The notes under the pieces are model-generated. The model was not told the DNA's origin and searched no databases. It saw only the letters and a list, made by a program, of their open reading frames with translations. From IMG/VR virus record IMGVR_UViG_3300010885_010146, positions 1 to 34,266 of that record: DNA of 34,266 bases; one strand, 5' to 3'. A program made the translations under genes and the position numbers. The first letter of the stretch is position 1. Each line of letters begins with the position of its first letter. Positions 1-34,266 of this stretch are shown here, one piece after another. This DNA comes from a virus.

Positions 1-56
1 CGAACCAACAACATCAGAGTTAACAGCTCTGCGCTCTGCCATTGAGCTAAGCGGGA
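1..56 (-). tRNA. tRNA-Asn (GTT), 3' part cut by the window edge
   Basis: Read on the minus strand from 56, the sequence folds as a tRNA 5' portion: a 7-nt acceptor strand (TCCCGCT), TA, a D arm with GCTC/GAGC stem, a perfect CAGAG/CTCTG anticodon stem around the loop CTGTTAA, a 5-nt variable region, then GTTGG and TTCG starting the T arm. The loop places the anticodon GTT at 24-22, decoding Asn. The rest of the T arm and the 3' acceptor strand lie beyond position 1. It follows the NlpC/P60 gene by about 40 nt on the same strand. It may supplement a host codon bias, which is inference. Confidence 0.9.
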
Positions 57-98
57 TAGTGAGCCTTTTAATGTCTTTGCTCAGGACATCCAATTAAA

Positions 99-626
99 TT
101 AGTAAATTGCCCCATCTTCAGTTTTAGCTTCTTCTACAGTAGCTTCAACTGGAGGTGGGCTTAGAAACACCATAGATGGGTTTCTTGCAAATACGACTCT
201 TGTTGACCATATTTCCTCAAATTTAACTTTTCTTCCTGGTTTTGGTGAATGAAGAATCGTGTTGTTACCAACGTAGATTCCAACATGGTGGGCATATCCA
301 TTTCTGTAAACAAAGAATACTAAGTCACCCGGTTGTGCTTCATTCTTTGAAATAACAGTCATAACTGCAAGTTGTTCACTAGCAGTTCTCGGAATTTCTA
401 TTCCGTTTTTATCGAAAACATATTGAATAAATCCAGAGCAGTCAAAGCATCTTGTACTTTCTCCACCCCGACAATATGGGATTCCTATATATTTTGTAGC
501 GACTTCTACAGTTTCGCTATCTTGTGTGTCTTCGGCGTTAGCTTGACCCTGGGCTGCTGGTAGCGTTACGAATAAACCCGTAAGAAGCGCAGCAGCGGTG
601 GTCAAAACTTTCGTTCTAACTAACAT
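99..626 (-). CDS. Secreted NlpC/P60 peptidoglycan endopeptidase
   Basis: This 175-aa protein should cleave peptide stems of peptidoglycan. Residues 1-31 look like a signal peptide: basic start (VRTK), an Ala/Leu core and an AxA-type end (QANA). The NlpC/P60 fold follows. Cys63 in the DCSG motif is the expected nucleophile, His114 in HVGIYVG the general base and His126 (ILHS) a likely third catalytic residue. The C-terminal 25 residues are Pro/Glu-rich and probably unstructured. Secreted single-domain NlpC/P60 enzymes are common in Actinobacteria. In a phage this could be a secreted endolysin or a modified host-type cell-wall enzyme. The gene lies downstream of the SNF2 gene and upstream of the tRNA. 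The ATG at 626 is preceded by only a weak GGG-type ribosome site. The family call is firm; the role in lysis is inferred. Confidence 0.88.
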   Translation of the reverse strand: MLVRTKVLTTAAALLTGLFVTLPAAQGQANAEDTQDSETVEVATKYIGIPYCRGGESTRCFDCSGFIQYVFDKNGIEIPRTASEQLAVMTVISKNEAQPGDLVFFVYRNGYAHHVGIYVGNNTILHSPKPGRKVKFEEIWSTRVVFARNPSMVFLSPPPVEATVEEAKTEDGAIY

Positions 627-675
627 ATTTCTACCCTAACATAAAAAAAGTTAGAGTTCAAAAAGACAAGCGGTA

Positions 676-2265
676 TTACACCGAAGTAGTTAAAATAAAG
701 TTTCTAAGTGTCCCTAGGGTTAGGTCTACCCCACCTTTGTCGTCTATACCTTCGCCGTCCATAACTGCATTGGCTACTGAGTTTTTTTGTTGCAAAGACT
801 CGTGTTGACGAATTTCTATTGAACCGGACACTAATAAGTCTTGGATTACAATAGTTTCCCATGTAGAAGACGCCCTTTTTATTCTTCCGTTACGTTGGGT
901 TGCCGCTCCAGAAGACCACGGGAGATCATAGTTAATAAGAAGATTGGCAGCAGGTAAATCAACACCGTAACCACCAGCGTCAGAGCTAATAAGAACCCTA
1001 ACATCAGGGTCAGTATTAAAAGCAATTTTATTATCCTCTTTCGTTCTAGCATCAAGTTGGCCTGTATAAGTGCGGCAAAGGCTTGACCCCAGCTTATCTT
1101 GAATCATCTTTACCATATCTACATACGTGGCAAAAATTACAACTTTATTATCGGGGCGTTGGTCTAAAAAGTCTTTAACATACTCAATTAAAGTATCCAT
1201 TTTAGGCGACGCAAGCACGCCATCAAGATACCCACCGTCTTTGAGTTCATAAGCATACTTAGAACCCTCCCCCGTTAAACCTTCAAATTTCTCAGCACTA
1301 GTCCTTAACAGCTCTGGGTGTGAGCACAGCATTTTAAGGCAGCCAACTTTAGACATTATAATCCCACGAAGTTCATCAGCTTGGCTACCTTGAGCGCTTT
1401 GATACCCGTAGTGAGCCATAACATTAAACGAACCACCAAAAAGTGTTTGAGCGTTATCTAAATCAAACAACAAGTCATTAACAATTTTTTTATACAGCTT
1501 TGCTGATTTTCTATCAAAGAAAACAAGTAAAGGATCTTTGTGTATGGAGTCCGGAAGAAACGGCTTGACATCCTCATCTTTTTGAGACTTGCGAACAGCC
1601 GCCTCTTTCATTTTCGTATGTAGCGTAGGTAAATTTCTATACCTATCAACACCGCCCCAATTATTACGAACGATAAATGCTGAATCAAAAATATCAAAAC
1701 GACCTAACACATCCTTATCTACAAATTGCATAATTGAATACAGTTCTTCGGGACGCCCATTTTCAATAGGAGTGCCGGTAAGAGCAAATTTAATTGGGGT
1801 TCCAGAAAGTTTTTTTACATGTTTAGCGCGTTTAGATTTAAAAGATTTAATTGCGGTAGCCTCGTCAAGAACCACATAACCGCGGGGAAGTTTTTTTATA
1901 CGTTCCCAGTCATTAACAACTTGTTCATAATTCATAATAATGTAGTCAACACCAGAAGTTTGCCAATCCATTGCGCTGGCATATTGGGCAGCACGTTGTT
2001 TTGGGGTTCCATCTATTACTAGAGGAATAGAAGTTCCACTAGTAAATTTAGTAATTTGGTTAGCCCATTGATACTTTAAGCTAGATAAACAGATTACTAA
2101 CCCGGGCTCTTGTATCTCTTTTGCATCCATTAACCGCTCAATAGCGGCAATAGTTAAAACGGTTTTACCTAAACCTAAGTCATAAGCAACAAGCATAGTT
2201 TTTCTATCAAACATGCGCTCAACGGCTTCTACTTGGTAAGGCAAAAGCGTTCCAGTAAATGACAC
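676..2265 (-). CDS. SNF2-family DEAD/H-like helicase (phage type)
   Basis: This 529-aa superfamily 2 ATPase of the SWI2/SNF2 type probably translocates on double-stranded DNA during replication, recombination or remodelling. Visible motifs in order are a Q-like motif LPYQVEAVERM (8-18), Walker A GLGKT (31-35), DEAT (134-137) as motif II, TGTPIENG (163-170) as motif III, and a C-terminal RecA lobe with SSDAGGYGVDL and the arginine-finger motif QRNGRIKR. It has no accessory nuclease or chromatin domain. SNF2 helicases of about 450-550 aa are frequent in phage replication modules. Translation appears to begin at GTG (2265-2263); an in-frame stop lies just upstream, no clear Shine-Dalgarno is visible, and a terminator precedes the gene, so it may have its own promoter and a leaderless start (inference). 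Confidence 0.9.
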   Translation of the reverse strand: MSFTGTLLPYQVEAVERMFDRKTMLVAYDLGLGKTVLTIAAIERLMDAKEIQEPGLVICLSSLKYQWANQITKFTSGTSIPLVIDGTPKQRAAQYASAMDWQTSGVDYIIMNYEQVVNDWERIKKLPRGYVVLDEATAIKSFKSKRAKHVKKLSGTPIKFALTGTPIENGRPEELYSIMQFVDKDVLGRFDIFDSAFIVRNNWGGVDRYRNLPTLHTKMKEAAVRKSQKDEDVKPFLPDSIHKDPLLVFFDRKSAKLYKKIVNDLLFDLDNAQTLFGGSFNVMAHYGYQSAQGSQADELRGIIMSKVGCLKMLCSHPELLRTSAEKFEGLTGEGSKYAYELKDGGYLDGVLASPKMDTLIEYVKDFLDQRPDNKVVIFATYVDMVKMIQDKLGSSLCRTYTGQLDARTKEDNKIAFNTDPDVRVLISSDAGGYGVDLPAANLLINYDLPWSSGAATQRNGRIKRASSTWETIVIQDLLVSGSIEIRQHESLQQKNSVANAVMDGEGIDDKGGVDLTLGTLRNFILTTSV

Positions 2266-2290
2266 ACAAAAAGACTACACCACACTAGGC
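2245..2290 (-). promoter_or_regulatory. Possible promoter with leaderless start for the SNF2 gene
   Basis: Between the terminator tail and the SNF2 GTG codon the minus strand carries TAGTCT (fits a TAnnnT -10) with its last T six nt upstream of the GTG. No Shine-Dalgarno is seen. Transcription starting at or next to the GTG would give a leaderless mRNA, a common initiation mode in Actinobacteria. No convincing -35 hexamer is visible, so this is weakly supported. Confidence 0.2.
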
Positions 2291-2318
2291 AAAAAGAAAA
2301 CCCACCCCGAAGGGTGGG
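2291..2318 (-). terminator. Intrinsic terminator after the M23 gene
   Basis: On the minus strand CCCACCC - TTCG - GGGTGGG forms a perfect 7-bp GC-rich stem (2318-2301) with a stable UUCG tetraloop, followed at once by TTTTCTTTTT (2300-2291). It lies 18 nt past the M23 stop and 25 nt before the SNF2 start, so it should end the replication/lysin transcript and separate it from the SNF2/NlpC/tRNA unit. Confidence 0.9.
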
Positions 2319-2335
2319 CTATCTTTAAGAAAAGA

Positions 2336-2740
2336 CTATGCGTCTAAAAGTGCCTGTGGGTCAAGCCCGCCGCCTTTTTTCCAGCCTGGTCCTGCCTGTA
2401 ATTCCATATGTAAATGTGGACCCGTGCAGTTTCCGTCTGCTCCAACTTTTCCAATAACGTCTCCAACTGCAAGGACCTGTCCGACCTTGACGCTGTTAGA
2501 AGACAAGTGAGCAAATAGTAAATGTCCACCTTCAACTTTCATAAGGACTGAGTGCTGACCAAAGGCAGCGCCCCAACATTGGCCTACTTTAACAACTTTG
2601 CCATCAACTGGAGCAACAACTACAGCTCCAGTTGGCGCGGCGTAGTCAACGCCTTCATGTTTTCCTGAGGACCATCGTTTTCCAGCAACTCCAAAGGGTG
2701 TTGTAACTTTGTATTTTGCGTCTTTCATTGGCGATGCCAT
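2336..2740 (-). CDS. M23 (LytM/peptidase_M23) metallopeptidase, putative lysin
   Basis: This 134-aa protein consists almost wholly of one M23 domain, a zinc endopeptidase that cuts peptidoglycan cross-bridges. HxxxD at His28/Asp32 (HEGVDYAAP) and His111 of GPHLHME should bind zinc; His78 (FAHL) and His109 fit the two catalytic histidines. All key residues are present, so the enzyme looks active. No signal peptide, transmembrane segment or wall-binding domain is seen, so export would need a holin or the protein acts from the virion. The start ATG has a strong AGGAG five nt upstream. An inverted repeat lies in the leader and a terminator follows the stop. Placement just after the replisome genes suggests expression with them or from a local promoter. 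Family firm; lysis role inferred. Confidence 0.88.
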   Translation of the reverse strand: MASPMKDAKYKVTTPFGVAGKRWSSGKHEGVDYAAPTGAVVVAPVDGKVVKVGQCWGAAFGQHSVLMKVEGGHLLFAHLSSNSVKVGQVLAVGDVIGKVGADGNCTGPHLHMELQAGPGWKKGGGLDPQALLDA

Positions 2741-2753
2741 ATGAACTCCTAAG

Positions 2754-2796
2754 ATTATTGTTTACGGGTTAATCCCCGTTATCTATAAACAATAAT
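2754..2796 (-). promoter_or_regulatory. Long inverted repeat in the leader of the M23 gene
   Basis: Perfect 11-nt arms (2754-2764 and 2786-2796; TAAACAATAAT and its complement) enclose a second hairpin with ACGGG/CCCGT arms (2764-2768 and 2775-2779). In RNA this gives a long stem with a 7-nt one-sided bulge that ends 3 nt before the AGGAG ribosome site (2750-2746). It could be an RNA regulatory or stabilising structure, or a repressor operator as DNA. There is no U-tract after it, so it is not an intrinsic terminator. Confidence 0.55.
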
Positions 2797-2858
2797 ACCA
2801 AAGCTGTTATAACAATTCCTATACATAACAAACTAATAATTGTGCTAAAGTTCAACAA
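2769..2858 (-). CDS. Candidate 29-aa single-transmembrane micropeptide (holin-like?)
   Basis: Between the primase stop and the M23 gene, a TTG-started frame encodes 29 residues: a short polar start (NFST), an unbroken hydrophobic run of about 19 residues (IISLLCIGIVITALVLLFI) and a DNGD tail. GGGAG at the end of the primase gene lies about 10 nt upstream of the first TTG. Its position directly before a lysin with no export signal is where a holin or pinholin-type gene would be expected. Against it: no ATG, very short, and AT-rich DNA tends to encode hydrophobic residues by chance. I cannot assign a family. Confidence 0.3.
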   Translation of the reverse strand: MLNFSTIISLLCIGIVITALVLLFIDNGD

Positions 2859-2859
2859 A

Positions 2860-3810
2860 TTACACAGTCTCCCAAGATGACCACCGAATTGAATGCCTAG
2901 CGGTATCAATACCATGTAAAATTTCAGCCTTGCTCATAGCGCCAATATCCTTAACATCAACACCGTTGTAATTAAAAAACCACGCTTCAAACCCCAACTC
3001 AATGGTGGCATCCGAAATAACCGATGACGATTTTTGGCCCGCATCATCAGCGTCCATAGCAACAATAACTTTGTCAGCAAGACGAATAATCTTTAACTGC
3101 TCTTTAGAAACTATTGATCCAAAAGTAGCCATACCACCAGAAATTCCTACTGACTCTAGCCGAACTACGTCTAGAGGGGACTCCACAACAATTATAGGAC
3201 CTCCGGTGTACTTATCCCAGCCAAAAATAGAGGTGCTTTTTTTTACGCCAGTAGGCCTGTTTCTAAAAAATCTTCCCCGGTAACCTTTTTCTTGCCACCC
3301 TAAAAGACTTTGCGAGTGTGGGTTACGAATAGGAATGATCCAATTTTCTAAACGAGCATCCCAAAGAATTCCGTGCTTAGCAGCAGCTTCTGCGGTTAGC
3401 CCGCGAGAACGCAAAGCCTCTAAAGGTGGGGCTACAAATGCCGCTAACGAAGCTTCTGAAACATGCACAATGTCATCAAATATTTCTTTCTTTTTATTAG
3501 TGGCTCGCGCAAAAGATTCACTTAAGTCTCCACCAACGTTAAGCCACTGCTTGGCTTGTTCAAAATCAAACCCATTTTCGGCCCATAGTTGTTTAACGTA
3601 AGCAACAAGGTAAGGTAACGTGCCCTTAAACTGGCAGGAAAAACAAATATGAGCACCAGTTTCTGCGTTGATGTACCAAGAAGGATTTCTATCTTCATGG
3701 CCCACACGTTCTTTGTGTCCTGGACAAAAGCCTTGAACTTCACTACCTCGAGCGCCAACGTACTCTACACCAAGACGATCAAGAACACCTTGAAGCTCTT
3801 CAACTGTCAT
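2860..3810 (-). CDS. DnaG-like DNA primase (zinc-finger + TOPRIM)
   Basis: This 316-aa protein should make RNA primers for phage DNA synthesis. The N-terminus has a zinc-binding module: CPGH near residue 28 and CFSC near residue 56, in a CHC2-type arrangement. A catalytic core follows, with the TOPRIM acidic motifs VVESPLDVV (Glu) and VIVAMDADDAG (Asp-x-Asp) around residues 205-255. It is about half the length of bacterial DnaG and lacks a separate C-terminal helicase-interaction domain, as in many phage primases. Its ATG overlaps the stop of the upstream helicase gene as ATGA, so the two are probably translationally coupled and work together at the fork. No frameshift or missing motif is evident. 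Confidence 0.88.
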   Translation of the reverse strand: MTVEELQGVLDRLGVEYVGARGSEVQGFCPGHKERVGHEDRNPSWYINAETGAHICFSCQFKGTLPYLVAYVKQLWAENGFDFEQAKQWLNVGGDLSESFARATNKKKEIFDDIVHVSEASLAAFVAPPLEALRSRGLTAEAAAKHGILWDARLENWIIPIRNPHSQSLLGWQEKGYRGRFFRNRPTGVKKSTSIFGWDKYTGGPIIVVESPLDVVRLESVGISGGMATFGSIVSKEQLKIIRLADKVIVAMDADDAGQKSSSVISDATIELGFEAWFFNYNGVDVKDIGAMSKAEILHGIDTARHSIRWSSWETV

Positions 3811-5036
3811 AGGTCATCACTAGTTAACTCGCGAAATTCTCCTGTATTCCAATCCCAAAGTAAAGAAACTTCCATAGGACCAGTATTACGGCTAGCAAGA
3901 ACCTTTAGCAACCTAGTGTCATCTATGTCTTCTTCTTCACGTTGAAGCCCAAAAATAACATCAGCATCTTGGAAGAACGAAGACGAGTAACCAATAGAGT
4001 CTGCAGTTACATTACCCTTTTTCATCTTCCAACTAAGAGCCTGCGTTGAAATAACAATAGGAATTTGAGCCCGCTGGGCTAAACGCTTTAATGACCGCGT
4101 AATGTTAGTTAAAGCTTGCGGGGTATTAGCCTCACCAGATTGCTCGTCAATCATTAAGTACACGCCGTCAATAAACAATACGTCTGGCTGAAGCATTTGA
4201 ATTTTATGCGCCATTCCAGAAACAACTGATGCGCTAGCTGAATCAGTAAGCCAAAACTTATGATTTACCATTCCAATCCCACGAAGTTTTGCTTTGTATC
4301 TTGCTTCTTCTTCAGAGGTTAAAGTTCCCGTTAGTAGTCGGTGGTGTGATATCCGGGAACGCATGGCGTCGTATCTAGCAATCTGTTCTTGGTTACTCAT
4401 TTCAAAAGATTGAAATACTGGTACTGAACCCTTGTTGTGAATGTTGTGCGCAATCTGCAATGCAAGAGTGGATTTACCAGTTTTTGGAGGAGCAACAATA
4501 ACTACTAGCTGTCCTTTTTGTAACCCACTTGTTGCTTGATCTATAGACGGGAACCCCGTAGGTAGCCCACGCAAACCGTTAGGTAAATTTTTGCGCTCTA
4601 AATATTCTTCCCAACGCTTTTCAGCGCCATGTGTAATGTCAATGTCACTTGTTCCAGCAAGACCGTCGTTTTCAAGTTTAACCAGTCCTCGCTGTAAAGT
4701 TGTAAGTGCGCGTTCGTGGTCGGTGTGAAGTTCTATGTCTTTAATAGCGTCAGCAAACGCGGTATTGATAATACTAATGCGACGAGAAGCAATAACTTTG
4801 TCAATTAAAAAATCAACGTTATCTTCAACAGGCTTAAACTCAAACGTAGGAAAGTTTTCAACAATAACTTCGTGGCTTGGGCACTCAGCATACTTAGACT
4901 GGTGGTCTCTTACAAAAACCCAAACTCGTTTGTCAATGTCATCATGAAACCAAGTGTCGGAAACATTCCGCATAAATAGCGGGGATAAGTCTCTGTCTTG
5001 TAGTGCTCGGTTTAGTAGTCGGTTTTCGTAGTTCAT
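3807..5036 (-). CDS. DnaB-like replicative helicase
   Basis: This 409-aa RecA-fold helicase is expected to unwind DNA 5' to 3' as a hexamer at the replication fork. Residues 1-130 resemble a small helical DnaB N-terminal domain. The core starts near GLPTGFPSIDQATSGL; Walker A is APPKTGKST, followed by the FEMS motif (DnaB motif H1a), Walker B DVLFIDGVYLM, the H3-type IVISTQAL and the H4-like QDADVIFGLQRE. The start ATG has AGGGG five nt upstream. It sits between a small unknown gene and the primase, which it overlaps by 4 nt. A loader (DnaC-like) is encoded three genes upstream in the same operon, consistent with a self-contained replisome. Confidence 0.9.
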   Translation of the reverse strand: MNYENRLLNRALQDRDLSPLFMRNVSDTWFHDDIDKRVWVFVRDHQSKYAECPSHEVIVENFPTFEFKPVEDNVDFLIDKVIASRRISIINTAFADAIKDIELHTDHERALTTLQRGLVKLENDGLAGTSDIDITHGAEKRWEEYLERKNLPNGLRGLPTGFPSIDQATSGLQKGQLVVIVAPPKTGKSTLALQIAHNIHNKGSVPVFQSFEMSNQEQIARYDAMRSRISHHRLLTGTLTSEEEARYKAKLRGIGMVNHKFWLTDSASASVVSGMAHKIQMLQPDVLFIDGVYLMIDEQSGEANTPQALTNITRSLKRLAQRAQIPIVISTQALSWKMKKGNVTADSIGYSSSFFQDADVIFGLQREEEDIDDTRLLKVLASRNTGPMEVSLLWDWNTGEFRELTSDDL

Positions 5037-5045
5037 ATAATCCCC

Positions 5046-5441
5046 TTAAAAATCTAATCCCAAGCGACCATACATCAATTGATGTTGTGGGTCAATTACT
5101 CCAATAACTTCTGGTCTATACGGTAAGTCATCTACTAACTTTTTAGGTGAGGAGTAACTTGAAAAATACCTAAAAGGATTTGTTCCAACTCGATCTATAT
5201 CGTTATATAAAAGTTCTAATTGATCGTATCCATAATCAAAAGATACAAGCTCTAACGTAACTCCAGCATGTGTAGTGTATATGTAAAATTTGTTAAGAAG
5301 CAACCTATCATATTTTATATCTTCGCTCATAACTGGAAACACTTTAAATTTCTTTTTTATAATAGGAAACTTAATAAAAAGTATGTCTGAGTTAACAAGC
5401 ACGCGTTTTGGCATGTCATTGCTAATGTCCCCTTTTAACAT
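5046..5441 (-). CDS. Hypothetical protein in the replication operon
   Basis: I do not recognise this 131-aa protein. It is rich in Tyr, Lys, Leu and Asp with a predicted mixed alpha/beta character, and has no signal peptide, membrane segment or Cys motif. The middle segment (around SFDYGYDQLELLYNDIDRV) looks like beta strand followed by helix. It starts 3 nt after the SWIM-protein stop and ends 9 nt before the helicase start, so it is part of the replication transcript. The ATG at 5441 has only a distant GAGG upstream; a second in-frame ATG (5414) would drop nine residues. A role as helicase accessory or DNA-metabolism factor is possible from position alone. Confidence 0.7.
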   Translation of the reverse strand: MLKGDISNDMPKRVLVNSDILFIKFPIIKKKFKVFPVMSEDIKYDRLLLNKFYIYTTHAGVTLELVSFDYGYDQLELLYNDIDRVGTNPFRYFSSYSSPKKLVDDLPYRPEVIGVIDPQHQLMYGRLGLDF

Positions 5442-5444
5442 AGT

Positions 5445-5741
5445 TTAACAGACCTCTATTTTTCCGTATTTAATAATATGTTGCCTAAAAGATTCTGGTG
5501 AATCCATTGCCCGTTCCATATCTTCTTTGTTACAACGTTCGGACAACTCTAATGGGTAAGTGCCTTTGTTTTGTTGTACGCGAGCTTCTACAAGCTTTGT
5601 GTGTTTGCAAACTTTACGCCCAGCAAAACCTGGGCAAGTGCATACAAAATTTTTATTTTTTAAAAGGCTGACTTCAAAAATTCCTGGACCTGGAGTACCA
5701 GCTGGACTCAAAAATATTTGAAACAACATAGCGTCTTCCAT
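5445..5741 (-). CDS. Small SWIM-type zinc-finger protein
   Basis: This protein of about 98 aa carries a CxC-x8-CxH motif (Cys34, Cys36, Cys45, His47, in the segment CTCPGFAGRKVCKH), which matches the SWIM zinc-finger pattern. SWIM domains bind zinc and mediate DNA or protein contacts; in other systems they accompany SNF2 helicases, MuDR transposases and recombination mediators. Here it stands alone. I chose the ATG at 5741 because GGAGG lies five nt upstream; an in-frame ATG at 5753 overlaps the loader stop (TAATG) but has no close ribosome site. It lies between the helicase loader and the replicative helicase. Partnership with the SNF2 helicase of this genome is a guess. Confidence 0.78.
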   Translation of the reverse strand: MEDAMLFQIFLSPAGTPGPGIFEVSLLKNKNFVCTCPGFAGRKVCKHTKLVEARVQQNKGTYPLELSERCNKEDMERAMDSPESFRQHIIKYGKIEVC

Positions 5742-5752
5742 CAAGTCCTCCA

Positions 5753-6442
5753 TTATTTACGTAAGTCCCCTCTAATAGATTCTAGTTCAATAGTTGCAAA
5801 AGCTTCGTTTATAAATGACTCAGTTGCTCCGCCGTAAGCCGCTTCCCAAGACTTAACTGGAAGATTAGTAGTGACTATAGTGGGAAGTCCGTTATTGAAT
5901 CTGGTACGTAAAATATGATGAAGCATAGTTCTCTGCCAGCCACTGCCTGACGCGTGCTCTTTACCTACATCATCAATAACTAAGACTCGAATATTGTAAG
6001 CGTCATCGGCGCATTCCCCATGCATACCTAAAAACAAACGATCTTGTTCGTCAGTTCCTCCACTAATTAACTCGCCTTTAAGTTCAATAATAGAATTAAA
6101 AGTTGAAAAATAACAAGGCTTTATAAGAACTTTACCGTCGTTTATCCCAAAAGATTCTAAAGGAAATGTTCTAATCATTTCTTGAATGACTGCTAAAGCA
6201 AGAGTGGTCTTACCGTGACCAGGCTCTCCAACAAGAAGTAATCCTTTGCCACAAGTCTTTTGTCCGTCAGCCCTAATGACATCTCCGTCTTTTACTTTTT
6301 TAATCCACCTACGAACGGATTCTAAATCTTTTTTAGTAATAGCTTCACAGTCAGTAAGTTCCCAACCAAGACGAGCCCTAGGTATACCAGCAATCTTTGT
6401 CCAAGACTTTCTTCGAACTGGTAACTCATCGGGATTAATCAT
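5753..6442 (-). CDS. DnaC/IstB-like AAA+ helicase loader
   Basis: This protein of about 229 aa is an AAA+ ATPase of the DnaC/IstB class that would load the DnaB-like helicase onto the origin. Walker A GEPGHGKT is at about 72-79, Walker B VLVIDD at about 153-158 and a sensor-1 segment TIVTTNLP at about 188-195. The C-terminal arginine-finger/sensor-2 end is short and less typical (ESIRGDLRK). I prefer the ATG at 6442, which has GGAG four nt upstream and overlaps the preceding stop; a longer frame begins with TTG at 6472 without a ribosome site. It is in the operon that also encodes the helicase and primase. Confidence 0.87.
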   Translation of the reverse strand: MINPDELPVRRKSWTKIAGIPRARLGWELTDCEAITKKDLESVRRWIKKVKDGDVIRADGQKTCGKGLLLVGEPGHGKTTLALAVIQEMIRTFPLESFGINDGKVLIKPCYFSTFNSIIELKGELISGGTDEQDRLFLGMHGECADDAYNIRVLVIDDVGKEHASGSGWQRTMLHHILRTRFNNGLPTIVTTNLPVKSWEAAYGGATESFINEAFATIELESIRGDLRK

Positions 6443-6599
6443 CTGACTCCGTAGTAGTGGCGGCATTTGCAATGTAATTTTTCATGCGATCAAGTGTCTC
6501 GCGGCTAATCCCCGCGTTCATGTACTTAATCTGTTCTTGCAACTCAGCCTCTATTTGCGCTTCAGCAGCACTAATTGCTTCGTCTTTCATTTTACTCAT
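6435..6599 (-). CDS. Small helical protein between initiator and loader
   Basis: This 54-aa protein starts MSKMKDEAIS and looks mostly alpha-helical, with an acidic/Ala-rich first helix (AAEAQIEAELQEQI) and a second helix containing RETLDRMKNYI. It has no recognisable motif. The ATG at 6599 has AGGAG seven nt upstream, overlaps the end of the initiator gene (ATGAGTAA) and its stop overlaps the start of the DnaC-like gene, so all three are coupled. A longer frame upstream (to 6644) lies inside the initiator gene and lacks a ribosome site. It could be an adaptor between initiator and loader, but that is speculation from position. Confidence 0.7.
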   Translation of the reverse strand: MSKMKDEAISAAEAQIEAELQEQIKYMNAGISRETLDRMKNYIANAATTTESDD

Positions 6600-7491
6600 A
6601 CAACCACTCCTGTGATTTACTGGCTTGCGCCTTAGCAGTTTCAACTTCGTCGTCTGTTCTTACCATAGCCTTAGCTTGATTGGCAAACTCGCCCCATCTG
6701 TTAGCCAGCATCCTCCATAAAATATCAGGGTCGTTATATTTTTCAAAGTTAGTAACCGAAAAAAATAGATCAAGAATTTGAAACTCTAGTTCGCCATTAG
6801 TATCATGCTTCATGCGCTGTTGATTAAACGCGGCGTTTAGCCTTTTCATGTTAGGCGTCCAAAGCTTTAAACCCCAAGTTAAATTGGTGCGATAAATAAA
6901 CTCATACGAAATATCGCTAGAGGTCCATTTAATTTTTGGAACATTATGGCGATAAATAATTTTAGTTTCATGTTGTTTAACTTTAGCTTCTTGGTAAGCA
7001 GTTCGCTTTTCGCGTTCCGCGCGGGCTCGATCTTCTAGTCTGTCGTCATCTGACGACGTGTTATTAAACATTCCATCCCAAGACATACCTAAAACCTCCA
7101 AATCAACTTTTCTAAAATTCTCTTCATGGGGGGTCTCCCCCAATTCTTTACTAGTTAAGCTAGCTAAACTATAGGGACTATATAGCTTACTCTGCAGAGA
7201 CAGGGGGTCGGAAAACCCGACCCCTGCAAACTCTACTTGTGGGGTCGGAAAACCCGACCCTTGAAGGTAGTCAAATCCGGACTGGGTAACCCATACTTTA
7301 GTCTCTAGTCGGTTACCAATTTTGTAGGTTTTTTCTGCTACATACCCAAGTAATTTTAATTCCTTGAGTGAGGTAAGCCAAAAATCCCTCCCAGTGCCTC
7401 TATACGCCTCTCTAAGAGACTCTACTGTGGGTTTGGTACCCAGGTATGCACAACGAAATAGAGCTGCTTCTGACTTAGGAGAAAGGCTCAT
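6592..7491 (-). CDS. Winged-helix replication-initiator-like protein
   Basis: This 299-aa protein begins with a winged-helix-like domain (about 1-76): helices around SEAALFRCAYL and VESLREAY, then DFWLTSLKELKLLGYV as a candidate recognition helix and a wing (TYKIGNRLETKVWVTQSG). A low-complexity linker (about 78-125) follows, then a charged region and a C-terminal half with several Trp and Tyr residues. The architecture resembles lambda O or DnaD-type phage initiators: DNA-binding head, linker, and a tail recruiting the helicase loader. Supporting this, two 20-bp palindromic repeats lie in the DNA coding for the linker, as origin iterons do inside lambda O, and the loader gene is nearby. It overlaps the upstream gene as ATGA. 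Family not assigned with certainty. Confidence 0.65.
   Translation of the reverse strand: MSLSPKSEAALFRCAYLGTKPTVESLREAYRGTGRDFWLTSLKELKLLGYVAEKTYKIGNRLETKVWVTQSGFDYLQGSGFPTPQVEFAGVGFSDPLSLQSKLYSPYSLASLTSKELGETPHEENFRKVDLEVLGMSWDGMFNNTSSDDDRLEDRARAEREKRTAYQEAKVKQHETKIIYRHNVPKIKWTSSDISYEFIYRTNLTWGLKLWTPNMKRLNAAFNQQRMKHDTNGELEFQILDLFFSVTNFEKYNDPDILWRMLANRWGEFANQAKAMVRTDDEVETAKAQASKSQEWLYE
7204..7223. repeat. Palindromic iteron-like repeat, copy 1
   Basis: First copy of a 20-bp unit with GGGTCGG/CCGACCC arms and an A-rich loop. The flanks extend the symmetry (CAG...CTG) with a one-base offset. An identical copy is at 7241-7260. Confidence 0.85.
7241..7260. repeat. Palindromic iteron-like repeat, copy 2
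   Basis: Second identical copy of the 20-bp palindromic unit. Both copies are in coding sequence but the conservation is at DNA level: the spacing of 37 bp puts the two copies in different reading frames, so it is not a protein repeat. Confidence 0.85.
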
Positions 7492-8051
7492 TTATTCAAA
7501 ACCTGCTTTAATTCGCGAGCAATAGCCTCCGCAAATACCTTTGCTATGTATTCAATAGCAGAATATAAAGGGTCCGATTCCTCTTCATATTCTTCAGGAT
7601 CTTCTAGGTCATCTATAGTATCATCGCTAGTTTCTTGCTCTGGTTCTTGTACTAACTCTTGTTCTGGGATTTCTGGGGCTTTAGAAACTGTAGCTCCTTC
7701 TACCGCAAGTAACGCTACAAGACCATTTGTAAAATCAAACGCTGGAGTGTTTAAATCTTTAGCTAGTACGAGTGCGTTGGAAGCCTCTGGATCTTCGTCG
7801 CTCCAAAACAAAAAGAAAGCCGAGGATGAGTTGGGTTTAACCCCTAGATCCTCGGAACCTGAACTTGCCGTGTACTGAACTTTCTTATCTTCAGCGTAAG
7901 ATTTAAGCCAAAATTGCCCTTCGGACATAACTTTTTCGTAATGAAAATGGATATGCAATTCAGGGTTAGCATAGATGTAGTCGTCAATCAAGGCTTCAAC
8001 GTTAGCCCTGCTCGTCTTTCCATTGCCAACCACGTAAATATGATCGTACAT
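7488..8051 (-). CDS. Hypothetical acidic protein with Rossmann-like N-terminus
   Basis: This 187-aa protein opens the replication module. The N-terminal 115 residues alternate strands and helices: IYVVGNGKTSRANVEALIDDYI, then HIHFHY, AFFLFWSDEDPEASNALVLAKDL and PAFDFTNGL. This suggests a Rossmann-like or nucleotide-sensing fold (SLOG/DprA-like is possible but unproven). Residues of about 120-160 form a very acidic linker (QEPEQETSDD, DDLEDPEEYEEE), and the C-terminus is an amphipathic helix (YIAKVFAEAIARELKQVL). It is translated from a strong AGGAG that is buried in a hairpin, under a candidate promoter. It overlaps the initiator start by 4 nt. An early regulatory role is suggested by position only. 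Confidence 0.75.
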   Translation of the reverse strand: MYDHIYVVGNGKTSRANVEALIDDYIYANPELHIHFHYEKVMSEGQFWLKSYAEDKKVQYTASSGSEDLGVKPNSSSAFFLFWSDEDPEASNALVLAKDLNTPAFDFTNGLVALLAVEGATVSKAPEIPEQELVQEPEQETSDDTIDDLEDPEEYEEESDPLYSAIEYIAKVFAEAIARELKQVLNK

Positions 8052-8054
8052 AAT

Positions 8055-8075
8055 GTCTCCTGACGGTTAGGAGAC
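8055..8075 (-). promoter_or_regulatory. Hairpin that sequesters the ribosome site of the 187-aa gene
   Basis: On the minus strand a perfect 7-bp stem, GTCTCCT (8075-8069) with AGGAGAC (8061-8055), closes a 7-nt loop. The right arm contains the AGGAG ribosome site, which is 5 nt from the ATG at 8051. In any transcript reading through from the tail operon the ribosome site would be paired. Confidence 0.75.
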
Positions 8076-8104
8076 TATACTACAACTATTTTTTAATGGC
8101 GCAA
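8074..8104 (-). promoter_or_regulatory. Candidate promoter overlapping the RBS hairpin
   Basis: TATAGT (8079-8074, five of six matches to TATAAT) would start transcripts near 8067, just past the left arm of the hairpin, leaving the AGGAG free. The upstream region is AT-rich (AAAAAATAG); the only -35-like hexamer, TTGCGC near 8104-8099, is poor and 19 nt away. Plausible start point for the replication transcript. Confidence 0.4.
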
Positions 8105-8106
8105 AT

Positions 8107-10227
8107 TTATGATGGGAAAGTGACGGTTCCAGTACCAGCAGTAAAGGAATATACCCTGTAACCTGCGCGTGAAACCGTGCTAACTGTATGAGTCAACCCC
8201 CCACTTACAGTTAAAGCAGGGTAACTACTTGGGTACGCAAGAATAACTATTCCGCTACCACCATTACCGCCATAAGAGTTGTAGCCATTTGCAGAAGCTC
8301 CACCGCCACCGCCACCTTTACCATCTACACCTGTGCCGCCTTGTGTAGCGCCCCAAGAAGCTCCTGTACCACCGCCGTAATTAACGCCATTGTAAACAGG
8401 ACTGGCTGCTGGGTTAGACCCTTGGTCTCCTTCGCCACCAACACCACCGCCGGCATAACCTATGGAAGTTCCAGTGATTGATGATAGGACACCAACACCT
8501 GGAAGGGCATAGTGTTGTCCAGCAGTGCCCGCGCCACCACCACCTCCGCCGTAGGAGTTACCGCTAATTCCACCACCAAATCCTTGATTAACTGTACCCG
8601 GAGAGCCACCATTTACGTCGTTATTTCCGCCGCCTCCGCCGCCGCCAGAACCACCGGAAGTTCCACTGCTCCTAGCTCCACCAGCTCCACCTCCTACAGT
8701 TGTTATAGTTGAGAAGATAGACCCCACTCCAGCACTTCCTGTGCCGTTTTGACCGAAACCTCCGGTACCAACTTGTATCGAATGTGTGGATCCAAATACT
8801 GCAGCAAATGCTGGTTCTGCAGATGCCCCACCACCAGAAGGTCCTGCGTTAGTTCTAAGACCACCAGCACCGCCGCCACCGCCAGCTACTTGCCAGTTAG
8901 CGTAAGGGAAACCACCTGCTCCACCACCGCCACCAGCTATAACTAGATACTCAGTTGGAACGGCTTGCGCGTTAGTTGTGATACTTGCCGAGGCTGAGTA
9001 CGCAGAAGTTAATTGTCCGTTAGTTGCCCGTATCCGGTAATAATATTGAGTGCTGTAAGCCGTAGTTGTGTCCGTGTACGGAAGTGTTGCTGTAGTTGCA
9101 AGCACAGACCATGTAGTTCCATTTATAGATCTATCAATAGTCCATTGAGTTATAGTTGGGTTAGATATGTAACTGCTAACATTTACAACTATATTTGCTG
9201 TTACACCAGACACGGTAGACAAGCTAGGTGTTGTCATTGGAGTTGTAATAAAGTATGGAAGTACTGATGCGCTCTCAAGATAACTATTGTAAGAGCCGTT
9301 AAACGCACGAACTTGATACTTGTAGTAAACAGAATTAGTTACTGCAGTATCTACATAAGAAGTGTTGTTTCCAGAATTATAAATTGTGGTCCAAGCTGAC
9401 CAAGTTGTATTGTTTGTAGAACTAGCTTTTTGCAGTTCGTAGATAGTAGGTAAAGGTGAAGCAACTGTTGGCCTTACCCATGAAACGGAAATGCTATTAG
9501 CTGTGCTTGCTGTAGCTGACGCTGTAATAGAAGTCATAGCGTACATAAGCCTTGGAACAGTTATTTGTGAAGTTACTGCAGGTAGTACTTTAAAAGAGTT
9601 AGACGCTACAAAACTGTACGTGTACACAGTGTCCGCAATTAATCCAGTAATAGTTGTAGACCCTGATCCAGGCATTGGAGACGGGGATGTAAGTGTAGTT
9701 GTGGTAGTACCAACAGTTTGAGTGATTATAAACCCAGCAATTGGGTTTGATCCACCCGTAGCGGACCAATTTAAAGCTACGCTAACGCTACCGTCTGTTG
9801 GGTACGGGTTATAAATATCTGCCTGAATGTTAGTTGTAATGTCTAGGAAATACGGAGAAACAGTAGCTGGTTCTGGGGTTGCATATTTTATTTCGTAAAC
9901 CCCGGACATACTATTTGAAGCGTACGCTGTAACAGCGCTTGTGCCGGTACCAATTACAGGAGCTGTTCCGGTAGCAAAAACTGAACTGGAGCTAACAATA
10001 AATGAAGTTGCTGTAGGAATATTAACAATAGTTAACTTAGATATATTTGCTGAAGTCCCAGCTGTAATTCCTAATACACTTACATTTTGCCCCACTTCAA
10101 AATCATGCGGGTCTTGCGTCGTGTATTTAATCTGGTTATACCCAACAGATGTTGGAGTATAAGTAGCTGCTGTAACTACAGCGGTGGAAATACCTTTATT
10201 AATAGATTTAGGCATAATACAAACCAT
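8107..10227 (-). CDS. Tail fibre/adhesin with Fn3 domains and a glycine-rich module
   Basis: This 706-aa protein is the last gene of the tail operon. After an N-terminal beta region (about 1-120) come three fibronectin type III-like domains (about 124-225, 230-327 and 328-420), each ending in the typical YxYxVxAxNG pattern (for example YYKYQVRAFNG and YYYRIRATNG). Residues of about 424-655 form a glycine-rich module opening EYLVIAGGGGGAGG, and a short beta C-terminus follows (AGTGTVTFPS). Fn3 and glycine-rich modules are common in phage receptor-binding or surface-adhesion proteins. The glycine-rich module is paralogous to two in the adhesin at 30333-32015. It overlaps the upstream baseplate gene by 20 nt; the internal ATG at 10215 is an alternative start. 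Neither start has a clear ribosome site. Confidence 0.82.
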   Translation of the reverse strand: MVCIMPKSINKGISTAVVTAATYTPTSVGYNQIKYTTQDPHDFEVGQNVSVLGITAGTSANISKLTIVNIPTATSFIVSSSSVFATGTAPVIGTGTSAVTAYASNSMSGVYEIKYATPEPATVSPYFLDITTNIQADIYNPYPTDGSVSVALNWSATGGSNPIAGFIITQTVGTTTTTLTSPSPMPGSGSTTITGLIADTVYTYSFVASNSFKVLPAVTSQITVPRLMYAMTSITASATASTANSISVSWVRPTVASPLPTIYELQKASSTNNTTWSAWTTIYNSGNNTSYVDTAVTNSVYYKYQVRAFNGSYNSYLESASVLPYFITTPMTTPSLSTVSGVTANIVVNVSSYISNPTITQWTIDRSINGTTWSVLATTATLPYTDTTTAYSTQYYYRIRATNGQLTSAYSASASITTNAQAVPTEYLVIAGGGGGAGGFPYANWQVAGGGGGAGGLRTNAGPSGGGASAEPAFAAVFGSTHSIQVGTGGFGQNGTGSAGVGSIFSTITTVGGGAGGARSSGTSGGSGGGGGGGNNDVNGGSPGTVNQGFGGGISGNSYGGGGGGAGTAGQHYALPGVGVLSSITGTSIGYAGGGVGGEGDQGSNPAASPVYNGVNYGGGTGASWGATQGGTGVDGKGGGGGGASANGYNSYGGNGGSGIVILAYPSSYPALTVSGGLTHTVSTVSRAGYRVYSFTAGTGTVTFPS

Positions 10228-13200
10228 CTACAATCACATTATCAAGTTTACCTGTGTTGGATACCCTGTTTAAATAAAAATGACTTCTACATAAATCAGC
10301 GGTACCTCCAGTTTCCCACATAGAATCCCTATCAGAAGTATAATTTTGCCCATCAAAGTTACCATCAAAGTATGGTTCTAATGAAAATCCTTTTTCGAGT
10401 AAAATGCTATCTAAATAATGTATCTCACTAGAAGCACTTGAAACAACATGAATTTCAAGTTTTGCGTAAACAGCGTCATTTGGAACCCTTCCAGTAACTG
10501 AATGGCGTGTCCAAGCGGACGTACTATTTAAGACTTGAGTTCCAATTTCTTTTACGGTAATTGCAGACGGTGTAGTTGCCGCTTCATCTTGATACCAGTA
10601 AATTTCCGCATAACAAAGTCTAGCTACTGTTCCTGCTTTTGTGTAAAACGAAAGGGTGTAAAAACTATCTTCTAGGGCTGTTGAACTTTCCACCTTAAAC
10701 GGGTATAAGTAATTTGTTATTACTCCGCTTACAATTTGTCCTGCATGTCCATAAACTGCCATTGGAGACGTGCTACTAGACGTCATTTTTAAAGACGAGT
10801 TACCGTAAATAGAAGTTGTAGCGGTAGATACTATTGCGCAATTAACTCCCGCGCTGGAACTTGCATTGGTAGAAGTTCCCCAAAAATTAGTAGAGGCCTC
10901 AAATGAAGGATTAGTAACCAGATTAATTCTATTTGGAAGTACGTCAATGATGGTTTTTCTAGCTTCTTCATACGGCGTGTTTGAAACCAATAATCCACTT
11001 GCAGTAGTGGCTGCTGCGGTCGCCGTAGCCGATATTGCAAACGTAACAGATGTGGGTGTATTAATAGAAACAATAGCTTGCTGTCCGTCGTAAGGAGCCC
11101 CTAAACCAGTTAGGTATATGTAATTTGCGCCGCTTGCTCCGTATCTAGTGGCGTATAACTTATGCTCAACACTTGTTGTTACTTTTGCGGTAGTACTTGT
11201 TGGAATTGCTTTTTCAACTACTGCTATTGGACTATTAAATTGAACTCCGTCAATAAACCAAGAGGCAGAACTGGATACAGTTGCAATAGTTAATTTAGGC
11301 TCAGCGTAGATTGCAGTTACAGGAGCTACTCCTTGCGCAACCACATCTCTCCATACTCCAACATTAACGTTAGCAGTGCTCACAGTACTACTATATGCAG
11401 CTCCGGTAGCCACAGATCCTACAGCGTTTCCTTGTCTGTCCCTAAAAGTTATTTCAGTGCTAACTGTACTAGTTGCAGTGCCGGATACCGCCGCGCCTGA
11501 ATTATAAAATAAACTAAAAGAATATGGTTTTCCTTCTTGCACAGGCAACCAAGCGGATAAAGAACCAATTTTTTCACCAGCAGTTTGAGAAAAAGTAGCA
11601 GTTGATGCCGTAGACGTTACGGTAACACTTGTTGAAAGCGTTACTGTTTGAGTCCCTAAAGCATTATTAACTACGTTTGTTACATAAGTGCCATACGGAA
11701 TTAATGGGTGAATGACGTTATCGTTCACAGCGGCTACGCCAGGAGCAATGTTAATTACAGTAGTTCCAGAAGCGGTTGTACTTAAAGAACTTACTTTAGG
11801 ACCAATGACAAAAGATGCTGTTGTAGCTGTAGAGCCCCAAGATACTTTACCCATACCATTAACCATATTTGTTGAAACGCGGATAGTTGCGGTTGCTAGT
11901 GCAGTTGAAGGTGGAAAATTAACTCTAAAAGTATTTGTAGACAGAATGCTTGTAATAACAGTTCCTGGTCTAAAAACGCCAGTACCAGCTGTTACAGACA
12001 CTGCTACGCCTGGTTTAAGGTCCGAGTTAAATACCCCAGTTACAGTTGTAGAAGAAGTAGAACAAGATGCCGCGGTTACTTGATCGTCTAAACGACCATA
12101 CCCAGATTGCCCGTTTGAAAACGCAGCAATCACAGATCCACCTGCTACTTCATAAGGACCAGTAGATGTTATAGATGGTCTAGACCCAGTAGTTGAGGCA
12201 GGCGTCCAATATCCAGAATTTTCTGAAAACGAAGACGTATTATAATCCGTAAGTATGTTTGTGCCGTATAAAATATCAGTAGCGTATCCAGTGTAGGCTT
12301 CAATTAATGCTTGTAACCCTACAATAGAACCTGATTGTTTATAAATCTTTATAATGTTTGCAGCTAAAGTTCTTGCTTGAGATAGATTTGAAACGTCAAT
12401 ATATTTGACGCCAAATTCTTTTAACAAAAGTTTAAGTAATACTTCATCAGCAGAAGTAATGCTAGTACTGTAAAAAACACCAAAAGTTTCTGTTTTGTAC
12501 AAATCTAATTGAAAAGCAAAAACTTTTAAAAAGTCTAATAAGTCATTTCCAGAAGTTGTTTGGCTACCTTTTATATAAAATTTAGGTAAATGGTTAGCCA
12601 ATACTTCAGCTGTTCCGTAATTTTTTACAATAAACGACGAAGTTTCCGCAGCTTTTTTCCAAATGCGCCCTGTATTAATCTGGGTATCACTATACGAGTT
12701 GTAGTACTTAATAAATAACGAGTAATAAACTTTTGTTGGCGCAACAGCTTGTGCTTCTGTTGAAGCTGCAGTTAACCCAGGGTTAGTTGTTACCGCGGTA
12801 GAAAGGCCTAAAGTATCGTACAGATGATAACGACCAATTGATCCATATACATTTGGTTCGTTTGTTAAGCCAAACCCTAAAAGTTCATCAAATGAAACCG
12901 TAACTAAGTCATTAACTGAATAACTTAAACTGGTTGAAGTAGTTGAGACGGTAAAACTTGGAGTAGTAGACAGAATTGCAAGTTTTAAATCTTTTCCAAT
13001 AGACGTGCCAATAGGTGTTGCGTCTAAAATACTACCGTTTAAACTAGCGTTTAAAGGATAAAGGCCAGCGTGTGAAGTAATAGCGCTCAGATTAGTTACA
13101 GCCGTTACCGTTCCGCTTGATACGGAATCAATTTTAAGAATAGCATTAGTGTTATAAATGGTTTTAATACTATCCCCATCATTAATATTTTGGGGGTATC

Positions 13201-13345
13201 CGGAATACTTTCGAACTACAACTGCTTCAGACCAAGCAACGTTAGTAGGTAAAGCGTCAATTGCAATATGCGTAACTCCATAATTATTTGGACTAGCAAA
13301 CATATTTGTTGCAATAGAAGATTCAACTACTAACGAAGTCGGCAT
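10208..13345 (-). CDS. Large baseplate/tail protein (gpI-like segment plus carbohydrate-binding-like domains)
   Basis: At 1045 aa this is the longest gene here. Residues 1-240 are beta-rich. Residues of about 245-365 look like the P2 gpI/tail-protein-I core: NHLPKFYIKGS, then helices with DFLKVFAFQLDLYK, LLLKEFGV and YKQSGSIVGLQALIEAYTG. Such proteins sit at the baseplate edge between the J-type wedge and the fibres. The rest is beta-sandwich: one domain near 600-700 ending WFIDGVQF and a CBM4/9-like domain near 830-1020 (TNPSFEASTNFWG ... YLDSILLEKG). This suggests a wedge-to-fibre adaptor with built-in glycan binding. It starts at an ATG overlapping the upstream stop (TAATG) and is followed by the Fn3 fibre it may anchor. 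Confidence 0.75.
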   Translation of the reverse strand: MPTSLVVESSIATNMFASPNNYGVTHIAIDALPTNVAWSEAVVVRKYSGYPQNINDGDSIKTIYNTNAILKIDSVSSGTVTAVTNLSAITSHAGLYPLNASLNGSILDATPIGTSIGKDLKLAILSTTPSFTVSTTSTSLSYSVNDLVTVSFDELLGFGLTNEPNVYGSIGRYHLYDTLGLSTAVTTNPGLTAASTEAQAVAPTKVYYSLFIKYYNSYSDTQINTGRIWKKAAETSSFIVKNYGTAEVLANHLPKFYIKGSQTTSGNDLLDFLKVFAFQLDLYKTETFGVFYSTSITSADEVLLKLLLKEFGVKYIDVSNLSQARTLAANIIKIYKQSGSIVGLQALIEAYTGYATDILYGTNILTDYNTSSFSENSGYWTPASTTGSRPSITSTGPYEVAGGSVIAAFSNGQSGYGRLDDQVTAASCSTSSTTVTGVFNSDLKPGVAVSVTAGTGVFRPGTVITSILSTNTFRVNFPPSTALATATIRVSTNMVNGMGKVSWGSTATTASFVIGPKVSSLSTTASGTTVINIAPGVAAVNDNVIHPLIPYGTYVTNVVNNALGTQTVTLSTSVTVTSTASTATFSQTAGEKIGSLSAWLPVQEGKPYSFSLFYNSGAAVSGTATSTVSTEITFRDRQGNAVGSVATGAAYSSTVSTANVNVGVWRDVVAQGVAPVTAIYAEPKLTIATVSSSASWFIDGVQFNSPIAVVEKAIPTSTTAKVTTSVEHKLYATRYGASGANYIYLTGLGAPYDGQQAIVSINTPTSVTFAISATATAAATTASGLLVSNTPYEEARKTIIDVLPNRINLVTNPSFEASTNFWGTSTNASSSAGVNCAIVSTATTSIYGNSSLKMTSSSTSPMAVYGHAGQIVSGVITNYLYPFKVESSTALEDSFYTLSFYTKAGTVARLCYAEIYWYQDEAATTPSAITVKEIGTQVLNSTSAWTRHSVTGRVPNDAVYAKLEIHVVSSASSEIHYLDSILLEKGFSLEPYFDGNFDGQNYTSDRDSMWETGGTADLCRSHFYLNRVSNTGKLDNVIVDGLYYA

Positions 13346-14826
13346 TAGCTAATACCACCCGTTGTAGATACGTTAATGTAAGTTTTTTCTAGTGTTGGAA
13401 CCTCATCAAGATCGCAAGATAAATCTGTAACTCCAGTAACTAAACTAGGTGTTGTAGAAACTGAAGTTAATTTTTCATACCCATTGAGCGTAATGTACGA
13501 AACCCCATCTACCGAACGACATGCTGAGTGTATATCTCCAACAGACACTAAGTCATTAAAAATTACATTATCAAAATCAAATAAACTATATAATGCGCTA
13601 GTAACTTCTGCGGCTACCACAGATGCCGTGTATTGAGGCAACACGTTTACGGTTATATTTAAGTAAGGGTATGCCTTGCGGTAGTCTAAAACCGTTACGG
13701 TAGTATTTGGAGGCGTCTTATCAACAAAGTAGTTTTCAACAGATGTCTTTAAAGAGTTACTTAACACGCCTCCACCATTAGCAGCTACGTATAAAGTTAT
13801 ATTTGCGTAAGTAGATGCGGCAGCTATTGCTTTAGAAATACCATTGATCTGCACAGCTAATTGTGAGTAGTCTTTAAGAGACACTGCACGGTTTAACGTA
13901 CGCAAAGCTAATGGGGCGTTTACACGAATAGAATTAGTAGACTCAGCGTCTTTACCTCCGCTAAACGCTGCAGCGTTTGTTACGGATACATCATAAATTG
14001 GAACGCCGTCTGGGTCAGTTATAACGCGTGTAAGAGTTCCCGCAGTTATATTTCCCAAACTTCCGGCAGTGTCTGTGTAACGATACGATACTTTAATGAC
14101 CGCACCAGTAGGTGGGATACGTCCCGAAGTACCATCACCAAACTCAATTACACTAAACCCTGACCCAGTTGTACGTATAGAAAACACAGGGGATTGAGCG
14201 CCGTAGTCAATAACGTATGGAACTTTTGTATAAACAATGTTATTAACTTTTACAGTAACTGTCCCACCGGTAATAACGCCCGTATTAGCTAACTGAAATG
14301 TTTGATACGGAAGACCATTTGAAACGCCTAGAAGTTCATCTGTAACAATTTTACCTTGAGTAACAGCCCCACTAGCAGTTGATGGAGTAGTTCCAACTAT
14401 GCTTGCTATGGTAACGTCACTATCTAAAGAGAATATGATTTGGTTTCCCGTGCCATCTGGCTCTGTTGAGAACGTAGTTCCAGATTTTACAGTAACGGCT
14501 GAAGTTGCTCGGTTTGAAAGTGTTATTGCGCCTGTAGCCGGGTTAATATCATTTGGAGTGTAGTTTAATAAATTAGCTAAACGTAGTACTGTGTCTCTTT
14601 GTGTAGACGTTGAAATAAACGACTCGTTAGCGGCGCGGTCAATACTATAGTTAAGTAGATCACCCATATAAGAAAATAATTCAATAAGAACAATTCCAAA
14701 ATCGCTAGAATCTCGGGATGTCCATTGCGGGGCAAAATTAGCTATAAGAGCTTTCATGTCGCTGCTTATAGACAAAAAGTCCCTAGAGGTGTAGTCCACC
14801 TGTGGTACGTACAGGTTATCAGCCAT
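13345..14826 (-). CDS. Baseplate wedge protein, baseplate-J/gp6-like
   Basis: This 493-aa protein belongs to the baseplate J/T4 gp6 family, which forms the dimeric wedge ring of contractile baseplates. Typical features are the start PQVDYTSRDFLSI, the segment SDFGIVLIELFSYMGDLLNYSIDRAANESFISTSTQRDTVLRLANLLNY, and later RTLNRAVSLKDYSQLAVQINGISKA. Length is within the usual range for J-like proteins (350-650 aa). It is linked by TAATG overlaps both to the upstream gp25-like gene and to the downstream gpI-like gene, matching the conserved gp25-J-I order of contractile tails. Confidence 0.92.
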   Translation of the reverse strand: MADNLYVPQVDYTSRDFLSISSDMKALIANFAPQWTSRDSSDFGIVLIELFSYMGDLLNYSIDRAANESFISTSTQRDTVLRLANLLNYTPNDINPATGAITLSNRATSAVTVKSGTTFSTEPDGTGNQIIFSLDSDVTIASIVGTTPSTASGAVTQGKIVTDELLGVSNGLPYQTFQLANTGVITGGTVTVKVNNIVYTKVPYVIDYGAQSPVFSIRTTGSGFSVIEFGDGTSGRIPPTGAVIKVSYRYTDTAGSLGNITAGTLTRVITDPDGVPIYDVSVTNAAAFSGGKDAESTNSIRVNAPLALRTLNRAVSLKDYSQLAVQINGISKAIAAASTYANITLYVAANGGGVLSNSLKTSVENYFVDKTPPNTTVTVLDYRKAYPYLNITVNVLPQYTASVVAAEVTSALYSLFDFDNVIFNDLVSVGDIHSACRSVDGVSYITLNGYEKLTSVSTTPSLVTGVTDLSCDLDEVPTLEKTYINVSTTGGIS

Positions 14827-15257
14827 TATAGAACCTCAATTATTTCGCCAGCTGCGGTTAGGGATGCTGTAGTAATTTTAACAGAATCTTGTTGCCCAGA
14901 CGGTATTTGGTAGATAATAGTTAAAGTGATTGATCCAGAAGAATCGTCCTTAGAAATAGCTACGTCTTTTAAGGACAACTCTGGAGCCCATTTAACAAAG
15001 ATCTCTTCTATTGCAGCCCGAGCTTCAATTACTGCCGCTGAGCTACTTTCAAACAACAAGTTTTCAATATTTGTACCAAAATAATGGTACCAGATGCGCT
15101 CATTAGTTCCTACTGATAGTAGTGATACCACTTTATTTTTCCAAGCTTTGTGGTCGGAATCTGGGATAATTCCTACTTTTCCATTTCTTGATAGATTAAA
15201 CGGTAAATCTATTAAATAAGTACTAGACGAAGTGAGTGATGTTAAACCATACGCCAT
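14826..15257 (-). CDS. Baseplate wedge protein, gp25/GpW-like
   Basis: This 143-aa protein matches the GPW/gp25 family, the small wedge protein that nucleates sheath polymerisation at the baseplate. Supporting segments are IDLPFNLSRNGKVG at the start, then NERIWYHYFGTNIENLLFE and the helix IEARAAIEEIFVKWAPELSLKDVAI, and C-terminal beta strands (GSITLTIIYQIPSG). Its place directly before the J-type gene and after the spike is the conserved order. Start at ATG 15257, directly after the spike stop. Confidence 0.9.
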   Translation of the reverse strand: MAYGLTSLTSSSTYLIDLPFNLSRNGKVGIIPDSDHKAWKNKVVSLLSVGTNERIWYHYFGTNIENLLFESSSAAVIEARAAIEEIFVKWAPELSLKDVAISKDDSSGSITLTIIYQIPSGQQDSVKITTASLTAAGEIIEVL

Positions 15258-15527
15258 TTAAAACGCTCCTAACCATAGAGGAAAATTAGGGTCTCCACCC
15301 TCAAACATTACCCAAACACCCGCACCAGGGTCTGGCACAAATAACGTAGCTGTTACTGCTGGATGTATACCCCAAGCCCAATTTGTAACGGCATTACCTA
15401 AAATCTGTGGAACTTGCATGCGAATTCTACTTTTATTTTCTGGGTCAGTAGTATCAACTACCACTCCACGGTAAACGCCATAAAACCGTTTATCCCAAGA
15501 TTCTGTAAAAAATGGATCAGAGTACAC
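15258..15527 (-). CDS. Minimal baseplate spike protein (gp5/VgrG-type OB fold)
   Basis: This 89-aa protein looks like the OB-fold of gp5/gpV/VgrG spike proteins: GVYRGVVVDTTDPENKSRIRMQVPQI, then PDPGAGVWVMFEGGDPNFPLWLG. It ends right there (LGAF) without lysozyme, beta-helix or PAAR-like tip. Such OB domains cap the hub trimer and carry the needle. Either the needle is supplied by another protein or this phage uses a very short tip. It overlaps the hub gene by 11 nt and is followed at once by the gp25-like gene. Confidence 0.85.
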   Translation of the reverse strand: MYSDPFFTESWDKRFYGVYRGVVVDTTDPENKSRIRMQVPQILGNAVTNWAWGIHPAVTATLFVPDPGAGVWVMFEGGDPNFPLWLGAF

Positions 15528-16782
15528 CTATCTTCTCCAATCTAGATATTACGTAGGAGGTTCTTTCAGAAGAAGCCACTGCTACGTTTGTTCCGCCAGA
15601 ATTTTTTCCATCTGAAACCCATATATTAGTTTGAGGATCAAGCAAAGATGACTCGTTAATGATTTCGTTTCTTTGCCCAGGAGTTATAGTTCTTACTTGA
15701 GTAACATCGGGAGCAGATACTAAATTTCCATCAGACCATGCGTTAGCTGCACCAAGAGAATCTGAGCCAATGTTAAGCACGGTTGTATACCGTAAAATAT
15801 TTTGAGATTCTTCTACGATTTTATGCTGGGCAGATAAAACTATCCAATATCCGGAGTACTCAGGCCCAATCCCAGACAAGTAAACAGGTTTGTCGGGGGA
15901 AATATCTGCCGTACCAACAATTTCTACTTGAGCGCGGTATGGAAATCTATTTCTTTGGTCGATAGCGTACGCTTCATACGCGGCTGCATCGGCTCCTGGG
16001 GCAGTGACGTTTGTAGCAAAACTATCAAAGTACTCAGTTATATAAGTTTCTCTTGTTACATTTGGTCGAGCTGTATTCACTACAATACTTATATTGTTTG
16101 TTCTAGGGTCTACTCCACCAATTTGTGCGTTAGATTTATACGCGTCTACGTATTTTGTGCTTTCTCCAAGTAATAGCTTAAACGAGTACATAGTTGAACC
16201 TCGCGGATCGTTAGATTCTCGCATAACAAAACTTGGAGCGGAAGACCTAACTCTTGTGTACTCCGCCGTTAAAGGTTCAAAAAATACAGAAGTGTTTTGA
16301 ATGCGAAGGGTGTACCCGGATTGTTTTGCTAATTTAGTCATAAGCTCTAAATCAGTATGCCCAGCTTGAACGATCTGTGAATACACGCGAGGATGGTCTT
16401 GAATATTATTTGTAGACCAGCTGTTAGATCTAACAATTTGTTTTACAACTTCGGACGCAGTAGTGTCGTAGTAAACCCGCTGGCGTGCTTGCTTTAGTTG
16501 GTAAGACGCGCCAATTAAAGTCAATTCAACAAACTGTTTACCTGGGCTAATGTCCGGTTTTATATCATGAATGTAGCCAACAAATTCTCGCGTGCTATCT
16601 TTTCCGCGAATAACGCATTTAACTGGGTCTGTTGGTTTTATGTAGTTGTACCTGACATCCCAGTCTCTAAATTTAACTACAACTAGTTCATGCGCGTAAC
16701 GTTCTTGGTTTAGATAAAAATAAGATAACCGCTTAGGAGGGTTTTCAGAAAGCGGAAATTCAATGGAAACATAGTTATACAC
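15517..16782 (-). CDS. Baseplate hub protein, gpD/gp27-like
   Basis: This 421-aa protein resembles the late-control-D/T4 gp27 hub family that joins tail tube to spike. Visible features are beta strands at the start, GYIHDIKPDISPGKQFVELTLIGASYQLK, the helical TASEVVKQIVRSNSW, and QAGHTDLELMTKLAKQSGYTLRIQNTSVFFEPL, a hallmark stretch of gpD-like proteins. The C-terminal ~80 residues are less conserved in character and end in a helix (SYVISRLEKIGVL). It lies between the LysM protein and the OB-fold spike and overlaps both, consistent with hub-spike assembly. Confidence 0.88.
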   Translation of the reverse strand: MYNYVSIEFPLSENPPKRLSYFYLNQERYAHELVVVKFRDWDVRYNYIKPTDPVKCVIRGKDSTREFVGYIHDIKPDISPGKQFVELTLIGASYQLKQARQRVYYDTTASEVVKQIVRSNSWSTNNIQDHPRVYSQIVQAGHTDLELMTKLAKQSGYTLRIQNTSVFFEPLTAEYTRVRSSAPSFVMRESNDPRGSTMYSFKLLLGESTKYVDAYKSNAQIGGVDPRTNNISIVVNTARPNVTRETYITEYFDSFATNVTAPGADAAAYEAYAIDQRNRFPYRAQVEIVGTADISPDKPVYLSGIGPEYSGYWIVLSAQHKIVEESQNILRYTTVLNIGSDSLGAANAWSDGNLVSAPDVTQVRTITPGQRNEIINESSLLDPQTNIWVSDGKNSGGTNVAVASSERTSYVISRLEKIGVL

Positions 16783-17056
16783 GCGGAATCCTAATTATGG
16801 TTCCCGCTGGGATACTAAAAAAATCTACAAGTTCAGGATTGTATTCAAGAATAGTCCACCAAAGATCTGGACGCCTAAAGTATCTTTGGGACAACGCGTG
16901 CAAAGTTTCACCAGGGTTATACACATGAGTAAAGAACGCTATTGAGTCTAAAGAGTCAAAAGAATAAAATACAACAGGGGTTGCCGATCCGTATTCTTCT
17001 TTAGTAAAGTAATCAACAACGGAATTTTTGTAACGAGACCCAGAAAAAATAGTCAT
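16775..17056 (-). CDS. LysM-domain tail/baseplate protein (gp53-like)
   Basis: This 93-aa protein ends in a LysM-like fold (about 44-93): YNPGETLHALSQRYFRRPDLWWTILEYNPELVDFFSIPAGTIIRIP. In contractile tails small LysM proteins (T4 gp53, phage gpX, Afp7-type) clamp the tube end to the baseplate rather than bind peptidoglycan. The N-terminal 43 residues carry a short aromatic beta part (VVFYSFDSL). Its ATG overlaps the stop of the tube-like gene (TAATG), and its end overlaps the hub gene by 8 nt. Confidence 0.87.
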   Translation of the reverse strand: MTIFSGSRYKNSVVDYFTKEEYGSATPVVFYSFDSLDSIAFFTHVYNPGETLHALSQRYFRRPDLWWTILEYNPELVDFFSIPAGTIIRIPRV

Positions 17057-18261
17057 TATCTACTCGACAATCCTGCAGTTGCCATAAGGTTAAACTGCAA
17101 TGTAACGTCAGTACGAATTGGAACCATGCCCTTAGAAAAAGCCATATGATTAACTGTCATATTATTTACGTACCCAAGGTAACTAAGGGGGCCAATGTCA
17201 ATACGAAGCAAGGTAGGCATTAAGAAACCAATATCTGAGGTATCTTTTCCAGTAGCTCTATTAGACCAACCTGGACCGTTTATAGCTTTGTACAAGTATT
17301 CTAAATCGGCAATAGTTCCGTATTTTTGAAGCTCTAAGATTTTTTCGCCTACATTTTGTCCAAGATCCCCAGCCGAAGAACTAAAACTATCAAATCCTTG
17401 GCTGTTAAAACCTTCAGCTCCTGAATAATATTGCGAGTACGAATTTGCGTATCTCGCGTATACGTCACTTCCGTCAGGCTCAGTTCCTCTAGGAAGGGAC
17501 TTAATGCACGCAAAATCATTTGTTCTATCAAGTCTTAGTGACACGCTTAAGTACTCACCACTAGGAAAAGCTCCAACAACATCTACAAATTTATCTGCAA
17601 AGGATGGAGTAATGTCCATATTGACAGACACCGAAGTAGAAAAATTTTCTGGGTTCCACAGAAATTGAAACCCGTAGCGAGGGTCTTTAGCGTGAGACCC
17701 GTTACCGGTATTGTACGTACTAGTATCTATATACGTATTATCAACTCTAGAGTACCAATAGATACGCCCACGACGGTACTTAGGGGAAGACCCCAAAGTA
17801 AACGCTTGTGAGTTTACAGTTAAAGAATCATCAGAAGGTTCTATCGGAAGACTCCACTTATGTGGGGGTAAATTCCAACGGTACCCGTACAAACCAATGC
17901 CTGTACTAGAACCAACATTGTTGTTACCACTATTTTGAGGGGAGTCCGGAGATAAACCAGAAGTTGTGTCAATGTTATAATTAGTATTTGAAGGTGGCGG
18001 CTCAGAAACGCTTTGAGTAACTTTGCTTGTAATGGTAGACCCGCCACTACCACTTCCAGTTGTCTTGCTTTGTACAGCAGCTTTAGCGGCTTTAACGTAT
18101 GCTGCGTCTTCTTTACGCGTATCAATTAAAGCGGCTTGTTGAGCGGTAAGAACTACTGCGCGTGTAGTGCGTGATTCCCTTACATTTGCAGCAGTGGGCA
18201 CTATATAAAGCGGAGCTGGTTTAACGGCGCCACTGTTTCTATTAGGAGGAACTCTACCCAT
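17056..18261 (-). CDS. Tube-like baseplate protein (CIS-tube/tail initiator type)
   Basis: Of 401 residues, the first ~130 are low-complexity (Ser, Gly, Thr, Ala and Pro) and probably flexible. The folded part includes YGFQFLWNPENFSTSVSVNMD, then SGEYLSVSLRLDRTNDF, and GPLSYLGYVNNMTVNHMAFSKGMVPIRTDVTLQFNL at the end. Short FxWNP motifs followed by alternating beta strands are typical of tube-initiator proteins in contractile systems (Afp7 N-terminal/CIS tube, T4 gp48/54-like role). The next gene encodes the LysM part that in Afp7 is fused to this domain, so this phage appears to have the two split. A good ribosome site (AAGGAG, six nt) precedes the ATG. Confidence 0.7.
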   Translation of the reverse strand: MGRVPPNRNSGAVKPAPLYIVPTAANVRESRTTRAVVLTAQQAALIDTRKEDAAYVKAAKAAVQSKTTGSGSGGSTITSKVTQSVSEPPPSNTNYNIDTTSGLSPDSPQNSGNNNVGSSTGIGLYGYRWNLPPHKWSLPIEPSDDSLTVNSQAFTLGSSPKYRRGRIYWYSRVDNTYIDTSTYNTGNGSHAKDPRYGFQFLWNPENFSTSVSVNMDITPSFADKFVDVVGAFPSGEYLSVSLRLDRTNDFACIKSLPRGTEPDGSDVYARYANSYSQYYSGAEGFNSQGFDSFSSSAGDLGQNVGEKILELQKYGTIADLEYLYKAINGPGWSNRATGKDTSDIGFLMPTLLRIDIGPLSYLGYVNNMTVNHMAFSKGMVPIRTDVTLQFNLMATAGLSSR

Positions 18262-18263
18262 GC

Positions 18264-19799
18264 TTAACTCCTTGCCGCATTAATCATAGAAGTTGTAACT
18301 TGATTAGCAAACGCCCATGGATCAGAGCCAGTAGGGGCGGTAACATTAATAGTTATAGCGCCTGTGTAAACAGGTGCAGTAGAAACTGGTAGGGCTCCAT
18401 AATTTTGATTGTTTGTGCCAGGGCTATAGTTAGGATCCATATTATAACCAGCTGCACCGGCCCCAACAATAAGCGAACCAGCAGTAGCAGCGCCCAGTGC
18501 TTTTGACAGGGGTCCGGCTTTTGGAAAAAATGAGCTACCTGCCCCAACAATACTGTCAGTTAATAGTGCGCCGGCTCCGCCACGAAGGCCGCCAAAGGTA
18601 TCAATACCAACCATTGCGGCTTGAGCACCTTTAAGTAGTCCACTTCCCCCTTTCCCTAAATACTTGTCTAATAATGAGTTATCGTTAAGGTCGCCGCCAG
18701 CAAGTTTAGCTAATCCGCCGTACAACCCTGAGGCAAACTTGTTAGCTCCTATGAAGCCCTCATTAGTTGCGCGAGACCACTGTTGTAACATGTCTTGTTC
18801 GCTGATGTTACGCTTAGCAAGACTTACAACAGGTGCAGATAGACCACCTGTACGAAGCATTCCTTCCCGAGATCCAGATGTACGAAGAGACGCTCCACCG
18901 GAGTTAGCCATTTGAATAAGGCCTGCTAAAACTGTTTGTCTTAGTGCGGCATCATTACCAAAATACTGGTTAAGAATACTGTCAAGCGCGTTACCCGACA
19001 TAGCGGAAACGGCAATTGACTGCGCGGTAACATTTCCAGTGCCAGCAGATTGCTCTAACATTTTAAAAACTTGACCAATAACGTCTGGAAGATCATTCAT
19101 TTGGCCTTGACCGTTACGGACGTTAACGCCGATCATGCGAAGCATGTTTACATTACGAGCCGTATTGAGACCAGCCATAGCGGACATACCACCTTGAAGG
19201 CCAAGTCCTGGGGTTAAGTTAGACGCAAGTGCGGCGCCCCCAAGCACACCTCCAAATGTTCCCGTAGCGCCGTAGTTGTTTAACCCTGGAAGCAATCCTT
19301 GTCCCGCGCCTTGATTGGCAGCAGCGGCTGCATCAATTGCGCTTGTAGGAGTACCTAGGTTAGCAGCTGCGTTCTGTACGTTAAATGCCCCACCAATATT
19401 TCGCATAGATCCGCTTTGTCCGTAAAAACGAAGTCTATTAGCTAAAGCATCAAGATTCATGGCCTCTTGTGTAGATGGAAGCATACCCGATACTGCACCC
19501 AAAGCTTGTATACCACTTCCAAAAAGTTGTTGTCGGCGGCTTCTAGTATTAGGGTCTTTAAAGTCAGGAATTCCCCCAACATCTAAAATATTACCCGAGC
19601 CACCGCCGCCACTAACGTTGCCTGCGTTACCCGTGGTTGAGCTAGATTGATTAGCACCAGTAGAACTACCAGCACCGCCGCCACCACCACGAATATTGCC
19701 GCCTATAAGCTTTGCTTTAGCAGCAATACTTGTAAACAAACCATCGGTAGTCTGCAGTTTTTTGTTTAAATCATCTACTGCATCTGAAGCATCAGACAT
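18264..19799 (-). CDS. Putative tail tape-measure protein
   Basis: This 511-aa protein is Gly/Ala/Ser/Asn-rich. It begins with a short helix (DAVDDLNKKLQ), then a long Gly-rich stretch (about 35-75), helical segments in the middle (DVIGQVFKMLEQSAG, LDSILNQYFG, AAMVGIDTFGG) and a hydrophobic segment near 430-455 (ALGAATAGSLIVGAGAAGY). It ends in beta sequence (AITINVTAPTG). Position after the tube and assembly genes and before the tube-initiator/LysM/hub set is the usual tape-measure place. By the rule of about 1.5 angstrom per residue it would set a tail of roughly 75 nm. It lacks the long coiled coils typical of many tape measures, so the call rests mainly on position. Confidence 0.6.
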   Translation of the reverse strand: MSDASDAVDDLNKKLQTTDGLFTSIAAKAKLIGGNIRGGGGGAGSSTGANQSSSTTGNAGNVSGGGGSGNILDVGGIPDFKDPNTRSRRQQLFGSGIQALGAVSGMLPSTQEAMNLDALANRLRFYGQSGSMRNIGGAFNVQNAAANLGTPTSAIDAAAAANQGAGQGLLPGLNNYGATGTFGGVLGGAALASNLTPGLGLQGGMSAMAGLNTARNVNMLRMIGVNVRNGQGQMNDLPDVIGQVFKMLEQSAGTGNVTAQSIAVSAMSGNALDSILNQYFGNDAALRQTVLAGLIQMANSGGASLRTSGSREGMLRTGGLSAPVVSLAKRNISEQDMLQQWSRATNEGFIGANKFASGLYGGLAKLAGGDLNDNSLLDKYLGKGGSGLLKGAQAAMVGIDTFGGLRGGAGALLTDSIVGAGSSFFPKAGPLSKALGAATAGSLIVGAGAAGYNMDPNYSPGTNNQNYGALPVSTAPVYTGAITINVTAPTGSDPWAFANQVTTSMINAARS

Positions 19800-19912
19800 T
19801 AGCTATACCTCGTTGACCTTTCAAGCCAGTTAATTCTTTCTCGCATGGAGAGTGAGCGCACGTCGCTCAGAGGCCAGTTAAATGCTCGAATTAGTACTTC
19901 GTATTGGTCCAT
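19799..19912 (-). CDS. 37-aa ORF, possible frameshift extension of the tail-assembly gene
   Basis: A 37-aa frame (MDQYEVLIRAF ... SMRERINWLERS) fills the gap between the Cys4 protein and the tape-measure gene, and its TAA overlaps the next ATG (TAATG). The NWP...SMRERINWLER pattern is like the C-terminal (T) part of tail-assembly chaperones. The ATG at 19912 has no ribosome site. The frame is open upstream to 19954, so it overlaps the last codons of the preceding gene in the +1 frame. It could be made by +1 frameshifting (about 50 added residues) or by reinitiation. It is real coding sequence in my view; the way it is expressed is uncertain. Confidence 0.65.
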   Translation of the reverse strand: MDQYEVLIRAFNWPLSDVRSLSMRERINWLERSTRYS

Positions 19913-19934
19913 TAAATTTGTGTATGCTTCGTCG

Positions 19935-20738
19935 CTATATACGAAACAAATCGGCTAGGCTAAATGAAACTGGAATATCGGTTCCACATGCCTCGCAAGC
20001 CTTTGATACCTCCCCGAGGCGTGGCCCAGGGCTACGATCGTAAACCTCTGAAACCAGTTTTTCACGGTCAAGTATGCCTAGGGATAAAGCGGTTGTGCGA
20101 CCCATAGATGGAGATCCATTTACGGACACAATACATCCAGACAAGATGATAGTAATAAGCTCAGCAGTTACTTTATCGGAAGCTTCCATAAGCTTCTTTT
20201 GTGTAATTCCATTAGGAATACACATAACAACTTCTCCGGCCTTGGTAGACATTTCAAAGGTGCGATCAGCAATTGGGTTGTCCAGTTCTTTAACCTTGAC
20301 ATCAGTTTCTAAGTTAATGTCTAAAACTTGTTGTTTTCCACAAGATCTACAGATGGTTGGCACATGAACTTCTTTACCAAAAGTAGCAATCCTAATACTT
20401 AACAAAATTGCGTCTCTGTCGCCAGCAAGTAACTCGTCTAAGTCTGAAGACTTAACTGGGTTACCGCCTAAGCTAACTAACCCTCGGTTCAGAACCGCGT
20501 TAATTGATCCTGATACAGAGCCGGTTTTGGCAATAAATTCTTCGTCCGCCCCGTTTAGTTCTCGAATTTCGGCGTATTTTACTAATAATCCGTCTTTGCT
20601 AATAAACCCACCCGGAAGAGAAACCTCGTTTATTGGAGGCGAAGTTGTGGTAATCTCCTTTTCAGAAGACTCCCCCATATTCTCAAACTGGTTTCCAAGT
20701 TGGGTTATTAATGATGGATCAGTAACAATATTTGACAT
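19935..20738 (-). CDS. T4-like baseplate/tail-assembly protein with a Cys4 zinc site
   Basis: This 267-aa protein has a disordered first ~40 residues (Ser, Glu and Pro). A mixed domain follows with KYAEIRELNGADEEFIA, LNRGLVSLGG and LLAGDRDAILLSIRIATFG. There are two CxxC pairs, Cys130/Cys133 (CRSCGK) and Cys248/Cys251 (CEACGT), that could bind one zinc. The RELNGADEE and LLAGDRDAILL signatures are those of T4-type baseplate/tail-assembly proteins (T4_baseplate family, gp26-like), which in other phages take the tail-assembly-chaperone place. Location between tube and tape-measure genes agrees with a chaperone role. Ribosome site AAGGAG is well placed. Function is family-level inference. Confidence 0.72.
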   Translation of the reverse strand: MSNIVTDPSLITQLGNQFENMGESSEKEITTTSPPINEVSLPGGFISKDGLLVKYAEIRELNGADEEFIAKTGSVSGSINAVLNRGLVSLGGNPVKSSDLDELLAGDRDAILLSIRIATFGKEVHVPTICRSCGKQQVLDINLETDVKVKELDNPIADRTFEMSTKAGEVVMCIPNGITQKKLMEASDKVTAELITIILSGCIVSVNGSPSMGRTTALSLGILDREKLVSEVYDRSPGPRLGEVSKACEACGTDIPVSFSLADLFRI

Positions 20739-20761
20739 CTTATGCTCCTTATTTTAGTTTA

Positions 20762-21388
20762 TTATAGCAGCTGGCCTGGGTTATTATTTGGGTCTCTGGC
20801 TGTGCCGTCATCGTTTACAAATGCTACTGAAAGTCCTTCGTGAATTAATGTTATTGTTTCAAAAAGGATTTGGTTTTCAGCGGCATTTAAATCGTCGTAA
20901 GCTAGCGCAGCAATCCATGCATTACGAAGAATGAAGGACATACGTTGGTCATTACGAATACCGTCAGCATTTGGGTGATCCATTACTGAGATCTTTACAT
21001 TGCATCGGAACTGCGAAGGGCGGTTTACGTTATCCAGGTTTAATCCCTCACCTGAAGCAACAGCGTTTAAACCTCGCATCCAAGTAATTGCTTGATCGTT
21101 TCCATACAGAACGCCTCGTGTAAAGGTTACCGGTCCAAAAGAAACCATTCCAGGAATCTGGTGAATAGTAGTATTGTAGCCACCTTCACGGTAAGGGATA
21201 GCCGCAGTAGTTACTGCAAGACCAGTTACTGAGCTAAATCCTCCTGTAAATCCACCAGCCGTATTAGTTGTAATTCGGCTATCAAACGCGCTTGTAGTGT
21301 CTACTGGTAAAAACTCGGCTTTAAACCGAAACTTGCGTAACGGGTCAGTTAAAATTGTTCCGCGGTCTTCAATTGTTCTAATTGGCAT
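20762..21388 (-). CDS. Tail tube protein (gp19-like)
   Basis: This 208-aa protein should form the inner tube of the contractile tail. It starts with DPLRKFRFKAEF, has GGFSSVTGLAVTTAAIPYREGGYNTTIHQIPGMVSFGPVTFTRGVLYGNDQAITW, and ends with helices and strands including ILFETITLIHEGLSV. The combination 'FSSVTGL ... YREGG ... IPGM ... VTFTRGV' is a hallmark of T4 gp19-like tubes. It follows the sheath gene with only 14 nt between and has a strong AAGGAG. No deviation from a complete tube protein is seen. Confidence 0.92.
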   Translation of the reverse strand: MPIRTIEDRGTILTDPLRKFRFKAEFLPVDTTSAFDSRITTNTAGGFTGGFSSVTGLAVTTAAIPYREGGYNTTIHQIPGMVSFGPVTFTRGVLYGNDQAITWMRGLNAVASGEGLNLDNVNRPSQFRCNVKISVMDHPNADGIRNDQRMSFILRNAWIAALAYDDLNAAENQILFETITLIHEGLSVAFVNDDGTARDPNNNPGQLL

Positions 21389-21402
21389 TATTTTCTATCT
21401 CC

Positions 21403-23601
21403 TTAGACAGAGGTGGTTACGGTAGCGCCACCATCGAGCTGACCGATACGAATGATTACGAATTCAGCTGGCTTTTGCAAAGCAACACCAACTTCAATAT
21501 GTAGTTCACCAGCGTTAATTGAGTTAACGGTATTAATAGATGAATCACATTTAACATAGAATGCTTGGCTAGCAGTAGATCCCGCAAGACCCCCACGACG
21601 CCAGAAATCATTCAAGAAACTACTAACTACGCCATTAACAACAACCCATAGGTTGGAGTCATTTGGCTCAAACACTGCAAAAGCTGTAATGTTCTTTAAG
21701 TTAGACCCTAAATAATTAAGAGTACGACGAACTGGTACATACTTATCTGCAGTGGAACTGCTTAGAGTGCGAGCGCCCATTACACAAATACCTGAACCTG
21801 GAACAAATCTAATAATGTTTAAGTTTGTAGGGTTATTAGAAATTAAATTAAATTCCGTGTTACTTACTGACGGGACAGACACAGCAGTTCTAACGATAGA
21901 TGCGGAACCTGCGGGAGCCTTGAAGACCCCGCGAGAGTTATCCGTTTCCGAATAGACCGCAGCAATAGCACCTCCGGGAGCAATGCTTCTTGTTCCGCCT
22001 GTTGTTGAAGCTGGATCAGCAATAACAATGTACGGGTAGTAAGCTGCGCCAAAGTTTCTATTACTTGCGTAAGAGCCTATGCCTATATTAGTTGTTGTCC
22101 CTAAAACGGTGCTTACAGACTCATTAGCCGCGTCAATAATTACAAAAGAATCACCGCGTCCAGCTGCGTATGCTAAAGCCGCGTTAATAGTGGTTGTATT
22201 AGAATTACCTGCCCAGTTAATTAGAAGAGGAGCAGTAACTGAATCAAGTTGCGAAAGAGTAGTGGATGCAGAATTTTGAGCAGTTCCGTCAATTCCAATA
22301 ACTACCGAATAAGTAATATTTGATTCGCTAGCAACACCTACGCGTATTTCCCCAGGTGAAGTCTGCGAAAAACTACTTACATTCCAGTTAAACGAGTAGC
22401 TAGCAGCCGAGTTAACGTTGTAAGAAGTGGCCCCACCCCAACTACCTGTGAATGCGGGTAGACGACGAGCTCCGGTAGCGGATGAGACTAAATCTGTTAA
22501 TTCAATCCAAGTTGACGACACTACCGCAGGAGCATACCGAGCGCTAGTTGGGTCCATGTTTAAGTAAGTAAATCGTTCAATAAGATCTGCAGCAGTAATT
22601 TCCGTAGAAGATGTTGCGGAAATATCAAAATACACTTCTAGGTCAAAGTGATCTGCTAATGCGTTAGGTGTAACGCTTACCCATAAGCTATTCCCCCACG
22701 AACCAGCCTGTTTAGCTGCTACACGTAAAGTAGTTTTTGAGCTTGGAGCGCCGCCTGTTACAGTTACAGATGCTGTAGTAGCAGTTGTTGTAGATGCAAT
22801 AGCCGACCCAGTATCTGCAATAATTTTAAGCGAAGTATTAGTAGCGCTGTCTACTACCCAGTTATTAGTATTAAGGAAGCTGTAATTTCCAGCGGGAACA
22901 CCCGCAAAAGATACTGTAGAGCCCGGTACAAACGTAGCAAATGGAGTACCAGCAGTAGCGGTAATAGATAGAACTTTAGTAGCGTAGTCTGTAGTGCCGT
23001 TTAAAGTAAGAGCGCCAGTAACTACTGTTTGAGCATTTTGATCGCGAAGATCAACAGACGCTTTAATCGCACCATTATTAATATCTCGAACAATGTATGC
23101 TTGTGAGCCACCGTTGTCAAAAAACGTTTTTACAGCGTATTTAAGGTCAGAGTCAGGAGCCGCAGATAAAGTAGCGTTACTAAGGGCAACGGTTGGGACT
23201 TTATCTACAACAAACACAGTTGCACTTGTTACAGAAATAACTTTAGTATCAGACTGTAAGGTTCCAGTGCCAGTAACTACAGTAACTACAGAACCAATCT
23301 GTAGTTTATCTGTTGAAGCGCAAGTTATAGTTGCAGAAGAACTTACTGCGTTGCTAAGTATAGTGTTAGGTGTGCCACTAAAAGTATTAGTGTTTGCACC
23401 ATAACTAAACAAGTTAACAAACTCGTTCCAGTTAGTAAGTAAAGTAGGTACGCCAACAACATTACCGTTTGAAGTTGTTGTTGGGCCGCGGTCAGAAAAT
23501 CCAATAAAAGCCGCTACAGATTCAGAAGTTACTGAAAATATAGGGACATTTGGCGTTAGTGTTTCTTCGATGTAAACACCAGGCTTATTGTATGTAGCCA
23601 T
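21403..23601 (-). CDS. Tail sheath protein
   Basis: This 732-aa protein is the contractile sheath. The N-terminus YNKPGVYIEETLTP is diagnostic, followed by VAAFIGFSDRGP and LLTNWNEFVNLFSYG. The conserved C-terminal domain includes RTLNYLGSNLKNITAFAVFEPND, FLNDFWRRGGLAGSTASQAFYVKCD and GELHIEVGVALQKPAEFVIIRIGQ. The middle (about 80-480) carries Thr/Ser/Ala-rich inserted beta domains, as in larger T4-type sheaths. AAGGAG lies close to the ATG. It is followed by the tube gene in the standard order. Confidence 0.95.
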   Translation of the reverse strand: MATYNKPGVYIEETLTPNVPIFSVTSESVAAFIGFSDRGPTTTSNGNVVGVPTLLTNWNEFVNLFSYGANTNTFSGTPNTILSNAVSSSATITCASTDKLQIGSVVTVVTGTGTLQSDTKVISVTSATVFVVDKVPTVALSNATLSAAPDSDLKYAVKTFFDNGGSQAYIVRDINNGAIKASVDLRDQNAQTVVTGALTLNGTTDYATKVLSITATAGTPFATFVPGSTVSFAGVPAGNYSFLNTNNWVVDSATNTSLKIIADTGSAIASTTTATTASVTVTGGAPSSKTTLRVAAKQAGSWGNSLWVSVTPNALADHFDLEVYFDISATSSTEITAADLIERFTYLNMDPTSARYAPAVVSSTWIELTDLVSSATGARRLPAFTGSWGGATSYNVNSAASYSFNWNVSSFSQTSPGEIRVGVASESNITYSVVIGIDGTAQNSASTTLSQLDSVTAPLLINWAGNSNTTTINAALAYAAGRGDSFVIIDAANESVSTVLGTTTNIGIGSYASNRNFGAAYYPYIVIADPASTTGGTRSIAPGGAIAAVYSETDNSRGVFKAPAGSASIVRTAVSVPSVSNTEFNLISNNPTNLNIIRFVPGSGICVMGARTLSSSTADKYVPVRRTLNYLGSNLKNITAFAVFEPNDSNLWVVVNGVVSSFLNDFWRRGGLAGSTASQAFYVKCDSSINTVNSINAGELHIEVGVALQKPAEFVIIRIGQLDGGATVTTSV

Positions 23602-23632
23602 TCTATCTCCTTAAATAGGTGTTAATAAATAG

Positions 23633-24271
23633 TTAAACGATTAGTTTGTCCGCAGGAACCGAAATGGTCCATGGGATGATTGCGCCGTCGTTATTGACAT
23701 TAACGCTGCTGACTTGTGTCAGAGCGCTAACTGCGGTAATAGGTGTCATTTCACTTACTACACGCACTGTGTAAACATTTCTCATAAGGCGTTTATTTCC
23801 GTTTTCGCCCTCTGACCTGTCTAACTTCACAAACTCCTGTAGGAACATGTGACGTTGTGCTGTGCTAGTACCTAAATCATTAGGTACAGCTAAATACCCG
23901 CGCATAGCGGGAAACTTACTCATTAATTGAAAAGCCAAAGCCCTGTCGTGTCGAGGATGACGCGAGTAGGATGAGACCTGGTATATCAAGTCATACGCAA
24001 TTGGAACCTCGTAGGAGTGCAACTTGGTAGATTGCGTCGCTACAGTACCTTGACGGTCTGAATCGTAATAGATTCCTGACTGTTGCCGGTCTAAAGCGTG
24101 CTGGATATCAATTAATTCTATGATAATAAACGGGTAGTTTTGTGTTCTAATTTCTACATCAGGGTAGCCAAACCATACGCTTACTGGGCGGGTTGGGTTT
24201 TTTTCGTCAGAAACTGTAATCCCGCTAAGATGGCTTTTTAAAGCTGCGTCTTCCGCTAAAATAAATGTCAT
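23633..24271 (-). CDS. Putative tail terminator/completion protein
   Basis: This 212-aa protein precedes the sheath gene, where phages with contractile tails often place the tail terminator (T4 gp3/gp15-like). Its segments NYPFIIIELIDIQHALDRQ, VPIAYDLIYQVSSYSRHPRHDRALAFQLMSKFP and a final strand-rich region (VYTVRVVSEMTPI) fit the mixed alpha/beta fold of such proteins, but no single motif is decisive. It overlaps the preceding 106-aa gene by 4 nt (ATGA). A neck or connector role is an alternative. Confidence 0.55.
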   Translation of the reverse strand: MTFILAEDAALKSHLSGITVSDEKNPTRPVSVWFGYPDVEIRTQNYPFIIIELIDIQHALDRQQSGIYYDSDRQGTVATQSTKLHSYEVPIAYDLIYQVSSYSRHPRHDRALAFQLMSKFPAMRGYLAVPNDLGTSTAQRHMFLQEFVKLDRSEGENGNKRLMRNVYTVRVVSEMTPITAVSALTQVSSVNVNNDGAIIPWTISVPADKLIV

Positions 24272-24588
24272 TTTTTAAACATTTCAGGTGCGTCTTTGAC
24301 AAGGACCTCCAGGGCAGCTATGTTAGCTGCTTCTGTAATATGTTTTTGGAAACCTGGCTTAAACTTACGCATGGCTGCCTTAGCTGGGTTATTAAGGCTT
24401 CCGTACTCAGTGTCCGCAACGCGGTCTGTAAGGGTTGTGGGAATGTTCATTTTTAGAGGCCCAACGCTAATTGCGTTGCTAAGCTCTTCGTCCCAGCCGC
24501 TGCTATCAGCCATATCTTTAAATTGGCTGGTCATCTGAGAGGTTTTGTCAGAAAGATTTTGTTTAAATAAGTTTTTAAAGTCAGTCAC
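24268..24588 (-). CDS. Hypothetical neck/tail-completion protein
   Basis: I do not recognise this 106-aa protein. The start is helical and polar (FKNLFKQNLSDKTSQM), the middle has a short proline/threonine part (MNIPTTLTDRVADTEYG), and the C-terminus is a long basic helix (AAMRKFKPGFQKHITEAANIAALEVLVKD). Initiation is at GTG (24588-24586) with AGGGG a few nt upstream, and the codon directly follows the stop of the 40-aa gene. Being coupled to the terminator-like gene and lying before the sheath, a head-tail joining or tail-completion function is likely but unproven. Confidence 0.65.
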   Translation of the reverse strand: MTDFKNLFKQNLSDKTSQMTSQFKDMADSSGWDEELSNAISVGPLKMNIPTTLTDRVADTEYGSLNNPAKAAMRKFKPGFQKHITEAANIAALEVLVKDAPEMFKK

Positions 24589-24589
24589 A

Positions 24590-24712
24590 CTAGCCCCTGT
24601 GAAGAAGCGTCGCAGCTAAAAAACCTACCCAAGTACTATACGAAAGCTCGTTGCCATGGATTGCTCCATGATAAAACTCACTGTTATCCGCGTGGGAAAC
24701 ACGTTGAGACAT
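24590..24712 (-). CDS. 40-aa mini-gene at the head of the tail operon
   Basis: This frame encodes 40 residues (MSQRVSHADNSEF ... STWVGFLAATLLHRG). It has an excellent ribosome site (AAGGAG six nt before ATG), starts about 85 nt after an intrinsic terminator and its TAG lies 1 nt before the GTG of the next gene. The N-terminal half is polar with several His; the C-terminal half is moderately hydrophobic and could be a helix. No family recognised. The placement makes it the first gene of the tail transcript. Confidence 0.65.
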   Translation of the reverse strand: MSQRVSHADNSEFYHGAIHGNELSYSTWVGFLAATLLHRG

Positions 24713-24790
24713 TACATTCTCCTTGGGGGAGCTGGGCACTAATTCGCAAGGGTAGATCAGTTCCTGCAGTGGAACTAATACAATGGTAAA

Positions 24791-24816
24791 TGAAAAAGGG
24801 CCCTTTTGGGGCCCTT
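24791..24816 (-). terminator. Intrinsic terminator before the tail operon
   Basis: On the minus strand AAGGGCCC (24816-24809), a 5-nt loop and GGGCCCTT (24803-24796) form a perfect 8-bp stem followed by more T residues. It lies 14 nt past the stop of the 110-aa protein and should end the fibre-block transcript. Confidence 0.9.
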
Positions 24817-24829
24817 AGTCAAATTAGTT

Positions 24830-25162
24830 TTACGAACTTAATGTGTTTACGTAAGAGGATAGAACAATACAAGAGAATGTAATAGCAGGTGTAGTTGATG
24901 CCATTGCATAAATAGCATCCCCACTATTTGCCCAGAATTGAATAACATTTGCTGGGCTAGTAGCCGCAGTTCCAACAACAGCTGGAATCTTAAGTCCGCC
25001 ATCAGCGCTACCAATAGCAGCTAGGCTGCTATCTCCAATAGTAATAGCCGCGCTAGTATCGCGGTTTTGTACAGTAATGTACGCTGGGGTAGCCCCCCTA
25101 GGAACTGTATAGAGAAGCGTTGGGGTAGTTGCTACCGATACGCTAACGTGGTCAAGAGCCAT
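24830..25162 (-). CDS. Small beta-rich virion-type protein (decoration-like)
   Basis: This 110-aa protein is almost wholly beta sequence: VSVSVATTPTLLYTVP, then PAYITVQNRDTSAAITIGD, VIQFWANSGDAIYAM and AITFSCIVLSSYV. This pattern (a jelly-roll-like small sandwich presenting 'VQNRDTS...ITIGDSS') occurs in small structural or head-decoration proteins of phages. The protein at 32015-32344 is similar in size and style but not clearly homologous by eye. It overlaps the last of three Cys-rich mini-genes (TAATG) and is followed by a terminator. Confidence 0.6.
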   Translation of the reverse strand: MALDHVSVSVATTPTLLYTVPRGATPAYITVQNRDTSAAITIGDSSLAAIGSADGGLKIPAVVGTAATSPANVIQFWANSGDAIYAMASTTPAITFSCIVLSSYVNTLSS

Positions 25163-25314
25163 TACTTCTTACCCTTTTTTTGTAAGAAAGCTGGTTTTTT
25201 ATCATCCTTCTTAGGATCAGCTTTCTTAGTTGAGCATGAGCACTTTGCTTTACCGCAAGTCTTGCACTTAGTTGCTGGACAAGTGCATTTTGCTTTACCG
25301 CATTTTTTACACAT
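25162..25314 (-). CDS. 50-aa Cys/Lys-rich mini-protein with duplicated CGKAKCxC motif
   Basis: The frame encodes 50 residues starting MCKKCGKAKCTC. A near-repeat follows: CKKCGKAKCTC then CKTCGKAKCSC. The eight cysteines make four CxxC or CxC pairs, suggesting a small metal-binding knuckle, perhaps with two sites. The rest is Lys/Asp-rich (KKADPKKDDKK, then LQKKGKK). ATG overlaps the TAA of the preceding mini-gene and its TAA overlaps the next ATG. Too short to be picked up by length-limited gene finders. Function unknown; nucleic-acid binding or a virion metal-binding role is possible. Confidence 0.7.
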   Translation of the reverse strand: MCKKCGKAKCTCPATKCKTCGKAKCSCSTKKADPKKDDKKPAFLQKKGKK

Positions 25315-25430
25315 TATTTCTTACCAGATTTCTTTGTAGTAGTTTTCTTAGCAAATTTCTTATTAGCAGCGGAAAGAGTCTTCTGCCCGTGCTTGTTCTT
25401 TGGGGCTCCACAGCCGCATGTTGCGCACAT
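25314..25430 (-). CDS. 38-aa Cys/Lys-rich mini-protein
   Basis: The frame encodes 38 residues beginning MCATCGCGAPKNKHG, followed by a basic tail (NKKFAKKTTTKKSGKK). The N-terminal CxxCxC motif matches that of its upstream neighbour (MCALCGCG), so the two are probably paralogues. It is linked on both sides by TAATG overlaps, which argues for real, coupled translation. The +16 to +18 net charge range of such a small protein suggests nucleic-acid contact, but that is inference. Confidence 0.7.
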   Translation of the reverse strand: MCATCGCGAPKNKHGQKTLSAANKKFAKKTTTKKSGKK

Positions 25431-25600
25431 TATTTCTTTTTCTTTCGCAACGCGGCTAAATCAGAAGCCTCAATCTTATTTGGGTTTCCAGCTTTTCCAG
25501 CAATTTTACTTTGCTTTGGGGATAGCTTCTTTGCAGCGCCCTTGCCCTTGCCGTATCCAACTTGACCTTTTTTCATTCCACATCCGCATAATGCGCACAT
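25430..25600 (-). CDS. 56-aa Cys/Lys-rich mini-protein
   Basis: This 56-aa protein starts MCALCGCGMKKGQ, continues with Gly/Lys-rich sequence (GYGKGKGAAKKL), then a helical basic part (SPKQSKIAGKAG) and an AALRKKKK end. I chose ATG 25600 because AAAGGAG lies at a proper distance; a longer frame to 25636 has no such site. The CxxCxC head recurs in the next gene. It is the first of three coupled Cys/Lys mini-genes. Function unknown. Confidence 0.75.
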   Translation of the reverse strand: MCALCGCGMKKGQVGYGKGKGAAKKLSPKQSKIAGKAGNPNKIEASDLAALRKKKK

Positions 25601-25649
25601 AACAACTCCTTTGTTTTTAGTGTGTTGTTTGAACAAGCTAGCTTATAAG

Positions 25650-26057
25650 CTATGCTAATCCAAGTGTTGTAACAGTTCCTGAAGAGCCTCTGTACTTCAG
25701 AGCTCCTGCTTCTACGTAAAGAATACCACCACCAGCTAAATTAACGCTAGGTGCTGTTGCATTTGTAAGACTCACGGTTCCGGTAAAAGTAGGGGTTGCG
25801 CTAGGGGCTTTAGTATCTATCTGTGTTTGAATAGCAGAGGTAACCCCGTCAACATAAGCAAGTTCAGTAGAGGTTACGTTACCTATTGAAGTCGTAGACG
25901 GAAGAACAACTGTGCCAGTAAAAGTAGGTGAGGCTTTAGCTGCGTACGTGGACGCCGCTGTTGTAGTTTCTAATTTGTTAGTATCTAAAGCAGTAAGTGC
26001 AGTGTTTAGGGTAGTACCCCATCCGCTAGCGCCAAGCGCTGGGTTAGTAATTGCCAT
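25650..26057 (-). CDS. Short tail-fibre-like protein
   Basis: This 135-aa protein has features of phage tail-fibre shafts: [22 protein letters not shown] at the start, [15 protein letters not shown] and [15 protein letters not shown] as a repeated unit, and [25 protein letters not shown] between them. These repeats usually form trimeric beta/coiled stalks. At 135 aa it is much shorter than a full fibre, so it may be a small accessory fibre or a stalk for another tip. It follows the connector-like gene by 2 nt. Confidence 0.75.
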
Positions 26058-26059
26058 AA

Positions 26060-26626
26060 TTAGCCTCCATAAATTCCGTAGCCATATGTACCTTCTCCAT
26101 ATAAAGTTATAGCTGACGCATAATCTTGAAATTGAGAGTCATTAACCATTTCTTCAGGCATAATCTGACGACAATCCAGAGAAACCACGGTAAACTTCTC
26201 TAATACAATACCACGTAGCTGTGACAAAAGTGGTCGGTATACCTGACCTTGCCAAACAATGCGGTCACGATTTAGCGGGTCTGGGTTGGTAAACAGAGTA
26301 GGTAATGCCCTAGAAAGCTCTTCTTTATCAATGGTGATGTGCAAAGAGTCAGCGTTGTAGAAACCTTCACGGCTGTGCTCTACGGTACCGTGTTTAATAA
26401 CAGATCTAATAACAGGTACAAGAATTGGGGAATACCATTGTCGGCCTACGCCATCACTACTGCCAACGTCATAAATTGGGTCTACTACAGTAGTTGCTGA
26501 GTCAAATTGATACCACAGAACTTCAGAACCTACGGGATTAGTTAAGTCCTTACTAATAGCATCGTGAATTTGGGAATGCTCAAAATCGGTGTCAAACCTA
26601 CCGCCCGGGGTATAGGGCTTACTCAT
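26060..26626 (-). CDS. Putative connector/virion structural protein
   Basis: This 188-aa protein is conserved-looking but not firmly identified. Segments include [70 protein letters not shown], and [35 protein letters not shown], with a Gly/Tyr-rich tail ([10 protein letters not shown]). The strand-rich pattern with a central '[10 protein letters not shown]' resembles head-tail adaptor or stopper proteins. Translation is coupled to the 34-aa gene by ATGA. A baseplate or fibre role remains possible. Confidence 0.5.
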
Positions 26627-26727
26627 GAACTAAATTTATCTGCGTTAATTCGAGCCGAGGTTAAGCACTCCCAGTAGTCTGCGTGATTTTTGGTTTTACA
26701 CCATACACTGCAATTTTCTCCAGCCAT
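26623..26727 (-). CDS. 34-aa Cys/His mini-protein
   Basis: The frame encodes 34 residues (MAGENCSVWCKTKNHADYWEC then [13 protein letters not shown]). Cys6, Cys10, His15 and Cys21 form a C-x3-C-x4-H-x5-C pattern that could bind one zinc. Its ATG starts one nt after the glycosyltransferase stop and its TGA overlaps the next ATG (ATGA), strong evidence of coding. From memory, similar 'ENC..WC.T..H' mini-proteins occur in some actinobacterial phages, but I cannot confirm this. Function unknown. Confidence 0.7.
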   Translation of the reverse strand: MAGENCSVWCKTKNHADYWECLTSARINADKFSS

Positions 26728-26728
26728 G

Positions 26729-27775
26729 TTAGGCCTCTCGGTAGTAATCAAGATTATTTTTAAGCCGTTCATCATTAGGAGACAGCGCTAAAGCTTTTTC
26801 TCCGTATTCAAAAGCTAAATCAAGTTTACCTAAATGATAAGCCGAAATAGCGGCTAAGTCATACGGTTTACCTCCCCAAGCTTCAGCCTCGCACATGTAG
26901 TCCAACGGTTTTTCTTCAATAGCTAACGCTGCTTTAGCTTGTTCTAAACAAGACTCCCAATTAGAAATCTCGTAGTAGTATTGGGCTAAGTCCACTAAAC
27001 TCTCACGTCGGTAAGACTCTTTAAGTGATTGTTTAAGCCAAACTTCTTTAGACTCTGGCTCACATTCGGCTAGAAGTCGCATGGCTCCGCCACGCTCTAC
27101 ATTCCAACAAGCCGTAGGGAGAGCAAGATACCTTTTTAGTTGTACCGTAGCTTCTTCAAACTTTTTATAAAAGTACAATTCTCTTCCGTAATAAAAGGCA
27201 TTACGGTCATTATGTGGGTCTTCTTGAACTGAAACAGCCAACAACGGAAGGTACTCTGAACGGCTTTTTGTTGAATCAGGGTGGTGGTGAATCTCTAAGC
27301 CGTTCCAATGCTCAACTTGTTCTATGCGATCACAAAGCATTACCTCATGTACGGGGTGTTTCCACCTATACCCGTGACGAGAGTGGATCTTATCCCCACC
27401 GTATTGTAGACCTGGGGTACCGTCAGGATTCCAACTCCAAGTGTATTTATACCTAGGGCGGGTAGCTTTTGCTTCAAATGATTTTTCTAGCTCTGCTCGC
27501 CAACCTGGAAGTAAAATTTCGTCAAGGTCTAAAGCTATGCAGTAATCAATATTGTCTGGTATATAGGCAAGAGAAGCGTTACGAGCATCGTCAAAACGCC
27601 AAGGTTTTATAGAGATAGTGGGTACATTTATACCAAGACTTTTAGCAAGTTTTACGGTTTTATCAGTAGAACCAGTATCGGCGATAAGTAAATAATCAGC
27701 GTCTTTAGCTGATTCATACCAGCGCTCTACAAACTGCTCTTCGTTAAGGGCAATGGCATAAACAGCAATTTTCAT
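26729..27775 (-). CDS. Family 2 glycosyltransferase with C-terminal TPR-like repeats
   Basis: This 348-aa protein transfers a sugar from a nucleotide-sugar donor. The N-terminal GT-A domain has ALNEE (9-13), DTGSTDKT (33-40), a FDDARNASL segment and DLDE (83-86) as the metal-binding DxD motif, then HPVHEV near 135. Residues from about 190 on form helical hairpins of TPR type (NAFYYGRELYFYKKFEEATVQLKRYL, LAQYYYEISNWESCLEQAKAAL, LAAISAYHLGKLDLAFEYGEKAL). This GT2+TPR combination is typical of enzymes that glycosylate proteins. Lying inside the fibre block, it may modify phage fibres or the host surface. A small hairpin precedes the start and no good ribosome site is visible. Confidence 0.87.
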   Translation of the reverse strand: MKIAVYAIALNEEQFVERWYESAKDADYLLIADTGSTDKTVKLAKSLGINVPTISIKPWRFDDARNASLAYIPDNIDYCIALDLDEILLPGWRAELEKSFEAKATRPRYKYTWSWNPDGTPGLQYGGDKIHSRHGYRWKHPVHEVMLCDRIEQVEHWNGLEIHHHPDSTKSRSEYLPLLAVSVQEDPHNDRNAFYYGRELYFYKKFEEATVQLKRYLALPTACWNVERGGAMRLLAECEPESKEVWLKQSLKESYRRESLVDLAQYYYEISNWESCLEQAKAALAIEEKPLDYMCEAEAWGGKPYDLAAISAYHLGKLDLAFEYGEKALALSPNDERLKNNLDYYREA

Positions 27776-27781
27776 AACGCT

Positions 27782-27796
27782 AGCTTACTTTAAGCT
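27782..27796 (-). promoter_or_regulatory. Small hairpin upstream of the glycosyltransferase gene
   Basis: AGCTTA-AAG-TAAGCT forms a 6-bp palindrome with a 3-nt loop in the 24-nt gap before the glycosyltransferase ATG, a few nt upstream of the start. There is no Shine-Dalgarno for this gene, so the hairpin may affect translation; it may also be chance. Confidence 0.3.
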
Positions 27797-27799
27797 GGA

Positions 27800-28036
27800 T
27801 TACAGTTCTTCTATTACGGGTGCTACGAATACGTCGTTGGCTTCATCGTAAGAGTAACCAATTCCAGCATAGACACCGCGGATATTTCCATTGTAGGAAG
27901 TGCGAACACACTTCTGCCCACGGAAGTTTCCGTACCATTCTTCTGGGGTTAAACCCTCAATTAATTCAGTTTCGTCAATGCCAGTAATAACCTCAGTTAC
28001 TGTGTTGTTACTGTCTAAAAATGCGTAATGTGCCAT
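27800..28036 (-). CDS. Small conserved-type phage protein (MAHYAFLD family)
   Basis: This 78-aa protein begins MAHYAFLDSNNTVTEVITG, contains EEWYGNFRGQKCVRTSYNGNIRG and YAGIGYSYDEANDVFVAPV. From memory this pattern matches a small protein found in many aquatic phages, often near fibre genes, of unknown function; usual members are longer, with an insert between the RTSYN and YAGIG parts. A virion-associated role is likely from context. Ribosome site is weak. Confidence 0.75.
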   Translation of the reverse strand: MAHYAFLDSNNTVTEVITGIDETELIEGLTPEEWYGNFRGQKCVRTSYNGNIRGVYAGIGYSYDEANDVFVAPVIEEL

Positions 28037-28072
28037 TATATATTAGTGTTACCTTTCTTGTTCTACAAGCCA

Positions 28073-28636
28073 TTAGAACTCAATCACAGTAATGTTTGAA
28101 ATTGCCCTAAAATTGGCCGCATTATCAGTATCAGTGGCGCTCCTGTTAATTGCTATTGTTCCCGCGGCGTTTTGATAGCATTGTATTTTGTATGTTATGG
28201 CTGAAGTTGTTGCTGGACTGTCTAAAAATAGCAATGGAATAGTAGCGTGCGTTGCCGTGCCAGTTGCACCACTATTTAAATATCTACCGCTGGTTACAGA
28301 TGTTCGTGACCCAGCAGTATCACCAATGCCTATTGGTGTTGCGCCTCGCATAAGCCGTAACGCCACAAGAACATCGGCACTTGCACCTACATCAACATTA
28401 GCCATAATAAGTATATTTTTTGCACTTGTACTTGGGGTAATGGTTACTGATAATCCAGTAATGTCTGTCCAAGTTGCATTGGCGGTAGTCGTAAAAGTAT
28501 CAGATTTTGTGGTGCTTAAAGAACGTGGTAGGGCAGTGTTCATCTGCGCTGTGGTGGAGTATGCAGTCAGGTCTGTCTGCGCTGAGGCAAGTTCTACAAA
28601 CTCTGTACCAGTCCAGACTCTAGCCTTTTTAGCCAA
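28073..28636 (-). CDS. Tail-fibre-like structural protein
   Basis: This 187-aa protein has a short N-terminal stalk region (MAKKARVWTGTEFVELASAQTDLTAYSTTAQMNTAL) and a C-terminal beta domain from about 45 on. The domain includes ATWTDITGLSVTITPSTSAKNILIMANVDVG, LVALRLMRGATPIGIGDTAGSR and FLDSPATTSAITYKIQCYQNAAGTIAINRS. This tip-like domain is familiar from fibres and virion proteins of aquatic phages. It overlaps the preceding 72-aa gene by 8 nt. Receptor binding is inferred. Confidence 0.75.
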   Translation of the reverse strand: MAKKARVWTGTEFVELASAQTDLTAYSTTAQMNTALPRSLSTTKSDTFTTTANATWTDITGLSVTITPSTSAKNILIMANVDVGASADVLVALRLMRGATPIGIGDTAGSRTSVTSGRYLNSGATGTATHATIPLLFLDSPATTSAITYKIQCYQNAAGTIAINRSATDTDNAANFRAISNITVIEF

Positions 28637-28847
28637 TTAAGGCACCTACTTCATCTTCAGTTAGTCCTAGCTCAGCTAGTTTTGCTAGCGCTGAGACACG
28701 AGCAGCAGCCTTGGCATCTTGTTCTGCCTGTCGTGCTACTGCTTCTGCTTGCATGACTTCACGGTCAGCAATCTCTTGCGCTGTGAATGGTCGTTCGTAT
28801 GACTCGCCTGTAGCGGCATCAACGATTAGTGCTTTTAGTTCTTCCAT
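28629..28847 (-). CDS. Small helical fibre-associated protein
   Basis: This 72-aa protein starts MEELKALIVDAATGESYERPFTAQEIADRE and then forms a long Ala/Glu/Arg-rich helix (MQAEAVARQAEQDAKAAARVSALAKL) ending GLTEDEVGALIG. Such small proteins are common next to tail-fibre genes, where they may act as fibre-assembly factors or structural linkers; the role is not proven. AAGGA lies before the ATG. Confidence 0.7.
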   Translation of the reverse strand: MEELKALIVDAATGESYERPFTAQEIADREVMQAEAVARQAEQDAKAAARVSALAKLAELGLTEDEVGALIG

Positions 28848-28857
28848 GATTATTTCC

Positions 28858-29379
28858 TTACTTCTTGTATCCGTAGACGGAGATGGTTCCAGTAATGTTA
28901 TTTGCGGAAGGATAAAAAGTTAAACCATCAAAAGGTGTTGCTGTTGTGTTGTAACCTGATACTTGTATACCAAATCCGTCTCTCGTTGACCGAATAAAAA
29001 AACTTTTAAGAGCAGAATTAAACGGATTATATAATTCAATCTCAATACTGTGTTTATTTGTTACTGACGGAGCACCCACATATATTTCCGAGTCACCTGC
29101 GCTATTTGACGAAACTGCGGCAGTAGTAGTAGCCGTTGTAGTTGTGTCAGTTCCACCAAAATGGTAAGTGGTAGTGGATAAATCTGCACCAGAAGCACGC
29201 AATCTAACAAAAGCATTTTGAGAAGAAGTTGAAATATTAACATTGCTATAAATAATTTTGTAATTATCATAGGTTGCATTAAACACATTATTTATTGAAA
29301 CACTTGAAACTGCGCTAAAAGTAGTTGTGTTCAACAACACCAATCCACCCTGACTGGCTACATCTCTCGCTCTTGTCAT
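28858..29379 (-). CDS. Fibre-tip protein sharing a domain with the upstream gene
   Basis: This 173-aa protein begins MTRARDVASQGGLVLL and consists mainly of one beta domain: SSVSINNVFNATYDNYKIIYSN ... SIEIELYNPFNSALKSFFIRS ... TGTISVYGYKK. The same domain forms the C-terminal half of the neighbouring upstream protein (29389-30336). The AGGAG ribosome site includes the stop codon of that gene. It is a likely receptor-binding tip or a separately made extra copy of it. Confidence 0.75.
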   Translation of the reverse strand: MTRARDVASQGGLVLLNTTTFSAVSSVSINNVFNATYDNYKIIYSNVNISTSSQNAFVRLRASGADLSTTTYHFGGTDTTTTATTTAAVSSNSAGDSEIYVGAPSVTNKHSIEIELYNPFNSALKSFFIRSTRDGFGIQVSGYNTTATPFDGLTFYPSANNITGTISVYGYKK

Positions 29380-29388
29380 ACCAATCTC

Positions 29389-30336
29389 CTACTTGTATCC
29401 ATAGACTTTGATGGTTCCGCCAGTTAAAGTTCCGCTTACTGTCGATAATGTAAAAGCCGTATATGAAGTTGTATTATCTAAATAACCTGACAACATGCCA
29501 GCAGCACCACCGGATACGTTTACATAAAGTGCATTGAAAAAAGTTTTTGCAGTTAAAAAAGGACTAATTAAATCAAAAGAACTTGAAACATTTGCAGTAT
29601 TGCTATTTCCTACTGTATTAAAAAAAGCAGCGTTTGCAGCGGCATTTTGAGTTGAGTATGTTCCACCTGAAAACAATGATGCAACCGTTGTGTAATAATA
29701 ACCAGTTGCAGTTGAACCTAAAGTCATGTTAATAACTGTTGATGCTGAAGGTACTGTATTAGCAATAACGACTTTGTAAGCATCATATGTTGCACTAAAC
29801 GCATTAGATACAGTTACGGAACTTACGGCAGTACCAACGGTAGCGCTAGCAACCAACACCAACCCAGTTGTACTTACTGGACTCTTGGCATCAAGTAGTG
29901 AACTAATCTGTGACTGTGTGTAAGTATCACCAACGCTGTAGGCAATGATGGACTCAACCATTACTACATCACTGGCGACTAGCGCTGTTAATCCTGTAAC
30001 AGTTGTGCCAGTTGTAGCTGTGTAATCTGATCCACGAACCTGTAAGACACCGTTAATGAATACGCTTTCGTATCCTGGTGTGTACTTCAGCGCTAGAGAA
30101 TTGTTGTCAGTACCACTTAAAGTAGTTTCTCCACCAGACATTGTTTTAGTCCAGCGATAGTAAAGAGTTGAATCAACACTAAGTACATCTTCATCGCTAT
30201 CAATCCAGATGTCACCGGTAGCTGGGGAACTTGGTTGACTCGCTTGGTACTTAAATGGAGATACAACGGCAGCTTGGCCGATCTCAACCCATTCGTTTGC
30301 AGCAGCATCCCATACATAACCTGGTCTAGTTGTCAT
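29389..30336 (-). CDS. Tail-fibre protein with attachment-type N-terminus and tip domain
   Basis: In this 315-aa protein, residues 1-60 carry a motif common in phage fibres, PGYVWDAAANEWVEIG ... [17 protein letters not shown]. Residues of about 65-150 form a beta region (NNSLALKYTPGYESVFINGVLQVRGSDYTATTGTTVTGL), familiar from other fibres. Residues of about 157-315 are the tip domain shared with 28858-29379 (VTVSNAFSATYDAYKVVIANT ... TGGTIKVYGYK). It overlaps the glycine-rich adhesin as ATGA. A host-recognition role is inferred. Confidence 0.8.
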   Translation of the reverse strand: MTTRPGYVWDAAANEWVEIGQAAVVSPFKYQASQPSSPATGDIWIDSDEDVLSVDSTLYYRWTKTMSGGETTLSGTDNNSLALKYTPGYESVFINGVLQVRGSDYTATTGTTVTGLTALVASDVVMVESIIAYSVGDTYTQSQISSLLDAKSPVSTTGLVLVASATVGTAVSSVTVSNAFSATYDAYKVVIANTVPSASTVINMTLGSTATGYYYTTVASLFSGGTYSTQNAAANAAFFNTVGNSNTANVSSSFDLISPFLTAKTFFNALYVNVSGGAAGMLSGYLDNTTSYTAFTLSTVSGTLTGGTIKVYGYK

Positions 30337-32015
30337 GCAAAACTCACTGTTCCTGTTCCTGCTGTGAAGGTTGTTACCTTAAATCCACCTGACGCTGCAG
30401 GTGTAGTAGCAGTTAGTCCTGCTGGAACGGTAATCGTGTTTAAATCTGAATATTTAAGAATTATAACACCTGAGCCACCTGCACCGCTACTATAAGGAGA
30501 AATAGCACCAGCACCACCACCGCCACCAGTATTTGCAGTACCAGCAGTTGCGTTGCCATTATTGTTACCACCTCCACCGCCACCAGAACCACCTGCGCCA
30601 GAAGAGCCATCACCATCGGTGCCGCCACCGCCACCTGCGCGTGTAACAGAACTTCCTGTAATTGATGATGCTAGACCTGCGCCACCTGCGCCACCTACAC
30701 TTCCAGTTCCAGCGTTACCAACAGCACCAGCACCACCGCCGCCACCGCCAGAGAACGTACCGCTTGGTCCAACACTCCCACCAGCAAAACCTTGTCCTGC
30801 TGGAGATGCTGTTCCAGCAGTCGAACCATCACGACCACTAGCACCACCACCAGAACCACCAGCATTACCGTTATTTACTGCATTTGCACTAGCCGTGTAA
30901 GCACCACCACCGCCACCACCTGCGGCTGTAATGTTAGAAAAAACAGAATCATTTCCGTTAGTTCCTCTATTTGGATAAGTAGCGGCAGTACCACCAGCAC
31001 CAACAGTAACGGCAACATCATTTGAAGTTGAAATAATTGTAGTTGTACCAGTTAAATAGCCACCTGCGCCACCACCGCCACCGTTGTAAGAACCACCAGA
31101 GCCACCGCCGGCAATTACAAGATATTCAACATAAAAACCTGCTACCCAACTTACGTTTCCTGTACCAGCAGTAATTGTTGTGACTTTATTTGTGCCAACT
31201 AATGTAGTCGTAGCAGTTAAACCTGCGCCAATAATGATTGTATAAAATGATGGATAAGAAAGAATGACTACTCCTGAGCCACCTGTGCCACCAGCCGAAT
31301 TAGTACCGCTATCATTATTGCGACCACCTCCACCACCACCACCGCCTGTGTTAGCCGTTCCTGCCGTACCAACTGCATTTAAGCCACCAGCACCACCACC
31401 GCCACTAGCAGTACCAGCAGTACTTGAGTTTGTGCCAGCACCGCCACCACCACCACCACCACCAGCACGAGTGACAGAAGTTCCTGTAATTGATGATGCT
31501 AGACCAGTACCACCATTGCCAGCCGTACCTACAACTGCGCCTACGCCAGGTGTGCTAGCACCACCACCACCACTACCAGGACTGCCAGCACCAGTGCCAG
31601 TACCACCAGCAAAACCTTGTCCAGTTGTTCCTGCTCCACCAGCATTTGCTGAGTAAGCACCACCACCAGACCCACCCGATAATCCTGTTTGAACACCAGC
31701 ATTTAGTGAACCACCACCTCCGCCACCTATAGATATAAATGACGAGAAAGCAGAATCTGCTCCTGATGTGCCTCTATTTGCTTGATTAGCAGAACCAGCA
31801 CCGCCAGCACCGACTGTGACATTGTATAAAGTGTTAGTTGTTAGAGCAATCGAACTGGTTAAGTAACCACCAGCACCACCTCCACCGCCGAGACCGCAAC
31901 CGCCACCACCACCACCAGCGATTACTAAATACTGGAGAAAGGGTGCAAACTGATTTAAGCAATTAAATTTTTCACCAGTAAGAATGCTTGAATTACTAAG
32001 TTGTCTTACAGCCAT
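30333..32015 (-). CDS. Double glycine-rich adhesin-type tail protein
   Basis: This 560-aa protein consists of a short N-terminus (about 1-28) and two tandem glycine-rich modules. Each opens YLVIAGGG and ends with a beta strand pair: GGSGVVILSYPSF ... AGTGNVSWV (about 28-293) and GGSGVIILKYSD ... AGTGTVSFA (about 298-560). Poly-Gly runs mixed with Thr/Ala/Ser and Asn are typical of polyglycine-II type adhesin tips known from phage fibres. The third copy in this window is in the 706-aa fibre. Its ATG overlaps the stop of the small beta protein. Confidence 0.82.
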   Translation of the reverse strand: MAVRQLSNSSILTGEKFNCLNQFAPFLQYLVIAGGGGGGCGLGGGGGAGGYLTSSIALTTNTLYNVTVGAGGAGSANQANRGTSGADSAFSSFISIGGGGGGSLNAGVQTGLSGGSGGGAYSANAGGAGTTGQGFAGGTGTGAGSPGSGGGGASTPGVGAVVGTAGNGGTGLASSITGTSVTRAGGGGGGGGAGTNSSTAGTASGGGGAGGLNAVGTAGTANTGGGGGGGGRNNDSGTNSAGGTGGSGVVILSYPSFYTIIIGAGLTATTTLVGTNKVTTITAGTGNVSWVAGFYVEYLVIAGGGSGGSYNGGGGGAGGYLTGTTTIISTSNDVAVTVGAGGTAATYPNRGTNGNDSVFSNITAAGGGGGGAYTASANAVNNGNAGGSGGGASGRDGSTAGTASPAGQGFAGGSVGPSGTFSGGGGGGAGAVGNAGTGSVGGAGGAGLASSITGSSVTRAGGGGGTDGDGSSGAGGSGGGGGGNNNGNATAGTANTGGGGGAGAISPYSSGAGGSGVIILKYSDLNTITVPAGLTATTPAASGGFKVTTFTAGTGTVSFA

Positions 32016-32344
32016 TAGGAGATTTCGCTTCCAAAAAGACTAAAAGTCAAATCTGCTGTTGAAGCACGAACGGTCACCACATCTGTTGCGGCTAACGTAA
32101 TTCCTACTGTTAAAAGTATGCCGTCATTTGGTGCAATCGTTGAATCATAGGCAATGTAGTGAGTGTTAGCCAAAGTAGCGGCAGCAGGTCGTATTGCGAT
32201 GCGATAAGTTGCGCTTGCTGCTCCACGGTTAGCAATGGACAAAGTAGAAACTATCGCTTGCTTACCAGCACCAACAGTGTAAACATTTGTATCAGTTGTA
32301 GCGCTTGGTGCTGATTGTCCTAAGACCTTGTATGTATAAGCCAT
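32015..32344 (-). CDS. Small beta-rich virion-type protein
   Basis: This 109-aa protein is a likely beta-sandwich: YTYKVLGQSAPSATTDTNVYTVGAGKQAIVSTLSIANRG, then ATYRIAIRPA, GILLTVGITLAATDVVTVRAS and LTFSLFGSEIS. Proteins of this style are common next to phage fibre genes and may be fibre or capsid decoration. It has no catalytic motif. It starts 1 nt after the collagen-like gene's stop. Confidence 0.65.
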   Translation of the reverse strand: MAYTYKVLGQSAPSATTDTNVYTVGAGKQAIVSTLSIANRGAASATYRIAIRPAAATLANTHYIAYDSTIAPNDGILLTVGITLAATDVVTVRASTADLTFSLFGSEIS

Positions 32345-32345
32345 G

Positions 32346-33953
32346 TCAGGCTCCCATCGTTAAGAATGAATGTGGTGAATAGGCTTCTGCTTCTGATTTT
32401 AATATGAAATCATTAGTGCTAATAACTGATGCGGTGGCATCGGAGTCAATCCAAATGTCGCCATTCTGCGGTGAGGCTGGTGCAGTTGGTTGGTAAACAG
32501 CGCCAGCAACAGTAGACCAACCAGTGTCGTAATTAGTTGCGCTGTTCTTCTTTAGGAATTGACCAGTTGTACCGCCAATAGCTACGCCAGCACCTGCTGA
32601 TCCAGTCGGACCAGTAGGACCAGTATCTCCCGTAGGCCCAGTTACCGTGCTAGCAGCTCCCGTAGGTCCCGTAGGTCCCGTAGCTCCCGTGGGACCTGTA
32701 GGTCCAGTTACCGTGCTAGCAGCTCCAGTTGGTCCAGTCGGACCAGTCGGACCAGTTACCGTGCTAGCAGCACCAGTTGGTCCAGTCGGACCAGTTACCG
32801 TGCTAGCAGCACCAGTTGGTCCAGTTGGTCCAGTTACCGTGCTAGCAGCTCCCGTAGGTCCTGTAGGTCCTGTAGGTCCTGTAGCACCTAAATTACCTTG
32901 TACTCCCTGCGCTCCTTGAGGTCCTACATTTCCTTGGGGTCCAGTTGGCCCAGTTACTGTGCTAGCAGCTCCAGTTGGCCCAGTTGGCCCAGTTACTGTG
33001 CTAGCAGCACCAGTAGCTCCCGTAGGTCCCGTAGCTCCCGTGGGACCTGTAGGTCCAGTTACCGTGCTAGCAGCTCCAGTTGGACCAGTAGGTCCAGCTG
33101 CACCTGTAGGGCCAGTTGATCCAGCTGCGCCAGTAGGTCCAGTAGGTCCAGTAGGTCCTTGTGCACCAATGTCACCATTACGAGCAAACGTAATAATAAC
33201 ATCTGTACCATTAGCAAAGGTAGTAACGGTTCCAGAAACATATGCTACTGGTACATCAAAATATGATGCGTAATGTACATGCGTTCCAATTATGCTGTAG
33301 TAAACATAGTTTCCTGGAGTTGCAGTCGCTGATACCTTAAAGGTACCCTTGATTGAAGACGTTGAGTCATCAATGGTATCTAAGTAACTTGATACATCTA
33401 CACTATTAATATCTAAATGGTCAATTAAAAGTTTAGTAGCAGAAGTTAAATTTGCATTATTAAAGTTAAGATTAGTTGGACCAGGGTCAGTTGTCGTGGT
33501 TACAGTTAAGAAGTTATACTCAAACGAAGCGCCACCAAAAGAACCTCGAGGACCAGTAGGACCAGTAGCTCCCGTAGGGCCAGTTACTGTGCTAGCAGCT
33601 CCAGTTGGTCCAGTCGGACCAGTTACCGTGCTAGCAGCTCCAGTTGGTCCAGTTGGTCCAGTTGGCCCAGTTACCGTGCTAGCAGCACCAGTAGCTCCCG
33701 TAGGGCCAGTTACTGTGCTAGCAGCTCCAGTTGGACCAGTTGGACCAGTGGGACCTTGGATACCCTGAACACCTTGGGCTCCTTGAGGGCCCACAACGCC
33801 TTGCGGGCCAGTTGGCCCAGTTACTGTGCTAGCAGCTCCAGTAGCTCCCGTAGGGCCAATAGGTCCGGTAGATCCTTGAGGACCAACAGCGCTTCCTCCA
33901 ATAACTACAACTTCTGTGTTTGTAGGGCTAACTACAACTACTTCATTAGGCAT
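32346..33953 (-). CDS. Collagen-like tail-fibre protein
   Basis: This 535-aa protein contains two G-x-y collagen-like tracts (about 24-138 and 263-450) separated by a globular beta domain (about 139-262, with [37 protein letters not shown] and [24 protein letters not shown]). The tracts hold 13 copies of [10 protein letters not shown]. The C-terminal ~85 residues include [19 protein letters not shown] and a NGDIWIDSD motif, also seen in the fibre at 29389-30336. Collagen-like tracts form rigid trimeric stalks. The start [10 protein letters not shown] lies 1 nt after the upstream stop. Confidence 0.88.
32580..33890 (-). repeat. Tandem collagen-coding DNA repeats
   Basis: The collagen tracts are encoded by near-identical short DNA units, mostly 18-45 nt, with a shared core coding for ASTVTGPTG recurring 13 times. 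Synonymous changes between copies are few, so the array looks recently expanded or homogenised, and slippage or recombination should make its length variable. The central domain (about 33168-33540) is not repetitive. Confidence 0.85.
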
Positions 33954-33954
33954 T

Positions 33955-34266
33955 TTAATATTCCGTTACTTGCCGGTTAGCAAATACCAGGCCTCTTACG
34001 TAAGTTTGGTTAAATGTGCCGGCAGCGTTGTAAACCTGAACATCCCAGAATGATTTAAGCGGTAACTTTTCAGTTTGGTCTGACGTTAAACTTAAAGTAA
34101 CTATGCCAGTAGTTGCTGTAACAGTGGTTACGTTGAACTCTGCGGCAAGAAGCGGAGATTCCGGGTAAGTTCGGGCTTGAGCTTTAACCAAGTAACCCGT
34201 AAGATCAAGTGGGAAATCAAAGGTAGTGCTCCAAGTATCACCTTGGGTAAGAATTATGTCGTAAAC
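33955..34266 (-). CDS. Small phage structural-type protein, N-terminus beyond the window
   Basis: The frame is open to the right edge; 103 residues are visible and the start is missing. The visible part ([29 protein letters not shown], then [25 protein letters not shown] and [10 protein letters not shown] ... [15 protein letters not shown]) matches a small beta-sandwich family common in tailed phages near fibre genes ('QGdtf...Dl tGy...a'). A short form from a TTG at 34191 would remove the conserved first strands, so the longer frame is preferred. Usual length is about 105-120 aa, so only a few residues are missing. Confidence 0.75.

Follow-up and report, generated by a model that had tools for sequence, protein, structure and literature searches.

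In the window, a 34,266-nt contig from an uncultured water phage, the main genes lie on the minus strand. Positions 676–8051 form a replication module with genes for a DnaC-like loader, DnaB, a primase and an SNF2 helicase (PHROG/Pfam matches), all on that strand. We found that these genes come after the one encoding a 187-aa protein (g187), in line with the first-pass annotation, which had placed that gene at the start of the module. The gene block on the other side of g187 (8107–33953) includes Gly-rich fibre-like genes and a tail sheath gene (21403–23601), the latter called by its similarity to annotated sheath genes. The nearest cultured relatives, as judged by sheath and DnaB, are Streptomyces phages (~31–35% identity).

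The g187 product is a fast-evolving protein with an invariant G-x-G near the N terminus, and its structure was predicted to contain a Rossmann-like core (pLDDT 86), for which no confident PDB match was obtained. No homologue of g187 turned up when named phages and genomes were searched; gene order and alignment make gp96 of GiJojo its probable distant cultured counterpart. One contig, L001, encodes downstream proteins identical to those of the window, but within the C-terminal part of g187 (positions 1–224 of L001, compared with 7488–7700 of the window) identity falls to only 62%, a switch which marks either a recombination or an assembly boundary.

Table 1. Genes and leader elements at the border between the fibre-like gene and the replication module (window coordinates).
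Feature	Position	Strand	Remarks
g187, opens the replication module, 187 aa, predicted Rossmann-like core	7488..8051	-	kept with its leader in relatives
g299, follows g187	6592..7491	-	4-nt overlap with the end of g187; putative coupling
Gly-rich fibre-like gene 5′ of g187	8107..10227	-	stop codon 8109-8107; presumed source of read-through
-35-like hexamer TTGCGC	8099..8104	-	TTG at this exact spacing in 20/43 leaders
-10 hexamer TAGTAT (TAnnnT)	8077..8082	-	position from alignment with relatives
Earlier-named box TATAGT, overlaps TAGTAT and first two nt of 5′ arm	8074..8079	-	present; relatives align elsewhere
Predicted start zone, 5-10 nt past -10	8067..8072	-	promoter geometry (PMC5730371, PMC6448022)
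Hairpin 5′ arm GTCTCCT	8069..8075	-	read in sequence and folding; conserved, covarying
Hairpin loop AACCGTC, 7 nt	8062..8068	-	folding; length differs among relatives
Hairpin 3′ arm AGGAGAC, holds Shine-Dalgarno (SD) AGGAG 8061-8057	8055..8061	-	sequence and folding
Outer stem of read-through RNA, pairs part of AUG: 8086-8078 with 8052-8050 and 8048-8043	8043..8086	-	predicted fold

The g187 leader in the window

Read along the minus strand, the leader consists of TTGCGC…TTG, TAGTAT, A, GTCTCCT, AACCGTC, AGGAGAC, ATT and the ATG start codon of g187 (8051–8049). The 7-bp hairpin at 8055–8075 had been described as perfect, with AGGAG in its 3′ arm, and this was confirmed on the minus strand, together with a 7-nt loop. 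The SD is sequestered in a leader hairpin, as is characteristic of the T4 gene e-type class of ribosome binding site (RBS) hairpins. The hairpin pattern occurs once in the window (0 expected from shuffles), the 29-nt hairpin has a z of −3.7 with no shuffle folding equally well, and a comparable arm is present at 1 of the 21 minus-strand SD–ATG sites of the window. Folding of positions 8106–8022 (z = −3.25) predicts the additional outer stem of the read-through RNA. Rfam covariance models gave no matches at E ≤ 1 across 7600–8500.

An intrinsic terminator or attenuator at the hairpin was considered and rejected: the 3′ arm is followed by ATTATG, not by a U tract, and terminator scans were negative there. 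A clear intrinsic-terminator-like hairpin is located at 2299–2320 of the minus strand (AGCCCACCC TTCG GGGTGGGTT TTCTTTTTG), where it separates a 134-aa gene from that of the SNF2 helicase.

As for the promoter, the TATAGT box named earlier is indeed present, but the −10 element conserved in relatives is the overlapping TAGTAT, located 3 nt upstream. The first-pass annotation had also noted that a good −35 box was missing. In fact, TTGCGC lies 16 nt from TAGTAT, and the −35 element seemed absent because TATAGT had been chosen as the −10 instead of TAGTAT. In mycobacteria, the −10 used by the main sigma factor has the form TAnnnT (PMC6448022). Taken alone, the −35 of the window is only a 4/6 match, and a generic sigma70 promoter scan of the window returned no site at the g187 leader, since its consensus is too strict for this site; on the window sequence alone, the promoter would be unconvincing. 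RNA polymerase usually starts ~7 nt after the −10 (PMC5730371), and it is this usual start region, from roughly +3 to +9 relative to the −10 hexamer, that the hairpin fills with its 5′ arm.

Conservation of the leader among relatives

An IMG/VR helicase search and a g187 profile search yielded about 100 loci, with overlaps, and 43 non-redundant leaders of g187 homologues were compared, the proteins of which are down to about 25% identical. As far as their contigs extend, the loci retrieved with the helicase have one gene order in common: fibre or small gene, g187, g299, loader, helicase and primase. The 43 leaders share a common register: a TAnnnT −10, an RNA stem ~3 nt further on and the SD within its 3′ arm. 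TAnnnT is found within or close to positions −34 to −26 relative to the start codon in 43/43 leaders, and the spacing between TTG and the −10 is exactly 16 nt in 20 leaders and 15–19 nt in 28 (shuffle mean 3.3, maximum 11). By comparison, TAnnnT occupies the equivalent place at 21% of 556 SD+ATG sites from the genomes of 12 relatives and the window, and is combined with TTG at 16 nt at 2.7% of these sites. The stem masking the SD, TAnnnT and the −35 TTG occur together at 8 of 515 gene starts (12 genomes and the window), all eight being g187 leaders, and the model search returned at most one clear leader copy per genome.

We examined the relatives for loss of the stem without covariation, an outcome set beforehand as speaking against the proposed switch, and found that most retain the stem, with compensatory changes, and invariably right behind the conserved promoter-like site. 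The 5′ part pairs better than its own shuffles (p < 0.05) in 32/43 leaders. When arms were swapped between relatives, pairing weakened from −9.1 kcal/mol (native) to −6.9 kcal/mol, and none of 20,000 permutations matched the native pairing (p < 5e-5); within the AGGAG and GGAGG classes taken separately, p was about 0.001 each. On the protein tree, the SD type switches about five times, at least two of these switches being forced by well-supported branches. In the model-based alignment, 87% of stem cells pair, and sliding the stem by one column brings pairing down to 51–62%. Double changes in the stem number 12, against 5.1 in shuffles (0/500 as high), a compensatory count which is partly due to one U-A to C-G pair whose changes track the phylogeny. 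The stem used for the pair counts was that of RNAalifold; the covariance model R1 finds the sites though its stored pairs are off by one column. Outside the SD, pairs are rewritten with complementarity retained, as in GUC/GAC, AGGUU/AACCU, GGUUC/GAACC, GCU/AGC and GGUGUC/GAUACC.

Some leaders show peculiarities of their own. In L024, L028 and L051, small inverted repeats (e.g., CTTGC..GCAAG, AACTTGT..ACAAGTT), which are not conserved, overlie the −35 and the spacer or fall between them and represent a possible operator. In the pairs L062/L063 and L073/L071, one contig lacks roughly 75–100 nt and the two are otherwise 99.9–100% identical. These gaps, found in two strains ~10% apart, end at one common point, CCCTAACAAGGAGG, ~10–20 nt upstream of the g187 start, and take out the promoter and the 5′ arm jointly; they are either real alleles or assembly artefacts.

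Read-through, promoter-born RNA and alternative readings

Folding predicts that read-through RNA is masked and promoter RNA unmasked. In the window, SD opening has a calculated cost of 11.3 kcal/mol in read-through RNA and 1.6 kcal/mol in RNA born at the promoter with a start at +7, and the family medians are about 7.5–7.6 kcal/mol (60 nt of upstream RNA) and 1.9 kcal/mol, respectively. For starts at +1, +5 and +9 the predicted cost is 9.1, 2.5 and 1.5 kcal/mol in the window and 5.8, 4.0 and 1.4 kcal/mol as the family median; other genes of the window mostly need 1–5 kcal/mol. Starts just 1–3 nt past the −10 are predicted to retain the arm and the mask. Relief is below 3 kcal/mol in 12/43 leaders. 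In L080 and L085 the low relief seems to come from an SD mis-assigned by the script, and L035, L039 and L048 look like real exceptions.

The upstream gene, encoded on the same strand, usually ends 35–80 nt before g187; in some relatives this distance is about 270–370 nt and frequently includes one small gene. Some of the upstream genes extend into the promoter at their end. A script scan for terminators, of limited sensitivity (it overlooked the repeat of LuckySocke, 1 of 4 positive controls, although this can be spotted by eye), recognised none at 40 borders of the masked clade, and scans of the window likewise found none between the fibre-like gene and g187. Given the same-strand upstream genes and no terminator found, read-through into g187 is therefore to be expected. 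The cultured Streptomyces phages GiJojo, pSt2308, LuckySocke and BRock (the BRock group) share the gene order, and their replication module likewise opens with a TAnnnT promoter-like site. Unlike the g187 leader, their equivalent border holds a 16–17 bp inverted repeat with a T-rich tail, resembling an intrinsic terminator, which would provide the insulation. Next to the repeat comes a site of the TGCTACAGT type (in BRock, TGGTACAGT); the SD carries no mask and is open (2.4–3.5 kcal/mol). The simplest account of these sequences is that terminator and mask serve as alternative insulators at an equivalent border.

We favour, with a probability of roughly three in four, a translation switch dependent on transcript origin, which would insulate the replication operon from tail-operon read-through and replace a terminator. 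Such a switch had been proposed from the window alone; its layout is supported by the conserved promoter-like site and the covarying stem, with the −10 position and the supposedly missing −35 amended as above. A housekeeping-type promoter (TTGCGC, 16 nt, TAGTAT) would direct a start that we infer to lie inside or just past the hairpin's 5′ arm. The resulting short mRNA, without most of this arm, would leave the SD free, and g187 would be translated. Polymerase arriving from the fibre gene would instead produce the complete hairpin, hide the SD and keep g187 silent on the read-through mRNA. Through the 4-nt overlap, g299 would likewise be silenced if the two genes are coupled, and polarity may perhaps extend the silencing to more of the operon. 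By convention, tail genes are late and replication genes early, and the masked read-through would presumably be late as well. The mask would thus stand in for the intrinsic terminator at the border of the cultured Streptomyces relatives.

The main reservation about the switch concerns the exact start. In actinobacteria, A/G is preferred at +1 (PMC6448022), whereas the zone in which the family would usually start, +5 to +9 past the −10 hexamer, consists nearly entirely of C/T. Because the expected zone is so rich in C/T, transcription may begin at the first A (8068/8067 of the window), elsewhere or at varying positions, which opens a reading akin to pyrC. In pyrC of E. coli and Salmonella, the subject of Wilson (1992) and Sorensen (1993), both listed in PMC5730371, start-site selection is reportedly combined with an RBS-blocking leader hairpin. 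As predicted for g187, transcription there starts inside the 5′ arm of an SD-masking hairpin and the exact start decides translation. At pyrC, a single promoter with starts separated by a few nt senses pyrimidines, whereas the main contrast expected at g187 is between read-through and promoter RNA. By analogy, several starts within the pyrimidine-rich 5′ arm could be used, with nucleotide pools or template state deciding whether the transcript masks itself, besides or instead of the block on read-through. The conserved pyrimidine run of the start zone doubles as the mask arm, the predicted cost of SD opening shifts steeply between starts at +3 and +7, and promoter geometry places the predicted start points in the 5′ arm. 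Yet the run is already accounted for as the complement of the SD, any start at +5 or later is predicted to free the SD in the window, so that most normal starts would escape the mask, and the absence of terminators in exactly the masked clade suits read-through better. We consider this type of start-site switch unlikely. Also tentative, with odds that are only slim, is a combination in which the leader acts as insulator and sensor, small shifts of the start (nucleotide pools, DNA state) setting how much of the arm is carried and tuning entry into phage DNA replication; it is suggested because polymerase would start within the conserved pyrimidine run that is also the mask arm.

Alternatively, a repressor could bind the dyad as a DNA operator that overlaps the promoter, and the hairpin in the RNA would then be incidental. 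An inverted repeat right at the promoter, in one clear copy per genome, would agree with this. An operator, however, would keep its sequence and spacing, and in the relatives the loop length differs by several nt, the stems contain bulges and G-U pairs, the repeat is rewritten with complementarity kept, and one arm is always the SD. The variable loop, bulges and G-U pairs in these sequences point to RNA rather than to a DNA operator, a reading that we regard as quite improbable. We give even less credit to a mask present in all transcripts, either constitutive or controlled by ligand or temperature (a thermosensor or a protein-bound leader), with the true promoter further upstream. Simple SD hairpins commonly control translation, but here a conserved −35/−10 abuts the stem in fixed register, many relatives leave just 35–80 nt to the upstream gene, stem strength is widely variable and Rfam gave no match. 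A chance hairpin next to chance promoter-like letters would fit the weak −35 and the negative generic scan of the window, but is hardly credible in view of the conservation and covariation in 43 divergent leaders and the rarity of the arrangement elsewhere.

Relation to known masked leaders

The transcript-origin-dependent switch that we favour follows a logic known from phage T4. There, the SD or AUG of genes e, soc, 49 and I-TevI lies hidden in hairpins on early read-through RNA, and promoters whose transcripts lack the 5′ strand relieve the block, a masking logic proven for gene e (PMC3014915). The g187 leader has in common with them an SD in the 3′ arm, a promoter transcript without the 5′ arm and read-through from same-strand upstream genes, the last two being predictions here. 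In T4, however, late genes are masked on early RNA by means of phage late promoters, whereas the g187 leader has TTG-16-TAnnnT, belongs to a replication module and would be masked on RNA from tail genes. It is kept down to about 25% protein identity and is not homologous to the T4 hairpins. Descent from the T4 late-gene regulon was rejected: there is no T4-type late promoter TATAAATA at the stem, the conserved site is TTG-16-TAnnnT and the gene opens the replication module.

Further afield, RBS fold-back protects transposase genes of the IS10/IS50 type from outside transcription. Similar to what is predicted for g187, read-through RNA folds over the RBS there, and transcripts that begin at the promoter of the element itself leave it free. 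The setting is an element end in one case and a phage module border in the other, and the sequences are unrelated. Our literature search, which was incomplete in coverage and is not proof of absence, brought up no replication operon with masked late read-through and no description of the g187 leader. The masking logic is known from T4; new are the proposed reversal of timing, the position and the breadth of the g187 leader.

These findings suggest that, at the border of a module, a translational mask can take the place of a terminator in a phage lineage, and that the trick of T4 is used here with its timing reversed and kept across great divergence. For uncultured phages, they give a defined promoter and start region of the replication module. 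They also describe a compact genetic part of about 55 nt, comprising a promoter, a mask and an SD, which should ignore read-through.
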